The notes below the pieces were generated by a model that was given only the letters and a program-made list of their open reading frames with translations, was not told where the DNA came from and did not search any database. 64,000 nucleotides of DNA, taken from Paracoccaceae bacterium. GTDB lineage: Bacteria; Pseudomonadota; Alphaproteobacteria; Rhodobacterales; Rhodobacteraceae. Below, in pieces: positions 1 through 64,000 of this stretch (positions are counted from its first letter, which is position 1; every line of letters starts with the position of its first letter). The DNA is taken from NCBI GenBank assembly GCA_029244725.1, contig JAQWQJ010000077.1, positions 1-64,000 on the forward strand, given 5' to 3'. Both the position numbers and the translations under genes were made by a program.

Positions 1-104
1 ACATAAACTGGCCGCAGTTCGAGCCGTGGTTCCGGCAACAAAATGCTCGACCAGGCGACCCTGTTTATACTTACTTAAGCGACTCTTCCGCATGCTTCCC
101 ATGA
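1..104 (+). CDS. C-terminal end of an unidentified gene (partial)
   Basis: An open frame enters from the left edge and stops at a TGA at 102-104, giving about 33 residues beginning INWPQFEPWF and containing several aromatic residues. The composition looks protein-like, but the fragment is too short to place in a family. The next gene begins 37 bases later on the same strand, so the two could be co-transcribed. This could also be a chance open frame. Confidence 0.35.
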   Translation, partial: INWPQFEPWFRQQNARPGDPVYTYLSDSSACFP

Positions 105-140
105 TAACACCTTTTTCGCGTTATCTGGGTCAGCCCCTTA

Positions 141-1067
141 GTGTTTGAACGTATAATCCACATTGGATACATGAAGACCGCGACGACGTATCTTCAGTCC
201 GTAGTTTTTTCAGATGAAACGACGGGTTTCGGCGTTCCTGGGGGCGAACTCGGGCGCGCGTCGATTGCTGATGCGATTATCCTAAATGACGGATTTTCGT
301 TTGATGTGCCTGCCGTGCGCAAATCTTTGCAAAGCATGGAAGAAGTTGTTAGCGCTCGCGGACTCTTACCAATTTGGTCTGAAGAAACTCTGACTGGTAA
401 CCCCAATACTGGTCGTTATGATGCTCACAGCAATGCCGTTAAGCTTAAAGAAACTTTTCCAAAATCTAAAATTCTTGTGACTATTCGGGAGCAAAAGGCC
501 CTGGCCCGCTCTTTGTATGCAGAGTGCCTTCATCAAGGTGGGACCATTCGATGTTTGGGGTATTTTGGTTCAGGAAACGAGCCGCTTTCGATGCCTGCGT
601 TATTACGCTTAGATTTCCTAAAGTACGACAAGTTGCTCCAACATTATATCAACAATTTTGGAGCGGAAAACGTTTTAGTTTTACCGCAAGAAATGTTGCG
701 TAAATCGCCAAGTGAATACTTTAACAGACTGACGGCTTTTACCGGCACTGAACCTATTGAGCATATCAACAAAATAAATGTTCACGGAAGCCTTTCGGCC
801 CGTGGTCTTTATGTTGCGCGATTATTAAATCAACTTTTTGCACCCGACCCCCGACATTTTGGTGGTAATCCGCGTCATCGCTTTGTCTTTGACAGGATTT
901 TAAGACGTTTGGATCGAGTAATCCCAAAAGCGATAGATTTTGGCGCGGAAAGAACGCTAAGTCGCTTTATTGAAGATAGGTACAGTGGTGAGTTTTCGGC
1001 GAGCAACGCTAATTTAGCCGAGCTAACTGGGTTGGATCTGGCCGCGTTGGGATATGAATGCGCCTAG
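141..1067 (+). CDS. Sulfotransferase-like protein
   Basis: A 308-residue protein with a GTG start. The N-terminus carries the P-loop-like 5'-phosphosulfate binding motif of PAPS-dependent sulfotransferases (HIGYMKTATTYLQ, residues 7-19: KTATT preceded by a hydrophobic strand). A later segment, ILVTIREQKALARSLY near residue 110, matches the Arg/Ser region that contacts the 3'-phosphate. Family members transfer sulfate from PAPS to carbohydrate or other hydroxyl acceptors; the acceptor here cannot be predicted. No signal peptide is seen. Codon use looks more AT-rich than in the following genes, which could mean horizontal acquisition. No clear Shine-Dalgarno precedes the GTG, but a later start would remove the P-loop. 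Function at family level is fairly sure. Confidence 0.72.
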   Translation: MFERIIHIGYMKTATTYLQSVVFSDETTGFGVPGGELGRASIADAIILNDGFSFDVPAVRKSLQSMEEVVSARGLLPIWSEETLTGNPNTGRYDAHSNAVKLKETFPKSKILVTIREQKALARSLYAECLHQGGTIRCLGYFGSGNEPLSMPALLRLDFLKYDKLLQHYINNFGAENVLVLPQEMLRKSPSEYFNRLTAFTGTEPIEHINKINVHGSLSARGLYVARLLNQLFAPDPRHFGGNPRHRFVFDRILRRLDRVIPKAIDFGAERTLSRFIEDRYSGEFSASNANLAELTGLDLAALGYECA

Positions 1068-1095
1068 CGTAAACAACTAACGTATCTTTCAGAAG

Positions 1096-1935
1096 TCAGT
1101 GCGCCAAAAACAAAGGCGCCTTCGCTTCTTCAAGCATATCTCGTGTTGCACCGCCGAATATCGCTTCGCGTAGGCGTGAGTGTCCGTAGGCCCCCATCAC
1201 GATCAAGTCTGCCTGACAATCGATGACATGACGAATCAACACATCCGAAACCCGCGGCAGTGTTTTACTTAGAACGGTGATTTCTGCCGTCACTCCGTGG
1301 CGCGCTAAGTACTGCGACAACATTCCGCCAGGGTCGGCACGGTTTGGGCCGTGAACCGGTGGGTCGATCACCGTGATGTTGACCCATGATGCCCGTTTCA
1401 AAGCTGGCAGGCTGGCACGCACAGCTGCCATAGCCTCGGCGCTTTCGTTCCAACCGATGACGACCCTTTGGGGTCCTAAAGACGGTTCGCCTTTGTTTGG
1501 AACAACCAAAACAGGCGCGCGGCCCTCAAACAGGGCGGCTTCGGTCACAGGTTCATGCTCTGGGCCGACATCGTCGCCGTAGGGATGGGGTAAAACTACC
1601 AAGTCTGAAAAGCGAGACCTTGCCGCTATGTGTCGTCCGAGATCTGCAAGAGCAGCGACTGAGGTAAAGGTGCTCCAACGGACCGTTTCATGTTTGAGCA
1701 TGCCTTGGACTTGTTCCTTCAGGTTGTCGGCATAAATCATCGCACGACTGATGGTTTCCTGAAGAATGACGGCGTTTGCGCCAGCGTAATAGGATGTGAC
1801 TTGCGTTAGATCGACCCCAAGACACAGCACTTCGAGATGGGCATCTTCGGACTTAGCGAGTGAGACACTTTGCGCAAGGGCGGGCTGGCAATGGTCCCAG
1901 TCACTGATCACGCAGAGTAAGGATTTATAAGCCAT
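1096..1935 (-). CDS. Universal stress protein with two Usp domains
   Basis: A 279-residue cytoplasmic protein of two tandem UspA folds. The second domain ends with the ATP-binding pattern G-x2-G-x9-G-(S/T) (GAYGHSRLREAIFGGATRD, about residues 247-265). The first domain, about 1-145, is more degenerate. Tandem Usp proteins bind nucleotide and are induced by stress, starvation or low oxygen. The gene diverges from ccoN, and the shared upstream region holds one perfect FNR-type box (2022-2035), so it may be co-induced at low oxygen; a weak -10 candidate on this strand lies near 1994-1999. The exact role is unknown. Confidence 0.85.
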   Translation of the reverse strand: MAYKSLLCVISDWDHCQPALAQSVSLAKSEDAHLEVLCLGVDLTQVTSYYAGANAVILQETISRAMIYADNLKEQVQGMLKHETVRWSTFTSVAALADLGRHIAARSRFSDLVVLPHPYGDDVGPEHEPVTEAALFEGRAPVLVVPNKGEPSLGPQRVVIGWNESAEAMAAVRASLPALKRASWVNITVIDPPVHGPNRADPGGMLSQYLARHGVTAEITVLSKTLPRVSDVLIRHVIDCQADLIVMGAYGHSRLREAIFGGATRDMLEEAKAPLFLAH

Positions 1936-2021
1936 GACGTGTTCCTGAGATTGAGTTTATTGGCCAAGTTTTTTGATGGCCGCTGATTTCTAAAACCTAG
2001 CAGCGCTTTCATGCTCTGATC

Positions 2022-2035
2022 TTGATGCAGATCAA
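2022..2035. promoter_or_regulatory. FNR/FnrL binding box upstream of ccoN
   Basis: TTGATGCAGATCAA matches the FNR consensus TTGATNNNNATCAA perfectly. Its centre (2028.5) lies about 41 bases before a putative start near 2070, and a -10-like CATACC is at 2058-2063, which is class II activator spacing. The site sits between ccoN and the divergent Usp gene and could serve both. An upstream in-frame TTG for ccoN falls inside this box, which argues against that start. Confidence 0.85.
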
Positions 2036-2126
2036 GGTTTGTCAACCGCCGACGTTTCATACCGCAACTGTCAGATGGAATCTGCGCGCCGATTTATGCG
2101 TGCAGAGACATACGAAGGGACGCGGA

Positions 2127-3725
2127 ATGACAAATACGATTAAAATTGTGGCGTTAGGGGTGATCACGCTTTGTGCGATGTTTGCAGCCAATTTCGCCCG
2201 TGATTTGTCCTACCAGACGCATGCGATCATAGTGATGCTTGTGGCTGGTGGGCTTTTCTTAGTGAATGTGCGCCGTATTGGCGAACCCAAAATTGCAACG
2301 GCGACCGGCTATATGGACGATGTGGTCCGATTTGGCGTGGTTGCGACAACTTTTTGGGGTGTGGTTGGATTTTTGGCCGGAACGTATATAGCGTTTCAGC
2401 TCGCTTTTCCGGCGCTGAATATTGAATGGGCTGAAGGGTATACAAATTTCGGACGCCTAAGACCGTTGCACACGTCAGCGGTTATTTTTGCGTTTGGCGG
2501 AAACGCTTTGATCGCAACATCATTTTATATCGTTCAACGCACCAGTGCTGTCCGTCTTTGGGGCGGCAATCTGGCGTGGTTTGTGTTCTGGGGCTACCAA
2601 TTGTTCATCGTTTTGGCGGCAACCGGCTATTTGCTGGGTGGCACACAGTCGAAAGAATACGCTGAGCCTGAATGGTACGTGGACCTTTGGTTGACCGTCG
2701 TGTGGGTCGCTTACTTGGCCGTGTTCCTTGGCACAGTTATCAAACGCAAAGAGAAGCACATCTACGTCGCGAATTGGTTCTTCCTGGCGTTTATTGTCAC
2801 AGTTGCTTTGCTGCACGTTGTGAACAACCTGACGATCCCTGTTTCCATCTTCGGATCTAAATCGGTTGTGATCTGGCCCGGCGTCGCGGATGCGATGGTT
2901 CAATGGTGGTATGGTCACAACGCCGTCGGCTTTTTCCTGACCGCTGGCTTTCTCGGTATGATGTACTACTTCGTACCAAAACAGGCCGAACGTCCGGTTT
3001 TCAGCTACAAACTATCGATCATCCACTTTTGGGCGCTGATCTTCCTATACATCTGGGCTGGTCCACACCATCTTCACTACACAGCGCTGCCTGATTGGGC
3101 GTCGACGTTGGGTATGGTGTTCTCAATCGTGCTATGGATGCCCAGCTGGGGCGGCATGATCAATGGTCTGATGACGCTTTCGGGCGCTTGGGACAAACTG
3201 CGCACCGATCCGATTATCCGAATGATGGTGATCTCAATCGGCTTTTACGGCATGTCGACCTTTGAGGGTCCGATGATGTCAATCCGCGCGGTGAACTCGT
3301 TGTCACATTACACAGACTGGACAATTGGCCACGTACACTCGGGTGCGCTGGGTTGGAACGGCATGATCACATTTGCTGCTCTCTACTTCCTGACGCCGAA
3401 ACTGTGGAACAAAGCCGGTCTCTACAGCTCGAAACTGGTGAACTGGCACTTCTGGTTGGCCACAATCGGCATCATTCTCTACGCGGCTGCAATGTGGGTC
3501 ACCGGCATTATGGAAGGTTTGATGTGGCGTGAAGTTGATGCCAACGGCTTCCTTGTGAACTCGTTCGCAGACACCGTTTCGGCGAAATTCCCGATGTATG
3601 TGGTGCGCGGAACGGGCGGTATCATGTACCTGACCGGCGCGTTGATCATGGCCTACAACCTTTGGATGACCGTTAAGGCGGCTCCGGCAAAAGCCGAAGC
3701 GCCTATCGCGGTTCCAGCAGAATAA
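2127..3725 (+). CDS. ccoN: Cytochrome c oxidase cbb3-type, subunit I
   Basis: Catalytic subunit of the high-affinity cbb3 haem-copper oxidase, 532 residues with about twelve membrane helices. Visible ligand regions are RPLHTSA (low-spin haem b His), [11 protein letters not shown] (Cu-B His), the HHLHY pair for Cu-B, and [11 protein letters not shown] (axial haem ligands). The ATG at 2127 is chosen because GAAGGGA lies 6 bases upstream and the longer frame would begin inside the FNR box. It is the first gene of ccoNOQP, followed 14 bases later by ccoO. It reduces oxygen to water with proton pumping at the inner membrane under microaerobic conditions. Identification is certain. Confidence 0.98.
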
Positions 3726-3739
3726 GGAGGGCGATAGCA

Positions 3740-4465
3740 ATGTCACTTCTCGACAAACATAAGAAAATCGAGACCAATGCGACCCTGCTGCTCGTTCTGA
3801 GCCTGTTGGTTGTTAGCGTCGGCGGTATCGTGGAAATCGCCCCCCTGTTCTATCTTGAGAACACGATCGAAGAAGTTGAGGGTGTTCGCCCTTACTCTCC
3901 GCTCGAACTTGAGGGGCGCGAAGTCTACATCCGCGAAGGGTGTTACGTCTGTCACAGCCAGATGATCCGTCCAATGCGTGATGAGGTCGAACGCTACGGC
4001 CATTACTCACTGGCGGCAGAATCCATGTATGACCACCCATTCCAATGGGGTTCAAAGCGCACAGGTCCTGACCTTGCGCGTGTTGGTGGCCGATATTCAG
4101 ACGAATGGCATGTGGATCATATGACAGACCCTCAGTCGGTGGTTCCTGAATCGGTTATGCCCAAATACGGGTTTCTTTCTGACAGCATGTTGGATGGCAA
4201 ATACATTGGGGAACTTATGGCGACCCATAGAATGGTTGGCGTTCCCTACACCGACGAAATGATCGCCGAGGCTAAGGCTGATTTCAAAAATCAGGCTGAC
4301 CCAGACAGCGATTGGGACGATCTGGTTGAGCGGTATCCAAACGCACAAGTTCGTAACTTTGACGGGCAAGACGGCATTTCTGAAATGGATGCGCTGATCG
4401 CCTATCTGCAAATGCTTGGTACGTTGGTTGATTTCTCGACCTTCACGCCAGACGCATCACGCTAA
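3740..4465 (+). CDS. ccoO: Cytochrome c oxidase cbb3-type, monohaem subunit II
   Basis: A 241-residue membrane-anchored c-type cytochrome. One N-terminal helix (about 14-36) is followed by a periplasmic domain with a single haem c motif, CYVCH, at residues 68-72. A methionine-rich segment near PESVMPKYG supplies the likely axial Met. CcoO passes electrons from CcoP haems to the CcoN active site. AGGAGGG lies just before the start. Length and order match other alphaproteobacterial ccoNOQP operons. Confidence 0.97.
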
Positions 4466-4476
4466 GGGGATAGAAC

Positions 4477-4665
4477 ATGGAACTTTACACCCTATTGCGT
4501 GAATTCGCAGATAGCTGGATGCTTCTCTTCTTGTTCACGTTCTTCGTTTTGGTCGTTGCTTGGGTTTTTCGCCCAACCAGTAAGCGAGACTATGCGGAAA
4601 CATCAGGCATTCCATTCCGTTACGAAGATGCGCCGGCAGGCGACGCCAACGAGAAGGAGGCGTAA
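4477..4665 (+). CDS. ccoQ: cbb3-type oxidase small subunit CcoQ
   Basis: A 62-residue protein with one membrane helix (about 14-30) and a hydrophilic C-terminal tail. It occupies the invariant CcoQ position between ccoO and ccoP, with 11 and 3 bases of spacing. CcoQ-type subunits stabilise the assembled oxidase, particularly CcoP association. Sequence conservation in this family is low, so the call rests on size, topology and location. Confidence 0.93.
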   Translation: MELYTLLREFADSWMLLFLFTFFVLVVAWVFRPTSKRDYAETSGIPFRYEDAPAGDANEKEA

Positions 4666-4668
4666 AAA

Positions 4669-5526
4669 ATGAACGACGATAAGTTCGAAAAAGATTTCGA
4701 AACGACAGGCCACAGCTGGGACGGCATCGAAGAATACAACAAACCGCTTCCGCGTTGGTGGGTATGGGTGTTTTACCTGACCATCATCTGGGCCATCGGT
4801 TATTCGATCGCTTACCCTGCTTGGCCGATGCTTCAGCGTGCAACGCCGGGATTGCTGGCCTTTTCAACGCGGGCAGAAGTGGCAGCGGAAATTGCTGCCG
4901 TTGACGAAGCAAATGCTGCGATCAACGCTCAGCTGGTAGCAACCGAGCTGACTGAAATTTCGGCAAATGTTGAGCTGAACACCTACGCCGCAAACGCGGG
5001 GCGTGCGGTGTTTCTTACGTGGTGTGCCCAATGTCATGGGTCTGGCGCTGCGGGTGCTAAGGGCTATCCCAACTTGCTGGACGATGACTGGCTTTGGGGC
5101 GGAGACATCCAAGCCGTACACGAAAGCGTAAGCTACGGTATCCGCAACGAACAGTCGGATATGGCGAGATGGTCCGAAATGCCAGCGTTTGGTGAGATCC
5201 TAGAAGCAACCGAGATCGACCAAGTCGTGAACTACGTCATGTCGTTATCTGGTGATCCCAAAGATGCCTCCTTGGTTGATGCCGGCGCAGTGGTCTTTGC
5301 TGACAATTGCTCGGCCTGTCACGCTGATGACGCAACCGGTGATCGTTTCCAAGGCGCACCAAACCTTAAGGATGCGATTTGGCTATTTGGCGGAGATTTC
5401 GACACGTTGAAAGCCACAGTCACAGACAGCCGTTTTGGTGTCATGCCGGCTTGGGAGGGTCGTCTAAGCCAAGCTGAGATCCGCGCTGTTTCGGCCTATG
5501 TGCATCAACTCGGCGGAGGTGAATAA
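4669..5526 (+). CDS. ccoP: Cytochrome c oxidase cbb3-type, dihaem subunit III
   Basis: A 285-residue membrane-anchored dihaem cytochrome c. The N-terminus has the conserved cytoplasmic [15 protein letters not shown] segment, then one helix (about 31-53). Two periplasmic haem c domains follow, with CAQCH at 119-123 and CSACH at 214-218. CcoP accepts electrons from soluble or membrane cytochrome c and hands them to CcoO. It is the last gene of ccoNOQP. Confidence 0.97.
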
Positions 5527-5546
5527 AGCCCTAGCCAAAAAGAACA

Positions 5547-5570
5547 CCCAAGCAGCTTAGGCTGCCTGGG
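5547..5570 (+). terminator. Possible hairpin after ccoP
   Basis: CCCAAGCAGC and GCTGCCTGGG form a 10-base stem with one mismatch around a short TTAG loop, 20 bases after the ccoP stop. No T-run follows, so it may be a weak or Rho-assisted terminator, or an RNA-stabilising hairpin. The rest of 5571-5792 shows no other clear signal. Confidence 0.3.
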
Positions 5571-5792
5571 CTATGCGTCGGTGTTCCGTCCTGTTCGCGC
5601 GTTTCCTGGGACACCGGCGCATTTTATCAAACTTGGCGGCCAACGCTAAAGACATGTGACATGGCGATGCCACAAATTCAAAGCCTCATGACGCCTTACA
5701 AATGAGCGACGCACTGCTGGACCCCTCAGCCATGTTCGACTAGGCTTTCCAAAAAATACAGACACACTAATGACGCTGTACAGGGAAACAAC

Positions 5793-7505
5793 ATGGCCAT
5801 CACGAACATCGAAAGCCTTCGCACCCATCTTCAATGGGCAATCGAACTAGAACACGCGACGCTGGCGCCATATTTATCGGCGCTCTATTCGATCAAAGAC
5901 GGCACTAACACTGAATCAGCAGAAGTCATCAAAAGCGTTTTCATCGAAGAAATGCTTCACATGGCTCTCGCGGCTAACATTTTGAATGCAATCGGTGGAT
6001 CGCCCAAGTTTGATTACGATGGCTTCATCCCGTCATTCCCAACGCCTCTGCCACATGGTGACGGATCGTTCGAAGTAAACCTTGGAAAGTTTTCACCTGA
6101 GGGCATCAAGTCATTCCTAAACATCGAACGCCCTGCCGAAACCGATGCCGTACCGCTGGAAGAGAAGTATCATTCAATCGGTCAGTTCTATTCGGCGATC
6201 ATCGAGGGACTTAATTCATGCTGTGGTGCGTTGGGCGAAGACGTTGTGTTCTGTGGTGATCCCGCATGGCAGTTGACGGCTGAAACAACCTATTACGGCG
6301 GCGCAGGCCATTTAGTTGCGGTCACCGACTTGGCCTCTGCTTTGGCGGCAATGGATGAAATTGTTGAGCAAGGAGAAGGTCTCGACCACAATTCAATCTT
6401 TGATGGCGACAAAAACATGTTCCACCCTGAGCGCGAAGAGGTGGGTCACTACTTCCGCTTTCAGGAAATTCTGTTTGGACGAAGCTATCAAGCCGGCGAT
6501 ACTGCGGAGTCTGGTCCGACTGGCGAAGAGTTTAAGGTTGATTGGGACGCGGTGCAAAACATGCGGCCCAATCCGGACATCAATGATTATCCGGTAGACA
6601 GCAAACCCCGCGAAAAGATGGAAGCGCTGGCGCAAGGGTACAGTGACATGTTGCGTATGATGGAACGCTCTTTTGCGGGTGAGCCAAGATTATTCGGCGA
6701 AACTGTAGGCACAATGTTTGAGCTTCGACACTTGATAAAAGAGCTGGTTGAAATGCCCTCTGGCGACGGTGAAACCACTGTTGGCGCTTATTTCGCTTAT
6801 CGCCCATCAGCACATCGCCACGACAGCTGGATCGAAATTCGTGAAAAGGGCCCTTATGCCGTTCATGGCGATATTCCGTTGATCCGCAAAAAGCGCGTGA
6901 CCAGTGATAAGGGCGAGGCCCTGACTTGGGCCACAACTGAAAACCTGCCGGCTGACGAAGGCTATGTGCTTTGTCGATGCGGTCAATCCAAGACCAAACC
7001 GTTTTGTGACGGTACGCATGACTACATCGACTTTGATGACAATGGCCCCGAAAGTTTTGATGCTTTCTCTGAGACCAGCGACGTTATTGAAAACGATGGC
7101 ATCCGGGTTAAAGTTGATAATTCCTACTGTGTGCATGCCAAGTACTGCTTCAATAAAACCAGTGGAATCCGTGCGTTAATGGCTGAACCAGCCGACGCAA
7201 ACGCAAAAAGCCAGATTATGGCGATGGTGGATCGTTGCCCGTCTGGAACGTTCGTTTACGAACTTGATCTTGATGGTGAAATGACCGAGTGCGAGGATGA
7301 TTTGCCCCGTGAAATCGCCGCAATCTCCGAAGATAGCCGATCGGACACAGCCGGGCCGCTTTGGGTTTCAGGGAACGTGCCAATAATGCAGGCGGACGGA
7401 ACATTTTTAGAGACACGCAACCGTGTGACGTTGTGTCGATGTGGTAAGTCCAAGAATAAGCCGTTTTGCGATGGCACACATGCCTCGATTGGATTCAAAG
7501 ACTAA
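5793..7505 (+). CDS. Ferritin-like (VioB-type) protein fused to two CDGSH domains and an Fe-S domain
   Basis: A 570-residue multidomain protein. Residues about 1-230 match the ferritin-like fold related to iminophenyl-pyruvate dimer synthase: EHATLAPYL, then EEMLHMALAAN (ExxH), then EEVGHYFRF (ExxH), consistent with a two-metal site. A CDGSH zinc-finger-like 2Fe-2S motif follows (C394, C396, C405, H409). Next comes a divergent 4Fe-4S mono-cluster type domain (about 433-488, YCVHAKYC and CPSG), then a second CDGSH motif (C548, C550, C559, H563) at the C-terminus. CDGSH domains bind 2Fe-2S with three Cys and one His. The substrate is unknown. The gene lies between ccoP and ccoG with its own leader of about 265 bases and no FNR box seen. 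Domain calls are firm; function is not. Confidence 0.85.
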   Translation: MAITNIESLRTHLQWAIELEHATLAPYLSALYSIKDGTNTESAEVIKSVFIEEMLHMALAANILNAIGGSPKFDYDGFIPSFPTPLPHGDGSFEVNLGKFSPEGIKSFLNIERPAETDAVPLEEKYHSIGQFYSAIIEGLNSCCGALGEDVVFCGDPAWQLTAETTYYGGAGHLVAVTDLASALAAMDEIVEQGEGLDHNSIFDGDKNMFHPEREEVGHYFRFQEILFGRSYQAGDTAESGPTGEEFKVDWDAVQNMRPNPDINDYPVDSKPREKMEALAQGYSDMLRMMERSFAGEPRLFGETVGTMFELRHLIKELVEMPSGDGETTVGAYFAYRPSAHRHDSWIEIREKGPYAVHGDIPLIRKKRVTSDKGEALTWATTENLPADEGYVLCRCGQSKTKPFCDGTHDYIDFDDNGPESFDAFSETSDVIENDGIRVKVDNSYCVHAKYCFNKTSGIRALMAEPADANAKSQIMAMVDRCPSGTFVYELDLDGEMTECEDDLPREIAAISEDSRSDTAGPLWVSGNVPIMQADGTFLETRNRVTLCRCGKSKNKPFCDGTHASIGFKD

Positions 7506-7586
7506 GGCGTTCCCAACATAAATTCTGGGCAGATACGGGGTCTTTTTGGAAAGATTTCTCTAAAACCTGTGTTTTGAATATCGTTT

Positions 7587-7600
7587 TTGATACAAATCAA
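7587..7600. promoter_or_regulatory. FNR/FnrL binding box upstream of ccoG
   Basis: TTGATACAAATCAA is a perfect match to TTGATNNNNATCAA, centred 70 bases before the ccoG start codon. This is a second, independent box for the assembly operon, separate from the one before ccoN. The -10 region at the class II distance (about 7623-7628) is poor. Confidence 0.85.
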
Positions 7601-7663
7601 TGTTGCAGCGCCGCAAGCCTGTGAAAACGCTGATTAGTTGCAACTTTTCAGCGGAGTGATTCC

Positions 7664-9085
7664 GTGTCCAATTCCGAGACGCCCCCTAGTCTATACGCCG
7701 CGCGCGAGCCGGTATTCCCCAAACGTGTTTCAGGTAGCTTTCGCAATCTGAAGTGGGGACTGATGATCTTTACGTTGGGCATTTACTACCTAACCCCATG
7801 GGTTCGCTGGGATCGAGGTCCGAATCTGCCCGATCAGGCGGTACTTATCGATCTTGCGCACCGTCGGTTCTTCTTCTTCTGGATCGAAATTTGGCCGCAC
7901 GAGTTCTACTTCATCGCTGGCCTGCTGATCATGGCTGGTTTGGGCCTGTTTTTGTTCACTTCGGCACTTGGTCGCGTTTGGTGCGGTTATGCGTGCCCAC
8001 AGACGGTTTGGACGGATCTTTACATCCTCGTCGAGCGTTGGATCGAGGGCGACAGAAACGCGCGATTGCGTTTGCACCGTCAGAAAAAACTCGACTTTCG
8101 CAAAGCGCGTTTACGCGTAACAAAATGGATCGCTTGGTTGCTTATCGGTCTTGCGACAGGTGGTGCTTGGGTGTTTTACTTTGCCGATGCGCCGACGTTG
8201 TTGGTCGACCTATTCACCGGAAATGCACATCCTGTTGCCTACTCGACCCTATTAGTTCTTACGACCACGACGTTCCTTTTCGGTGGTTTTTTCCGCGAAC
8301 AGGTTTGCATTTACGCCTGCCCATGGCCGCGTATTCAGGCTGCGATGATGGATGAAGACACGCTGACCGTGGCCTACCGCGAATGGCGCGGTGAACCACG
8401 GGGTCGGGGAAAGAAGCGCGAAGGTTTGGGTGATTGCATTGACTGCAACGCCTGCGTGAATGTTTGCCCGATGGGCATCGACATCCGAGACGGCCAGCAG
8501 ATGGAATGCACAACCTGTGCCCTGTGCATCGACGCGTGTGATGAAATCATGGCAAAGGTGGGAAAGCCACGTGGGTTGGTTGACTACCTTGCCTTGTCGG
8601 ACGAACCTAATGAACGTGCTGGCAAGCCACCAAAGAACGTATGGAAACATGTCTTTAGGCCACGGACGATCCTTTATACGACGCTTTGGTCGTTGGTTGG
8701 TTTTGGGCTGATATTCGCGCTGTTTATTCGCGCTGACATCGACATGACGGTCGCCCCAGTGCGCAATCCTACATTTGTGACGCTGTCGGACGGTTCAATC
8801 CGCAACACCTACGACGTTCGCTTGCGCAACAAGAACGGCGAAGACCGACCGTTCCACCTTTCGATTACGGGTGATTTGGCCTTGCGGATCCAGCTTGAGG
8901 GCACCGCAAATGAAACGGTCTCTGTGCCGCCAGACAGTACCAAGCTGCAGCGCGTATACATTGTTGCCACAAAAACATCCGAGGCTGCAGCAAACGAAAC
9001 CACAGATGTTCGCATTTGGGTTGAGGACACCGCCAGCGGTGAAAGAGCCTTTGTTGACACAATTTTTAACGGGAGAGCAAACTGA
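7664..9085 (+). CDS. ccoG: cbb3 oxidase assembly protein CcoG (RdxB/FixG), 4Fe-4S membrane protein
   Basis: A 473-residue polytopic inner-membrane protein with a GTG start preceded by CGGAG. Cys-containing loops CGYACPQTVW and CIYACPWPRIQ are followed by a ferredoxin-like pair (CIDCNACVNVCPMG and CTTCALCIDACD) expected to bind two 4Fe-4S clusters. The C-terminal third is an Ig-like periplasmic domain. CcoG homologues reduce Cu(II) to Cu(I) for cbb3 oxidase copper-centre assembly. It is first in ccoGHIS and overlaps ccoH by one base. Confidence 0.96.
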   Translation: MSNSETPPSLYAAREPVFPKRVSGSFRNLKWGLMIFTLGIYYLTPWVRWDRGPNLPDQAVLIDLAHRRFFFFWIEIWPHEFYFIAGLLIMAGLGLFLFTSALGRVWCGYACPQTVWTDLYILVERWIEGDRNARLRLHRQKKLDFRKARLRVTKWIAWLLIGLATGGAWVFYFADAPTLLVDLFTGNAHPVAYSTLLVLTTTTFLFGGFFREQVCIYACPWPRIQAAMMDEDTLTVAYREWRGEPRGRGKKREGLGDCIDCNACVNVCPMGIDIRDGQQMECTTCALCIDACDEIMAKVGKPRGLVDYLALSDEPNERAGKPPKNVWKHVFRPRTILYTTLWSLVGFGLIFALFIRADIDMTVAPVRNPTFVTLSDGSIRNTYDVRLRNKNGEDRPFHLSITGDLALRIQLEGTANETVSVPPDSTKLQRVYIVATKTSEAAANETTDVRIWVEDTASGERAFVDTIFNGRAN

Positions 9086-9540
9086 TGACAGAGCGCAGAA
9101 TAACCGGTTACCACGTACTTTTTGGCTTTGTGGCGGCCTTTGGTGTGATCATATCGGTGAACCTCTATTTGGCGTTTAGTGCCGTCAAAACCTTTCCAGG
9201 GCTTGAGGTCAAAAACTCATACGTTGCCTCGCAGCAGTTCAATGCCCAGAAAGCCGCGCAAGAGGCTTTGGGCTGGGAAATCGACGCCGACCACAGTGAT
9301 GGTTTGCTGGTTCTTTCGATCACGGACAAAAACGGCCCTGTGAGGGTTCAATCGCTAACGGCGACGCTTGGGCGTGCAACAACTGTTGCGGACGATCTGA
9401 CGCCTGATCTGGTGTTCAATGGCACGGCCTACGTCGCGCCGGTGGAGCTGCGCGATGGTAACTGGAATATCCGCATGGTGGCGTTGGCACCTGATGGCAC
9501 GACGTTCCAGCAACGCGTTATTCTACACGTGGTGCGCTAA
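9085..9540 (+). CDS. ccoH: cbb3 oxidase assembly protein CcoH (FixH)
   Basis: A 151-residue protein with one N-terminal membrane helix (about 8-30) and a periplasmic beta-rich domain, as in FixH/CcoH. Its ATG shares one base with the ccoG stop, implying translational coupling. CcoH interacts with the oxidase during assembly and helps stabilise the complex. Assignment rests on family features and the conserved order ccoG-H-I-S. Confidence 0.93.
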   Translation: MTERRITGYHVLFGFVAAFGVIISVNLYLAFSAVKTFPGLEVKNSYVASQQFNAQKAAQEALGWEIDADHSDGLLVLSITDKNGPVRVQSLTATLGRATTVADDLTPDLVFNGTAYVAPVELRDGNWNIRMVALAPDGTTFQQRVILHVVR

Positions 9541-9542
9541 GT

Positions 9543-11729
9543 ATGACTGCAGCACTCCGCGCCCCTGTTTCGGCTTGTCCTGCTTGCTCTGCGGCCCCCG
9601 CAGCGGAGAACCTAGCAGAGCGCGCGCTACCTGAGGACGCGCGGATTTCGCTGTCGTTACCCACAGCCCATTGCGGGGCCTGCATATCCTCGGTCGAAAA
9701 CGTTCTGAACGCCCAAGCGGGCGTAAAAGACGCGCGGGTTAACCTGACGCTAAAGCGGGCGAGCATCGCCGTAGAGGATTGGGTGACTCCGGCCGAACTG
9801 ATCCGTGTCCTCGACAGGGTAGGGTACCCAGCGCACGAACTTGACGACGGCACAATAGCCTCGACCGAAACCGATAAGGCGGGGCGTGATTTGCTGATGC
9901 GTCTAGCGGTCGCTGGATTTGCATCGATGAACGTGATGCTACTGTCGGTGTCAGTTTGGTCGGGGGCAGCAGATGCGACCCGTGATTTATTTCACTGGAT
10001 ATCGGCGGCGATTACCTTGCCGACGATCGCGTTTTCGGGCCAACCATTCTTTCGAAACGCATGGAGCGCCCTCAAAAATGCACGATTGAACATGGATGTG
10101 CCAATTGTTTTGGCAATCCTTTTGGCGGTTGTCACCTCGCTGTGGGAAACATCGCTATCGGGCGAGCATGCTTATTTCGATGCGGCCCTAGCATTGACGT
10201 TCTTCTTGCTCGCGGGTCGGTATCTCGATCACCGAACTCGTTCAATTGCACGTTCCGCTGCCGAGGAATTGGCGGCGCTGGAAGTGCCGCGCGCCTTGCT
10301 GATGGTCGGCGAAGAACCGGTCGAAACCCCGATTTCCGAGATTAAGGTTGGTGACCCGATCCTTGTGCGTCCAGGTGGGCGAATGCCAGTTGATGGTGAG
10401 ATTACTAAAGGCCAATCTGAGCTTGATCGCTCGCTTCTGACAGGTGAGACATTGCCAGTGTTTGCCGAGCAAGGCTTGGCTGTCAGTGCCGGTGAAATCA
10501 ACCTGACTGGACCGTTGACCATTCGCGCCAGTGCTGTGGGCCAAGATAGTTCACTACATCAAATGGCAGAGCTTGTGGCCGTCGCCGAAAGTGGTCGTAA
10601 TCGCTATACTTCGCTCGCGGATAGTGCTGCAAAGCTTTACGCGCCGGGGGTGCATATTCTGTCGGCGCTTAGCTTCCTCGGGTGGTTGATATATTCCGGT
10701 GACGCACGCGTCGCGCTTAACATCGCCGCTGCGGTTTTGATCATCACTTGCCCCTGTGCGCTTGGTTTGGCGGTTCCGGCAGTGACCACAGCGGCGTCTG
10801 GGCGGCTGTTCAAAAAGGGGCTGCTCATAAAACACTCTACGGCGTTAGAGCGGTTGGCCGAGGTTGATACGGTGATGTTCGACAAAACCGGAACGCTGAC
10901 AAATGGTGCGCCCGTGTTGGATGCCCCAGAGACGTATTCCTCAAATTATTTGTCTGTCGCTATGGCACTGGCCATCGGTTCGGCACATCCGTTGTCGAAG
11001 TCAGTGGCAAAGGCTGCAAGCACCCTCGGGGTTTCGCCGGCCATGGTCGAAGCGCTTGAGGAAATTCCTGGCTACGGCACCAAAGGTCTTTGGCAGGGCC
11101 AACCTGTTATGCTGGGGCGGGCGGCTTGGATGGGTGCGCGACCTCAGTCTGCAACCGCCACATACCTGAAAATCGGTGAGGCAGAGCCAATTGCGTTTCG
11201 ATTTACCGACGCGCTTCGACAAGGTGCCGCTGAAACCGTCACGGCCTTGCAAGACGCAGGCAAACAAGTGATTTTGATTTCTGGTGACACCGCGCCAGCG
11301 GTGGAAACTTTGGCGGATGCCCTGAATATATCACGCTGGACGGCAGAAGCATTGCCAAGTGACAAGGTACAAAGAATTCAGGAACTGACGGATAATGGCC
11401 ACAAGGTTCTTATGGTCGGGGACGGGCTGAACGACACGGCAGCATTGACGGCCGCACATGTGTCGATTTCTCCGGCGTCGGCCTTGGACGCGGCACGTGT
11501 GGCCTCGGATATCGTATTACTGGGCAATGAGCTTGAACCTATTGTTGACGCGCTTTCGACCGCTGTATCTGCAAGAAAACGCATCCGCGAAAACTTCCGC
11601 ATTGCGACGATCTACAACGTGATTGCCGTGCCAATCGCCATCCTAGGATTGGCCACCCCACTTGTGGCAGCGTTGGCGATGTCGGCCAGTTCGATTACCG
11701 TTTCCCTGAATGCACTACGGCTAAGGTAA
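9543..11729 (+). CDS. ccoI: Copper-translocating P-type ATPase for cbb3 assembly
   Basis: A 728-residue P1B-type ATPase. It has an N-terminal CPAC pair, a heavy-metal-associated domain with HCGAC (C44/C47), the actuator TGETLP motif, and the membrane metal site CPC at 403-405. The phosphorylation motif DKTGTLT begins at D447, and GDGLNDTAAL forms the hinge of the phosphorylation domain. CcoI/FixI exports Cu(I) toward the periplasm for insertion into the cbb3 Cu-B site rather than for copper detoxification. It starts 2 bases after ccoH and precedes ccoS. Confidence 0.96.
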   Translation: MTAALRAPVSACPACSAAPAAENLAERALPEDARISLSLPTAHCGACISSVENVLNAQAGVKDARVNLTLKRASIAVEDWVTPAELIRVLDRVGYPAHELDDGTIASTETDKAGRDLLMRLAVAGFASMNVMLLSVSVWSGAADATRDLFHWISAAITLPTIAFSGQPFFRNAWSALKNARLNMDVPIVLAILLAVVTSLWETSLSGEHAYFDAALALTFFLLAGRYLDHRTRSIARSAAEELAALEVPRALLMVGEEPVETPISEIKVGDPILVRPGGRMPVDGEITKGQSELDRSLLTGETLPVFAEQGLAVSAGEINLTGPLTIRASAVGQDSSLHQMAELVAVAESGRNRYTSLADSAAKLYAPGVHILSALSFLGWLIYSGDARVALNIAAAVLIITCPCALGLAVPAVTTAASGRLFKKGLLIKHSTALERLAEVDTVMFDKTGTLTNGAPVLDAPETYSSNYLSVAMALAIGSAHPLSKSVAKAASTLGVSPAMVEALEEIPGYGTKGLWQGQPVMLGRAAWMGARPQSATATYLKIGEAEPIAFRFTDALRQGAAETVTALQDAGKQVILISGDTAPAVETLADALNISRWTAEALPSDKVQRIQELTDNGHKVLMVGDGLNDTAALTAAHVSISPASALDAARVASDIVLLGNELEPIVDALSTAVSARKRIRENFRIATIYNVIAVPIAILGLATPLVAALAMSASSITVSLNALRLR

Positions 11730-11733
11730 GCAC

Positions 11734-11892
11734 ATGGACGTCCTGGTATATCTTATCCCGATTTCCCTACTGCTTGGCGGCGTAGGGCTGGTTGCGTTTG
11801 TCTATACGGTTAAAAGCAACCAATACGATGACCCTGAAGGGAACTCGCAGCGTATACTTACAAAAACATATGATGATGAGCCTAAGCCGTAA
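11734..11892 (+). CDS. ccoS: cbb3 oxidase maturation protein CcoS (FixS)
   Basis: A 52-residue protein starting MDVLVYLIPISLLLGG, with one N-terminal membrane helix and the typical CcoS segment AFVYTVKSNQYDDPEG. It follows ccoI by 4 bases and completes ccoGHIS. CcoS is required for cofactor insertion into the catalytic subunit in Rhodobacter. Its stop codon lies 3 bases from the stop of the convergent carboxypeptidase gene, with no room for a conventional terminator between them. Confidence 0.94.
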   Translation: MDVLVYLIPISLLLGGVGLVAFVYTVKSNQYDDPEGNSQRILTKTYDDEPKP

Positions 11893-11895
11893 GAC

Positions 11896-13326
11896 TTAGG
11901 ACGGCGGTCCAACGACGTTGCAATCTTGCTGTCGGGCGGACAATCGGCGGCATGCGAGGTTTGCAAGTTCTAGGTTCATGCCCAGAAAGTTAGCTTCATA
12001 GCCGCGTGCGGTCGAAACAACTTTGCGCAAGGAGCCGTCCAACGTCGTCATTTCGGCCAATGCCGTTTTCAGAAGGGCTTTCTCAGCGTGATAGCGCGTG
12101 CCATAGGCACCAATTGAGATGCCCCATAAACGCTCGCCCGAGGTTGAGACGCGGGTAACGATAGCGGGTCCTTCGGGCTGGGTGATGTCTGGTTCAAGGC
12201 TTGCCAACGTCGCTTCAACTGGGGTGAAGCTGACATGTGTGGGCCGAAGCATAGGCATCGCGACCTTAACCGGCGCAGCCGGTGGCGGCGTGTCCGAGGC
12301 TATCTGTGCTGTTTGTGGTTCGGGTTCAGTCTGAACAGCCTCAACAACATCGGCAATCATGATCGAGTCTGCGGTGATTGTTGTGGTTGGTCTAAGGCGT
12401 GGAAACGGGCTTTGCTTGACAGCAGTGACTGCACGGATTGTATGGCCGGCCTGTCCCGTCGGTGAATATACCGGCATGCGGGGCGCGCGAAATGCGACCT
12501 GAGTGGGGGCACGTTGAAAGCCCATGTCCAGAAGCTCTGCAACGCGTGCGTTTCGTGTCGCCGTCGAGCGTCCACCAAACACTGTTGCGATGATCCGCTC
12601 GTTGCCGCGTTCAGCCGAGGCGACGAGATTAAAACCGGCAGCGCGTGTGTAGCCAGTTTTGATGCCGTCAGCGCCGCGATAGGCTGCAAGAAGCCTGCGA
12701 TTGGTGTTGTTAACAGTTTTGACGCCCGTATCAATCGAGGTCCTGCTGAACAGGTGGTAATACCCTGGGTAATCATAAAGCACATGCCGGCCAAGAAGCG
12801 TCATGTCCCGCGCTGTCGAAAGATGGCCGCTTTCGGTCAAACCGTGCGCATTCTTGAAGGTCGAATTGGTCATGCCCAATGCTTTGGCTGTGCGGTTCAT
12901 CCGACGGGCAAAAGCGGCCTCGGACCCTGAGATCGCTTCGCCGAGGGCCGTGGCCGCGTCATTGGCGGACTTTACGGCCGCGGCGCGGATCAAATAGCGT
13001 AGTTTTATTTTCTGCCCAGACAACAACCCAAGCTTTGAGGGCGGTTCGGCAGCGGCATTACGTGAAATGCGGACATAATCGTCGAGGTCGATCTCGCCGT
13101 TCTCAACCGCTTCAAACACAACATAGAGCGTCATCATTTTGGTCAGTGAAGCAGGGTGCAGCCGTGTGTCAGCGTTGCGCGAATGCAGAACTTCGCCGGA
13201 ACGCGCATCCATGACCATTGCGGCGTAGGGAGCGGAAAAGGCAATTGCCGGCAGCAGAAACACCAACGCTAATAGCGCTGTCAGCCCACGAAGGACCCCG
13301 AATACTCTGCGTGAACACCTGATCAC
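11896..13326 (-). CDS. D-alanyl-D-alanine carboxypeptidase (PBP5/6 type) with C-terminal SPOR domain
   Basis: A serine carboxypeptidase that trims the terminal D-Ala of peptidoglycan pentapeptides. It shows the three penicillin-binding motifs SLTK, SAND and KTG (IKTGYT), preceded by a signal peptide (VFGVLRGLTALLALVFLLPAIAFSA region). After a proline-rich linker the last 80 or so residues form a SPOR-like domain that binds denuded septal glycan, suggesting a role at division sites. The GTG at 13326 is preferred because GAGG lies 9 bases upstream and the signal peptide then begins normally; an upstream GTG at 13380 is also in frame. About 476 residues. Confidence 0.9.
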   Translation of the reverse strand: MIRCSRRVFGVLRGLTALLALVFLLPAIAFSAPYAAMVMDARSGEVLHSRNADTRLHPASLTKMMTLYVVFEAVENGEIDLDDYVRISRNAAAEPPSKLGLLSGQKIKLRYLIRAAAVKSANDAATALGEAISGSEAAFARRMNRTAKALGMTNSTFKNAHGLTESGHLSTARDMTLLGRHVLYDYPGYYHLFSRTSIDTGVKTVNNTNRRLLAAYRGADGIKTGYTRAAGFNLVASAERGNERIIATVFGGRSTATRNARVAELLDMGFQRAPTQVAFRAPRMPVYSPTGQAGHTIRAVTAVKQSPFPRLRPTTTITADSIMIADVVEAVQTEPEPQTAQIASDTPPPAAPVKVAMPMLRPTHVSFTPVEATLASLEPDITQPEGPAIVTRVSTSGERLWGISIGAYGTRYHAEKALLKTALAEMTTLDGSLRKVVSTARGYEANFLGMNLELANLACRRLSARQQDCNVVGPPS

Positions 13327-13463
13327 GTTGCTATGCCTCAATGACGTCGGGTTGGCCCGATCTGTCCTGCTTTGGGTCACGCTAACACAGGGTGATTCGC
13401 CGATAAAGTCACAAAAACAAGTAGATGGCGGAAAGTTGCGCGCTATTGGCGCCTATTTAGTGC

Positions 13464-14168
13464 TTAAAGCTCAATCTCACCCAAGAGGTCCGGCAGTTCC
13501 GTCAATTTTGAAAGCTCGCGAAAGCGGGGCTGATTTTCAGGTTTTTCAGCGTGCTCAAGTGCCCAAGTCAAATCAAATGGAACGTGGATACCCCATGCGC
13601 CAATGGCAAGAGCCGGCAGAACGTCAGACTTCATAGAGTTACCAATCATCATTGCCCGTTGCGGCGCCACACCATATCCGGCGAAAATCTTGGCGTAGGT
13701 TGCGGGCTGTTTTTCGCTGACGATCTCAACTCCGTCAAAATGGTCGCCAATACCGGATTGGGCCAGTTTGCGCTCTTGATCCAGCAAATCACCCTTTGTG
13801 ATTAGTAGCACCTGATGGTTCTGGGAAACTTGGGCTATGACGTCAACAACGCCCGGAAACAAATCAATGGGATGCGCAAGCATGTCTTGACCGACCGCTA
13901 GAAGATCCGAGATCACGGCGGCTGGAATTTGCTGGTCGGTCACCTCAATCGCCGTTTCGATCATCGACAGCATGAAGCCTTTGATGCCGTAACCATAACG
14001 ACCCAGATTGCGCCGTTCGGCGGCTATCAGTCGTTCGCTTAAATGATCGGGTTCGGTGTAGGGCAGCAGTAATTGGGCGAATCGATCCTGACTAATTTTA
14101 AAGAAACGCTCGTTGTGCCAAAGCGTATCATCTGCATCAAAGGCAATAATTGTAGGTTTTGCGGCCAA
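13464..14168 (-). CDS. HAD-superfamily hydrolase
   Basis: A 234-residue protein with the haloacid dehalogenase motifs: I DADDT (nucleophile Asp and acid/base Asp, residues 10-12), II around LLITKGD, and IV in GNSMKSD. A helical cap lies between about residues 20 and 100. Such proteins are usually phosphatases; the substrate is not predictable. The start appears to be a TTG with GAGAG about 9 bases upstream; no in-frame ATG suits the N-terminus. Confidence 0.85.
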   Translation of the reverse strand: MAAKPTIIAFDADDTLWHNERFFKISQDRFAQLLLPYTEPDHLSERLIAAERRNLGRYGYGIKGFMLSMIETAIEVTDQQIPAAVISDLLAVGQDMLAHPIDLFPGVVDVIAQVSQNHQVLLITKGDLLDQERKLAQSGIGDHFDGVEIVSEKQPATYAKIFAGYGVAPQRAMMIGNSMKSDVLPALAIGAWGIHVPFDLTWALEHAEKPENQPRFRELSKLTELPDLLGEIEL

Positions 14169-14278
14169 ATTTCATACTCTCACTAATGGGGTCTTTTCTG
14201 TAGCCCATGAGAGGCTATATACCCATCATAGTCACCTCGGGACAAATTCGGTTTTTCATGACGTTTACACCTACCTAC

Positions 14279-14596
14279 ATGTCGGACAAGTTTGACGACG
14301 ACAGCGATGTATCGCTGGCTGTTAAGACAAAGCCCAAAACAAAGCGACCACCGCTCTATAAGGTGATGTTGCTGAACGATGATTACACGCCGATGGAATT
14401 CGTCGTGCACGTGCTTGAGCGTTTCTTCGGCCTTACCAATACGCAGGCGTTTGAAATCATGCTGACCGTTCACAAAAAGGGTTTGGCTGTTGTGGGCGTT
14501 TTTTCGCATGAAATCGCCGAAACTAAGGTCTCGCAGGTTATGGAATTTGCCAACCGCAATCAGCATCCTTTGCAATGTACGATGGAAAAGGAATAG
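14279..14596 (+). CDS. clpS: ATP-dependent Clp protease adaptor ClpS
   Basis: A small adaptor that delivers N-degron substrates to ClpAP. The core [20 protein letters not shown] and later [20 protein letters not shown] carry the ClpS fold and the substrate-pocket residues ([10 protein letters not shown] and the conserved His in VHK). The start is uncertain: in-frame ATGs occur at 14207, 14258 and 14279, none with a strong Shine-Dalgarno. The 14279 start gives the usual length of about 105 residues with a short acidic N-terminus. The downstream methyltransferase begins about 24 bases later. Confidence 0.93.
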
Positions 14597-14620
14597 ATCC
14601 GGCGTCGGATCTTGGGACCT

Positions 14621-15598
14621 ATGGCACAATCACGTATTTCTATCGCGGTCGATTCCGGCCAATTGGTTCTTCCTGAAGGTCAGGTTTTGGCGTTTGGTTT
14701 TGGCGCAGATGATGATTTGTCTGCATTCTCCAAAGACAGCACGATCTTTGTTCAGCCGTTCTTTCCAGATTACACGGCGCTTCAGCGTCGGGGCTATACT
14801 GTAACTACTGAACCAGAGGGCGCGGTCAGAGTTGCAATCGTTTCGCTACCACGCGCCAAACCGCTGGCGCGCGAATGGATTGCCGAGGCGTGCCGATATG
14901 CATCTGGTGGTTTGGTCATCGTTGACGGCCAAAAGACCGATGGCGTCGAAAGCGTTCTGAAAGAAGTCAAAAAGCGCGTACCGATCTTAGGTTCGATGTC
15001 AAAAGCGCACGGCCGTCTGTTTTGGTTTGAGGCTGCGGATTTCTCGGATTGGAACCACGGCGCGGGTACGAACGCGGACGGGTTTCAGACCATGGCCGGT
15101 GTATTCTCGGCAGATGGCATTGATCCAGCGTCAAAACTGTTGGCGGACACGCTTCCTGCCAAGGTCAAAGGCACTGTTGCCGACATTGGGGCAGGGTGGG
15201 GTTATTTGGCTTCACGTGCCCTAGAGCGCGAAACCGTAACGAAAGTCCATTTGATCGAGGCCGACAAACGTGCGCTCGATTGTGCACGCAGCAACATCAC
15301 CGATGAGCGCGCAGAATTTCATTGGGGCGATGCGCCGACCCACAAACTGGCCGACCGGGTGGATTGTGTGATTATGAACCCGCCGTTTCACAATGACCGC
15401 AAGGCCGACCCAGAGATTGGCAAGCGGTTCATATTGGCAGCCGCCCGCCTGCTGAAACCCTCGGGTCAGCTTTTGCTGGTGGCAAACAGACATTTGCCTT
15501 ATGAGACGATTTTGTCTGACCGCTTTTCCCATGCCCAAGAGGGCGCTGGGGATGGTCGGTTCAAAACCTTCGTGGCGTCAAAGCCGCGACGTATTTAA
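14621..15598 (+). CDS. RsmC-like class I methyltransferase (16S rRNA G1207 family)
   Basis: About 325 residues with two consecutive methyltransferase-like halves, as in RsmC. The N-terminal half is degenerate. The C-terminal half holds the SAM-binding loop (VADIGAGWGYLA) and the NPPFH motif (DCVIMNPPFHND) typical of N2-guanine methyltransferases. The expected reaction is SAM-dependent N2 methylation of a guanosine in small-subunit rRNA; the exact target is inferred from family. The ATG at 14621 is preferred to a TTG at 14612. Confidence 0.85.
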   Translation: MAQSRISIAVDSGQLVLPEGQVLAFGFGADDDLSAFSKDSTIFVQPFFPDYTALQRRGYTVTTEPEGAVRVAIVSLPRAKPLAREWIAEACRYASGGLVIVDGQKTDGVESVLKEVKKRVPILGSMSKAHGRLFWFEAADFSDWNHGAGTNADGFQTMAGVFSADGIDPASKLLADTLPAKVKGTVADIGAGWGYLASRALERETVTKVHLIEADKRALDCARSNITDERAEFHWGDAPTHKLADRVDCVIMNPPFHNDRKADPEIGKRFILAAARLLKPSGQLLLVANRHLPYETILSDRFSHAQEGAGDGRFKTFVASKPRRI

Positions 15599-15623
15599 GA
15601 AAACACGCTGAGGGGAAAACAGC

Positions 15624-16427
15624 ATGTCTTTTTCGGTAGCCGGTAAGTCTGTCATTGTCACGGGCGGCGCAAACGGTGTTGGCTTGGCAATTGGTCGCCA
15701 CTTGATCGATCAAGGGGCCCGCGTGATGTTTGCGGACATGGACGATTCAGGTCTGTGCAAAGAGTTGCAGGAAGATTCCGAAAGCAACGAAAACATCCGT
15801 TATTTCGCTGGTGATCTGCGTGAGAAACTGAATATCGCCAATCTGCTGTCCGCAACTATTGATGCGTTTGACGGCGTGGATGTGCTGGTGAACGCTGCGC
15901 GCCAAATGGCATCATCTGACCCTCTCGATCCCGAAGGGGATTTAGTTGGCGATCTGTTGGCGCAAAACTTGATGCCAGCACTTCGGCTTAGCCAGTTAAT
16001 TGCCAAGCGAATGATTAAGCAGGGCAAAGACCAAGAGGGCGGCTGCAAGGGCTCAATCATTAACCTGTCGTCGATCGCAGCGCGCCGCTCGCATCCTGAG
16101 CTGTTGGGTTATTCAGTAAGCTGCGCGGCGCTGGATCAAATGACACGTTCGATGGCCGTTGCCTTGGCGCCCCAAGGTATTCGCATGAACTCGGTCGCGT
16201 TCGGCAGCGTGATGAGCGCCAGCTTGCAGCACGCACTAAAAGAAAGCCGTGCAGTCCGCCAAGACATCGAAGACCACACCCCTATTGGCCGCATTGGATC
16301 AGCGGGAGAGGTCGCTGAGGCAGTGCAATACCTCGCCTCAGAAGCATCTAGCTTTGTGACAGGGCAAATCCTAACCATCGACGGGGGCAGGACCCTGTTG
16401 GACCCTGTATCAGCCCCCGCCCATTAA
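15624..16427 (+). CDS. SDR-family protein lacking the catalytic lysine
   Basis: A 267-residue Rossmann protein with the cofactor motif TGGANGVG and the active-site Ser region INLSS. The catalytic Tyr is present, but the canonical YxxxK reads YSVSC, with TGC where the Lys codon should be. Classical short-chain dehydrogenases need that Lys to lower the Tyr pKa and to bind the nicotinamide ribose. The protein may therefore be a non-canonical enzyme or a binding protein. The rest of the fold is intact, including the C-terminal GQILTIDGG. A good Shine-Dalgarno (GAGGGG) precedes the ATG. It is convergent with the lipoprotein gene. Confidence 0.85.
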   Translation: MSFSVAGKSVIVTGGANGVGLAIGRHLIDQGARVMFADMDDSGLCKELQEDSESNENIRYFAGDLREKLNIANLLSATIDAFDGVDVLVNAARQMASSDPLDPEGDLVGDLLAQNLMPALRLSQLIAKRMIKQGKDQEGGCKGSIINLSSIAARRSHPELLGYSVSCAALDQMTRSMAVALAPQGIRMNSVAFGSVMSASLQHALKESRAVRQDIEDHTPIGRIGSAGEVAEAVQYLASEASSFVTGQILTIDGGRTLLDPVSAPAH

Positions 16428-16430
16428 GGT

Positions 16431-16817
16431 TTAGGCTTCGGGCGGATATGCCGCCCGGCAGACTTTGGCAGACTCGGCCAATCGCGTTTCCAGAACCTTA
16501 CGTTGGGCGACAAGTTGTGAAAGCTTTCGGCGTTCAGAATCCAGATCAACGGCGACGGGTGTCTGATAGGTCGTGCCAACCTCGACCAAGCACGTTGCTT
16601 GTTCACCCAAAGAGGTCAGGCAGACGACCTCTTCAATTTCGGTCGCAATCAGAGTTTCAAAACCGTAGCCACGCGACAGCGTGGTTTGGCTTTGCGTGAT
16701 AAGTTCATTCACCACCCGCAAATCCTTTGAGCTATTGCGAACGCACTGCTCATATTGGTCGATGCAAGCGGTCAGTCCGACCAAAGCCGTGGCAGATAAT
16801 AGTGTAACGAGACGCAT
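16431..16817 (-). CDS. Putative lipoprotein of unknown function
   Basis: A 128-residue protein with a lipoprotein signal peptide: MRLVTLLSATALVGLTAC, lipobox LTAC with the lipidated Cys at 18. The mature part is helical and charged with three further Cys. The ATG at 16817 is chosen because AAGGAA lies just upstream; an upstream in-frame start at 16877 would bury the lipobox. The family is not recognised. It is expected to be anchored in the inner or outer membrane facing the periplasm. Confidence 0.72.
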   Translation of the reverse strand: MRLVTLLSATALVGLTACIDQYEQCVRNSSKDLRVVNELITQSQTTLSRGYGFETLIATEIEEVVCLTSLGEQATCLVEVGTTYQTPVAVDLDSERRKLSQLVAQRKVLETRLAESAKVCRAAYPPEA

Positions 16818-16929
16818 ATCGTTTCCTTGTTGTTCATGTGCAGCAGAACGACAGTCCTGCGGCAAAAAGGGAATCACAGCTTAGCGCAGTGGTCCCGTTG
16901 CATTGGCGCTGATAAAAGAGGACGAAATT

Positions 16930-17835
16930 ATGAAGGGTTATGCAATGACACAGGTCATGACAGACGAAAAACAGCGGGCAAGTGCTTGGTTTCGCACATT
17001 GCGCGACCAGATCGTTGCATCATTCGAGGCGCTTGAGCAAAACCACGATACGGGCCCGATGTCTGACGCAGCCCCAGGTCAGTTTGAAGTCACGCCAACA
17101 AAACGCAGTTCAGATGACGGGTCGGATGCTGGCGGTGGTTTGATGAGCGTCATGCGCGGCGGTCGTGTTTTTGAGAAAATTGGCGTCAACGTATCGACGG
17201 TTTACGGCCAACTGGGCGAACGCGCGCAAAAGGCCATGGCAGCTCGTGGCATACCTGGCATGGAAAGCGACCCTCAGTTCTGGGCGTCGGGGATTTCGTT
17301 GGTGGCGCATATGCAAAACCCACACTGTCCTGCCGTACACATGAACACGCGTATGTTCTGGACACCCCACGCGTGGTGGTTCGGTGGTGGCTCGGATTTG
17401 AACCCGTGCCTTGAGTATGACGAAGACACCTCGCATTTCCACGGCACCCAAAAGACCCACTGTGATCGTCATAACTCTGATTACTACCCAAAGTTCAAGG
17501 AATGGGCGGACGAGTATTTCTACGTGCCTCATCGCGGTCGCGCACGTGGTGTTGGGGGGATTTTCCTAGACGATCACAACACAGGTGATTGGGAAAATGA
17601 TTTCGCGTTTATTCAAGACGTTGGGCAAGCATTCCTGCCAGCCTTCGTGCCATTGATCGAAAAACGCCGCGCTCAGGATTGGTCGACTGCGGACAAGGAT
17701 GCTCAACTGGTTCACCGGGGGCTCTATGCTGAATATAACCTCGTTTACGATCGGGGCACCAAGTTCGGGTTGGAGACAGGTCACGACGCGAACGCAGTGT
17801 TGATGAGTCTGCCGCCATTGGCGAAATGGGTGTAA
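16930..17835 (+). CDS. hemF: Oxygen-dependent coproporphyrinogen III oxidase
   Basis: About 301 residues. It catalyses oxidative decarboxylation of coproporphyrinogen III to protoporphyrinogen IX using oxygen, a late haem step in the cytoplasm. Conserved blocks include GGGLMSVMRGGRVFEKIGVN, the HMNTRMFWTPHAWWFGGGSDL region and GVGGIFLDD. Start candidates are ATG 16930 (GAGG upstream) and ATG 16945 (GAAGGG upstream); both have plausible Shine-Dalgarno sequences. It stands alone, divergent from the lipoprotein gene. No FNR box was seen in front of it. Confidence 0.96.
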   Translation: MKGYAMTQVMTDEKQRASAWFRTLRDQIVASFEALEQNHDTGPMSDAAPGQFEVTPTKRSSDDGSDAGGGLMSVMRGGRVFEKIGVNVSTVYGQLGERAQKAMAARGIPGMESDPQFWASGISLVAHMQNPHCPAVHMNTRMFWTPHAWWFGGGSDLNPCLEYDEDTSHFHGTQKTHCDRHNSDYYPKFKEWADEYFYVPHRGRARGVGGIFLDDHNTGDWENDFAFIQDVGQAFLPAFVPLIEKRRAQDWSTADKDAQLVHRGLYAEYNLVYDRGTKFGLETGHDANAVLMSLPPLAKWV

Positions 17836-17851
17836 TCTAAACGTTGCTCTT

Positions 17852-18439
17852 TTAACGTTGCAAATGCTCGCGGCGGTTTAGTTTTTCGAGAATTGCTTTT
17901 AGCCTTTTCGCGCGGATCGCCGGTTTGACTACTGATTGAAGTCGAAGGTAGATCGCGTGCTGGTTGGTACGATCCAACGTTTGTAAGAAGTCCTTTGCAA
18001 CTGGATGGTCTTCTAGTGCTGCTAAGAAATCTTCCTGTAGTTCAAATTCTTTCGACCCATAATACGCGGCATCCCATTGTCCGTTCTGTTGGGCAATTGC
18101 CACTTGCCCAAGACCGTGAGGCGACATTCGACCGGATTTTATTAGTTTCTCGGCGTGTCTTTTGTTGATCATAGACCAAGGAGAATTTTTCCGACGTGGC
18201 GTGATACGTTGGATATAGGATTCTTCATCCCATGACTTTTTTTGGCCGTCAATCCACCCCCAAGCGAGGGCTTCAATCACGCAGTCACCCCAATCGATAG
18301 ACGGGATGCCTGAATTTTTTTTGAATATTTTGATCCAAAGAACTGTTTCGTCGACGTGATTGGTCTCAAGCCAAGATCGAAGGTCTTTCGGCGTTTTGAA
18401 TGGAATTGGTACGATCGTGTCGTTTTCCAAAACGTTCAC
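17852..18439 (-). CDS. YdeI/OmpD-associated family protein
   Basis: About 195 residues. It shows the family pattern [11 protein letters not shown], then [20 protein letters not shown] and [21 protein letters not shown], ending in a helical region rich in Lys/Arg. The biochemical role of this family is not established. The likely start is a GTG at 18439 overlapping the TGA of yidD, which implies translational coupling; a longer frame from 18514 would overlap most of the yidD 3' end. Confidence 0.78.
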
Positions 18440-18663
18440 TTCTTCTTGGGCACTGGATCGTAGCCAGACCCACCGAACGGATGGCACGATCCGATTCTCT
18501 TGGCTGCCAGCCATGAGCCCTTAATCGCCCCGTGCGTTTCGAGCGCTTCCATAGTGTATTCGCTACATGAAGGCGCATAACGACAGCTTTTGCCGACCAG
18601 CGGCGAAAACACATAGCGGTATATCCGTACGGGAATAGAAACGACGAATGCTGCAGGGTTCAT
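18436..18663 (-). CDS. yidD: Membrane protein insertion efficiency factor YidD
   Basis: A 75-residue amphipathic protein with the family signature [15 protein letters not shown] and [12 protein letters not shown]. It is thought to assist YidC-dependent membrane protein insertion at the inner membrane. It overlaps rnpA by 4 bases and follows rpmH-rnpA in the conserved order. Confidence 0.95.
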
Positions 18664-19073
18664 GGGCGCTCCTCATGTACTTTTCTTAGAGCATAGATAA
18701 GGTCGCCCTGTAATTTCTGAAAGTCCCGCACGGCAGTTACTTCTTTGCGGCCGACCAAGACATAATCCCAGCCGTCTCGACCCTTGGTGGTCAAAACCAA
18801 CCGAGCTATTTCGCGCAATCGGCGTTTGGCACGATTGCGCGCCACTGCGTTGCCTACCTTTTTAGAACAGGTGTATCCCACACGGATACCCGTTGCAGGT
18901 TCATCAGAACTGCGCTTGCGCGCCTGCAATGTCAGGGATGAAGTGCCCTTCCAGCGGGCCTTGGACGCGCGCACGAAATCCGCGCGCTTCGTCAATGTCT
19001 CCAGACAAACGGAAACCGCCGGGGGCAGGTTCCCCGCATTCAAATCGGGGGCCTCCGGCGGTATCATTTCCAT
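18660..19073 (-). CDS. rnpA: Ribonuclease P protein component
   Basis: A 137-residue basic protein that assists the RNase P RNA in 5' maturation of tRNA. The RNR motif is clear ([14 protein letters not shown]), as is the N-terminal [11 protein letters not shown]. An N-terminal extension of about 25 residues precedes the conserved part. The gene starts 17 bases after the rpmH stop. Confidence 0.95.
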
Positions 19074-19089
19074 TAGTCCCTGAGGCGCT

Positions 19090-19224
19090 TTATGCGCTCA
19101 GTGATTTCCGGCCGTGCGCACGACGTGCGTTCAGAATCTTCCGGCCAGCTTTGGTTGCCATGCGCGAACGGAATCCGTGCCGGCGTTTACGTACTAGGTT
19201 TGATGGTTGAAAGGTGCGTTTCAT
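19090..19224 (-). CDS. rpmH: 50S ribosomal protein L34
   Basis: A 44-residue highly basic protein: starts [20 protein letters not shown] and ends GRKSLSA, the standard bacterial L34 of normal length. First gene of rpmH-rnpA-yidD. A strong promoter is visible about 70-95 bases upstream. Confidence 0.97.
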
Positions 19225-19291
19225 CGCTCCGTCTCCGTCTGTTCAGTCAGCACGATAGGAATCGCGAAAACCGTAATTGTTCGAAGCTCGG

Positions 19292-19320
19292 TCTATAGGC
19301 AGGGATCAGAGCTATGTCAA
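19292..19320 (-). promoter_or_regulatory. Sigma-70 type promoter for rpmH
   Basis: Reading the minus strand, TTGACA (19315-19320) and TATAGA (19292-19297) are separated by exactly 17 bases. The -35 is a perfect consensus and the -10 is near consensus. The predicted start is near 19285, about 60 bases before the rpmH ATG. The remaining part of 19225-19499 shows no DnaA boxes or other recognisable element. Confidence 0.7.
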
Positions 19321-19499
19321 ACCGCGAACAGGGCTTTTGCAATAATTTCCGTCCGATTTCCGAGCTTTATTTCAGAATGGCTTTATACGAGTGTGTATTG
19401 TGCTTCAATCTGTCACCACACATCACTGCAGCGTGAGGTATCTGTTCATTGTCACCAGATAAGCACATGTTCTAACTAACAAAGAACAAGGAATACGGT

Positions 19500-20213
19500 G
19501 TGAGTGCAAAGACTCAACATACTAAACGCATGCTTCCGATTTTGGTGATCCTAGCGGTTGCTATCCTCGGATTGGTGTTTTTGCGCGACCATCTTAGCTT
19601 TGAAGCCCTTGCCGCTAACCGCGAGGTCCTCGAATCATATCGTGATAACAATTACCTTATAACGGCGGTTGGCTTCATCGCCGCGTACGTGGTTATCGTC
19701 GCGTTTTCGCTTCCCGGTGCTACGATAGCAACTCTGACCGGCGGGTTTTTGTTTGGCCTTTATCCGGGTGTGTTCTTCAACATCATTGGGGCGACAATCG
19801 GGGCAACAGGGATATTTCTTGCGGCCAAGGCGGGTCTGGGGGATCGGATGGCAGCCCGCATGGATGCCTCAACTGGGCGGTTGAACAAGCTGAAGCAGGA
19901 ATTAGACGGCGCACAATGGTCTATTTTGTTTGTGATGCGATTGGTGCCTGCAGTACCGTTTTTTGTCGCGAACCTATTGCCAGCGCTCGTCGGCGTGCCT
20001 TTGTACCGATTTGTTGTGTCGACCTTTTTCGGCATCATCCCGGGTGCGATTGTGCTGACGTCGGTCGGCGCTGGGCTTGGATCGGTTTTTGCAAGTGGCG
20101 AGACGCCTGACTTGGGCATCATATTTGAGCCGAGAATTCTGTTTCCCATCCTAGGTCTGGCCGCGCTTTCGCTGTTACCCATTGTTATTCGCCGTTTTAG
20201 GAAGGATCGATGA
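19500..20213 (+). CDS. TVP38/TMEM64 family membrane protein (VTT domain)
   Basis: A 237-residue integral membrane protein with about five to six helices. The VTT/SNARE-associated domain is visible in FSLPGATIATLTGGFLFG and FVMRLVPAVPFFVANLLPAL. The GTG start has AAGGA 6 bases upstream. The stop overlaps the next gene by 4 bases (ATGA), linking it to the disulfide oxidoreductase. Members of this family are implicated in lipid scrambling or membrane homeostasis; no substrate is known. Confidence 0.88.
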   Translation: MSAKTQHTKRMLPILVILAVAILGLVFLRDHLSFEALAANREVLESYRDNNYLITAVGFIAAYVVIVAFSLPGATIATLTGGFLFGLYPGVFFNIIGATIGATGIFLAAKAGLGDRMAARMDASTGRLNKLKQELDGAQWSILFVMRLVPAVPFFVANLLPALVGVPLYRFVVSTFFGIIPGAIVLTSVGAGLGSVFASGETPDLGIIFEPRILFPILGLAALSLLPIVIRRFRKDR

Positions 20214-21595
20214 TGCAACGGATTAAGACTGATCTGTTGATCATTGGCGCAGGCTCAGGCGGTCTGTCGGTCGCTGCTGGGGCGGCCCAAATGGGCGCCA
20301 ATGTGGTCCTGCTAGAGGGCGGCGAAATGGGCGGGGACTGTCTAAACTATGGCTGCGTACCGTCGAAGGCGCTGTTGGCAAAGGCAAAAGAGGCCCACCT
20401 TGGCTTGCCGGTCGGATACGGCGATGCGATGCAACATGTGCAAAACGTTATTGCTGAGATTGCTCCGATGGACAGCCAAGACCGGTTTGAGGGGTTCGGC
20501 GTCAATGTTATTCGCGAATTCGGTCGTTTTGTTTCCCGCAATGAAGTTGAGGCAGGCGACATACGGATCAAAGCGCGTCGCATTGTAATTGCGACGGGGT
20601 CATCCCCAATGGTGCCGCCTATCCCGGGTTTGGATAGCGTTGAGTTCCTAACGAACGAGACCATCTTCGCGCTGACTGATAAACCTGACCACTTGCTGAT
20701 TGTTGGGGCCGGTCCAATCGGTATGGAAATGGCGCAGGCACATATTCGGCTCGGTTCTAAAGTGACGGTCGTTGATATGGGAAGGGCGTTGCATCACGAC
20801 GACCCTGAGCTCGCCACTGTGGTAGTCGAGCGTCTGAAATCTGAGGGCGTTGTCATAATTGAGAAAACCGGAATCGCCTCTGTCTCTGGGACCGCAGGTG
20901 ACATCGTTTTGACCTTGAGTGATGGGAGCGTGGTAACTGGCACCCATCTTCTTATCGCTGCCGGCCGTTCACCGAACGTGGCTAAGTTGAACCTTGATTC
21001 TGCAGGGGTCGTTCTTGATGGGCCTTTTATCAAAACAGATGACAGGCTGAAAACGTCAAATAAGAAGGTCTACGCCATTGGCGATGTGAATGGGCGGATA
21101 CAATTTACCCATGCCGCCGGATATCAGGCGGGTATCGTCGCACGATCCGCATTGTTTGGAATGCGGGCCAAGTCAAACCACTCTCACGTCCCGCACGCCA
21201 CCTATACCCAGCCAGAGCTGGCGCAGATTGGCCTGAAAGAGGCCGAGGCGCGTGAAGCCTATGGTGATGCACTTGAGGTCGTTAGATTCGACCTTGCCCA
21301 TAATGATCGCGCAGTTGCCGAAGGTATAAACGAAGGGTTGATAAAGGTGATGGTGGTCAAAAAACGCCCCGTTGGCGTTTCGATTGTTGGTCAGCATGCA
21401 GGTGAACTGATCTCGCTTTGGTCACTGGCAATGGTGAATAAACTAACAATGGCGCAGATATCGGCCATGGTCGCGCCTTATCCGACCTACGCCGAAATCA
21501 ACAAACGCGCATCAGGGGCCTATTTTATTCCGCGGCTCTTTGATAACCCTTCGATAAAGAGAGTGGTCCGACTGGTGCAGCGCCTGCTGCCCTAA
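20210..21595 (+). CDS. FAD-dependent pyridine nucleotide-disulfide oxidoreductase (mercuric reductase/lipoamide dehydrogenase-like)
   Basis: A 461-residue flavoprotein. FAD motif GAGSGGLSV, redox disulfide CLNYGCVPSK, NAD(P)H motif GAGPIGMEMAQ, second FAD motif YAIGDVNG, and the C-terminal dimerisation region with the catalytic His-Glu surroundings (APYPTYAEI). It lacks the C-terminal Cys pair and the N-terminal metal domain of true mercuric reductase, so mercury reduction is not supported. It is translationally coupled to the TVP38 gene, a pairing often seen in proteobacteria. The electron acceptor is unknown. Confidence 0.88.
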   Translation: MMQRIKTDLLIIGAGSGGLSVAAGAAQMGANVVLLEGGEMGGDCLNYGCVPSKALLAKAKEAHLGLPVGYGDAMQHVQNVIAEIAPMDSQDRFEGFGVNVIREFGRFVSRNEVEAGDIRIKARRIVIATGSSPMVPPIPGLDSVEFLTNETIFALTDKPDHLLIVGAGPIGMEMAQAHIRLGSKVTVVDMGRALHHDDPELATVVVERLKSEGVVIIEKTGIASVSGTAGDIVLTLSDGSVVTGTHLLIAAGRSPNVAKLNLDSAGVVLDGPFIKTDDRLKTSNKKVYAIGDVNGRIQFTHAAGYQAGIVARSALFGMRAKSNHSHVPHATYTQPELAQIGLKEAEAREAYGDALEVVRFDLAHNDRAVAEGINEGLIKVMVVKKRPVGVSIVGQHAGELISLWSLAMVNKLTMAQISAMVAPYPTYAEINKRASGAYFIPRLFDNPSIKRVVRLVQRLLP

Positions 21596-21610
21596 GACCT
21601 CGGAGGGACG

Positions 21611-23002
21611 ATGTTCAATTCGCTGTCGGGACGTGTGCTGGTCTTAACCGTCATCTTCGTGATGATGGCAGAAGTCCTGATATTCGTACCGTCGGTCGCC
21701 AGCTTTAGAGAGGACTTTTTTCGCAGTCACTTGGAACGCGCCCAGATCGCTTCATTGACGTTGCTGGCAAACGATATGATCGATCCAGCGCTTGAGACTG
21801 AGCTACTGACAAACGCGGGCGTCTATAACGTGGTTCTCCATAGGGACGAAGCGCGCCAACTGGTCCTGTCATCACCTATTCCTGCGATGATCGAAAACAC
21901 GTTCGACCTTCGCGAAGCTTCTGCTGTTACTCTAATCATCGACGCGCTATCGCGAATTGCAACGCCAGAATCCGAGGTTGTTCGTGTGATTGGCATGCCA
22001 GTCCGTGAAGGTGGCTTAGCGATAGAAGTAACGATGTCCACGGCTCCTCTAAGGACAGCATTGATCGCGTATGGTCTGAACATTCTTGCTCTGTCACTGG
22101 TAATTTCCGTAATCACGGCTGGGCTATTATTCTTGGCCATGCGGCGTTTGCTTTTGACACCGATCCAAAAGCTGGTTGGGAATATGCAGTCCTATGCGGC
22201 TGCACCTGAAGATGCGCGGCGGATCATCTCGCCCACCACGTCTGCGCGGGAATTGCGCTTGGCCGAGGAAGCTTTGCACGAGCTTCAGACTGATCTCACC
22301 CAGTCGCTCAAACAACGCGAAAGGCTTGCCCAGCTTGGCGAGGCCGTAGCGAAAATTAGCCACGACCTACGCAATATTCTTACCTCCGCACAATTGTTCA
22401 CAGACCGTATTGAAAGCTCTGAAGATCCGACTGTGCGCCGCTTGGCGCCGAAACTTGAGAACTCAATCCGAAGGGCAGTAACCTTGTGCGAAAATACGCT
22501 ATCATTCGGAAAGGCGCAGGAGCCAGCCCCGAAGATCAGTCAGTTTTCGCTGGCCGAATTGGTGGACGATGTGTTTGAGGGCGAACGACTGGCGAACGAA
22601 AACTACGATCTGTCTTATGCGGGCGACGTGCCCGAGGGCATGATGTTGAGCGCCGACAACGAACAGATGTTTCGAGTGATAGGCAATCTTGTGCGCAACG
22701 CGCGTCAGGCCATTGTCACGTCTGGTCAGCCCGGTGAAATCGATGTCGTGGCTAGGGATGTTGAAAACGGTTGGTCCATCCGAGTGTCTGACAACGGACC
22801 CGGATTGCCCCCCAAAGCGCAAGAGCATTTGTTCCAACCGTTTCAAGGCAATGTGCGTAAAGGTGGGGCCGGGTTAGGGTTGGCAATCGCTCAGGAATTG
22901 GTGCGAGGACACGGCGGGCAATTGACGCTGGCAGAGACTGGCCCCGAGGGGACATGCTTTGAAATTGAGCTTCCCAAAGCCGATACCAATTTTTCAAAAT
23001 AA
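21611..23002 (+). CDS. Sensor histidine kinase without an adjacent response regulator
   Basis: A 463-residue membrane kinase. TM1 lies near 7-27 and TM2 near 158-180, flanking a periplasmic sensor of about 130 residues. The phosphoacceptor region is AKISHDLRNILTSAQLF, and the ATPase domain has the N box GNLVRNARQAI and G boxes DNGPGLP and GAGLGLAIA. GGAGGG precedes the ATG. It follows the oxidoreductase by 15 bases and is probably in the same operon. The partner regulator is not in this neighbourhood. Confidence 0.9.
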   Translation: MFNSLSGRVLVLTVIFVMMAEVLIFVPSVASFREDFFRSHLERAQIASLTLLANDMIDPALETELLTNAGVYNVVLHRDEARQLVLSSPIPAMIENTFDLREASAVTLIIDALSRIATPESEVVRVIGMPVREGGLAIEVTMSTAPLRTALIAYGLNILALSLVISVITAGLLFLAMRRLLLTPIQKLVGNMQSYAAAPEDARRIISPTTSARELRLAEEALHELQTDLTQSLKQRERLAQLGEAVAKISHDLRNILTSAQLFTDRIESSEDPTVRRLAPKLENSIRRAVTLCENTLSFGKAQEPAPKISQFSLAELVDDVFEGERLANENYDLSYAGDVPEGMMLSADNEQMFRVIGNLVRNARQAIVTSGQPGEIDVVARDVENGWSIRVSDNGPGLPPKAQEHLFQPFQGNVRKGGAGLGLAIAQELVRGHGGQLTLAETGPEGTCFEIELPKADTNFSK

Positions 23003-23057
23003 TTTGCGACGCCCCCCCTTGCGCCGGATATAGCAAAGGTCTAAATGCTGCCCACAC

Positions 23058-23134
23058 GGACCGATAGCTCAGCTGGATAGAGTACCTGACTACGAATCAG
23101 GGGGTCGGGGGTTCGAATCCTCCTCGGTCCGCCA
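23058..23134 (+). tRNA. tRNA-Arg (anticodon ACG)
   Basis: A 77-base cloverleaf with acceptor stem GGACCGA/TCGGTCC, discriminator G and encoded CCA. D arm TAGCTCAGCTGGATAGAG, anticodon stem CCTGA/TCAGG with loop CTACGAA (anticodon ACG at 23092-23094), T arm with GGTTCGAATCC. The A at position 34 is normally edited to inosine to read CGN codons. Confidence 0.97.
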
Positions 23135-23317
23135 TTTACCTCCCCTCCATCGATTATGATTTTGATATGTAGTTTCAGTATGTTCTTCGTATTCAAATTG
23201 TTACGACCCATAGCTAATGCTTCTCTGCATGCCATATAACAGTGCCGGTGGCTCCAGCTTTTAATTCTAACGCCGTCACCTCTTGTAAGGTCGCCGAACG
23301 CGCTTTAACCAAATGGG

Positions 23318-24058
23318 ATGAAACCTTTCCTGATACTCCAGCTTCGCCCTGAACAAGAAGCTGCCGACAATGAGTTTGAAGCGATCTTGGATAAAGGCGG
23401 CTTTGAGCGGGGTGAGGTCGTTCGGATAAGGCTCGATCAACAAAGCTTGCCGAGCGATCTGCGCCTAAGCGATTATGCAGGCATTATCGTCGGTGGTGGC
23501 CCGGGATGTGTTAGTGATCCCGCCGAAACCAAAGACCCTGTTGAGAAGCGAATAGAAGACGAAATAATGGGCTTGATGCCCGAAGTTTGCGATCGCGATT
23601 TTCCTTTTCTTGGATGTTGTTACGGCATGGGAATTTTGGGGCACCACTTGTCTCCGGGTTTTGTGTCTAAGGAACAGTTCGGAGAGCCAGCAGGTGGCGT
23701 AGATTGCATTCTTACAGATGAAGGCAAATCCGATCCGTTGCTAAAGGGTGTCCCTGACGGGTTTCGCGCCCTTGTGGGTCACAAAGAGGCTGTGCAAGCC
23801 TTGCCTGAAGGGGCAGTGCATTTGGTGAAGTCTGAATCCTCGCCGTTTCAAATGCTGCGCTTTGGGCAGAACGTCTATGCCACGCAATTTCACCCTGAGG
23901 CCGATGCCCAAGGGTTCGAAGTGCGCATCAACATCTACAAGCACAAAGGCTATTTCCCGCCAGAAACCGCGAACGATCTGATTGCGGAAATACGCCGTGA
24001 AGATGTGCATTTCCCCGAAGTGATATTGCAAAACTTCAAGGCAATTTACGCCGATTAA
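23318..24058 (+). CDS. Class I glutamine amidotransferase-like protein
   Basis: A 246-residue stand-alone GATase1 domain. The nucleophile elbow is GCCYGMGILG, and the His-Glu pair is in ATQFHPEAD. Members resemble the GMP synthase glutaminase domain but occur without a synthase domain, releasing ammonia for an unidentified acceptor or cleaving gamma-glutamyl compounds. The start has only a weak Shine-Dalgarno. It lies just after tRNA-Arg(ACG). Confidence 0.85.
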   Translation: MKPFLILQLRPEQEAADNEFEAILDKGGFERGEVVRIRLDQQSLPSDLRLSDYAGIIVGGGPGCVSDPAETKDPVEKRIEDEIMGLMPEVCDRDFPFLGCCYGMGILGHHLSPGFVSKEQFGEPAGGVDCILTDEGKSDPLLKGVPDGFRALVGHKEAVQALPEGAVHLVKSESSPFQMLRFGQNVYATQFHPEADAQGFEVRINIYKHKGYFPPETANDLIAEIRREDVHFPEVILQNFKAIYAD

Positions 24059-24172
24059 TCCAACCATATTTACTGATTATTAACTGATCGGCTGCCCTAA
24101 GTCGCACAGATCGTCTCTGGCGCCTGCTATACGAGTGCTTTAAAGTCGCGTGGATGATCCGGAGGTTGATTG

Positions 24173-24940
24173 ATGGGTGAGTATATTGCGGGGCTAGTGT
24201 TGGCGCTGGCTGACAGTTTCAAGGGAACTGGTGTTCCTGGGTGGGTCGTTTTGGTCCAGATGATTGTGCTGTTCGCAAGTCTGATTGCTGTGTATCTTTC
24301 GCATCGAAAAAAGCTGACCTACATTAACACTTTGATTTACATGGTCCAAAGCGTGAGGGGTCCTCTGACCACCGCAAAACTGGCCGAGCTTAACCCGTTT
24401 CTGTTACGTCCAACTGACGACACACGGACGATGCAACAAAAACGGGCTTGGGCCAATTTTTGTGACGGACTGGAAGAGGTTGATGGCAAGGATGAAGCGC
24501 TAAGTGCGCTAGTTTCACCGTCAGATTGTCTCAACCGTGATTCCATGAGTATCGGGCACGGCATCTGGCGTCAGGTTCCTGGGTTATTTGTAAGCACCGG
24601 CTTGGTACTGACCTTTCTTGGCCTAATCGCGGCCTTGCGTGAAAGCGGGCAGACTATCCTTTTGGCAGGGCAAGACCCTCAGCTTTTACAGTTGTCACTG
24701 TCTGACCTTCTACGGATCGCTTCCGCGAAGTTTATCATGTCTTTGGCCGGTTTGACCGGATCAATCATCCTTGGGTTTTACATGCATATTCTGGACGCGA
24801 AATCGAATGCGACATTGTCCAGACTAAGCAGCATTGTGGATGGCAAAGTGAAACTCTCGTCGCCCGAGCGTACCCTGGCAAATATCCTTAAGGCCATTCG
24901 TGGCGGCGACCGTGAACCGGCCGATTTTTTGAGAAAATAA
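24173..24940 (+). CDS. MotA/TolQ/ExbB-type proton channel protein (ZorA-like, short form)
   Basis: A 255-residue inner-membrane protein. TM1 lies about 22-44, followed by a cytoplasmic segment of about 90 residues. TM2 lies about 137-155 (PGLFVSTGLVLTFLGLIAAL) and TM3 about 185-207 (AKFIMSLAGLTGSIILGFYM). The last two helices show the glycine-rich packing of ExbB/TolQ/MotA channels and most resemble ZorA. The long cytoplasmic tail of ZorA is absent. GGAGG lies 7 bases before the ATG at 24173. The stop shares a base with the next ATG (TAATG), so both proteins should be made together, presumably as a 5:2 ion-driven complex. Function is unknown. Confidence 0.75.
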   Translation: MGEYIAGLVLALADSFKGTGVPGWVVLVQMIVLFASLIAVYLSHRKKLTYINTLIYMVQSVRGPLTTAKLAELNPFLLRPTDDTRTMQQKRAWANFCDGLEEVDGKDEALSALVSPSDCLNRDSMSIGHGIWRQVPGLFVSTGLVLTFLGLIAALRESGQTILLAGQDPQLLQLSLSDLLRIASAKFIMSLAGLTGSIILGFYMHILDAKSNATLSRLSSIVDGKVKLSSPERTLANILKAIRGGDREPADFLRK

Positions 24941-27216
24941 TGTTCCGTCGCAAGCGTCATCAGCAAGAAGAAGAGAGCGAAAGCATTTTCGTTTCGATGA
25001 CCGATTTGACGGTCTCGATCCTTATGATTGTGATCATTCTTCTGGGGTTCTTTGCGTCCCAAATGCGCGATGTTAAAACGCTTGAAGAACTGGAAACTTT
25101 AAAGGCCGTCTTGCAGGAGCGGGACATTGAAATAGCTTCCTTGAAGGACATGTTGTCTCAAGAAGAAGAAGCAACGCGGCGCAAGTTTGAAGATTTGCAT
25201 GCCACTGCCATTGCCGAAATCGAAGTTCTTCAACAGTCCCAGACTGATCTGTCGGGTGATTTGGCAGAGTCACAGGATGCAAAACTGGCGCTTGAACGCG
25301 CTCAGAAGGTGTTGAAATCTGAGTACGACATCCTAGAAAAAACCTATGAGACCTCGGTCGCCGAAGCTGTTGCGCTGCGACACGAGCTTCAGGAATTGTC
25401 AGCCGAAATGGGTGAGGCTGGCACCCTATTGTCCGGTCTTCAGGAAGAACTCTCCAAGCGCCTCGCCGAACTGGCTGAAAGCACCGCAAAAGTGGCCTTG
25501 CTTGAGGATGAGTTAAGCACAGAGCAATCTGCCCGCGAGCTGGTAGAGGGCAAGCTGGCCGAGGCACAATCACAGATTGGCAGCCTGAAGTCAGACGTTA
25601 GCGACTTGACGCTGGGCGTTGAAGCGCTGGATGCAAGGCGTATTGAACTGCTGGGCATTCGCGATGTGATTGAAGCCGAGAAACAACAGCTCGGCAATGA
25701 ATTGTCCGCCAGCAAAGGCGAAACCCGCCGGGCAAATGCGACGGTACGAGAACGGGATCAAGTTATTACGGATCTTCAATCAGACATTATTGGTCTGAAT
25801 GCTGACATAGACGTACTGAAAAGTCAGGCGGCGTCGTTGTTGCAAGATTTGGAGACGGAACAGCACGCAAAAGCCAACGCCCAAGCGGCCCACGAACAAG
25901 CAATGTCTGAAATTGCCGAGCTGCGCGACGAAATATCAAAGGTTGAATTTCAAAAGGCCGTGGTCGCAGCTGAACGTGATGCGCTATCGAACGCCAGGGC
26001 TAAGCTGATGGAAGAACGCAGCGACTTTCTCGCTTTGATTGAAGATTTGGGCGAAAAGTTGGAAGAGGTCGATTTCAACCGCCAAAATCTGATTGTCGCT
26101 CATGGGGAACAGATTGCTGCGCTTGAACAACGGATCAACGAAATAACGCAGGACCATCAGAAAGAGCTGAAAAAGCAGGCTGAGCTCGAGCAAGCTCTGA
26201 CCGATCGTGACGCATTAATTGCGACGCGCGACGAGCGGCTAGAGGTGTTGTCGTCTGAACTTGAGGACAGCCAGAAAAACTTGATGAGTGCAAATTCGCA
26301 GGTTTCAGCACTTGAGAAATTGCAGGGCACTACATCCGGAGAAGTGGCCAACGTCGAGCGCGCGATGGAAGTGTTGCGCTTCGATTTAAAGCAATCCTTT
26401 GAGCAGTCAAAGACTTTGAAAGCCGAAATAGAGACCTTGCAGGCTGATCTAGAAACAGCTGCTGTTGCCTATTCTACCCTTGAGGCCAAGGCGAGTGCCA
26501 ATGACGCTACCGCAGAGCAAGTTCAACAAGAACTTGCTGAAAAGGACGCCGAAATAGCCTCGCTTCTCGAAGAACGCGCGGGTTTGGCTAGAGAGTTGAA
26601 CACGGTTACGGCGACGGCGGAACGATTGCTCGAAGATTTGAAATTAAGCGACGGTATTCGGGCTGAATTGGCCTCTGAGGTGGCAATCTTGCGCGAGGCT
26701 GCAGAAGTTGCGGCCGAACAAAACGCTGATTTGTCGGGCAATTTAGGCGCGGAAATCGCCAAACGCACTGAGGCCGAAGCGGTTTTGGCCTCAACAAACG
26801 CGGATCTTACCCAAGTCAAATCTGCGCTCGACGAAAGCCTTGGGACATTGGCCGATCTCCGTGAGGCGATGGACGTTTTGCAGATTGCAGCGAACGAAGC
26901 TGCGTCTTCTCTTGCAGAACGTGACGAAGAGCTTCGCATGATAACAACCGAGTTGGAATCCGCTCGCGAAATCGCAGCTACAAAAACAAGCCAGTTAGAG
27001 CTTGGTAAATCACAGTTTGAAGAACTGCAGTCCGGCTTTCAAAAGCAGCGCATTATCTTAATGTTGCGGCAGTCGAAGTTCGAGAGAGCCGCCAATGAGA
27101 ATGAGAACTTGAAGGCAAATGTGGCTGAGCTTACCGCACAAATTGATACCCAAAAATTGGAACTGGAAGCCGCTTTGGCAGAGCTTGAGGCGCTTTTAAC
27201 AAAAGAAGACCAATAG
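24940..27216 (+). CDS. MotB/ZorB-like single-helix anchor with very long coiled coil
   Basis: A 758-residue protein. A short basic N-terminus (RRKRH) is followed by one membrane helix, about 18-42 (FVSMTDLTVSILMIVIILLG). Its Asp22 sits where MotB, ExbD and ZorB carry the ion-binding Asp. From residue 45 to the end it is an uninterrupted heptad-type coiled coil rich in Glu, Ala, Leu and Lys. No Pro, Cys or Trp is seen anywhere. There is no OmpA/peptidoglycan-binding domain at the C-terminus. By the positive-inside rule the coiled coil faces the periplasm. It is translationally coupled to the channel gene. It has not been described to my knowledge; motor-stator function is inferred. Confidence 0.7.
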   Translation: MFRRKRHQQEEESESIFVSMTDLTVSILMIVIILLGFFASQMRDVKTLEELETLKAVLQERDIEIASLKDMLSQEEEATRRKFEDLHATAIAEIEVLQQSQTDLSGDLAESQDAKLALERAQKVLKSEYDILEKTYETSVAEAVALRHELQELSAEMGEAGTLLSGLQEELSKRLAELAESTAKVALLEDELSTEQSARELVEGKLAEAQSQIGSLKSDVSDLTLGVEALDARRIELLGIRDVIEAEKQQLGNELSASKGETRRANATVRERDQVITDLQSDIIGLNADIDVLKSQAASLLQDLETEQHAKANAQAAHEQAMSEIAELRDEISKVEFQKAVVAAERDALSNARAKLMEERSDFLALIEDLGEKLEEVDFNRQNLIVAHGEQIAALEQRINEITQDHQKELKKQAELEQALTDRDALIATRDERLEVLSSELEDSQKNLMSANSQVSALEKLQGTTSGEVANVERAMEVLRFDLKQSFEQSKTLKAEIETLQADLETAAVAYSTLEAKASANDATAEQVQQELAEKDAEIASLLEERAGLARELNTVTATAERLLEDLKLSDGIRAELASEVAILREAAEVAAEQNADLSGNLGAEIAKRTEAEAVLASTNADLTQVKSALDESLGTLADLREAMDVLQIAANEAASSLAERDEELRMITTELESAREIAATKTSQLELGKSQFEELQSGFQKQRIILMLRQSKFERAANENENLKANVAELTAQIDTQKLELEAALAELEALLTKEDQ

Positions 27217-27294
27217 AGCTGTCGTTAGTCGCGGAAACTTTTTCTGGACGTTGCTGCAAACCAGCGCAATGCTGGGCGGGTCTCCAAAGCTGCG

Positions 27295-28443
27295 ATGCCT
27301 ATGCCCAATCTTATCCTGACGAATGCCCAGCTTGTTCTGCCAAGTGAAACCCTTTTGGGAACCATTGAGGTTAGGGATGGGGTCATAGTCTCGATCACTT
27401 CGGGTACGACTCACGCGCGCGATGCGATAGACTGTGAGCGTGACTATATCATTCCCGGTTTGATCGAACTTCATACAGACAATCTTGAACGCCATTTGCA
27501 GCCACGCCCCAAAGTGAACTGGCCACACACTGCCGCCATTTTGGCGCATGATGCTGAGCTTGCCAGCGTGGGGATCACAACGGTTTTCGATGCCGTGCGC
27601 CTCGGTTCTTTGGTCGGAGACGCGAAGGTTGCCTACGATCGTTATGCCCGTTCCTTAGTGACGGAACTCTTGGATATTCGCGATCGCGGCGTGTTGAAAT
27701 GCAGCCACTTTCTGCATCTACGCGCCGAGCTCTGTTCTGAATCCCTTTTGAATGAACTTGAAGAATTTGGCCCTGAGGATCGCGTTGGGATTCTGTCGGT
27801 CATGGACCACACACCGGGCCAAAGGCAGTTTAGAGATCGCGAGAAATTCAAAGGCTATCTTCAGGGAAAGTTTGGATTGACGGAGGAACAGTTTGAAAGC
27901 CATGTCTCATATCGAACCGAGCTCAGTGCGCGAATGGGCAAAACCCATGAAGCTGCTGCCGTTGCGGCGGCTCATAGGTTTGGCGCGGTCCTTGCCAGCC
28001 ACGACGACACGACCACTGGTCAGGTAGAGCGATCTGCCGAGCACGGTATCAAATTGGCTGAATTCCCCACAACAATTGAGGCGGCGAAGGCTTGCCGCGC
28101 CCATGGTCTTTCAATTGTAATGGGGGCCCCTAATCTTATCAGGGGCGCGTCCCATAGCGGCAACGTAGCGGCGGTAGAACTTGCAGATTTGGATTTGCTG
28201 GACATCTTGTCGTCAGACTACGTCCCGTCGGCGTTGCTGACGTCAGCCTTTATGTTGGGTGACTTGTGGGGGAATATTCCAAAAGGTATTGCCACCGTGT
28301 CTTCAAACCCTGCTGCAGCAACAGGATTGTCCGATCGTGGACGCTTGGACATTGGAAAACGTGCCGATTTTTTGCGGGTGCAGCTTGTCAAAAACACACC
28401 GGTGCAACGTGGTGTCTGGTGCGGCGGTAGGCAAATTAGCTGA
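27295..28443 (+). CDS. phnM: PhnM-type alpha-D-ribose 1-methylphosphonate 5-triphosphate diphosphatase
   Basis: A 382-residue amidohydrolase with the metal-binding HTDNLERH motif after YIIPGLIEL, the VMDHTPGQRQF segment and the late SSDYVPSALL region of PhnM. In the carbon-phosphorus lyase pathway PhnM releases pyrophosphate from ribose methylphosphonate triphosphate. No other phn gene is within the window, so it may act with a distant cluster or have another triphosphate substrate. The start is either ATG 27295 or ATG 27301. It lies between the coiled-coil gene and tRNA-Arg(TCT). Confidence 0.88.
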   Translation: MPMPNLILTNAQLVLPSETLLGTIEVRDGVIVSITSGTTHARDAIDCERDYIIPGLIELHTDNLERHLQPRPKVNWPHTAAILAHDAELASVGITTVFDAVRLGSLVGDAKVAYDRYARSLVTELLDIRDRGVLKCSHFLHLRAELCSESLLNELEEFGPEDRVGILSVMDHTPGQRQFRDREKFKGYLQGKFGLTEEQFESHVSYRTELSARMGKTHEAAAVAAAHRFGAVLASHDDTTTGQVERSAEHGIKLAEFPTTIEAAKACRAHGLSIVMGAPNLIRGASHSGNVAAVELADLDLLDILSSDYVPSALLTSAFMLGDLWGNIPKGIATVSSNPAAATGLSDRGRLDIGKRADFLRVQLVKNTPVQRGVWCGGRQIS

Positions 28444-28473
28444 CAGGCTGAAACGCTGCCTGGCTAGGATAAT

Positions 28474-28550
28474 TGGCGATCCCTTGAGGACTCGAACCCC
28501 AAACCTGCTGATTAGAAGTCAGCTGCTCTATCCAGTTGAGCTAAGGGACC
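28474..28550 (-). tRNA. tRNA-Arg (anticodon TCT)
   Basis: A 77-base cloverleaf on the minus strand. Acceptor GGTCCCT/AGGGATC, with one G-T wobble pair, discriminator G and encoded CCA. D arm TAGCTCAACTGGATAGAG, anticodon stem CTGA/TCAG with loop CTTCTAA (anticodon TCT at 28514-28516), T arm GGGGTTCGAGTCCTC. Reads AGA/AGG codons. Confidence 0.96.
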
Positions 28551-28604
28551 GCTGGCTGCCCTTTTCAGGCAGAATTCCGCGTAATTCAAGTGCTGAAAAA
28601 GGGG

Positions 28605-28916
28605 TTAGTGTGTCCAGGGACCACGGCGTTTGGTTGCAAAGTTTTCGCCGTAACCGCCAGGACGAACGATAGGCTTTCGCGTGTGCGGGTCGAAAACTTG
28701 AGCTCCAATGCCGTTGTCTTGGGCATATTCTACCGCAGCTTCTTTGCTTTCAAACTTCAGTTTCACTTGGGCTTGTGTGTCTGAAGACGATGTCCACCCC
28801 ATCAACGGATCGATCTCGCGTGACGAAGCCGGCGCGAATTCCAAAACCCAGATCTTGGTTTTTCCCATACCGGACTGCATGGCGTTGCGGGCGGGCTGAT
28901 AGATTCGTGCTTGCAT
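28605..28916 (-). CDS. NDUFS4-like accessory subunit of NADH:ubiquinone oxidoreductase
   Basis: A 103-residue protein starting [16 protein letters not shown], with [18 protein letters not shown] and [15 protein letters not shown], the signature of the NDUFS4/18-kDa complex I subunit found in alphaproteobacteria and mitochondria. It stabilises the NADH-oxidising arm of complex I on the cytoplasmic side. The ATG at 28916 is chosen because GGAGAG lies 4 bases upstream; the longer frame starts with TTG within that Shine-Dalgarno. Confidence 0.92.
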
Positions 28917-29045
28917 GGGTCTCTCCAAATTTCATCAGCGTTATCCTCAAAAAATGGCCGTGGCGCAAGGTGACAAAAGAGTTCGGGGTTGAAACCTTGC
29001 CCAAAAAGAACAAATCTAGAACAATCTATTCTGTGAGTCCCCACT

Positions 29046-31244
29046 ATGCCCCATGCCCATAACGACAGTTCAGCGCCCTTGATGCATGCCGCAGCCGAGG
29101 ATGTTGCTAAACGTGCCAAGCTGGAAGGCGGCAAAGCGTTTGTCATGCATTCCGAGTTTGAACCGGCCGGCGATCAGCCCACAGCGATTGCCGAAATCAG
29201 CGCAGCGGTAAGAGACGGTGAGCGCGATCAGGTTTTATTGGGCGCGACAGGCACCGGTAAGACTTATACTATGGCCAAAGTGATTGAAGAGACGCAGCGA
29301 CCTGCGATTATCCTCGCACCGAACAAGACGCTTGCTGCACAGTTATACGGCGAGTTTAAAGGGTTCTTTCCGGACAATTCAGTCGAATATTTCGTAAGTT
29401 TCTATGACTATTATCAGCCCGAGGCTTATGTCGCCCGCTCGGACACGTATATCGAGAAAGAGTCACAAATAAACGAGCAAATTGACCGAATGCGCCATTC
29501 GGCGACACGGGCGTTGCTAGAACGGGACGACGTGATCATCGTGGCCTCGGTCTCTTGCATCTACGGTATCGGCTCGGTTGAAACCTACGGGGCAATGACG
29601 CAGGATTTGCATGCCGGAAAAGAGTACGACCAACGTCAAATCATTGGCGATCTTGTCGCGCAGCAATACAAACGTAACGACCAAGCTTTCCAGCGAGGAT
29701 GTTTTAGGGTTCGCGGTGACGTGCTCGAAATTTTTCCAGCTCACCTTGAAGATCGCGCTTGGCGGTTGTCGTTCTTTGGGGAAGAGCTTGAGAAGATTAC
29801 CGAATTTGATCCTTTGACGGGCGAGAAAACTGATACGTTTGATCGGATCAGAGTCTACGCAAATTCTCACTACGTGACGCCTAAGCCAACGATGCAGCAG
29901 GCGATGATCAGCATCAAAAATGAATTGAAACTGCGGCTCAATCAGTTGGTGGACGAAGGGAAATTGCTTGAAGCGCAACGATTAGAACAACGCTGCAATT
30001 TCGACCTTGAGATGCTAGAAGCCACCGGCGTTTGCAACGGGATTGAGAACTATTCGCGTTATTTAACGGGCCGTGCTCCGGGTGAACCGCCGCCCACTTT
30101 GTTTGAGTTTATTCCCGATAATGCGATTGTGTTTGCCGACGAAAGCCATGTCTCGGTGCCGCAAATTGGCGGGATGTATAAGGGCGACTATCGACGGAAA
30201 TTTACACTTGCCGAGCATGGATTCCGCTTGCCGTCCTGCATGGATAACCGACCCCTGAAGTTTGAGGAATGGGACGCGATGCGCCCGCAGTCGGTTTTTG
30301 TTTCTGCGACCCCTGCGGGATGGGAACTTGAACAAACTGGAGGCGTTTTCACTGAACAGGTCATCCGTCCGACGGGTTTGATCGATCCAGAAGTGGAAAT
30401 CCGGCCGGTTGACATGCAAGTTGACGATCTTCTCGACGAAGTTCGGAAAATGACGGCGGGTGGCTATCGCACGCTTGTCACCACATTAACCAAACGGATG
30501 GCCGAGGACTTAACAGAATACCTCCATGAGCAAGGGATCAAAGTGCGCTACATGCACTCGGATATCGACACGCTTGAGCGGATTGAGATTTTGCGCGATC
30601 TGCGGCTCGGGGCTTTTGATGTGCTGATTGGGATCAACTTGTTGCGCGAAGGTTTGGATATTCCTGAATGTGGTTTGGTGGCTATTTTAGATGCGGATAA
30701 AGAGGGCTTTTTGCGTTCGGAAACTTCGTTGATCCAAACGATCGGTCGGGCCGCGCGAAACGCTGAAGGCCGCGTTATCATGTACGCCGACCGCATCACA
30801 GGCTCGATGGAGCGCGCTTTGGCAGAAACTGGACGCCGGCGTGAAAAGCAACATGCCTATAACATTGAGCACAACATCACGCCTGCAACGGTGAAAAAGA
30901 ACGTCGATGACGTGCTGGCCGGTCTTTATAAGGGTGACACGGATATGAACCGTGTGACGGCTAAGATCGACAAGCCTTTGCATGGAGGCAATTTGGAGAA
31001 GGTTCTAGAGGGCATGCGCGTGGATATGCGCAAAGCCGCAGAGAACCTAGAGTTTGAAGAAGCCGCGCGTTTAAGGGACGAAGTTAAACGTCTAGAGGCC
31101 GTCGATCTTGCGATCTCAGACGACCCGTTTGCCCGTCAGGCAGCGGTTGAGGCTGCCTCGGAAAAAGCCACAAAGGGTAGCGGTCGGAGTTCAGCAGGGC
31201 GGGCAGGGCAAAGAGGTGGGAATGTGAGAAGGCGGGGGCGGTGA
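29046..31244 (+). CDS. uvrB: Excinuclease ABC subunit B
   Basis: A 732-residue DNA-damage recognition helicase of nucleotide excision repair. Walker [11 protein letters not shown], the beta-hairpin [19 protein letters not shown]-like DESH, the [14 protein letters not shown] segment, and helicase motif VI ([14 protein letters not shown]). A C-terminal UvrC-binding (UVR) region (about 665-700, [16 protein letters not shown]) is followed by a Gly/Arg-rich tail. UvrB loads onto damaged DNA from UvrA and recruits UvrC. Confidence 0.98.
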
Positions 31245-31331
31245 GGTTTTTCGAGTGAGGTAACCCATTCTTAATTTGTTGCCCCTCATTCTCCCAACAT
31301 GTGAACCAACAACTCGCCGCTTTCAACCGAA

Positions 31332-31547
31332 GTGTGGCTTAGAGACATCTTTGCCTCCAAAGCTGCTCAGCGAGGTGAAGTCATTCGGCGTAGGTCACGA
31401 GATATCGAACGCTTCGTTGGTATGGACATGTTCACGGTCGAGATGGAAAGACACATGTATCAAGTGGTTGAGAACTTACGTCAGATTGTTATTTTCCGTA
31501 ATCGAGCTCCGATTAGGTTGCTTATACGGTACGCGCGCATTCTCTAA
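31332..31547 (+). CDS. Small basic conserved-looking protein, unknown function
   Basis: A 71-residue open frame with GTG start reading MWLRDIFASKAAQRGEVIRR and ending with QIVIFRNRAPIRLLI. Composition is strongly basic. The mixture of an amphipathic N-terminus and the QIVIFRNRAPI strand reminds me of short uncharacterised proteins in Rhodobacteraceae, but I cannot name a family. No convincing Shine-Dalgarno precedes it. It lies between uvrB and a thioredoxin-fold gene. Confidence 0.5.
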   Translation: MWLRDIFASKAAQRGEVIRRRSRDIERFVGMDMFTVEMERHMYQVVENLRQIVIFRNRAPIRLLIRYARIL

Positions 31548-31560
31548 TAGAATGCTTTGA

Positions 31561-31579
31561 GAAATCTTTTTAAGATTTC
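31561..31579. terminator. AT-rich hairpin between the small protein and the GST-like gene
   Basis: GAAATCTT and AAGATTTC are perfect inverted repeats around a TTT loop, 13 bases after the stop of the small gene. The stem is weak and lacks a following T-run, so it may be only a minor terminator or RNA-end signal. Confidence 0.3.
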
Positions 31580-31619
31580 ATGCCCAATGCGCTACTCTCC
31601 GTGAAACAAGGAGATACAC

Positions 31620-32021
31620 ATGGCTGACTTTACCCCAAAAGCGTATGTCAAAACCAACTGCCCGTTCTCGTTCAAGTTCCGGCTGTTCGCGCTCGAGGCT
31701 GGCCTTGCGAATAGAATGGAATTTGTCGAACTGGACGTGGATGCGGTGTCTCATACCTCGGACAAAAGTGACCTGCGGGCACTGGTTGGGCGCGCGCATA
31801 CTTTCCCGATAGTTGAGGTTGCACAGGGTGAATTTATGGACGATTCCGATCTACTGATCGACCATTTTGCAAAGCTCCACGACATTGACGACAACCAGCT
31901 TGCGACTTTGAATTTCTACCGCGACGGGCTGTTTCCAACGTTCTTAGAGATGTTTCATATTCTCGCGATGCCGCTAGGGTGGATGGCACGACTGGGGCGC
32001 AAGCCCAAAGCATTCAGATAA
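31620..32021 (+). CDS. Thioredoxin-fold protein similar to the glutathione S-transferase N-terminal domain
   Basis: A 133-residue protein. The first 85 or so residues form a glutaredoxin/GST-like fold with CPFS at the active-site position and the cis-Pro strand FPIVEV, then a short helical tail rather than a full GST C-terminal domain. It could bind glutathione or act as a thiol-disulfide protein. AAGGAG precedes the ATG. The next gene starts 13 bases downstream and is probably co-transcribed. Confidence 0.68.
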   Translation: MADFTPKAYVKTNCPFSFKFRLFALEAGLANRMEFVELDVDAVSHTSDKSDLRALVGRAHTFPIVEVAQGEFMDDSDLLIDHFAKLHDIDDNQLATLNFYRDGLFPTFLEMFHILAMPLGWMARLGRKPKAFR

Positions 32022-32034
32022 AGGAGCGTGCAAT

Positions 32035-32334
32035 ATGAGCTTTTTGGTGAGCTACACTTTGAAGGACGAAGCTGACTTTGACCACCAAGTCGCAGCGATG
32101 GAGGAACTGGTGGCCGATCTTAAAGCGGCCGGAATAGACGGTTTGGACTATTCCTGTTTCTCAACAGCTGAAAAAACCGAATTCATTGGTGTACTTGAGT
32201 TTCGCGATGACACGTCAAAACAAGGTTTTCTAGACAGTGCAGCCTTCGATCGCTACCGCGCCAAGGTCGGACCGACGTTCGCCAACCCACCCCAGACGCG
32301 GGATATCTTTGCAATTGGGTCTACAAAGGCGTGA
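32035..32334 (+). CDS. Small ferredoxin-fold (ABM-like) protein, unknown function
   Basis: A 99-residue protein with alternating strands and helices resembling the dimeric alpha-beta barrel of antibiotic-biosynthesis-monooxygenase-like proteins, but no catalytic signature is evident. AAAGGAG lies upstream of the ATG. It is in an apparent operon with the thioredoxin-fold gene and ends just before the convergent Usp gene. Confidence 0.6.
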   Translation: MSFLVSYTLKDEADFDHQVAAMEELVADLKAAGIDGLDYSCFSTAEKTEFIGVLEFRDDTSKQGFLDSAAFDRYRAKVGPTFANPPQTRDIFAIGSTKA

Positions 32335-32335
32335 A

Positions 32336-32743
32336 CTAACGCACCACATGCACCGAGCATTTGGCATGTCTGATCACATGATGGGCCGTTGATCCAAGTA
32401 AGTAGTCCGACATTACCGGTCTGTGAGAGGCCAAAATAATCAGATCGCTGCCGGCTGCATGTGCAAAATCTAGGATAGTTGCCCCAGAGTGGCCGCTGAC
32501 AACTTCGGCGCTGCAGTTTGGAATGGTGGCAGCCAGCGCTGATAGTTCAGTCTTTATGCCGACGCGGCTGTCTTCGATATATCCTTCGGGCATGTAGGTG
32601 GCGGCATAGCCTGGCACCTGTTCCATCACATGCAGGATGGTGATTTTTGTATGATCGTCGCTCAGATGTTTAGCGATTTCAATGGATTGATTGGTATCAC
32701 GTCCTTGGTCAAAGGATATTGGAACTAGGATTTTCTTAAACAT
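32336..32743 (-). CDS. Single-domain universal stress protein
   Basis: A 135-residue UspA-fold protein starting MFKKILVPISFDQGRD. The C-terminal ATP-binding region is partly kept (LASHRPVMSDYLLGSTAHHVI, G-S-T end of the motif), while the first part of the loop differs from G-x2-G, having ASHRP. AAAGGAGAGCGCC lies directly before the ATG. An FNR-like box is centred about 60 bases upstream of the start codon. Probably induced at low oxygen or in stationary phase. Confidence 0.85.
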   Translation of the reverse strand: MFKKILVPISFDQGRDTNQSIEIAKHLSDDHTKITILHVMEQVPGYAATYMPEGYIEDSRVGIKTELSALAATIPNCSAEVVSGHSGATILDFAHAAGSDLIILASHRPVMSDYLLGSTAHHVIRHAKCSVHVVR

Positions 32744-32795
32744 GGCGCTCTCCTTTTCTTTGAAAGAAGAATGCCTTAGCCAAGCCGATATAGCC

Positions 32796-32809
32796 TTGAT
32801 CTAAATCAT
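32796..32809. promoter_or_regulatory. FNR-like box upstream of the single-domain Usp gene
   Basis: TTGATCTAAATCAT matches TTGATNNNNATCAA at nine of ten fixed positions. On the minus strand a -10-like CATTCT lies at 32768-32773, the class II distance from the box centre. It resembles the boxes before ccoN and ccoG. Confidence 0.65.
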
Positions 32810-32815
32810 TCGTTT

Positions 32816-33139
32816 TTAGGCATCAAAAACCGCAGCGACATCGTACATTACGGGCTCAAAGCTACGACATAATTGATGGATCCTACGATTCCGTTCGCGC
32901 ATTTCGTCCGAGCGAAGCATCGCCTGAAAATCTTCGCGCTTTTGCCATTGCGAATAATTTGCGATGCGAGTTTGCGCGTCGTTCACGTGAAGACCGGCAG
33001 AGATAAACCCAAGTTGATTCGAGATGAAGTTATCGTAGGCATCCGTTAGCGCGTCGAGCAGATCTTGACATGTGCCCGGGGTCATTTCGAATGTGGTGAT
33101 TACGGTCTGGCACGCTGAAGGTTGGCTGATGTTTGGCAT
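32816..33139 (-). CDS. Antibiotic biosynthesis monooxygenase-like (ABM) protein
   Basis: A 107-residue protein of the dimeric alpha-beta barrel type. The pattern TTFEMTPGTCQDLLDALTDA then NYSQWQKREDFQAML is typical of ABM/quinol monooxygenase-like domains, where the W in QWQ is characteristic. AAAGGAG precedes the ATG. The catalytic activity is unproven. Confidence 0.75.
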   Translation of the reverse strand: MPNISQPSACQTVITTFEMTPGTCQDLLDALTDAYDNFISNQLGFISAGLHVNDAQTRIANYSQWQKREDFQAMLRSDEMRERNRRIHQLCRSFEPVMYDVAAVFDA

Positions 33140-33196
33140 CGTGGACTCCTTTGATGTGATTACAGCGTAACACAGGAACCAAAAAGACGAAGCGGT

Positions 33197-33832
33197 TTAG
33201 CCGGAAAGTTTTGCCATCAGCTCATCAAATAACGCTTCAATTTCGAGTGCAGCTTTTTTGGCGCGCGGCATTTCGCGCACGCCTTTCCCAAGACCGAGCG
33301 CCTCGGCGTAGGAGATGCGATTTGCCAAATGGGTTTGTGCTAGATGGGCATCAAGTTCGGTCGCCGCACCAGCAATTTCCGCACCTAAGCGAGTGTTAGA
33401 CTTTAACCGATTCAAAACTATGACCGCAGCACGGGCTTCGCGGCGAGCTAAGTCTAGAACGCCCTCGGTGGCCCAAAGATCGACGTGCGATGCAGCGACA
33501 GGGACCACAACCAAATCAGCGATGCGCAGGGCGGGGCGTAAATCACTATCTGCCTTGGGGGGCGTATCGACTATCACAAGGTCGTAGCTCTCGGACAGTT
33601 TTCCGACTTCGTATGCGACACCCCAAGCCGACGCTGTGGACAACTCAAGCTCAGGTGACTGTCCATTTTCGAGGCGCGTCATGAACCAGCGCCCAAGGCT
33701 GCCCTGAGGATCCGTATCAACGACAGCGACCTTTAGACCTCGGTGTACGGCTTCAACGGCAATGTTAATTGCGAGAGTGGTTTTCCCGCTGCCGCCTTTT
33801 TGCTGCGCAATTGTGATGACGTGGCCGGTCAT
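33197..33832 (-). CDS. Orphan ParA/MinD-type ATPase
   Basis: A 211-residue P-loop ATPase with the deviant Walker A KGGSGKTT (signature Lys at the second position), the Walker A' DTDPQGS and Walker B VIVDTPP. The short length and lack of an HTH N-terminus fit chromosomal orphan ParA proteins that position cargo on the nucleoid. No parB, parS or chemotaxis genes are next to it, so the cargo is unknown. Confidence 0.87.
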   Translation of the reverse strand: MTGHVITIAQQKGGSGKTTLAINIAVEAVHRGLKVAVVDTDPQGSLGRWFMTRLENGQSPELELSTASAWGVAYEVGKLSESYDLVIVDTPPKADSDLRPALRIADLVVVPVAASHVDLWATEGVLDLARREARAAVIVLNRLKSNTRLGAEIAGAATELDAHLAQTHLANRISYAEALGLGKGVREMPRAKKAALEIEALFDELMAKLSG

Positions 33833-33913
33833 GTTTGCCTCATGGTTTTGCTGCAGCGCAGCATAAGCGCGCAGTCGGCAGGCACAAGGGGCAGAATGCT
33901 AGATAGCGTTAAA

Positions 33914-33939
33914 AAAGCCCGCCGATGGTGGCGGGCTTT
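33914..33939 (-). terminator. Rho-independent terminator after the beta-helix protein gene
   Basis: AAAGCCCGCC and GGCGGGCTTT form a perfect 10-base stem around a six-base loop. On the minus strand the stem is followed by a run of six T, ideal for termination of the gene ending at 33947. It also works partly in the opposite direction. Confidence 0.85.
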
Positions 33940-33946
33940 CGTCGTG

Positions 33947-36238
33947 TTATAAAGGGTTGTCCATGCGGACGGTTACCGAAACTTTGCCGCGTGTAGCCTC
34001 GGACCAAGTTAGGTTGATGTCGCCCTTGTCCGACCCTTGTTTGGTTGATGCATAGGGTAGCGAGAAATTCACGCCGCCAGACCCGTTCGAAATCGGGCCA
34101 TCGGGCATCATGGCAGTCACTCGACGCGCGTACCCATTGAAAGGCAGTTGACCGGCGGTTTCGACAGTCCACGTGGTAGCGGCAGAGAGCTGATCGTGAT
34201 GGATGATCAACGGGTTAAATACATCGTTGTCGATAGTGTTGAACGTGTTGCCCTGAAAAACAACATTTCTCATCCGGTCAAAGTTCAAATCCGAGAACGA
34301 CGTGTCGATCGCCTCGACCCTATCAATACTGCCATTCAACGTGCGGAACACGTTGCCAGTGACGTTCAAGCCGTGGATAAAATGGTCCGCACCGTGCGGT
34401 TTGATGACGATAAAGTTGAACCAGGGAGCAACGTCGTTGCAGGTGAATATATTGTCACCAATGGTCAGACCCCCGAACGAGAATTCGTTGGATTGTTCAG
34501 GGTATGGGTCGTGTTCGTTGGACCATTCTACAAAATTGTTGTCGATGTAATTGCCGTCGATCGTGGATTTGCAGTTGGTTTGAGTGATGACCAGCCCCGC
34601 ATCACGAATTCCTGCGGCTTCGTTGTCGCCGTGAAACCAATGATTGCCGCTAATCAAATTGCCCGAGCCGGCAAGGATCGCGAAATGACGGGTATGAACG
34701 CAGCGATTATCGCGAATTTTTACATCATTGCCCGCTGCATTTAGCGCAATACTAACCCTGTCCTGAACCTTCACGGGGCTTTCATCGGAAAGAAACTGAC
34801 AGCGGTCGACCATTAGACCCTGACAACCCTCGCCGGGTGAACTGATACCGCGATCTTTTGGGCGGGTTAGATAGCAATCTTTGACGGCGAAGGCGATGCC
34901 CGCAGGGGCCAATAGGATGCCACTCGCGCGGCCAGAACACTGGAACTCAATTCCTTCAACTACGAACTTTGAAATGCTATCGAAGCCGCTGAAATCCAAA
35001 AGGTATTTGTGTCGTGTGAAGGTGAAGTTTTGCGAGCCTTCGGCGTCATAAAGCGGCAACGACAGCGTAAGAGTTCCCGCGCCAACGTTAACTTCGCGCA
35101 CATAGACCTCACGCCCTACACCGGTGCCCGTTACTATTGCGCCCACAGGTATGTTGGCCACATTGGCGACGGCCGTTAACTGGTATGGGTTTGAAGCAGT
35201 ATATGCGGCCAACGATGTGACGTCTTCGCTTTCCCAAGTGCTGCTATCTTTGGTATAAAACTGCCCGTTACGGATAACACGACGCGTAGCATATGAGGTC
35301 CGGTTAGGAACAGCCGCTTGCAGGTTCAACGGCTCTGACAGCTCAATTCGTCGCCCGCCTAGATCAAGGCTTTCGTGGCCAGAACTGTTGAGCAGCGCTT
35401 GAAACGCCTTTTTAAAGGCCTGTGCCTCGTCGCCAAAGGCGTCGATATAATTGGGCAGATCGTAGTTTTTGGTGAGCGATAGAATGGCGTCATCGGGCAT
35501 CAAAACCGTCTCATGAAATACCGCTCGGTTGGTCAGGGAAACGTTTTGTTCGAGGTAAAAGACGCCCGTCGGGATCAGTACGTCACGACCATTGGCGGCG
35601 TCATCCGCTGCCAGAAAGGCGGCCGTGTCGTCGTTAATCCCGTCACCTACTGCGCCATAATCACGAACGTCTACCCATCCCATCATATCGCGATGAAAAT
35701 AATGGGTAACGTCCTCAATTTCTATATCGTCAATGCGGACGATACCGCCGTTCACACCAGTCAAATCAAGGCCGAAATGCCCATAAAGTGCCTCTGGTCC
35801 CCATGCCATGTCTACGCCTGTTCGAGTGCCAGTGCCGACGATTGCTGAAACCTCCACAACCTTGCCATAGCTATCAAGTGCAACCGCGCTGGCCGTTTCA
35901 GTTAGACCAGATACGTGAAAATTGCCTGCGCCGCCCGCCCAACCAGCAACGCGAATAGATGGAAAATTGCCACTGATGGCCTTTATGCGAACCTTAATTT
36001 GCAGATAGCAGCCCGGCAGCAGCGGTGTTTCACCCATATAGCGAAGCTTTTGGACACTTTCTGTCTTCTGCAGCTCGAGACTGGTTCCAAAATCCTGATC
36101 AGCAGGCACAAAGGCTGCATTGCTGGCACCGTCGTATGTATCTGATCCTGGCGTACCATCTCCGCTGGACCACATGGTCAGCCCGCCTGAAAAATCAGGG
36201 GGGGTAAAATGGATACCGTCTGTAATTGCTTTGTTCAT
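33947..36238 (-). CDS. Right-handed beta-helix (pectate lyase superfamily/tail-spike-like) protein
   Basis: About 763 residues. An N-terminal galactose-binding-like beta domain (about 1-185) is followed by the GH28-related/pectate-lyase superfamily start VRDYGAVGDGINDDTAAFLA (about 190-210). Repeated parallel beta-helix turns rich in N, G and D follow (NDVKIRDNRC, GNLISGNHWF, STIDGNYIDN), then a beta C-terminal domain. No signal peptide is seen. This architecture is shared by phage tail spikes and by proteins that bind or cleave surface polysaccharide. The ATG at 36238 is chosen because AAAGG lies just upstream; the longer frame starts at TTG. It is a single gene with its own terminator. Confidence 0.78.
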   Translation of the reverse strand: MNKAITDGIHFTPPDFSGGLTMWSSGDGTPGSDTYDGASNAAFVPADQDFGTSLELQKTESVQKLRYMGETPLLPGCYLQIKVRIKAISGNFPSIRVAGWAGGAGNFHVSGLTETASAVALDSYGKVVEVSAIVGTGTRTGVDMAWGPEALYGHFGLDLTGVNGGIVRIDDIEIEDVTHYFHRDMMGWVDVRDYGAVGDGINDDTAAFLAADDAANGRDVLIPTGVFYLEQNVSLTNRAVFHETVLMPDDAILSLTKNYDLPNYIDAFGDEAQAFKKAFQALLNSSGHESLDLGGRRIELSEPLNLQAAVPNRTSYATRRVIRNGQFYTKDSSTWESEDVTSLAAYTASNPYQLTAVANVANIPVGAIVTGTGVGREVYVREVNVGAGTLTLSLPLYDAEGSQNFTFTRHKYLLDFSGFDSISKFVVEGIEFQCSGRASGILLAPAGIAFAVKDCYLTRPKDRGISSPGEGCQGLMVDRCQFLSDESPVKVQDRVSIALNAAGNDVKIRDNRCVHTRHFAILAGSGNLISGNHWFHGDNEAAGIRDAGLVITQTNCKSTIDGNYIDNNFVEWSNEHDPYPEQSNEFSFGGLTIGDNIFTCNDVAPWFNFIVIKPHGADHFIHGLNVTGNVFRTLNGSIDRVEAIDTSFSDLNFDRMRNVVFQGNTFNTIDNDVFNPLIIHHDQLSAATTWTVETAGQLPFNGYARRVTAMMPDGPISNGSGGVNFSLPYASTKQGSDKGDINLTWSEATRGKVSVTVRMDNPL

Positions 36239-36454
36239 TTCTACGCCTTTCTCATGGCCCAAATGCCGCCTGTGTTGCCCGAAAGATGTCGGGCTAAAAG
36301 TTAATGGGTTGCTTTCACACCGTTCGATGGGCTCAGAGATTGGTTTTGCAAAAACATATTCAAGAAACTGCGGTTTATTGCCCGAATTTTGCGTCAGTGG
36401 TTGACCGTCACCGCTGCAATCTCCACATAGCTTTAGAAACTAAAAGGATCGTCC

Positions 36455-38251
36455 ATGGCACATGCACCGGGGCAAGGCGTCGAAAACGAGAGAGAAGCGT
36501 CCAAACGAGTAAGCGCATTGCGATCGTTGGGGCCCTTTATTTTGCCATATCGCTGGTTGGCGATATTTTCAGGTATAACGCTGGTTGTCACAGCTGCGAT
36601 CTCATTGGCGTTGCCTATTGCAGTGCGGCAGGTCATTGATAATTTTGGCGCAACCGACGTAAGTGTCATGGACAATTACTTTGCCGCTGCGATTGCGATT
36701 GCAGGTCTTTTGGCCGTCGGCACTGCGCTTCGATATGCTCTTGTAACTCGCTTGGGTGAACGGGTGGTCGCTGACATTCGAATGGCCGTTTTTGACCGCA
36801 CCATTGGGATGAGCCCTGCATTTTTTGAAAAGGTTATGACTGGCGAAGTTCTTTCACGGATCACAACTGATACAACGCTAATTTTGTCGGTCATCGGATC
36901 GTCGATCTCGGTTGCTTTGCGCAACGTTCTGATGTTCTCGGGTGGTTTGGTATTGATGCTGTTTACCTCAGCGAAATTGACCAGTCTCGTGTTGTTGATT
37001 GTACCAGCCGTTGTGTTGCCGATTATATTCTTGGGGCGCCGTTTGCGCACGCTTAGCCGAGAAAATCAGGACTGGATTGCCAATTCCTCTGGAAAGGCGT
37101 CTGAGGCCCTAATTTCTGTCCAAACCGTTCAAGCGTTCACTCGGGAAGCTGAAAGTCAGCGCGAGTTTGCACACGCGACTGAGTTAAGTTTTGACAGCGC
37201 CAAAAAGCGCATCACGACAAGGGCATTGATGACGTCGATTATCATCTTCCTTGTTTTCTCAGGTGTGGTCGGCGTGCTTTGGATTGGGGCGCATGATGTT
37301 CGCGCGGGCGACATGAGCTCAGGCGCTTTAATTCAATTTGTTATCTATTCGGTCATGGTCGCTGGCGCTGTGGCCGCATTATCCGAAATTTGGGGCGAGC
37401 TTCAGCGCGCTGCGGGTGCGACCGAACGTTTGGTCGAATTGCTTGAAACCCAAGATATGGTTGTTGATCCGCAATACCCACATCAATTGCCGGTGCCCGC
37501 GCGCGGCGAGATCGTGTTTGACGATGTGTCATTTCGCTATCCAGCACGACCAGAGGCCACGGCCCTTGATGGAGTTTCATTGCATGTCAAAGCAGGTGAA
37601 ACCGTTGCGATTGTTGGACCTTCTGGGGCCGGTAAATCGACAATAATTCAGTTGTTGCTTCGGTTCTACAACACGCAAAGTGGGCAAATAACTTTGGACG
37701 GTGTTCAAATTTCTGATTTGGACCGGCAAGATTTGCGCTCAGCTTTGGCGCTTGTTCCGCAAGATCCAGTAATTTTTGCCGCATCGGCACGTGAAAACAT
37801 TCGTTTTGGCCGACCTGAAGCGACAGATGCCGAAGTTGAGGCTGCTGCGGACGCTGCGGCTGCGCATGACTTCATAAGCTCTCTTCCCGACGGTTACGAC
37901 ACCTATGTCGGTGAACGTGGTGTCATGCTGTCAGGTGGTCAGAAACAACGCATCGCTATTGCCCGAGCAATTCTGCGGAATGCACCAGTGTTGCTGCTCG
38001 ATGAGGCGACAAGCGCTCTTGATGCGGCCAGTGAACGGGCCGTTCAGCAAGCGGTTGATGCATTGGCCGAAGGACGCACGACTTTGATCGTCGCGCACCG
38101 TTTGGCAACTGTCAAAAAAGCCGATCGAATTGTTGTGATGGACGAAGGACGAGTTGTAGCTCAGGGAAGCCACGATGAGCTGGTTTCGGCAGATGGTCTT
38201 TATGCGCGGCTTGCACGATTGCAGTTTACTGAAGGCATGGCGGCAGAATAA
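36455..38251 (+). CDS. ABC exporter with fused ATPase (MsbA/lipid-exporter type)
   Basis: A 598-residue half-transporter. Six membrane helices span about 30-310. The nucleotide-binding domain has Walker A GPSGAGKST, the signature LSGGQKQRIAIARA, Walker B LLLDEATSALD and the H-loop AHRLAT. The homodimer is expected to export a lipid, drug or peptide across the inner membrane. AAAAGGATC precedes the ATG. The substrate cannot be told from sequence. Confidence 0.92.
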   Translation: MAHAPGQGVENEREASKRVSALRSLGPFILPYRWLAIFSGITLVVTAAISLALPIAVRQVIDNFGATDVSVMDNYFAAAIAIAGLLAVGTALRYALVTRLGERVVADIRMAVFDRTIGMSPAFFEKVMTGEVLSRITTDTTLILSVIGSSISVALRNVLMFSGGLVLMLFTSAKLTSLVLLIVPAVVLPIIFLGRRLRTLSRENQDWIANSSGKASEALISVQTVQAFTREAESQREFAHATELSFDSAKKRITTRALMTSIIIFLVFSGVVGVLWIGAHDVRAGDMSSGALIQFVIYSVMVAGAVAALSEIWGELQRAAGATERLVELLETQDMVVDPQYPHQLPVPARGEIVFDDVSFRYPARPEATALDGVSLHVKAGETVAIVGPSGAGKSTIIQLLLRFYNTQSGQITLDGVQISDLDRQDLRSALALVPQDPVIFAASARENIRFGRPEATDAEVEAAADAAAAHDFISSLPDGYDTYVGERGVMLSGGQKQRIAIARAILRNAPVLLLDEATSALDAASERAVQQAVDALAEGRTTLIVAHRLATVKKADRIVVMDEGRVVAQGSHDELVSADGLYARLARLQFTEGMAAE

Positions 38252-38355
38252 TTTGCGTGTCGTCGCTAGGTTAATCTTGATCCCAATCCGTTTAAGTCTA
38301 ATCTTTTCCCTATCAATATAGAAAACACCGCAAAAGGTGTGTGTGGGAGACGAAA

Positions 38356-40236
38356 ATGGCATTTGCTTCAAAGGCAGATCTAGACGCAATTGAAAACGAA
38401 ATGGCGTGGGATGATCGGGATTTACCGGTCACCATGTATGATTTCATAACGTCCACCAAGGATCGTTTTCCTGATCGACCTGCGGTTAGTTTTCAAATTT
38501 TATCTGGACCAAAAGACAAGTCTGAAACTCTGACGTGGGCACAGTATCACGGCCGCTCCATGCAGGCGGCCAACATGTTTCGCTCTATGGGCATCGGACC
38601 TCAGGATACGGTCGCCTATATCTTGCCGATCTGTAATGAGGCGTCGGTAACGTTGATTGGTGGTATGGTTGCGGGCATCGTCAACCCAATCAATCCATTG
38701 CTTGAGCCCGAACAGATTGCTGGAATTTTGCGGGAAACCAACGCGAAGGTTGTCGTTACGCTTAAGCCGTTCCCAAAAACAGATGTTGCCCAGAAAACGG
38801 CTGAGGCCGTGCGACATGCACCCAACGTGCACACTGTTCTCGAAGTTGATTTAAACCGCTATTTAACGCCACCGAAATCTTGGATCGTTCCGCTTATTCG
38901 CCCAAAAAATTCCGGAGAGCATCACGCCAAGGTGCTGAATTTTGCGGATGAGATAAGCAAGCATCCAACGACACTTCAGTTTGAAGACCCTAAGCAAGAC
39001 CGTGTTGGTGCGTATTTCCATACCGGTGGTACGACCGGCACGCCGAAAGTTGCGCAGCACAAGTATTCTGGCATGGTTTACAACGGCTGGCTTGGCCATC
39101 GATTGTTGTTTGATGAGACTGACAGCGTCATGTGCCCTTTGCCGTTGTTTCATGTTTTCGCCGTTCACGTGATCCTAATGTCTATGCTTGCGTCCGGTGC
39201 GCATGTGGTTTTCCCAACGCCCGCCGGATATCGAGGAGATGGGGTTTTTGATAATTTCTGGAAGCTAATAGAACGCTGGCAGACGACGTTTATTATCACA
39301 GTTCCAACAGCGGTTGCTGCATTGATGCAGCGCCCAGTCGACGCAGACATTTCGACAGTTAAAACGGCATTCTCTGGTTCTGCACCCATGCCGATGGAAC
39401 TGTTTAAACGCTTTACGGAAACCTCAGGTGTTACAATTGTTGAGGGCTACGGCTTGACCGAAGCCACCTGCCTAGTGTCTTGCAACCCACCTGCTGGTGA
39501 AAAACGTGTTGGATCTGTCGGTCTGCCATTTCCGCACACTGACGTTCGGATCATCAAGACAACTTCAGATGGTGTTGTTGAGTGTGCGGCGGATGAAGTC
39601 GGCGAGATTTGCATTTCGAATCCCGGCGTTTGGCCCGGAAAAACTTATACGGAAGCCGCTAAAAACGACGATCTGTATTATCAAGATACTCATCTTCGCA
39701 CGGGTGACCTCGGGCGTCTTGACGAGGCAGGTTACCTTTGGATTACGGGCCGCGCCAAAGATTTGATCATTCGTGGCGGTCACAACATCGACCCCGCAGA
39801 GATTGAAGAGGCGATGCAAATGCACCCGTCGGTCGCTTTTGCAGGTGCAATTGGTCAACCAGACGCGCATTCGGGTGAATTGCCGTGCTGTTACGTTGAA
39901 CTAATTGATGGTGCCACAGTCTCAAGCGAAGAGCTTATGGAGCACGCGCAAACACAGGTTCACGAACGCGCAGCGCGTCCAAAACACATGGAAATCGTCG
40001 CTGAGCTTCCCAAAACTGCCGTCGGCAAGATATTTAAACCTGATTTGCGCAAAATGGCGATCACACGCGTTTACAACGAGGCTCTTGAGGCTGCTGGATG
40101 TAGCGAACGCGTGGTCGAAGTTCTTGATGACAAAAAGCGCGGACTAGTGGCCTATTTGTCGCCCAAAGGGGACGATTCAGCGATCACTAAAGTGCTTGGT
40201 GCGTTTACCCGTCCTTGGAACTGGTCTGATGAATGA
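38356..40236 (+). CDS. Acyl-CoA synthetase (AMP-forming)
   Basis: About 626 residues of the ANL superfamily: P-loop YFHTGGTTGTPKVAQHK, the adenylation motif EGYGLTEATC, TGDLGRLDEAGYLWITGR, and the C-terminal catalytic Lys region PKTAVGKIFKPDLR. It activates a carboxylic acid as acyl-AMP and then the CoA thioester. Chain length specificity is unknown. The ATG at 38356 follows GGGAG; the longer frame starts upstream of this Shine-Dalgarno. Confidence 0.9.
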   Translation: MAFASKADLDAIENEMAWDDRDLPVTMYDFITSTKDRFPDRPAVSFQILSGPKDKSETLTWAQYHGRSMQAANMFRSMGIGPQDTVAYILPICNEASVTLIGGMVAGIVNPINPLLEPEQIAGILRETNAKVVVTLKPFPKTDVAQKTAEAVRHAPNVHTVLEVDLNRYLTPPKSWIVPLIRPKNSGEHHAKVLNFADEISKHPTTLQFEDPKQDRVGAYFHTGGTTGTPKVAQHKYSGMVYNGWLGHRLLFDETDSVMCPLPLFHVFAVHVILMSMLASGAHVVFPTPAGYRGDGVFDNFWKLIERWQTTFIITVPTAVAALMQRPVDADISTVKTAFSGSAPMPMELFKRFTETSGVTIVEGYGLTEATCLVSCNPPAGEKRVGSVGLPFPHTDVRIIKTTSDGVVECAADEVGEICISNPGVWPGKTYTEAAKNDDLYYQDTHLRTGDLGRLDEAGYLWITGRAKDLIIRGGHNIDPAEIEEAMQMHPSVAFAGAIGQPDAHSGELPCCYVELIDGATVSSEELMEHAQTQVHERAARPKHMEIVAELPKTAVGKIFKPDLRKMAITRVYNEALEAAGCSERVVEVLDDKKRGLVAYLSPKGDDSAITKVLGAFTRPWNWSDE

Positions 40237-40243
40237 CGGAGAT

Positions 40244-40261
40244 CTGTGCAATTGCGCACAG
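40244..40261. promoter_or_regulatory. Perfect inverted repeat between acyl-CoA synthetase and pirin genes
   Basis: CTGTGC and GCACAG flank a six-base AATTGC centre, giving an 18-base palindromic element 8 bases after the synthetase stop and about 75 bases before the pirin start. No T-run follows, so an operator for the pirin gene is at least as likely as a terminator. Confidence 0.35.
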
Positions 40262-40336
40262 TAATTGTGATTTATCAGGCCTTTTGGTTGTCTGTGAACA
40301 GATCCATATAGAGCTCATGCAAAGCAGGAGTTTGCC

Positions 40337-41248
40337 ATGACGTTTAGACCCGTAAAATCCGAAACCATCGCCCAGCCGACAATGGAAGGGGCAGGGGTGC
40401 ATTTGCACCGTGTCTTTGGGTTTGGAGACACGAACGAAAGTGACCCCTTTCTTTTGTTGGACGATTTTCGCAACGACGACCCGAAATTCTACGAAAAAGG
40501 TTTTCCGTGGCATCCCCATCGGGGCATCGAGACGATTACTTATGTCTTAGATGGCACAGTTGAACATGGCGACAGCCTCGGCAACAAAGGTCTATTGGGG
40601 GCGGGCTCTGTTCAATGGATGACTTCTGGATCAGGTATCATGCACCAAGAGATGCCGGCCGGTGATCAATCGGGCCGGATGCATGGTTTTCAACTTTGGG
40701 CCAACTTGCCTTCAAGCCTGAAGATGACGGCCCCGCGATATCAAGACGTTCAGGCCGGCGACATCCCTGAGATCATCGACGATGATGGAACTCGCGTTAA
40801 AATCATTACCGGTGATTTTTGGGGAAAGTCAGGCCCCGTGGATGGGATTGCAGCTGAGCCAATGTATATAGACGTGTCCGTTCCTCCAAACACGCAGAAA
40901 ACCCTGCCTGTTGACGCATACTCCAATGCCTTTGCATATGTTTTTGCGGGCTCGGCAGATTTTCGCGACGCGTCGCGCCCGTCTGGCGTTCGCGTTGAAA
41001 AGGAATTTCGGGGCGAGGAGCTGAATATCCACGATCACAGTGGCAACCGTACGCTGGTTCGATTTGATACCGGCGATGAGATTTCTCTGCGCTCTGGCCC
41101 AGAAGGCGTCCGCTTCCTTTTGATTAGTGGCAGACCGCTACAAGAACCTGTGGCGTGGCACGGGCCTATCGTGATGAACACGCGGGCCGAACTTCATCAG
41201 GCGATAAAAGAGCTAAACAACGGAACCTTCATACGCCCTCAGCACTAG
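40337..41248 (+). CDS. Pirin family protein
   Basis: A 303-residue bicupin. The N-terminal metal site is visible as HPHRGIETITYVLDG plus VEHGDS, with MHQEMP completing the pirin signature. Bacterial pirins act as quercetin dioxygenase-like enzymes or as regulators of central metabolic enzymes. It is convergent with rnhA, one base apart, with no terminator visible. Confidence 0.92.
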   Translation: MTFRPVKSETIAQPTMEGAGVHLHRVFGFGDTNESDPFLLLDDFRNDDPKFYEKGFPWHPHRGIETITYVLDGTVEHGDSLGNKGLLGAGSVQWMTSGSGIMHQEMPAGDQSGRMHGFQLWANLPSSLKMTAPRYQDVQAGDIPEIIDDDGTRVKIITGDFWGKSGPVDGIAAEPMYIDVSVPPNTQKTLPVDAYSNAFAYVFAGSADFRDASRPSGVRVEKEFRGEELNIHDHSGNRTLVRFDTGDEISLRSGPEGVRFLLISGRPLQEPVAWHGPIVMNTRAELHQAIKELNNGTFIRPQH

Positions 41249-41249
41249 A

Positions 41250-41702
41250 TCAAGGTTTGAACGGGGCCATTCCTGCGCGCGCTAGCTCATCTGCTCGCTC
41301 GTTTTCGGGATGGCCCGCGTGCCCCTTGACCCACTCCCATGTTACGTCGTGTCTAGCCTGAGCTTCGTCAATACGCTGCCAAAGATCAGCGTTCTTCACT
41401 GGCTTTTTGCTTGAAGTTCGCCAACCGTTGCGCTTCCAGCCGTGAATCCAGCTGGTGACGCCGTTTTTAACATACGCGCTGTCAGTGATAATCGTGATGG
41501 CGCTGGCGCGCTCAAGCGCCTCAAGCGCATTGATAGCCGCCAAAAGCTCCATCCGGTTATTGGTGGTATCTGGCTCGCCACCAGAAAGGTCACGTTGTTT
41601 AACGACTTTGTTGCCGGACTTTGCTTGAAGTAAAACACCCCAGCCACCCGGACCCGGGTTTCCAGAGCAAGCACCATCAGTATAGGCGTAAAGTTCGGTC
41701 AC
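41250..41702 (-). CDS. rnhA: Ribonuclease HI
   Basis: A 150-residue enzyme that cleaves RNA in RNA-DNA hybrids. Catalytic Asp in [16 protein letters not shown], Glu in [10 protein letters not shown], Asp in TDSAYV and the last acidic pair near [12 protein letters not shown]. It overlaps the GST gene start region by 4 bases (ATGA), so the two are translationally coupled. Confidence 0.96.
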
Positions 41703-42319
41703 GGTTGATGATCCAAGGCAATGAAATCGGGAAGCGCTTTTATGCGATCACACCAACTTGCGATAGCCGGAAATGGCGACATTTCATATCCGCCCCGCGT
41801 GCCAGAGCTGTGGGTGTAGCCGAACATCGCGATGTCCGCGATAGAGGGTGAGGACCCGACCATCCACGTACGTTCGCCTAAATGTTTCTCTAACAGCTCA
41901 AACAGTGCAATTCCTGCCTGTTCCAGCTCGGCCATACGTTCTGGTGTGGCTTGGTTTGACAAGTGGGAATAGCTGTTGAGAGAGGCACGTATGGCAATTA
42001 CGTTTTCCATGCGGTTCTGTTCAAAGAACATCCATTCCAAAATACGTGCTTGGGTCATAGGATCGGCAGGAAGGAATTTAGTGCCTGTCGCAAGATGCCA
42101 CAAAATGGCACTGGATTCAGTTAGAACCGCCCCATCGGTCAAGTGTAGCGCGGGCAATTTACCGTGTGGAAGACTGCCATCCTCTTTAGCTTTTTCCAAC
42201 GCGGGTGTGCAGACTTCGCATGGAATATGCGTGTAGGCCATGCCCAACATCGACAGCAATAAGCGAACTTTGTAGCTATTGCCCGAACTGGGCATGGAAA
42301 AGAGTTTCAAATCAGACAA
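41699..42319 (-). CDS. Glutathione S-transferase family protein
   Basis: A 206-residue full-length GST. The N-terminal thioredoxin fold has [11 protein letters not shown] and the cis-Pro segment [20 protein letters not shown] with the glutathione-binding E-S pair. The all-helical C-terminal domain includes the N-capping box [12 protein letters not shown]. Catalyses glutathione conjugation or reduction of an unknown substrate. Confidence 0.9.
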
Positions 42320-42352
42320 AGTAGTCTCCAGATTTTTTTGGGGCTATGCATA

Positions 42353-42940
42353 TTAGGTTGCGCGCGCCCAAAGAACTACCCATGGCTCATCCAGACCGGC
42401 CATGCCAAATCCTGAACCTTGGTGCGTAAAGAAAACTTCAAAACCTGCTTCAGACAGTAGGTCCGTTAGTTCGTCAGTTTGGTAGTAGGCGTAATACCGA
42501 CCTAGATGATCGATCCGGTCGCCTTCTCCGATTTTCATTCCCAAGTGCAGTACGGCATCCAACTTAGAAATACGTCGAAGCGTCTTCAAATGACGGAAAG
42601 AATCGGCTTTTTCTGCGTGGAGCAGTGAAAAATTAGCCCAAATTCCGTCGTAGATAATCTCGGTTGAGGTGTCATCAAAACTCGAAACCTTTGCTGAGAC
42701 TCCGGCCCGTGTTGCGAGTTTGATCATTTCCGCTGATGCGTCTGTTGCATCCACAATCAAACCAGCGCCTGCAAAGTAAGCCGCGCAATGACCTGGGCCG
42801 CACCCAAAATCTAGAACGCGTTGGCCGGGTTCAAACTTCGCTGCGAACTCTTGCAGGAAAGGGGTATCTGCTGTGCCGAGTTTGCGTTGATATTCGTCTG
42901 CACGAGCATCATAGAATTCGACTGTGGCGTCATGAACCAT
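42353..42940 (-). CDS. Class I SAM-dependent methyltransferase
   Basis: A 195-residue single-domain methyltransferase with motif I VLDFGCGPGHCAAYF, the acidic residue in VDATDAS, and motif IV at GIWANFSLLHAEK. It fits the small-molecule methyltransferase group of the UbiE/COQ5 fold. It follows ispH by 6 bases on the same strand. The substrate is unknown. Confidence 0.87.
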   Translation of the reverse strand: MVHDATVEFYDARADEYQRKLGTADTPFLQEFAAKFEPGQRVLDFGCGPGHCAAYFAGAGLIVDATDASAEMIKLATRAGVSAKVSSFDDTSTEIIYDGIWANFSLLHAEKADSFRHLKTLRRISKLDAVLHLGMKIGEGDRIDHLGRYYAYYQTDELTDLLSEAGFEVFFTHQGSGFGMAGLDEPWVVLWARAT

Positions 42941-42946
42941 CGGTTT

Positions 42947-43900
42947 TCATCCGGCCTGACGAAGCACGCGGGGAACTTTGAATTCGACGTTTTCTTGGGC
43001 AGTTTCGATTGTCTGAACCGTGACGTCAAAGCGCGATTTGAATGCGTCTATGACCTCATTTACCAACACTTCTGGGGCCGAAGCGCCTGCGGTGATACCG
43101 ATGCTACTAATTCCATCCAAAGCCCGCCAATCGATTTCAGTCGCTCGTTGAACAAGCTGAGAATAGTTGCATCCTGCCTTGCGGCCAACTTCGACCAAAC
43201 GGCGAGAGTTTGAGGAATTGGGTGCGCCTACAACAAGCATCGCCGGAACTTGCTGGGCCATCGCTTTAACGGCGTCTTGACGATTGGTTGTCGCGTAACA
43301 AATGTCTTCCTTATGTGGGCCCTTGATGGCTGGAAAACGAGCCTGTAGCGCCGCGATGATGTCTTTGGTGTCATCCACAGATAGGGTTGTTTGCGTTACA
43401 AAAGCCAAATTTGCGGCGTCGAGCACTTTGAGACCCGCAACATCGTCAGGCTTCTCAACCAAAAGCACTTTGCCGTCTGGCAATTGACCCATTGTCCCGA
43501 TGGTCTCGGGGTGGCCCTCGTGTCCAATCATAATCATCTGCAAGCCGTTGTCGAAGTGGCGAGAGGCTTCAATATGCACTTTGCTAACAAGAGGGCAGGT
43601 CGCATCAACAAAGATCATCTCACGTTTTGTAGCTTCGGCAGGAACGGTTTTTGGTACGCCGTGCGCCGAGAATATCACCGGTCGATCGTCAGGGCATTGA
43701 TCCAATTCATCAACGAATACGGCGCCCTTGTCACGCAGCCCATCCACCACAAATTTGTTGTGCACGATCTCATGGCGCACGTAAACTGGCGCGCCCCATT
43801 TTTCGAGAGCCATTTCGACAATCTTAATGGCGCGATCAACACCGGCACAAAAGCCACGCGGGGCGGCTAGAAAAAGTGTGAGGGCTGGTTTGTTGTTCAT
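42947..43900 (-). CDS. ispH: 4-hydroxy-3-methylbut-2-enyl diphosphate reductase
   Basis: A 317-residue 4Fe-4S enzyme that makes IPP and DMAPP from HMBPP, the last step of the MEP isoprenoid pathway. The cluster Cys are in [20 protein letters not shown] and ICYATTNRQ; other active-site motifs include HGVPKTVP and GHEGHPET. The ATG at 43900 is chosen with GAGG 6 bases upstream; the longer frame to 43939 has no such signal. Confidence 0.96.
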
Positions 43901-43973
43901 GGGACCTCGTGATGCTGTTGTTTGTAGATAGGTCAGCACGACGGAGCTGTAAATGAACAGCAGAACAAAAAAT

Positions 43974-44004
43974 GGGCTGCGCGATCCCCAAAATCACGCA
44001 GCCC
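43974..44004 (-). terminator. Rho-independent terminator after the NYN-domain gene
   Basis: GGGCTGCG and CGCAGCCC form a strong stem, extended by GAT/ATC after one mismatch, around a short loop. On the minus strand the stem is followed by ATTTTTTG, a clear T-run 25 bases past the gene ending at 44029. Confidence 0.85.
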
Positions 44005-44028
44005 GTTTGCCGTGAGCGGCAAATATTC

Positions 44029-44592
44029 TTAACCGTCGAAATCTACCCGTTCAGTTGGAACCGGACGAGGAGGGCGACCAACGGCATCTCGTAGCTCTTC
44101 AAGCTCAATAAAATTGTCAGCTTGACGGCGAAGGTCATCTGAAATCATCGGCGGCTGGCTTCGAATTGTCGATACGACGGAAACGCGAACACCTTGGCGC
44201 TGAAGACTTTCAACCAACGGTCGAAAATCGCCATCGCCAGAGAAAAGAACGATGTGATCAACATGAGGCGCTAGCTCCATTGCGTTCACAGCCAGCTCAA
44301 TATCCATGTTGCCTTTGACTTTGCGACGCCCTTGCGAGTCTGTGTATTCTTTTGCCGTTTTTGTCACCATGGTGAAGCCATTGTAATTCAACCAGTCGAC
44401 TAGAGGGCGGATTGGTGAATAGTCGTCATTCTCAAGAAGAGCGGTATAATAAAATGCTCGCAACATCTTGCCACGACGCATAAATTCTTGGCGCAGAAGC
44501 TTGTAGTCGATATCAAATTCCAAGGCTTTCGCTGCGGCGTAAAGATTGGAACCATCAATGAACAGCGCAAGCCGTTCGTCTTTATAAAACAT
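44029..44592 (-). CDS. NYN domain protein (LabA/DUF88 family)
   Basis: A 187-residue PIN-like putative RNase. Acidic catalytic residues appear in LALFIDGSNLYAAAK (Asp14), in NMDIELAVNAM and in LFSGDGDFRPLVE. Family members process or degrade RNA. The ATG at 44592 is chosen because AAGGGA lies 6 bases upstream. It diverges from folK. Confidence 0.9.
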   Translation of the reverse strand: MFYKDERLALFIDGSNLYAAAKALEFDIDYKLLRQEFMRRGKMLRAFYYTALLENDDYSPIRPLVDWLNYNGFTMVTKTAKEYTDSQGRRKVKGNMDIELAVNAMELAPHVDHIVLFSGDGDFRPLVESLQRQGVRVSVVSTIRSQPPMISDDLRRQADNFIELEELRDAVGRPPRPVPTERVDFDG

Positions 44593-44712
44593 AAAGTATC
44601 CCTTCAAAAAATTGTCTGATACCCCCATGAAATGAGTGTGAGTGGATTTCGGCCGCTCAGATCATGTGTAGGATAGACCACTATTTCCAACAGACAAGAC
44701 CGTAGGAATCGA

Positions 44713-45294
44713 ATGATGGCGCATTCATGTGCAAAAACACGAATTTTTCATGTAGCTTTGGGTGGAAACGTCGAAACCAGTCACGGATCACCGCAAAAAA
44801 CGATCGAAACTGTACTGTTTAGTTTAGCCAATGATGAGCTTCGAATCACCCGTCAAAGCTTGCTGTACGACACGCCAGCATTTCCGGAAGGGTCGGGGCC
44901 AAATTTTGTTAACGGGGTAGTTGAAATCTCGACGACCCTTTCGGAACAGGATTTGTTGGAGCGCCTACATGACATTGAGGCTGAGTATGGCCGAAAAAGA
45001 ATTTCGAGATGGGGTGCCAGAACTCTCGATTTGGATATTCTCGCTTCCGGTCAAGATATCGTTCCAAATTCTGATTTTTGGCAGTTTTGGCACGATTTAC
45101 CCGCCGAAAGGCAGCAAACTGAGGCACCGGACACGCTTGTACTGCCGCACCCGCGATTGCACGAACGCGCATTTGTACTTGTTCCGTTTAATGACGTCGC
45201 ACCTGACTGGTGTCACCCAGTGTTGGGATTGACCGTTCGAGAAATGCTTGATGCACTTCCGGCAAAAGTTAAAAATGAAGTCAAACCGCTATAA
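44713..45294 (+). CDS. folK: 2-amino-4-hydroxy-6-hydroxymethyldihydropteridine pyrophosphokinase
   Basis: A 193-residue enzyme of folate synthesis that transfers pyrophosphate from ATP to 6-hydroxymethyl-dihydropterin. The HPPK signature RWGARTLDLDIL is present, together with LPHPRLHERAFVLVPF. Two adjacent ATGs at 44713 and 44716 are both possible. An insertion around DFWQFWHDLPAERQQ lies between the two motifs. Confidence 0.94.
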   Translation: MMAHSCAKTRIFHVALGGNVETSHGSPQKTIETVLFSLANDELRITRQSLLYDTPAFPEGSGPNFVNGVVEISTTLSEQDLLERLHDIEAEYGRKRISRWGARTLDLDILASGQDIVPNSDFWQFWHDLPAERQQTEAPDTLVLPHPRLHERAFVLVPFNDVAPDWCHPVLGLTVREMLDALPAKVKNEVKPL

Positions 45295-45369
45295 AACCAG
45301 GCTTGTCATTGGCAAATTGCTGGATTAGAAGACGGCTTTCCACACGACCTGATTGGATTGGAGAGCTTC

Positions 45370-45723
45370 ATGGCCCGCGTGACTGTAGAAGATTGCGTAG
45401 ACAAGGTTCCTAACCGGTTTGAACTGGTAATGCTTGCCGCGCATCGTGCGCGTGAAGTTTCGGCCGGTTCACCGATTACCGTTGACCGCGATAACGACAA
45501 AAACCCTGTTGTTAGCTTGCGTGAAATCGCTGACGAAACCCAATCGGCAGATAGCCTTCGTGAGCGCCTGATCGAGTCTAATCAGACTCAAATCGAGGTC
45601 GACGAGCCGGAAGAAGATTCAATGGCTCTTCTGATGGGTGCGGATTCTGATGCACCTGCAGAAGATGATATGTCCGAAGAAAAGCTGCTGCGCGCATTGA
45701 TGGACGCTCAGCGCCCACGCTAA
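45370..45723 (+). CDS. rpoZ: DNA-directed RNA polymerase omega subunit
   Basis: A 117-residue protein beginning [20 protein letters not shown], the canonical alphaproteobacterial omega N-terminus. It promotes assembly and stability of RNA polymerase. GGAGAG precedes the ATG at 45370; the frame extends upstream only to a TTG. The acidic C-terminal tail is longer than in E. coli. It is followed directly by the rel gene, the usual rpoZ-spoT order. Confidence 0.96.
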
Positions 45724-45756
45724 TTGCGTGGCCCAGCTTAAGAGGTCCTCAGTCGC

Positions 45757-47895
45757 ATGATTGCAGTTGATGATCTGATCGCGCTGGTTCGGAACTATAA
45801 CCCAAAGACTAACGAAAAACTTATCCGCGAGGCTTATGCATTTGGCCTCGCGATGCATGATGGTCAGTTTCGCCATTCCGGCGATCTGTACTTTTCACAC
45901 CCTGTTGCCGTCGCAGCGCTTTTGACCGAACAACAATTAGATGACGCTACCATTATTACGGCGTTGCTACATGACACCATCGAAGACACTCGTGCATCTT
46001 ACAGCATAATTTCTGAGAAATTTGGCGTTGAAGTTGCGGACCTGGTGGATGGCGTAACCAAGTTGACCAATTTGCAATTGGCATCAAGTGAAACCAAGCA
46101 AGCCGAAAACTTTCGCAAGTTGTTCATGGCAATGTCCAAGGATTTGCGCGTAATCCTAGTTAAGTTGGCCGACCGTTTTCACAACATGCGCACCATCAAA
46201 GCGATGCGCCCAGAAAAGCAGGTCCAAAAAGCGCGCGAGACAATGGATATTTTCGCCCCACTAGCGGGCCGTATGGGTATGCAATCCATGCGCGAATATC
46301 TTGAGGATATGGCCTTTAAGGTTCTGAATCCCGAAGGTCGGGCTTCGATCATGCGACGCTTCGTGACGATGCAAAAAGAGACCGGCGACGTAATTCAAAA
46401 GATTACAACCGATATGCGCCACGAGCTTGAGAAGGCCGGCGTTGAGGCGGACGTTTTTGGGCGCGCCAAGAAGCCTTACTCGGTTTGGCGAAAGATGCAG
46501 GAAAAGGAAATTCCGTTTTCTCGTCTGTCTGACATTTATGGGTTTCGCATTAACACAAACAGCGAAGAAGATTGCTATCGGGCGCTGGGGTGCATTCATC
46601 AGCGTTGGCGTGCAGTCCCGGGCCGGTTTAAGGATTATATCAGCCAGCCGAAATCTAACGGTTACCGCTCTATTCATACAACGGTTTCTGGGCGCGATGG
46701 CAAACGGGTCGAAGTGCAAATTCGCACGCGCCAGATGCACGACGTCGCTGAAACTGGTGTTGCTGCGCATTGGTCCTATCGTGATGGCGTTCGTTCCGCG
46801 AACCCTTTTGCGGTTGATCCGTCCAAGTGGATTAACACGTTGGCAGAAGGCTTTGGCGAAGAGGACGACCACGGCGAGTTTCTTGAGGCCGTAAAGCTGG
46901 AAATGTTCCAAGATCAGCGATTTTGTTTCACGCCAAAAGGCGACGTAATCAAATTGCCACGTGGCGCGACACCGATTGATTTTGCGTACGCGATTCACAC
47001 GCGGATCGGAAACGCCTGTGTTGGCGCGAAAGTTGACGGATTACGCGTGCCGCTTTGGAGTCGCTTGAAAAATGGTCAATCTGTTGACGTTATCACCGCC
47101 GAGGGCCAGCGCCCTCAGGCAACATGGTTAGATATTGCTGTAACGGGTCGCGCTAAATCAGCCATCCGACGAGCCTTACGCGCAGAAGATCGGGCGCGTT
47201 TCGTAAAGTTGGGCCACGCACTTGCGAGGGCTGCTTTTGAGCACATAGGTAAAAAAGCGACCGAAAAGGCGCTTGAGACCGCTGCGGCTAAGTTGCGGAT
47301 CGAAGACCGCGACGAATTGCTCGCGCGTCTTGGAAGCGCCGAATTGCAAGCAGGCGAGGTGGTCCGCGTTCTCTATCCTGAGTTGGACAAAAACCCCGAT
47401 AAATCAAACGTCGACGCTAAACGCGCAGTTATTGGTCTTTTGGAAGGTCAAAGTTTTGAGCGTGCAAATTGTTGCCAGCCAGTCCCGGGCGAACGCATAG
47501 TCGGCATCACCCATAGGGGGCGAGGTGTCGTTGTTCACGCAATCGAATGTGACGTTTTAACTGACTATTTAACTGACAGTGAGCGATGGATTGATCTGCA
47601 TTGGCACTCGGGCCAGCACGCGCCGATCCATGACGTGACGCTTGAAATGACGATAAGCAATGACGCAGGCGTATTGGGACGGCTTTGTTCACTTATTGGC
47701 GAACAGCATGCAAACATCTCAGACTTGAACTTTAGTGATCGAAACCCAGATTTCTACCGGCTTACGGTCGATGTCGATCTTAGGGATGCAGAGCATCTTC
47801 ATCGTGTCATCACAGCCCTAGAGGCTGAAAGCGACGTGGCAGAAATATACCGATTACGCGACACCGATAGGGAACGCGTATTGCAAAGGCCATAG
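45757..47895 (+). CDS. Bifunctional (p)ppGpp synthetase/hydrolase (RelA/SpoT, Rsh)
   Basis: A 712-residue stringent response enzyme. The HD hydrolase domain with LLHDTIEDT is followed by the synthetase domain (KKPYSVWRKM, SDIYGFRI, NGYRSIHTTV). A TGS domain (FCFTPKGDVIKLPRGATPIDFAY) precedes a C-terminal Zn-finger-like segment and an ACT domain. It makes and degrades (p)ppGpp in response to starvation. Alphaproteobacteria commonly have this single long Rsh enzyme. Confidence 0.96.
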   Translation: MIAVDDLIALVRNYNPKTNEKLIREAYAFGLAMHDGQFRHSGDLYFSHPVAVAALLTEQQLDDATIITALLHDTIEDTRASYSIISEKFGVEVADLVDGVTKLTNLQLASSETKQAENFRKLFMAMSKDLRVILVKLADRFHNMRTIKAMRPEKQVQKARETMDIFAPLAGRMGMQSMREYLEDMAFKVLNPEGRASIMRRFVTMQKETGDVIQKITTDMRHELEKAGVEADVFGRAKKPYSVWRKMQEKEIPFSRLSDIYGFRINTNSEEDCYRALGCIHQRWRAVPGRFKDYISQPKSNGYRSIHTTVSGRDGKRVEVQIRTRQMHDVAETGVAAHWSYRDGVRSANPFAVDPSKWINTLAEGFGEEDDHGEFLEAVKLEMFQDQRFCFTPKGDVIKLPRGATPIDFAYAIHTRIGNACVGAKVDGLRVPLWSRLKNGQSVDVITAEGQRPQATWLDIAVTGRAKSAIRRALRAEDRARFVKLGHALARAAFEHIGKKATEKALETAAAKLRIEDRDELLARLGSAELQAGEVVRVLYPELDKNPDKSNVDAKRAVIGLLEGQSFERANCCQPVPGERIVGITHRGRGVVVHAIECDVLTDYLTDSERWIDLHWHSGQHAPIHDVTLEMTISNDAGVLGRLCSLIGEQHANISDLNFSDRNPDFYRLTVDVDLRDAEHLHRVITALEAESDVAEIYRLRDTDRERVLQRP

Positions 47896-47936
47896 CGACA
47901 GGTCACAAGCGAACCTAGAACACGGGGGGTCGAAAT

Positions 47937-48581
47937 TTGGTCTTTAAGCGACGCGAAAAACGGTCTTATGGACAGCTTGTTGCGCATTTGGTTTATCCTC
48001 GTGGTGGCTGGTCTCGGGCGGTTCAATACATTCGCCATCGCGTAAATCGGTTGCCAGACTCGCCGGAAAGGATCGCAAGAGGGATTTTTGCCGGGGTTTT
48101 GACCGCGTTCACCCCGTTTTATGGCCTGCATTTCATTTTGGCCTATCTAATCGCTAAGGCGATGCGCGCCAACGTCTTCGCGGCGCTTACTGCCACTTTT
48201 TTTGGCAATCCCTTGACCTATTTTCCGATTGCTGTCCTTTCAATTAGGATTGGGAACTTTCTGGTTGGAACTGGCGGAGTGGATGAAGACAAGCAGGGTA
48301 TCATGCATAAGTTCGGGCAAGCGACCGACGACCTTTGGGATAACTTCAAAGCTATCTTCACACACCGCGAGGCGCACTGGGATCGGCTTATCGACTTTTA
48401 CGATCAGGTTTTTTATCCGTTCATGATCGGTGGAATTATTCCGGGCGTGATCACCGGTTTGATTGCATATTACCTGTCTGTGCCAGTCATTCGCGCCTAT
48501 CAAAAACGCCGGACGGCCAAACGGCGGGCCAAATTCATAGCAGCGCAAGAAAAAGCGAAACACGCGGCTGACGAGGTCTGA
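47937..48581 (+). CDS. DUF2062 domain membrane protein
   Basis: A 214-residue protein with the DUF2062 pattern SPERIARGIFAGVLTAFTPF and GNPLTYFPIAVLSIRIGNFL. It has two or three hydrophobic helices and a basic C-terminal tail. The start appears to be TTG at 47937. No biochemical function is established. Positioned between rel and pdxJ. Confidence 0.83.
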   Translation: MVFKRREKRSYGQLVAHLVYPRGGWSRAVQYIRHRVNRLPDSPERIARGIFAGVLTAFTPFYGLHFILAYLIAKAMRANVFAALTATFFGNPLTYFPIAVLSIRIGNFLVGTGGVDEDKQGIMHKFGQATDDLWDNFKAIFTHREAHWDRLIDFYDQVFYPFMIGGIIPGVITGLIAYYLSVPVIRAYQKRRTAKRRAKFIAAQEKAKHAADEV

Positions 48582-48625
48582 AATTCGGTTTAGGCTTTGA
48601 ATAGCTTTAGAAAGTGGATTCGATC

Positions 48626-49375
48626 ATGACTAACGATCTTCGCCTCGGTGTGAACATTGATCACGTTGCAAATGTTAGGAATGCCAGAGGGTCGGATTAT
48701 CCCGATCCGGTTCGTGCAGCGAAATTGGCTGAACAAGCGGGTGCCGACGGAATTACAGCCCATTTGCGGGAAGATCGCCGTCACATTAGGGATGGCGACA
48801 TAGAGGCGTTGATGGACTGCCTTAGCGTGCCTCTCAACTTTGAAATGGCCGCGACCCCCGAAATGCAGGCTATTGCTTTGCGCCACAAACCCCATGCAGT
48901 GTGTATAGTGCCGGAACGTCGCGAAGAGCTAACAACAGAGGGTGGGCTTGACGTCGTCCGGGCCCAAAATGGCCTAACCGGATACATCGAACCTCTTCGC
49001 GATGCAGGATGTCGCGTTTCACTTTTCATCGGTGCTGATGAAGCGCAGGTTGAAGCGTCGTACCGCGTTGGGGCGGCCGTCGTTGAACTTCATTCGGGTG
49101 CTTATTGTGATCTATTTCATGAAGGCAAATTTGAAGAGTCTAACGCAGAGTTAAAGCGAATAGTGGACATGTCCACCTACGCACATTCTCTCGGGCTTGA
49201 GGTCCACATCGGGCATGGAATTACTTTCGATACTGTGAAGCCGCTTGCTGAAATCCCTGAGGCGAAAGAGTTAAATATCGGCCACTTCTTAATCGGCGAG
49301 GCGATATTTCAAGGGCTTGAACCCGCAATACACGAGATGCGCCGCCTGATGGATGAAGGGCGTGCTACGCTCTAG
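48626..49375 (+). CDS. pdxJ: Pyridoxine 5'-phosphate synthase
   Basis: A 249-residue TIM-barrel enzyme condensing 1-deoxyxylulose 5-phosphate with 3-amino-2-oxopropyl phosphate to form pyridoxine 5'-phosphate. Signature LGVNIDHVANVRNARG and the catalytic region ITAHLREDRRHI are present. The ATG at 48626 gives the standard N-terminus; a longer frame begins at 48614. Confidence 0.96.
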   Translation: MTNDLRLGVNIDHVANVRNARGSDYPDPVRAAKLAEQAGADGITAHLREDRRHIRDGDIEALMDCLSVPLNFEMAATPEMQAIALRHKPHAVCIVPERREELTTEGGLDVVRAQNGLTGYIEPLRDAGCRVSLFIGADEAQVEASYRVGAAVVELHSGAYCDLFHEGKFEESNAELKRIVDMSTYAHSLGLEVHIGHGITFDTVKPLAEIPEAKELNIGHFLIGEAIFQGLEPAIHEMRRLMDEGRATL

Positions 49376-49447
49376 GGACATGGACAAGCATCTTGTTTGC
49401 GGCTTGCTCTGGTGGAATACTGAGTGGATGCAACCCGGAGGACTGTG

Positions 49448-49894
49448 ATGAACAAGCTGGTTTTAGGTCTTATAGCTGCTTCATGGGCTACTCCGATCCT
49501 TGCATCTCCGACTCTTTCGGAATGTGGTTGGCAAGCCTCTGCTCAATATCTTGTAGAACCTTGGTCTGAAAACACTGCAACATTCAGCAATGGGGCGACT
49601 CGGATTGCGATGATAGAAACGGTTGAGCCTGCAGCGGGTTCATATGGGCTGCTTATACTTTCTCCGCCGCTCAATGATTTTGGTGAACGCCAATGCAGGG
49701 TTATTCATGGCTTCGCAAATTTGTCGCTTGAGGGAATGACAAGTGCCTACGATCCCGCGATTGGATTGCAAATCTCTGTGACAGCGCAAGTGTTCCTAGA
49801 ATCCGAAGGTGAATTTGCGTCAGCGAAAGTTGATATCGTGATCAACCAGTCAAGTGGTGAGATATCCTACGACGTCTCACCGTATTTCAATTGA
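49448..49894 (+). CDS. Exported protein of unknown function
   Basis: A 148-residue protein with a Sec signal peptide ([19 protein letters not shown], probable cleavage before SPT) and a beta-rich mature part with two Cys that could form a disulfide. GGAGG lies 6 bases before the ATG at 49448. The stop overlaps the TTG start of acpS (TTGA), suggesting translational coupling despite the unrelated destination of the two proteins. Family not recognised. Confidence 0.72.
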
Positions 49895-50298
49895 TCCTCG
49901 GCGTTGGCACAGATTTAGCGAATATCGAACGCATCGCCCGCGTTCTTGATCGCTTTGGCGATCGTTTCCGCAATCGGGTCTTCACGGCGACAGAACAACG
50001 AAAAGCAGAACGACGACAAGACGTTGCCGGAACCTATGCTAAGCGCTGGGCGGCGAAAGAAGCATGTTCCAAGGCGCTGGGGACGGGATTGCGCATGGGT
50101 ATCGCGTGGAAAGATATGGCCGTCAGCAATTTGCGCACTGGGCAACCGGTTATGGAGGTCACAGGTTGGGCCAAAGAACGTCTGGACTCGATGACGCCAG
50201 AGGGTCACGAAGCAGTGATCCATGTCACCCTTACCGACGATCATCCGTGGGCTCAGGCCTTTGTTGTGATCGAGGCACGGCCGATTCCCGCCACTTGA
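49891..50298 (+). CDS. acpS: Holo-[acyl-carrier-protein] synthase
   Basis: A 135-residue phosphopantetheinyl transferase that activates ACP for fatty acid synthesis. It has [12 protein letters not shown] (Mg-binding Asp) and [16 protein letters not shown]. The start is a TTG that overlaps the stop of the preceding exported-protein gene. First of a conserved run with lepB, rnc, era and recO. Confidence 0.94.
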
Positions 50299-50358
50299 CC
50301 TTGACACCTCAGTGCCCTGACCTCATGTAGCCTTCAAAACCGACAGCGGAGAACAAGT

Positions 50359-51195
50359 ATGCAGACTGAGGTCAAAGAACCCAATGCAATCGTCGAGACG
50401 ATTAAGACCATAGTTTACGCATTGGTGATCGCGGGAATTTTCCGTACGATTTTCTTTCAACCGTTTTGGATTCCGTCTGGGTCAATGAAGGACACTTTGT
50501 TGATCGGCGATTTCGTCTTCGTCAACAAAATGGTCTATGGTTATTCCTATGCTTCATGTCCATCGGTCCGAGTTCCGGCAGTTGGCATCAATGTCGACGC
50601 CGAAGACCTATGTGGCGTGTTTGACGGTGACAACGGCCGTCTGTTTGGTGGTGAGCCTGTTCGTGGTGACGTGGTCGTGTTTCGTCACCCAGTTTCTGGC
50701 ACCGACTACATTAAACGCCTGATCGGATTGCCTGGCGACCGCATTCAAATGAAGGACGGCGTTCTACATTTGAATGGCGATGCTGTTCAGCTTGAAGACG
50801 ATGGTGTGTTCACCGAAGTTGCCGGTCCGCAGGGACCACAACAACTTCGCCCGATTTGTGCAAACTCACCTGTTGGGACAGGTGGCGATTGCATCAAAGT
50901 GAAGATGTCTGAAACCCTCCCTAACGGCGTTGAGCATTCGGTTCTGGACGTTACAACCCGCGCGACGGACAACACGCCGATTTACACTGTTCCTGCAGGT
51001 CACTACTTCTTCATGGGTGACAATCGCGATAACTCAACCGACAGCCGCGTACCCCAGACCATAGGTGGCGTCGGATATGTCCCTTACGAAAACCTGATAG
51101 GACGCGCAGATCGCGTCATGTTCTCATCAGCGGGCAAGTCCATGCTCTATTTCTGGACTTGGCGCAGTGATCGATTCTTCAAGAGGGTTGATTGA
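50359..51195 (+). CDS. lepB: Signal peptidase I
   Basis: A 278-residue inner-membrane serine protease that removes Sec/Tat signal peptides. One N-terminal helix (about 14-34). Catalytic Ser42 lies in PFWIPSGSM and Lys119 in [11 protein letters not shown]; the [12 protein letters not shown] box is also present. The stop codon overlaps the rnc start. Confidence 0.96.
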
Positions 51196-51875
51196 AACTT
51201 TCCGCAGACATGAATGATTTCCAAGGCCGGATCGGGTATCAATTCTCTGATCCGGCTTTGCTCGTTACTGCAGTTACGCATCCCTCACGTTCATCCTCGA
51301 CACGCCCGGACAATCAACGCCTTGAGTTCCTCGGTGATCGTGTTCTTGGTCTTGTGATGTCTCAGGCGCTGCTAGAACACGATGTCGAAGCTGCCGAAGG
51401 CCTTCTGGCCCCGCGGTTTAACGCATTGGTACGCAAGGAAACCTGCGCCGAGATAGCGCGTGAAGTGGATGTTGGAAGCGTCTTAAAGCTTGGGCGTTCA
51501 GAAATGATGTCCGGTGGTCGCCGTAAACAGGCGTTGCTCGGCGACGCTATGGAAGCAATCATTGCTGCGGTCTATCTGGATGGTGGATTTGAAGCCGCAC
51601 AAACGATGGTGCTAAACCTTTGGGGAAAGCGGATCAAATCGGTGGACGCTGATGCCCGTGACGCAAAGACTTCGCTGCAAGAATGGGCGCAGGCCCGTGG
51701 GCAGCAACCGCCAAACTATACTGAAATCTCGCGTACCGGTCCCGATCACGCCCCGATATTTACAATCCGGTGCGAACTCGAATCCGGCCAACGTGCTGAT
51801 GCGCAGGCCGGATCAAAACGAATTGCTGAACAAGAAGCGGCGAAAACCCTGCTGAAAGAAGTGGAAAATAAATGA
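51192..51875 (+). CDS. rnc: Ribonuclease III
   Basis: A 227-residue double-strand-specific RNase. The RNase III signature [14 protein letters not shown] carries metal-binding Glu and Asp, and [16 protein letters not shown] the second acidic set. A double-stranded RNA-binding domain occupies about 155-225. The TTG start overlaps the lepB stop and has AGAGGG upstream; an ATG six codons downstream is an alternative. Processes rRNA precursors and regulates mRNA. Confidence 0.96.
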
Positions 51876-52777
51876 CAAAAGCAGGCTTTATCGCACTGAT
51901 TGGTGAACCTAATGCAGGCAAATCAACCCTGCTCAACCGAATGGTTGGCGCCAAAGTTTCGATCGTAACTCACAAGGTTCAAACCACGCGCACGCGTATT
52001 CGCGGTGTCGCCATCGAAGGCGAAAGCCAGTTAGTGTTTGTCGACACGCCGGGCCTATTCAAGCCGCGCCGCCGTTTAGATCGCGCCATGGTTGCTGCCG
52101 CGTGGGGCGGAGCTGCGGATGCAGATATCATCGTGTTGATGGTCGAAGCGCACCGAGGTATCACCGAAGGCGTCGAGCGTATCCTTGAAGGTCTGCAGGA
52201 CGTTGGAAAGGGCCGCACTGTCGCGCTTGCGATCAACAAGCTCGACAAGGTCAAAGCCGAGGTTCTTCTCAGCCTGACGAAAGATTTGAATGAACGTTTT
52301 CCGTTCACCGAATCCTTCATGATTTCTGCGGAAAAAGGCTATGGCGTCAGCGATTTGCGAACTTGGTTGGCCGAAAGAATGCCTGAAAGCCCTTGGTTGT
52401 ACCCCGAGGATCAGATCGCTGATTTGCCTATGCGTATGATCGCCGCCGAAATGACGCGCGAAAAACTGACGCTACGCTTGCATCAGGAATTACCGTACCA
52501 ACTAACGGTCGAGACTGAAAACTGGCAGGAACGCAAAGACGGCTCCGCCCGCGTTGAGCAGATCATTTACGTCTCACGCGACGGTCACAAAGGCATTCTA
52601 CTTGGTCATAAGGGCGAAACAATCAAAGCGGTTTCCAAGGCTGCACGTGAAGAATTGTCCGAATTTCTAGGCCGCAAAATCCACCTGTTCCTACAGGTTA
52701 AAGTGCGCGAAGGTTGGCAAGAGGAAGCAGCTCGTTATTCAGAAATGGGCCTGAACTTTAAAGACGGCAACGTCTAA
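51872..52777 (+). CDS. era: GTPase Era
   Basis: A 301-residue GTPase with G1 [13 protein letters not shown]3 DTPG, G4 NKLD, and a C-terminal KH domain ([16 protein letters not shown]) that binds the 3' end of 16S rRNA. Needed for 30S maturation. The ATG overlaps the rnc stop by 4 bases. Confidence 0.97.
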
Positions 52778-53106
52778 TGCGTCTGACCTCCGAATTCTGG
52801 GTGCAGGCATACCTGACCCGACTTCGGTTGAATGACATTTTAGCGTTCGTGGTGTCACACGGCGACGACACTGCGGGAACTGTCTTGGTCAAAGTGAACA
52901 CTCTGGACGGCAACGCGAAGCTGTTTCAGCGAGTTTTCGATATACTTAACGATCAACGGAAATGGGACGTTTTAAGCGAAGGCGAGGAACGAAGCGTAGA
53001 TGAAGCTTTGGCGCGTCAACGCAGCTTTGATCCCGATATCTGGGTGATCGAGGTTGAAGATCGCCAGGGTCGGCACCTGTTAGACGAACCTGGATTGGCC
53101 GAGTAA
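52777..53106 (+). CDS. DUF1491 family protein
   Basis: A 109-residue alphaproteobacterial protein with the pattern [22 protein letters not shown] and [21 protein letters not shown]. The function is unknown. The ATG shares a base with the era stop (TAATG). Conserved position between era and recO suggests a link to ribosome or RNA metabolism, but this is only context. Confidence 0.88.
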
Positions 53107-53186
53107 TCCGGCGAAGCGTTGCTTTCCTCTTGCGGGTTATTCCGACCGCGAGGATACTTTCAAATATCAATCGAAAGGAACCAAGC

Positions 53187-53918
53187 GTGGAGTGGCGCGA
53201 AGAAGGACTGTTGCTAAACATGCGCTCGCACGGCGAGAGCAGTGCAATTGCGTCAGTATTTACACGCGACCACGGTATGCATTCGGGCATTGTTCGTGGT
53301 GGGCAAAGCCGAAAGATGGCCCCATTGCTACAAAGCGGTGCTCAGCTGGATCTGACGTGGCGCGCGCGTCTTGAGGATCACTTGGGCTCGTTCGTCGTTG
53401 AGCCAATCCGTAGCAGAGCAGCGGCCGTTTTGGGCAGCCGCATGGCGCTTGCTGGGGCAGGGGTTGTGGTCGCGATGTTACAGTTTGCACTGCCAGAGCG
53501 CGAACCACACAAGGACCTTTATGACAAAACCCTGCCGCTGATGGATTTGCTTGGGCAGGATGCTGTCTGGCCGCTTGCTTATCTTCAGTGGGAAATGTCG
53601 TTTCTTACAGAATTGGGATTTGGACTAGAGTTGGATACATGCGCCGCGACCGGTTCGCGGGATGATCTTGCTTTTATATCGCCAAAATCTGGCCGAGCGG
53701 TCTCTCGTATCGGGGCTGGCGAGTGGGCCGATAGAATGCTTCCGCTGGTTCCATGTATGAACGGCGAAGGTGAAGCCGAGGATGCAGATATTCTAAGCGC
53801 ACTTGAAACAACCGGCTTTTTCTTGAAAACACGACTTGCAGAGGGGCAGGTGGGTAAACCGCTTCCCGACGCTAGACAGCGTTTTTTGGACGTTCTGAGA
53901 AAAAGGGCCAAGTCATGA
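53187..53918 (+). CDS. recO: DNA repair protein RecO
   Basis: A 243-residue mediator that loads RecA onto SSB-coated DNA with RecR. The N-terminal OB-fold is visible ([20 protein letters not shown]), followed by a helical domain. The start is a GTG at 53187 with AAAGGA upstream; an in-frame ATG at 53130 lacks a signal. The stop overlaps the LysR start by 4 bases. Confidence 0.93.
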
Positions 53919-54805
53919 TCGATAAACTGGAAATGTATTTGGCTTTGGCAAAGACGCGACATTTCGGAAAAGCCGCCGAAGAGATTGGCGTGACCCAGCC
54001 AACGCTTTCAGCAGCGATCAAGCAGTTAGAGGAGCAGCTGGGCGTGATGTTGGTCTACCGAGGCTCTCGGTTTAAAGGATTAACGCCCGAAGGTCAGAGG
54101 GTACAGGAATGGGCCCGCCAGATCGTCTCTGATGCGCGCAGCATGAAAGAGGAAATGCGTTTCGCTCACCAGGGATTGTCCGGAAACCTGCGGTTGGCGG
54201 TGATCCCAACCGCATTAACCGCATCGTCGGACCTAACCGCACTATTCGTTAAACGACATCCAAACGTCCGCTTGTCCATACTTTCCCGCTCATCTACGCA
54301 AATTCTTGAAATGATGGACAATCTAGAGATTGATGCCGGGATTTCCTACCTAGATGATGAGCCACTGGGCCGAGTTGTAAGCGAACCTCTGTATTCTGAG
54401 AAATACGTTTTGGTTACGTCTCAACCCATGCCAACAAAAAATATCGGTTGGGATGAGTTGGGTGAGATGCAGCTTTGCTTACTTACGCCTGACATGCTGA
54501 ACCGTCGTATCATCAACCTTCATCTCAAAAATGCTGGCGTACAGGTGCAGCCTGAAATAGAGGCTAATACGATCACCGTATTGATCAGCCATGTTCTAAG
54601 CGGCAATTGGGCCACGATCCTGCCCGTCAAAGCCGCTGAAATTTATCTCTCTGGAATGCCGTTGCACGCGGTGCCAATAATAAAGCCCGACGCAAGCCAT
54701 CGCGTCGGTTTAATCGCGCCCTATCAAGAGCCTCACACGCCAGTCATTGCGGCGCTTTTAAGCGAGGCAAAAACATTGGCCCGCAAATGGGCAAAGCAAA
54801 ACTAG
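53915..54805 (+). CDS. LysR-family transcriptional regulator
   Basis: A 296-residue regulator. The N-terminal winged HTH is clear ([27 protein letters not shown]), followed by a periplasmic-binding-like effector domain from about 90. It overlaps recO by 4 bases although unrelated in function. Its stop codon lies inside the CTAG that also ends the convergent mcd gene. The target genes are unknown. Confidence 0.92.
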
Positions 54806-56454
54806 CTTAGCAAGCGACGCGCAATTACTTGCGCCTGAATTTCGGCGGCGCCTTCAAATATGTTTAGGATACGTGCGTCGCATAGTATGCGGCTAATCTT
54901 GTATTCCAGCGCAAAACCATTGCCACCGTGGATTTGTAAACCATTGTCCGCCGCAGCCCATGCAACCCGTGCGCCCAGTAGCTTCGCCATACCTGCTTCG
55001 AGGTCACAGCGATTACCATGGTCCTTTTGCCAAGCAGAATAGTAGGTCAACTGACGCGCAATCATGATTTCAACTGCCATCATGGCCAGCTTGTTTGCCA
55101 CCCGAGGAAAACTAATCAGAGACTTGCCGAACTGTTTGCGGTCTTGTGCATACTGCATACCGACATCAAGCGCCGATTGTGCAACGCCTATTGCCCGCGC
55201 CGCGGTTTGAATTCGGGCTGCCTCAAACGTGCGCATAAGCTGTTTAAAGCCTTGGCCTTCTTCGCCGCCTAACAGGTTTTCACCTTTCACGTGGAAATTG
55301 TCGAAAGCCAGTTCGTATTCCTTCATGCCGCGATATCCAAGAACTTCGATCTCGCCGCCGCTCATACCTTCGGTTGGGAAAGGTTCTTCGTCAGTGCCTG
55401 GTGTTTTTTCTGCAAGAAACATCGACAGACCGCGGTGGTCAGTCGTGTTTGGATCGGTGCGGGTAAGCAACGTCATTACATGCGTCCGTGCAGCGTGGGT
55501 AATCCACGTTTTGTTGCCGGTTACTTTGTAATCACCGTTTTCATCTTTCTCGGCGCGCGCTCTTAGCGATCCAAGGTCCGACCCTGTATTTGGTTCTGTG
55601 AAAACAGCGGTGGGCAGAATTTCGGCACTCGCGATCTTCGGCAACCAGTGTTCTTTCTGGGCGTCTGTACCGCCGCATTCGATCAACTCGGCCGCGATTT
55701 CGGAGCGTGTTCCCAAAGAGCCAACACCAATGTATCCGCGCGAAAGCTCCTCTGACACGACGACCATTGATGCTTTGGACAGGCCGAACCCGCCGTACTC
55801 CTCTGGGATGGTCAACCCGAAAACGCCCATTTCAGCCAGTTCTTCGATGATCTCCATTGGGATCAACTCGTCGTTCAAGTGCCAATCATGGGCAAAGGGT
55901 TCTACTTTTTCGACGGCAAAACGGCGGAACTGCTCGCGTATCATTTCAAGTTCATCATCAAGACCGGTCGCGCCCAACGTGGTGTTGGCCACCTGCTCCT
56001 GCATCAGTTCAACCAATCTGGTCTTCGCGCCTTGACCGGTGCCCGCTGTGATAAGCTGGTCAATCTCAGGCGTATTAAGCGCCTCGACATCGGCGCCGGC
56101 GTCTTGAAGGCGGATAATCTCTCCTTGGCTCATTGGGATACCACCACGCAACTGCGCGAGGTATTCGCCAAAACCGATCTGAAGAAGCAGGTTTTCGATC
56201 TCACCCAGTTTGCCGTCTGCCTTTAGACGTTCAGCCCATTTGTGCATTTGACGCAGCGCTTCAACATAGGTCGCGATCCAGGAAAGACCGTGGGCTGCGT
56301 TCTGGTGCTCTTCTATCAAGCCACCGCTGACACGCCCGTCCTTGGTAACGATTTCACGGACCGAGGATTTGGCTTGTTCAAAAACGCTCTCGGCGGGCGC
56401 CAGTGTTTTACCGGCAAGGGCCAACAAGTCGGAAAGATGCATTGCTTGGGTCAT
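54802..56454 (-). CDS. mcd: (2S)-methylsuccinyl-CoA dehydrogenase-like acyl-CoA dehydrogenase
   Basis: A 550-residue flavoprotein. An N-terminal helical extension of about 130 residues (HGLSWIATYVEALRQMHKW, FGEYLAQLRGGIPMSQGE) is characteristic of Mcd of the ethylmalonyl-CoA pathway. The acyl-CoA dehydrogenase fold follows, with TEPNTGSDLGSLRARA and ARAIGVAQSALDVGMQYAQDRKQFG. It would oxidise methylsuccinyl-CoA to mesaconyl-CoA during acetate assimilation. The ATG at 56454 has AGGA 8 bases upstream; longer in-frame starts are at 56481 and 56550. The specific substrate is inferred from the extension, and a general acyl-CoA dehydrogenase is the alternative. Confidence 0.8.
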   Translation of the reverse strand: MTQAMHLSDLLALAGKTLAPAESVFEQAKSSVREIVTKDGRVSGGLIEEHQNAAHGLSWIATYVEALRQMHKWAERLKADGKLGEIENLLLQIGFGEYLAQLRGGIPMSQGEIIRLQDAGADVEALNTPEIDQLITAGTGQGAKTRLVELMQEQVANTTLGATGLDDELEMIREQFRRFAVEKVEPFAHDWHLNDELIPMEIIEELAEMGVFGLTIPEEYGGFGLSKASMVVVSEELSRGYIGVGSLGTRSEIAAELIECGGTDAQKEHWLPKIASAEILPTAVFTEPNTGSDLGSLRARAEKDENGDYKVTGNKTWITHAARTHVMTLLTRTDPNTTDHRGLSMFLAEKTPGTDEEPFPTEGMSGGEIEVLGYRGMKEYELAFDNFHVKGENLLGGEEGQGFKQLMRTFEAARIQTAARAIGVAQSALDVGMQYAQDRKQFGKSLISFPRVANKLAMMAVEIMIARQLTYYSAWQKDHGNRCDLEAGMAKLLGARVAWAAADNGLQIHGGNGFALEYKISRILCDARILNIFEGAAEIQAQVIARRLLS

Positions 56455-56626
56455 TGAAATATCCTGTCCGTCATGCACCATCAGGCGCGTCTTTCTACGT
56501 TGCAGCATTGAATAATTCCTTTGCACTTGCAGCGCAACAAAAATGCGCAAAGATATTGGGTATTTTTCAATAGTTGCGCAGCGATCATTGCTGTTCTCTG
56601 TCGCTTCAACCTGCTAAATTTTCGAA

Positions 56627-57394
56627 ATGACCGGAATACTTCCCGTAGACGATCCTTTGATTTTGGCTCTTATTTTTGTCGTCGCCGTCTTTGCAGGGGT
56701 GGTGAAAGGAATTGTCGGGTTTGCGATGCCTACACTTCTGATTTCAGGCTTAAGCTCGCTTATATCGCCTGAAATTGCCCTGTCTGCGATGATTGCGCCT
56801 ACCTTGGTCACCAACGTGTGGCAGGCATTTAGACAAGGGCTGGCAGCTGCTCTCAGCACAGTTGACCAACACGGAAAGTTCTTGATTTCAGGGGGAATCT
56901 TATTGGCCATTTCGGCTCAGTTCGTCCCGTATATAAACGCGACGATTATGTTGACGCTGCTAGGCGGTTTTATTTCTGGCTTCGCTGCACTGCAGCTTAT
57001 TGGTTGGCAGCCGAAATTGCGCAAAGATTCACATACAGGCACATACTTTATAGGCGGTTTGGCGGGCGCGATCGGCGGCTTTTCTGGCGTGTGGGGGCCC
57101 CCGACAGTTGCGTATTTATCCGCGCTTGGAGGCACAAAGCACGAGCACATAAGGGCGCAAGGCGTGATCTATGCTTTGGGGGCCGTTGCATTGACCTGTG
57201 CGCATAGCTTTTCGGGCGTATTCAGTGTTCAATCCGCTCCGTTTTCAATTCTTCTAGTTGTGCCAGCCTTGCTGGGCGTAAGCGTTGGATTTGCTATTCA
57301 GGATAGGATCAACCAAGTCGTGTTTAAACGCGCTACTTTGATAGTGTTGCTTGTCGCAGGCCTCAATCTATTGCGTCGTGGCCTATTTGGGTGA
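56627..57394 (+). CDS. TauE/SafE family membrane transporter
   Basis: A 255-residue protein with about seven hydrophobic helices and the family motif GIVGFAMPTLL in the first repeat with GAIGGFSGVWGPP in the second. Members export sulfite, sulfoacetate or other small anions. It diverges from mcd with 76 bases between the longest mcd frame and this start. No substrate can be predicted. Confidence 0.86.
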   Translation: MTGILPVDDPLILALIFVVAVFAGVVKGIVGFAMPTLLISGLSSLISPEIALSAMIAPTLVTNVWQAFRQGLAAALSTVDQHGKFLISGGILLAISAQFVPYINATIMLTLLGGFISGFAALQLIGWQPKLRKDSHTGTYFIGGLAGAIGGFSGVWGPPTVAYLSALGGTKHEHIRAQGVIYALGAVALTCAHSFSGVFSVQSAPFSILLVVPALLGVSVGFAIQDRINQVVFKRATLIVLLVAGLNLLRRGLFG

Positions 57395-57444
57395 ATTAAC
57401 CGTGGACCTTGTTAGACCCGTTTTGAATTTGAGTGAGGTACTTT

Positions 57445-57954
57445 ATGCCAAAATATGCAGCACTACTAAGGGCCGTTAACGTTGGCGGAACCGGTAAATT
57501 GCCGATGTCCGATCTTCGCGAGATGTGTGAACGGCTTGGCCTAGAGGCCCCGAAGACAATTCTTGCAAGCGGAAATGTTGTTTTTCAATCTTCGCAAGCT
57601 CCCTCAGAAATACGTAACGCGTTAGAGATTGCTTTGGCGGAATATGCTGGCAAACCGGTTGGGGTCTTCATCTACGATGAGATGCAAATGCAGATCATTC
57701 ATGACGAACATCCATTTCCCGAGCACCCGGCCAGTCAGTGTGGCATTCTCTTTACGGATCAAATGCCAACACCTGAGGAGATGGCCAAGCCCAAGGGCTT
57801 GAATGATGAAGTAATCGAGGCCGGATCGATGGTAATTTACGTTAAATTTCCAAATGGTATGGGGCAGTCAAAGCTAAAAACGCCTGGTGCGGATCACGGG
57901 ACGATGCGCAATTTCAACACCGTCGCTAAATTGCTGAACCTTCTAAAGGAATAA
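57445..57954 (+). CDS. DUF1697 domain protein
   Basis: A 169-residue protein with the N-terminal family motif YAALLRAVNVGGTGKLPMSDLR and a second half ending NFNTVAKLLNLL. The function is unknown. The ATG at 57445 is chosen with GAGG 6 bases upstream; the longer frame from 57433 lacks one. Confidence 0.86.
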   Translation: MPKYAALLRAVNVGGTGKLPMSDLREMCERLGLEAPKTILASGNVVFQSSQAPSEIRNALEIALAEYAGKPVGVFIYDEMQMQIIHDEHPFPEHPASQCGILFTDQMPTPEEMAKPKGLNDEVIEAGSMVIYVKFPNGMGQSKLKTPGADHGTMRNFNTVAKLLNLLKE

Positions 57955-57980
57955 AGCCCCGACAAATGTCAGGGCTTTAT
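57951..57980. terminator. Bidirectional terminator between DUF1697 gene and pckA
   Basis: ATAAAGCCC and GGGCTTTAT form a perfect 9-base stem, with an inner GAC/GTC pair after a mismatch around an AAAT loop. A T-rich stretch (TTTTTTT) lies a few bases beyond on the plus strand. It overlaps the DUF1697 stop and lies 26 bases past the end of pckA, so it can serve both convergent genes. Confidence 0.75.
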
Positions 57981-58005
57981 GCAGTTTTTTTGTTGGTTGT
58001 TCGGA

Positions 58006-59604
58006 TTAACCCAGTGCAGCCGCTTTAACATCTTCGTCGATGTAAGGGACGTACTGCTCGAAATTATCTGCGAACATTTGAACAAGCTTTTGTGCCTGAC
58101 CGTCATATTCAGCAGGGTTTTCCCAAGTGCGACGCGGATCCAAAAGGACTTCTGCAACGCCGGGTACTGAGGTCGGAACCGAGAAACCGAAGTTCGGATC
58201 CTTACGGAAGTTTGCCTCGGCCAACTGACCGCTAAGCGCTGAATCCAGCAAAGCGCGCGTCGCGCGGATCGGCATGCGTGAGCCGGTTCCGTAAGCGCCG
58301 CCAGTCCAGCCAGTGTTAACCAGCCAACAGGTCGCGCCGTGCTTGGCGATTTTTTCCCTTAGTAGATTTCCGTAAACTTCAGGACGTCTCGGCATGAATG
58401 GAGCACCAAAACAGGTCGAGAATGTAGGCTGCGGTTCCGTGACGCCACGTTCGGTTCCTGCAACTTTGGACGTAAAGCCAGAAAGGAAGTGGTACATGGC
58501 TTGCGCTGGTGTCAAACGTGCAATGGGGGGCAATACGCCAAAGGCATCGCATGTCAGCATGATGATGTTTTTTGGGTGACCGCCGAGCGAGCTAGTTGAT
58601 GCGTTTGAAATATAATCCAGCGGATAGGCGCAACGCATGTTTGCAGTCAGGCTGTCATCTTCAAAATCTAATTCAAGCGTATCCTCGTCGAAAACCATGT
58701 TTTCGATGACGGTGCCAAACTTGTGCGTGGTCGCGTAAATTTCAGGCTCGGCTTCCTCTGATAGATTGATTGTTTTAGCGTAGCATCCACCCTCGAAGTT
58801 AAATGTACCCCGATCAGACCAACCGTGTTCGTCGTCGCCAATCAATTCGCGATCTGGCGATGCCGAAAGGGTTGTTTTGCCCGTGCCCGAAAGCCCAAAG
58901 AACACTGCGGTATCGACAGGGTTGTTAATCGCGTGGTTCGCTGAACAGTGCATGGGCATGACGCCATTGTCTGGCAACAGATAGTTCAACAGAGTGAAGA
59001 CAGATTTTTTGTTCTCGCCCGCGTATTCAGTTCCACCAATCAAAATCATCTTGCGCTCAAAGTTCATCGCAATGACGGTCTCGCTGCGGCAGTTGTGGCG
59101 CGCGGGATCAGCTTGAAAGCTTGGGCAGTTGATGACCGTGAAATCTTGTTTGAAATCGTCCAGCGCATCGCGCTCAGGACGACGCAGCATATGGCGGATG
59201 AAAAGGCCATGCCAAGCAAGCTCAGTAACCATTCGAACGTCAATCGAATAAGCTGGATCAGAACCGCCCACGAGATCTTGAACGAAATAGTCGCGACCTT
59301 TCATATGGGCCAGCATGTCTTGATAAAGATTATCGAAGCCTTCAGGCGACATTGCACGGTTGTTATCCCACCAGATCGTGTCAACCACGTCGTCAGTTTT
59401 AACGACGTGTTTGTCTAGCGGTGAGCGGCCCGTGAATTTCCCTGTACTTACAAGAAATGCGCCACCGAGACCTAATTTGCCTTCTTCCCGTTTCAGCGCC
59501 TGCTCCATAACAGCAGGCTCAAGAAGGTTATAATAGACATTCCCCAACCCTTCGATCCCGTGATCTTCCAGTCGGTTTCTCGGGTTTACCCGTCCAAATG
59601 TCAT
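58006..59604 (-). CDS. pckA: Phosphoenolpyruvate carboxykinase (ATP)
   Basis: A 532-residue gluconeogenic enzyme converting oxaloacetate and ATP to phosphoenolpyruvate. The P-loop [15 protein letters not shown] and the metal site near [11 protein letters not shown] identify the ATP-dependent type. AGGAG lies about 10 bases before the ATG. Upstream are a promoter-like pair and two LacI-type palindromes. It heads the conserved pckA/chvI-chvG neighbourhood, transcribed divergently from chvI. Confidence 0.97.
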
Positions 59605-59670
59605 TTTATGTGCGCTCCTGTTGCCGCAGAGAATTCCTAGTTCAGCGAGAAGTTTCCTTTTCGCATCATG

Positions 59671-59698
59671 GTATTAACACGCGCTTTAAAATGTGTAA
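59671..59698 (-). promoter_or_regulatory. Possible pckA promoter
   Basis: On the minus strand TTACAC (59693-59698) and TAATAC (59671-59676) are 16 bases apart, giving a start near 59663, about 60 bases before the pckA ATG. The match to consensus is moderate. Confidence 0.4.
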
Positions 59699-59715
59699 CC
59701 GGTCGCAAGCGCACA

Positions 59716-59747
59716 GTTAGCGCAAACCTTTCACTGTTAGCGTTAAC
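59716..59747. promoter_or_regulatory. Tandem LacI/GalR-type operators upstream of pckA
   Basis: GTTAGCGCAAAC (59716-59727) and GTTAGCGTTAAC (59736-59747) each differ by one base from the palindrome GTTAGCGCTAAC, which has the central CG typical of LacI-family operators. They are exactly 20 bases apart, close to two helical turns, and lie just upstream of the possible -35. The rest of the 320-base pckA-chvI gap (59605-59924) is AT-rich toward chvI and shows nothing else clear. Confidence 0.6.
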
Positions 59748-59924
59748 AATGCGCAGATAGGAAATTTGTCCCAAAAACTTAGGTATAAATTTACCCTGAT
59801 TTCGTCTGCTCAAAGAGAGCAAATTGCGTGATTCGCAGATAGCAGTTGATCAAATGATGTAAAAAGTACAATATCAGCTAAAAAAATAAGGCAGGCAAAC
59901 ACAACAAGAGCAAGGAGCGGTTCC

Positions 59925-60627
59925 ATGTCGAGAATTGCGCTGGTGGATGACGATCGAAACATCCTGACTTCTGTGTCTATGACACTTGAAGCAGAAGGGT
60001 TCGATGTCGAAACCTATAATGACGGGCAGTCGGCACTCGATGCCTTTCAACAAGAAACTACCGGATATGGCAGTGCTGGACATTAAGATGCCCCGCATGG
60101 ATGGCATGGATTTGTTGCAACGTCTTCGTCAGAAGACGGCAATGCCAGTTATCTTCCTGACGTCCAAAGATGACGAAATTGACGAAGTACTCGGCCTTCG
60201 AATGGGCGCTGATGACTACGTAAAAAAGCCATTTTCGCAGCGTCTACTGGTTGAACGAATTCGCGCGTTGCTGCGTCGTCAGGATGCAATTGCTTCTGAT
60301 GAGGTCGGTCAAACTGAAGAAACCAAAATTATTACCCGCGGTCATCTTAATATGGATCCCCTGCGGCACTCGGTTTCTTGGAAAGGTCGCGATGTTTCGT
60401 TGACCGTGACCGAATTCCTTTTGCTTCAGTCGCTTGCACAGCGTCCGGGCTTTGTGAAAAGCCGCGATCAGCTGATGGATGTCGCATACGATGATCAGGT
60501 CTACGTTGATGACCGAACCATCGATAGCCACATCAAGCGTCTCCGTAAGAAAATGCGGACTGTAGATGACGATTTCTCGGCAATCGAGACGCTCTACGGT
60601 ATCGGCTACAGATACAACGAAGAGTAA
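59925..60627 (+). pseudogene. chvI: ChvI-type response regulator, frame broken by one extra base
   Basis: AGGAG precedes an ATG at 59925 that opens a perfect receiver N-terminus ([20 protein letters not shown] and [20 protein letters not shown]). This frame stops at 60084-60086. The next frame (+1), entered at about 60046, continues without loss: [19 protein letters not shown], carrying the phosphoacceptor Asp, then KKPFSQRLL and an OmpR-type winged-helix domain to 60627. Deleting one base in TTT at 60045-60047 would restore a full protein of about 233 residues. The stop abuts the chvG start. The break could be a sequencing error, a true mutation or frameshifting; both parts are otherwise intact. 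Confidence 0.85.
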
Positions 60628-62331
60628 ATGACAGCCGTCGATCCGGATCAAAGTACTGCAATCGCGCGCACCAGAAATGACGATGTCGTTCTGGGCGACG
60701 ATTGGATTGGTCCGAGCGACGCTATTGATCGCGAATTGCGTGCCGGTAGAAAACGACGAGGGTTCTTGTCGCTGAACAGCTCTCCGTTGGCACGGAAGAT
60801 CGTCACATTTAATCTCATTGCGCTCGCCATTCTTGTGGCGGGCATTTTGTATCTTAATCCATCACGTGACAGTTTGATCACTCAACGCGCTGATGCTTTG
60901 GCAACTGTTTCGTCTCTAGTCTCTGACGCGATTGAAGCGCGACTAGAGGCAGATCAATCCGATCTTGCCAGCGACGCGCAGACGTTGATTTCTGACCTTG
61001 CTTTGCGCGGGACAAACCGAATTTTCGTATATTCGAGTGACGGCTCACTTTTGGCGGAAGCATCAACCGAAGCAACAAACAGCCCTTTAGCGAATTCTGA
61101 GCAGTTTTTAATCACTGACACACTGGATAAGCTTCGCAATTGGGCGCTTGAACTGGCAAATACGCCGGCGGTCACCGAAGGTATGGGCGTCTCACAGGAT
61201 GTGTTGGCCAAAACCGTTGGTGAAACAGCGCTTAACGGCAGCATTCAGGTTGTAACGTCAAAAAGCCTTGATGGCGGATCATTGTTTGCTGTGGCTTCGC
61301 CGCTTGTTGTGAACGGCCAGATTGTAGGAACCATCGCGATTACCACAAAAGACGCTGCAATGGACCGCATGTTGCAGCGCGAACGTGAACAAGTGCTTAA
61401 AATATTCCTTGTCGCGATCTTAGTGTCTATCGGTCTGAGCTTGGTTTTGGCTTCCTTAATCGCCAACCCACTGTCCGATCTGGCTGACGCGGTCGAGGTC
61501 GGAAACGATCGTTCGAAAAAGGGTGGCGTCGCCCATAATCGCATTCGCATTCCAGACCTAACGGCTCGCCCAGATGAGATTGGGCGATTGTCCGGAGCGT
61601 TACGCGGCATGGTCGGTGCGTTGTACGAACGTATTGAAAGCAATGAACAATTTGCGGCTGACGTTTCGCATGAAATCAAGAACCCACTGGCCAGTTTACG
61701 CTCAGCTGTTGGAACTTTGCGTGTCGCCAAGCGGGACGATCAGCGGGAACGCTTGCTGGACGTGATTGATCACGATGTGCGCCGTCTCGATCGTTTGGTA
61801 AGCGACATTTCAAACGCTTCACGTTTGGATGCGGAACTGGTGAAAGAGGAAGAAGAAAGTTTCGACCTCAATAAGATGCTTCAAAACTTGGCGGATTATC
61901 TCGGCCAGGAAGCTGGGAACAAGGGCATCGATTTCATTAGCGATTTGCCAAAGTCCCCTGTGATGATGCGTGGCTTAGAAGCGCGTTTGGCGCAAGTGTT
62001 CGTGAACCTAATTAGCAATGCCACCAGCTTTTGTGAGCAAGGCGACGCAATCCGGTTGTGGTGTCGTGTTAACGACAGCCGCGTTCTTGTTGTGGTCGAA
62101 GACACAGGTCCGGGCATTCCCGAACAAGCCTTAACTAAAGTCTTCAAGCGGTTTTATTCCGAGCGTCCCGAAGGTCAATTCGGGAACAACTCTGGCCTCG
62201 GGCTAGCGATCTCAAAGCAAATTATCGAAGCCCATGGCGGTGTCATCTGGGCTGAAAATATTCGCCCTACTGCCCATGATATAACCTCTGAACCACTGGG
62301 CGCACGGTTTGTCGTGGGCATGCCACTCTAA
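60628..62331 (+). CDS. chvG: ChvG-type sensor histidine kinase
   Basis: A 567-residue membrane kinase. TM1 lies near 52-72, followed by a periplasmic sensor to about 255, TM2 near 256-278 and a HAMP domain. The phosphoacceptor box FAADVSHEIKNPLASLRSA follows, then an ATPase domain with NLISNATSF, DTGPGIPE and NSGLGLAISK. In Rhizobiales and Rhodobacterales ChvG senses acid or envelope stress and phosphorylates ChvI. The ATG immediately follows the chvI stop. Confidence 0.94.
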   Translation: MTAVDPDQSTAIARTRNDDVVLGDDWIGPSDAIDRELRAGRKRRGFLSLNSSPLARKIVTFNLIALAILVAGILYLNPSRDSLITQRADALATVSSLVSDAIEARLEADQSDLASDAQTLISDLALRGTNRIFVYSSDGSLLAEASTEATNSPLANSEQFLITDTLDKLRNWALELANTPAVTEGMGVSQDVLAKTVGETALNGSIQVVTSKSLDGGSLFAVASPLVVNGQIVGTIAITTKDAAMDRMLQREREQVLKIFLVAILVSIGLSLVLASLIANPLSDLADAVEVGNDRSKKGGVAHNRIRIPDLTARPDEIGRLSGALRGMVGALYERIESNEQFAADVSHEIKNPLASLRSAVGTLRVAKRDDQRERLLDVIDHDVRRLDRLVSDISNASRLDAELVKEEEESFDLNKMLQNLADYLGQEAGNKGIDFISDLPKSPVMMRGLEARLAQVFVNLISNATSFCEQGDAIRLWCRVNDSRVLVVVEDTGPGIPEQALTKVFKRFYSERPEGQFGNNSGLGLAISKQIIEAHGGVIWAENIRPTAHDITSEPLGARFVVGMPL

Positions 62332-62335
62332 GCTG

Positions 62336-62785
62336 GTGCCTGAGCGATCCAAATTTCATGAAGACCAACCCTCTGAATGCTGGCACGCAAATTGTGTGGC
62401 AGTAGAAGGGCGCGGATTGCTAATTCTCGGGCCATCAGGTTCGGGTAAATCATCTCTTACTCTGGAACTCATGGCTCTTGGCGCGAGGCTTGTAGCAGAC
62501 GACCGCGTTATACTGTGTAAGCACGCAGGCCGCATTCGGGCGCAAGCACCTGATACTCTAAGAGGTTTAGTTGAAGCGCGCGGTGTCGGCATTCTTAAAT
62601 CTGAGTATTTGATGCAAGTTTACGTTGACGCGATCGTAGATATGCAAAAAACTGAACACGATAGGTTGCCAGAATTACGGACAATTGAAATCCTCGGTCA
62701 GCCAATTCCGTGTTACTATAAATGTGAAAGCCCTTCTTTACCGGCAGCGCTTTTGCAACTTCTCAAGGCAGGTCGCCACGCATGA
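62336..62785 (+). CDS. hprK: HPr kinase/phosphorylase, short alphaproteobacterial form
   Basis: About 149 residues. Walker A GPSGSGKSSL, the LVADDRV segment with the catalytic Asp pair, and the HPrK signature LRGLVEARGVGI. It lacks the N-terminal domain of Gram-positive HprK, as is normal for alphaproteobacteria. It phosphorylates HPr of the regulatory PTS. The likely start is a GTG at 62336, 4 bases after chvG; the frame is also open to 62309 inside chvG. The stop overlaps rapZ. Confidence 0.92.
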   Translation: MPERSKFHEDQPSECWHANCVAVEGRGLLILGPSGSGKSSLTLELMALGARLVADDRVILCKHAGRIRAQAPDTLRGLVEARGVGILKSEYLMQVYVDAIVDMQKTEHDRLPELRTIEILGQPIPCYYKCESPSLPAALLQLLKAGRHA

Positions 62786-63702
62786 ACGACAAAGTTACAA
62801 AAACGCAAAGCTTACCTTCGGGCCAATCTCCAAAGCTCGTGTTGGTTACAGGCCCGTCTGGTGGTGGTCGTACCACGTCGATTAATGCGTTAGAGGACAT
62901 GGGCTTTGAGACGATTATAAACATGCCTTTGCGCTACATTTCGCGTTTGCTTAAGGACGATCCCCCCCACAGTCATACCGCGTTGGGCTTGGATATCCGA
63001 AATCGCGATTTTAGTATTGATGGCGTATTAGACATTCTGTCAGACCTTCAACAAACCACCGATCTGCATCCTGAACTGGTCTTCGTTGAGTGTAGTCCCG
63101 AAGTTTTGCTACGTAGATATTCTGAAACACGCCGTCGCCACCCAATGGCCGAGGATGACAGTCCTGATGTCGGCATTTCGGCGGAAATCGAAATGCTTAA
63201 ACCACTGCGAGAGCGCGCAGACATTGTGATCGATACGACAGAATACTCTCCACATGATTTAAAGGATGTGTTGAACCGATGGTATGGGGATCAAGCCGGG
63301 CTACCTTTGGCGCTGTCAGTTCAAAGTTTTTCATATAAGCGTGGCATTCCGCCGGGCATGGATATGGTCTTTGATTGTCGCTTTTTGCGGAACCCGCACT
63401 GGTCACCAGACCTAAGGGATAAAACTGGAAAAGACCGAAGCGTCGAAGCTTATATCGATCAAGATCCGTTGTTTTCGAATTATTTTCGAAAAATCTACGG
63501 TATTTTGCAAATGATGTTGCCTGCCGTCAAAAAAGAGGGCAGAGCGCATATGACAATCGGAGTTGGGTGCACGGGTGGCAAACATCGCTCGGTTGCCATG
63601 GCGGAAAAACTAGGCCGCACCCTTGAATTAGACGACTTGCAGGTGTCTATTCGACATCGAGAATTGGAGCGCCGCGCAACAGCTGCGGGGCATTTAAAAT
63701 AA
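62782..63702 (+). CDS. rapZ: RapZ/YvcJ-type nucleotide-binding protein
   Basis: A 306-residue P-loop protein. The N-terminal Walker A reads GPSGGGRTTS, with Arg in place of the usual Lys. Walker B lies at LVFVECSPEVLLRRY, and the C-terminal RNA-binding region ends with the conserved GCTGGKHRSVAMAEKL. E. coli RapZ is an adaptor for small-RNA decay; in alphaproteobacteria the gene sits in the PTS cluster and its target is less clear. It overlaps hprK by 4 bases (ATGA). Confidence 0.93.
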   Translation: MNDKVTKTQSLPSGQSPKLVLVTGPSGGGRTTSINALEDMGFETIINMPLRYISRLLKDDPPHSHTALGLDIRNRDFSIDGVLDILSDLQQTTDLHPELVFVECSPEVLLRRYSETRRRHPMAEDDSPDVGISAEIEMLKPLRERADIVIDTTEYSPHDLKDVLNRWYGDQAGLPLALSVQSFSYKRGIPPGMDMVFDCRFLRNPHWSPDLRDKTGKDRSVEAYIDQDPLFSNYFRKIYGILQMMLPAVKKEGRAHMTIGVGCTGGKHRSVAMAEKLGRTLELDDLQVSIRHRELERRATAAGHLK

Positions 63703-63714
63703 GGTGATATTGCC

Positions 63715-64000
63715 TTGATAGGCATTGTGATTGTCGCGCATGGCGGCTTGGCGAAAGAATATCGGTCGGCTGTCGAACATGTTGTCGGCAGACAAGATCA
63801 CTTGGTTGCTATAGCCACTGGACCCGAGGACGATCGCGAAGCTAAAAAGCTTGAGATATGCGCGGCGGCAGACGAGGTTGATGAAGGTGATGGCGTTGTC
63901 ATCGTCACCGATATGTTTGGCGGATCGCCTTCGAACCTTTCCTTATTCGCGTGCAGGCCTTCGGATCGAAAAATCCTTTATGGCGCCAATCTTCCGATGC
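63715..64000 (+). CDS. Mannose-family PTS EIIA component (partial, runs off the right edge)
   Basis: The first 95 codons of an EIIA(Man)-like protein: MIGIVIVAHGGLAKEY with phosphoacceptor His9, then GVVIVTDMFGGSPSNLSL. The start is TTG with AAGGTG 8 bases upstream, 12 bases after rapZ. In alphaproteobacteria this EIIA belongs to a regulatory PTS with HPr and EI and has no sugar permease. HPr is expected just beyond the window. Confidence 0.93.
   Translation, partial: MIGIVIVAHGGLAKEYRSAVEHVVGRQDHLVAIATGPEDDREAKKLEICAAADEVDEGDGVVIVTDMFGGSPSNLSLFACRPSDRKILYGANLPM

What the first reader, a model, noticed from the sequence alone, without database searches (positions are those of the whole stretch)
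24173..27216. Two-gene stator-like complex whose anchor carries a coiled coil of about 700 residues instead of a peptidoglycan-binding domain
The first gene encodes a three-helix MotA/ExbB/ZorA-type channel. The second encodes a single helix with Asp22 in the ion-binding position of MotB/ExbD/ZorB, then an unbroken coiled coil to the C-terminus without Pro, Cys or Trp. The genes share a base (TAATG), so they are made together. In Zorya the long tail belongs to ZorA and faces the cytoplasm, and ZorB has the peptidoglycan-binding domain. Here the channel has no tail and the anchor is elongated. By charge distribution the coil would be periplasmic, yet a straight helix of that length would be near 100 nm, much longer than the periplasm. 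It must fold back, bundle, or be inserted differently. No nuclease or helicase partners of Zorya are nearby. This could be an undescribed ion-driven machine.
Basis: partly seen in the sequence, partly recalled or inferred. Interest (0 to 1): 0.8.

Follow-up and report, generated by a model that had tools for sequence, protein, structure and literature searches.

The report
Tailless Zorya-type motor, polysaccharide-linked
Two overlapping genes appear to encode an ion-driven membrane motor derived from a phage-defence motor that has lost its inner tail, its cell-wall anchor and its defence partners, carries a very long helical rod instead, and travels through evolution with genes for a secreted polysaccharide.

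Summary
ORF1 (24173-24940) is a ZorA motor unit without the cytoplasmic tail: PADLOC ZorA1 E 5.7e-43 over the head only; predicted fold best matches solved ZorA. ORF2 (24940-27216) has the ZorB N-terminus with Asp22, then 716 mostly helical residues and no recognised peptidoglycan-binding domain. It is not a lone oddity: six Rhodobacterales genomes (five with both genes intact) carry this architecture; their channels form one clade (100/99), nested among long-tailed ZorA. A ZorC model finds nothing in these six genomes and rings in two Zorya controls.

In three genomes the intact pair stands divergently beside a Wzy/Wzc-type exopolysaccharide cassette; a fourth keeps a remnant of both. In the window's genome and its sister species the same cassette lies on another contig. 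All six have the cassette's 226-aa gene; in order genomes the cassette's Wzy is found in 17 of 390. Wzc and Wzy of the five intact pair genomes each form one 100/100 clade that mirrors the pair.

Best reading: an ion-driven motor, exapted from Zorya, that works a long periplasmic rod in exopolysaccharide assembly or export. Homology and linkage are shown; topology and function are untested.

The parts
24161..24165 (+). GGAGG, likely ribosome-binding sequence, 7 bases before the ATG of ORF1
   Evidence: read from the sequence
24173..24940 (+). ORF1, 255 aa: ZorA-type channel subunit without the cytoplasmic tail
   Evidence: PADLOC ZorA1 PDLC00600 E 5.7e-43, protein 1-243 on profile 7-244 of 677; NCBIfam ZorA 70.5 bits, below its cut-off of 190; AF2 pLDDT 84; best solved match ZorA 8qyd, Z 16.1, 237 aligned, rmsd 4.6
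24611..24613 (+). Thr147 of ORF1, candidate for the Ser/Thr ion-binding ring
   Evidence: invariant in 21 aligned heads; role inferred from the Ser/Thr ring described in PMC11890865
24722..24724 (+). Ser184 of ORF1, candidate for the Ser/Thr ion-binding ring
   Evidence: invariant in 21 aligned heads; role inferred from the Ser/Thr ring described in PMC11890865
24940..27216 (+). ORF2, 758 aa: ZorB-type membrane helix followed by a long helical tail, no recognised peptidoglycan-binding domain; overlaps ORF1 by one base (TAATG)
   Evidence: PADLOC ZorB1 PDLC00612 E 4.5e-14, best stretch 4-132 of the protein; no OmpA-family hit in Pfam or NCBIfam
24985..25065 (+). residues 16-42 of ORF2: transmembrane helix
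   Evidence: highest hydrophobic window starts at residue 16, mean 2.45; 22 invariant columns in the first 41 residues over 5 members
25003..25005 (+). Asp22 of ORF2, the ion-carrying aspartate position of ZorB/MotB
   Evidence: invariant in 5 of 5 members in the motif SMTD; ZorB D24 is needed for defence in Zorya (PMC11890865)
25066..27213 (+). residues 43-758 of ORF2: helical tail, most likely a coiled coil
   Evidence: composition and periodicity; AF2 helices at low confidence

Best explanation
The pair is an ion-driven inner-membrane motor of the 5:2 kind. Five ORF1 subunits would form the channel ring around a dimer of ORF2 helices; ions would pass between Asp22 of ORF2 and the Thr147/Ser184 ring of ORF1 and turn the ring relative to the dimer. 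[quoted passage not shown] The only long lever left is the ORF2 tail, a helical rod of 234-716 residues which by homology points into the periplasm. So the motor's output is most likely on the periplasmic side, as a force transducer or moving rod that helps to assemble, move or export the exopolysaccharide made by the Wzy/Wzc-type cassette with which it shares neighbourhood and ancestry. Shown here: the homology, the conserved residues, the missing domains and partners, the conserved architecture, the linkage and the matching trees. Inferred: stoichiometry, ion flow, rotation, topology, the polysaccharide role, and how the rod acts.
For: Channel: ZorA profile and fold, including two short strands (100-102, 110-112) in keeping with a Zorya-specific beta-sheet of the cytoplasmic domain (PMC12505986, passages). 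Ser/Thr and Asp positions invariant. Architecture: of 44 genome contigs relatives, 5 are of the short kind (L059-L063, the last a remnant) and 39 have ORF1 of 473-873 aa. One clade, 100/99, on heads only 100/100, nested among long ZorA with weakly matching ExbB-like rows outside (97/93, next fork 95/73). ZorC model: 0 of 6 pair genomes, 2 of 2 controls. Polysaccharide: pair beside the cassette in L060, L061, L062, remnant in L063; 226-aa gene in 6 of 6 pair genomes, Wzc orthologue in 5 of 6; in 390 order genomes the cassette's Wzy is in 17 at E below 1e-39, both pair genomes of that sample among them. Wzc and Wzy of the five intact pair genomes are one clade, 100/100 each, split as the pair is. 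Precedent: the Agl motor moves Exo polysaccharide on Myxococcus spores (PMC3858216, outline and one section); TolA rods exceed the periplasm's width (PMC12204202, passages).
Against: In the window's genome and its sister species the pair is not beside the cassette. The six genomes make only two lineages, so 6 of 6 is far from six independent events. Matching trees would also follow from plain vertical descent of two unrelated loci. Other genomes have this cassette kind without the pair: 14 inspected in the order sample, and 16 of the 17 genomes with a close Wzc in a sample of 198; so the pair is not required for such cassettes in general. A 106 nm rod does not fit upright in a periplasm, and tail length varies threefold. 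Without a wall anchor it is unclear what the ring pushes against.
Confidence: 0.45

Rival explanations
1. A stripped, stand-alone anti-phage motor: the tail senses envelope damage during infection and opens the channel, and the ion leak itself is the effect, without nuclease partners. Surface polysaccharide genes lie nearby because both concern phage contact.
For: Closest relatives are Zorya ZorA/ZorB; patchy distribution as for defence genes (8 of 198 and 14 of 390 genomes have any ZorA-type match); remnant locus in L063.
Against: In Zorya both the ZorA tail and the ZorB wall-binding domain are needed for defence (PMC11890865), and both are absent here. The ZorC model finds nothing in 6 of 6 genomes, and ZorC and ZorD proteins find no match in the loci. 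Tied to one polysaccharide clade.
Confidence: 0.2
2. A motor with an envelope role of its own (for instance tension sensing or membrane linkage); the polysaccharide neighbourhood is incidental, carried along in one genomic region of Rhodobacterales.
For: Not adjacent in 2 of 5 intact cases; different neighbours in the window (glutamine amidotransferase, a PhnM-like protein, uvrB, by eye) and in its sister species. Cassettes of this kind mostly lack the pair.
Against: All six genomes carry the cassette's 226-aa gene although the cassette's Wzy occurs in only 17 of 390 order genomes; the cassette genes of the pair genomes are one clade; adjacency holds in LSUCC0031, Marivita and Yoonia (ORF1 76-82% identical), while the far flank differs between L060 and L062.
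Confidence: 0.25
3. The tail is cytoplasmic: ORF2 is inserted the other way round and the rod replaces the lost ZorA tail on the same side.
For: Would explain why the rod moved from one subunit to the other, and would remove the length problem.
Against: N-terminus MFRRKRH is strongly basic and the Asp sits at the matching place of the membrane helix as in ZorB; the tail carries net -73; the only tail with Cys (L059) has exactly two, 14 positions apart near its end (648, 662), as a periplasmic disulphide could.
Confidence: 0.07
4. A decaying Zorya: frame or domain losses on the way to a pseudogene.
For: Zorya genes do decay: L104 carries a frameshifted ZorA, G424 a truncated one, and L063 a remnant of this very kind.
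Against: Five intact pairs with one-base or near overlap and 22 invariant columns in the first 41 residues of ORF2, across members whose channels are only 36-41% identical between the two lineages.
Confidence: 0.03

Closest known systems
Zorya type I ZorAB (with ZorC, ZorD)
   Same: Channel profile and fold, invariant Thr/Ser and Asp positions, gene order A-B with a short overlap in most loci
   Different: No ZorA tail, no ZorB peptidoglycan-binding domain, no ZorC or ZorD found; very long ORF2 tail; linked to polysaccharide genes
TolQR-TolA and ExbBD-TonB
   Same: Channel fold at lower score (Z about 11); a long helical periplasmic rod longer than the periplasm has a precedent in TolA (PMC12204202, passages)
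   Different: TolA is a separate protein with a globular end domain, and an SHLS motif marks such membrane helices (PMC12204202); here the rod is the Asp-bearing subunit itself, without that motif or a predicted end domain; 234-716 residues against 110-335 reported for TolA domain II
Myxococcus AglRQS with Nfs and Exo
   Same: A motor of this class that moves a secreted polysaccharide (PMC3858216, outline and one section)
   Different: AglRS of Bdellovibrio is grouped with TolQR, apart from ZorAB (PMC12505986, passage); Agl works with a multi-protein envelope complex; Nfs-like genes were not searched for here
SiiAB of the Salmonella giant-adhesin secretion system
   Same: Stator-like pair attached to a secretion system (named so in PMC12204202, passage)
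   Different: Protein secretion; no rod of this kind known to me (recalled)

Membership tests
Zorya type I defence system | ZorA motor unit | tested here: met
   PADLOC ZorA1 E 5.7e-43; fold Z 16.1 to 8qyd. NCBIfam ZorA models stay below their curated cut-offs.
Zorya type I defence system | long cytoplasmic ZorA tail | tested here: not met
   ORF1 ends at residue 255, profile match stops at 244 of 677; the four other intact members are 260-275 aa
Zorya type I defence system | ZorB with Asp in the membrane helix | tested here: met
   ZorB1 E 4.5e-14, best stretch 4-132; Asp22 invariant
Zorya type I defence system | ZorB peptidoglycan-binding (OmpA-like) domain | tested here: not met
   no such hit in Pfam or NCBIfam, and the PADLOC ZorB match covers the N-terminus only; the C-terminal motif found in 35 of 39 other loci is missing in 5 of 5 intact members
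Zorya type I defence system | ZorC and ZorD partners | tested here: not met
   ZorC1 model PDLC00619: 0 of 6 pair genomes, 2 of 2 controls; ZorC and ZorD of L082 find nothing in the window or the pair loci. ZorD was not searched genome-wide.
Zorya type I defence system | protection against phage | not testable with these tools
   needs a bench test
5:2 ion-driven motors (MotAB/ExbBD/TolQR/ZorAB) | channel subunit of the family fold | tested here: met
   ZorA, TolQ and ExbB chains are the best solved matches; Pfam MotA_ExbB itself gives no hit
5:2 ion-driven motors (MotAB/ExbBD/TolQR/ZorAB) | Ser/Thr ring and Asp for ions | tested here: met
   Thr147 and Ser184 invariant in 21 rows, Asp22 in 5 rows; ion flow itself not tested
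5:2 ion-driven motors (MotAB/ExbBD/TolQR/ZorAB) | five-to-two assembly | not testable with these tools
   only single chains could be predicted
TolA/TonB force transducers | SHLS motif in the membrane helix and a globular C-terminal domain | tested here: not met
   no SHLS in 5 of 5 intact ORF2; the window's tail is predicted helical to its end, at low confidence
Wzx/Wzy-type polysaccharide machinery | genetic association with the cassette | tested here: inconclusive
   adjacent in 3 intact genomes and one remnant, on another contig in 2; 6 of 6 genomes carry the 226-aa gene; matching trees; but only two lineages

The most novel reading that the evidence does not exclude
A defence motor has been turned into a dedicated power unit for polysaccharide secretion: an ion-driven ring turns or pulls a 35-106 nm helical rod inside the cell envelope, with no wall anchor, to assemble, extrude or spread the exopolysaccharide. 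That would be a ZorAB-derived motor outside immunity, with the rod built on the ion-binding subunit.
Probability: 0.35. Interest if true: 0.9.

Novelty: new variant of a known kind. Interest (0 to 1): 0.72.

Why it matters
If right, it shows that the Zorya motor core can be separated from immunity and reused, and gives a natural test of which parts of a 5:2 motor are needed to do work: here both the cytoplasmic rod and the wall anchor are gone. It also raises a testable question in polysaccharide export, whether ion flow through a motor helps a Wzy/Wzc-type pathway in bacteria other than Myxococcus. For annotators it is a warning: defence-finding models match these two genes as ZorA and ZorB although features that Zorya needs are absent.

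Tried and rejected
First genome-contig scan with the single protein found nothing; the scan with an alignment did. G869 looked short but is a frameshifted long ZorA; G424 is a truncated ZorA; G124's frame stands at the end of its contig. A polysaccharide cassette beside the pair in the window was looked for by eye and not found; it is on another contig. ORF1 had no match in the phage records and matches in two Zymomonas plasmid records, at 32-33%; their neighbourhoods were not read. The ORF2 alignment finds no solved structure. Internal repeats as the source of tail length: clear in L060 (score 257, shuffle maximum 99; two copies of a 97-base DNA repeat) and likely in L061 (107 against 72); the window (164 against 157), L059 (122 against 111) and L062 (74 against 72) are within what the test can tell, since the 30 shuffles were scored at fewer cut points than the real tails. 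Weak class-level matches (E about 1e-4, frames of 244 aa and more) were not examined one by one. Literature searches for such a pair or for a motor beside Wzc gave nothing fitting in their listings; the held library is open-licence PubMed Central only and the Nature paper on Zorya was not held, so this is not proof of absence.

Weaknesses of my own counts: the 226-aa family was scored with a profile built from the six pair genomes, so its 21 of 390 includes three matches that look false by open-frame length (G222, G268, G306) and may miss distant members; the Wzy count is the cleaner one, but its threshold (1e-39) was chosen after seeing the list (23 of 390 at 1e-10). The chance that both pair genomes of the order sample have the cassette is 0.0018 from 17 of 390, ignoring kinship. 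In one search only genes starting between 4000 and 16500 of each stretch were printed. The OmpA-type C-terminal end was judged by a short motif, not by a profile in every locus.
Full report
What is there. The window holds two overlapping genes, ORF1 at 24173-24940 (255 aa) and ORF2 at 24940-27216 (758 aa), sharing one base as TAATG. ORF1 matches PADLOC's ZorA1 models over the head only (E 5.7e-43, residues 1-243, profile positions 7-244 of 677), and ORF2 matches ZorB1 at its N-terminus (E 4.5e-14, best stretch 4-132). Pfam gives neither MotA_ExbB for ORF1 nor an OmpA-type domain for ORF2. NCBIfam's ZorA models hit ORF1 below their curated cut-offs (70.5 bits against 190), so the name ZorA would not be given by that standard. 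ORF2's matches to SMC, Rad50 and the like are what long coils commonly give.

Structure. AlphaFold2 on 21 aligned heads gives ORF1 a mean pLDDT of 84 with long helices at 21-60, 135-165 and 169-225 and two short strands at 100-102 and 110-112. The best solved matches are ZorA chains (8qyd Z 16.1, 237 residues, rmsd 4.6; 8vvn Z 15.2), then TolQ and ExbB at about Z 11 (Foldseek agrees). A profile search of solved sequences finds five entries, all from ZorAB structures. A paper on stator evolution says that Zorya-type proteins have extra beta-sheet in the cytoplasmic domain (PMC12505986, passages), in keeping with the two strands. ORF2 alone is predicted as five long helices with weak confidence (68.8).

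The tail. After residue 42, ORF2 has 716 residues without Pro, Cys or Trp, 22 Gly, net charge -73, and a clear 3.5-residue period (0.67; 100 shuffles reach 0.32 at most). The five intact members (window, L059, L060, L061, L062) have tails of 716, 635, 403, 427 and 234 residues, 106 to 35 nm as straight helices. The period is above shuffles in the window, L059 and L061; in L060 it equals the highest shuffle and in L062 it is below it; these two tails are 24% Ala. In alignment, 22 of the first 41 positions are invariant and only 2 beyond. So the membrane end is held and the rod drifts in sequence and length; L060 carries an internal duplication. The topology (tail in the periplasm) is inferred from homology and charge, and from L059, whose ORF2 has just two Cys, at 648 and 662 of 677.

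Relatives. Of 198 family genomes 8 have any ORF1 match, of 390 order genomes 14, of 385 class genomes 55, mostly weak. A scan of genome contigs, which depends on two exact peptide patterns, gave 44 loci: 5 of the short kind (L059 the sister species; L060 Rhodobacterales LSUCC0031; L061 uncultured Marivita; L062 Yoonia vestfoldensis SKA53; L063 a Yoonia MAG with a remnant) and 39 with ORF1 of 473-873 aa. Of those 39, 35 are followed by a ZorB with the OmpA-type C-terminal motif, 3 have no second gene in the stretch and 1 has a second gene without it, shortened to 184 aa; 5 of 5 intact short members lack the motif. Eight further loci from the genome searches were read; all eight have a ZorA of 481 aa or more with a ZorB that carries the motif. 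In L082 the genes after ZorA were named ZorB, ZorC and ZorD by PADLOC; its ZorA is named by its match to the query.

Descent. The six short channels form one clade (100/99; heads only, 100/100). With weakly matching ExbB-like rows outside (my label), the five intact ones fall inside the long ZorA rows (forks 97/93 and 95/73; some long branches, midpoint root). The simplest reading is loss of the tail from a Zorya-type ancestor. The ZorC1 model finds nothing in 6 of 6 pair genomes and rings in 2 of 2 control genomes with Zorya. ZorC and ZorD proteins from L082 find nothing in the window or in the pair loci, while its ZorB finds ORF2's N-terminus in all of them but the remnant.

The polysaccharide link. 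In L060, L061 and L062 the pair is divergent from a gene for a protein of about 226 aa (no Pfam family), followed by an O-antigen-ligase-type protein (Wzy_C), a metallophosphatase and a Wzz/GNVR/AAA_31 protein (Wzc-like); L062 continues with LysM and NTP-transferase proteins (Pfam was run on L062, the others by similarity). Further out lie genes that I read by eye as UDP-sugar enzymes, glycosyltransferases and a flippase-like protein (not profiled). A winged-helix gene of about 100 aa follows the pair in L062 and, by eye, in L060. In L063 a 2060-base stretch survives, 91% identical to L062, with part of Wzy, the 226-aa gene and part of ORF1; ORF2 is not found in the stretch, and the Wzc orthologue is not found in the genome. 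In the window's genome the same four genes are on contig C61 and in the sister species on C14, away from the pair.

Controls. The 226-aa gene is in 6 of 6 pair genomes. In 390 order genomes its profile hits 21. Of these, 2 are pair genomes; I read the neighbourhood of 15 others, of which 14 are cassettes at least in part and one (G383) is not, and none of these 15 has an ORF1 match; the remaining 4 weak matches were not read. The window genome's Wzy hits 23 of 390 at E 1e-10 and 17 below 1e-39, both pair genomes of the sample among them. In 198 family genomes, one for each genus, 17 have a close Wzc (E 1e-90 or better), and of these only the window's genome has an ORF1 match. Trees of Wzc (20 rows) and Wzy (17 rows) both put the five intact pair genomes in one clade at 100/100, split into window plus sister against the other three, as the channel tree is; adding the three closest Wzc to 16 rows does not break it. 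Thus within the sampled cassettes the pair goes with one clade, and that clade with the pair. Common vertical descent could produce the match of trees, and there are only two lineages, so I treat the link as strong but not proven.

How it would work. In Zorya the wall-binding domain of ZorB, the ZorA tail and ZorB's Asp are all required for defence (PMC11890865, abstract and section 6). Here the first two are gone and the Asp and the Ser/Thr ring remain, so ion-driven movement is plausible while Zorya's way of defence is not. The only lever is the ORF2 tail. TolA sets a precedent for a helical rod longer than the periplasm (PMC12204202, passages), and the Agl motor for a motor of this class that moves a secreted polysaccharide (PMC3858216, outline and one section). 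I therefore favour a periplasmic force transducer for exopolysaccharide assembly or export, at 0.45, over an incidental neighbourhood (0.25) and a stripped defence system (0.2).

Verdict. It is a conserved, rare variant of the 5:2 motors in Rhodobacterales, nested in the Zorya branch but failing Zorya's defining features, with a polysaccharide link that makes its function testable.

Noticed in passing
L066:5047-14668: Among the loci with the OmpA-type end, one has a second gene of 828 aa beside a ZorA of 873 aa, so long tails arise in ZorB with that end too.
   Followed up: no
L062:9851-9982 and L028:2511-2653: The divergent region between the pair and the 226-aa gene holds a short inverted repeat around TGTCGC/GCGACA, seen by eye; possibly a site for the winged-helix protein coded beyond the pair in L062.
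   Followed up: no
L063:8564-10622: A remnant of the locus with broken ends on both sides: part of Wzy, the 226-aa gene and part of ORF1 survive together.
   Followed up: partly
L103:8001-8681: A viral-collection contig carries a long ZorA (682 aa) followed by a ZorB with the OmpA-type end.
   Followed up: no
window 33197-36262: A ParA-like protein stands beside a 771-aa protein that reads like a beta-helix, tail-spike or pectate-lyase type (judged by eye).
   Followed up: no
window 27295-28443: A PhnM-like amidohydrolase directly follows the pair on the same strand, 78 bases on (judged by eye).
   Followed up: no
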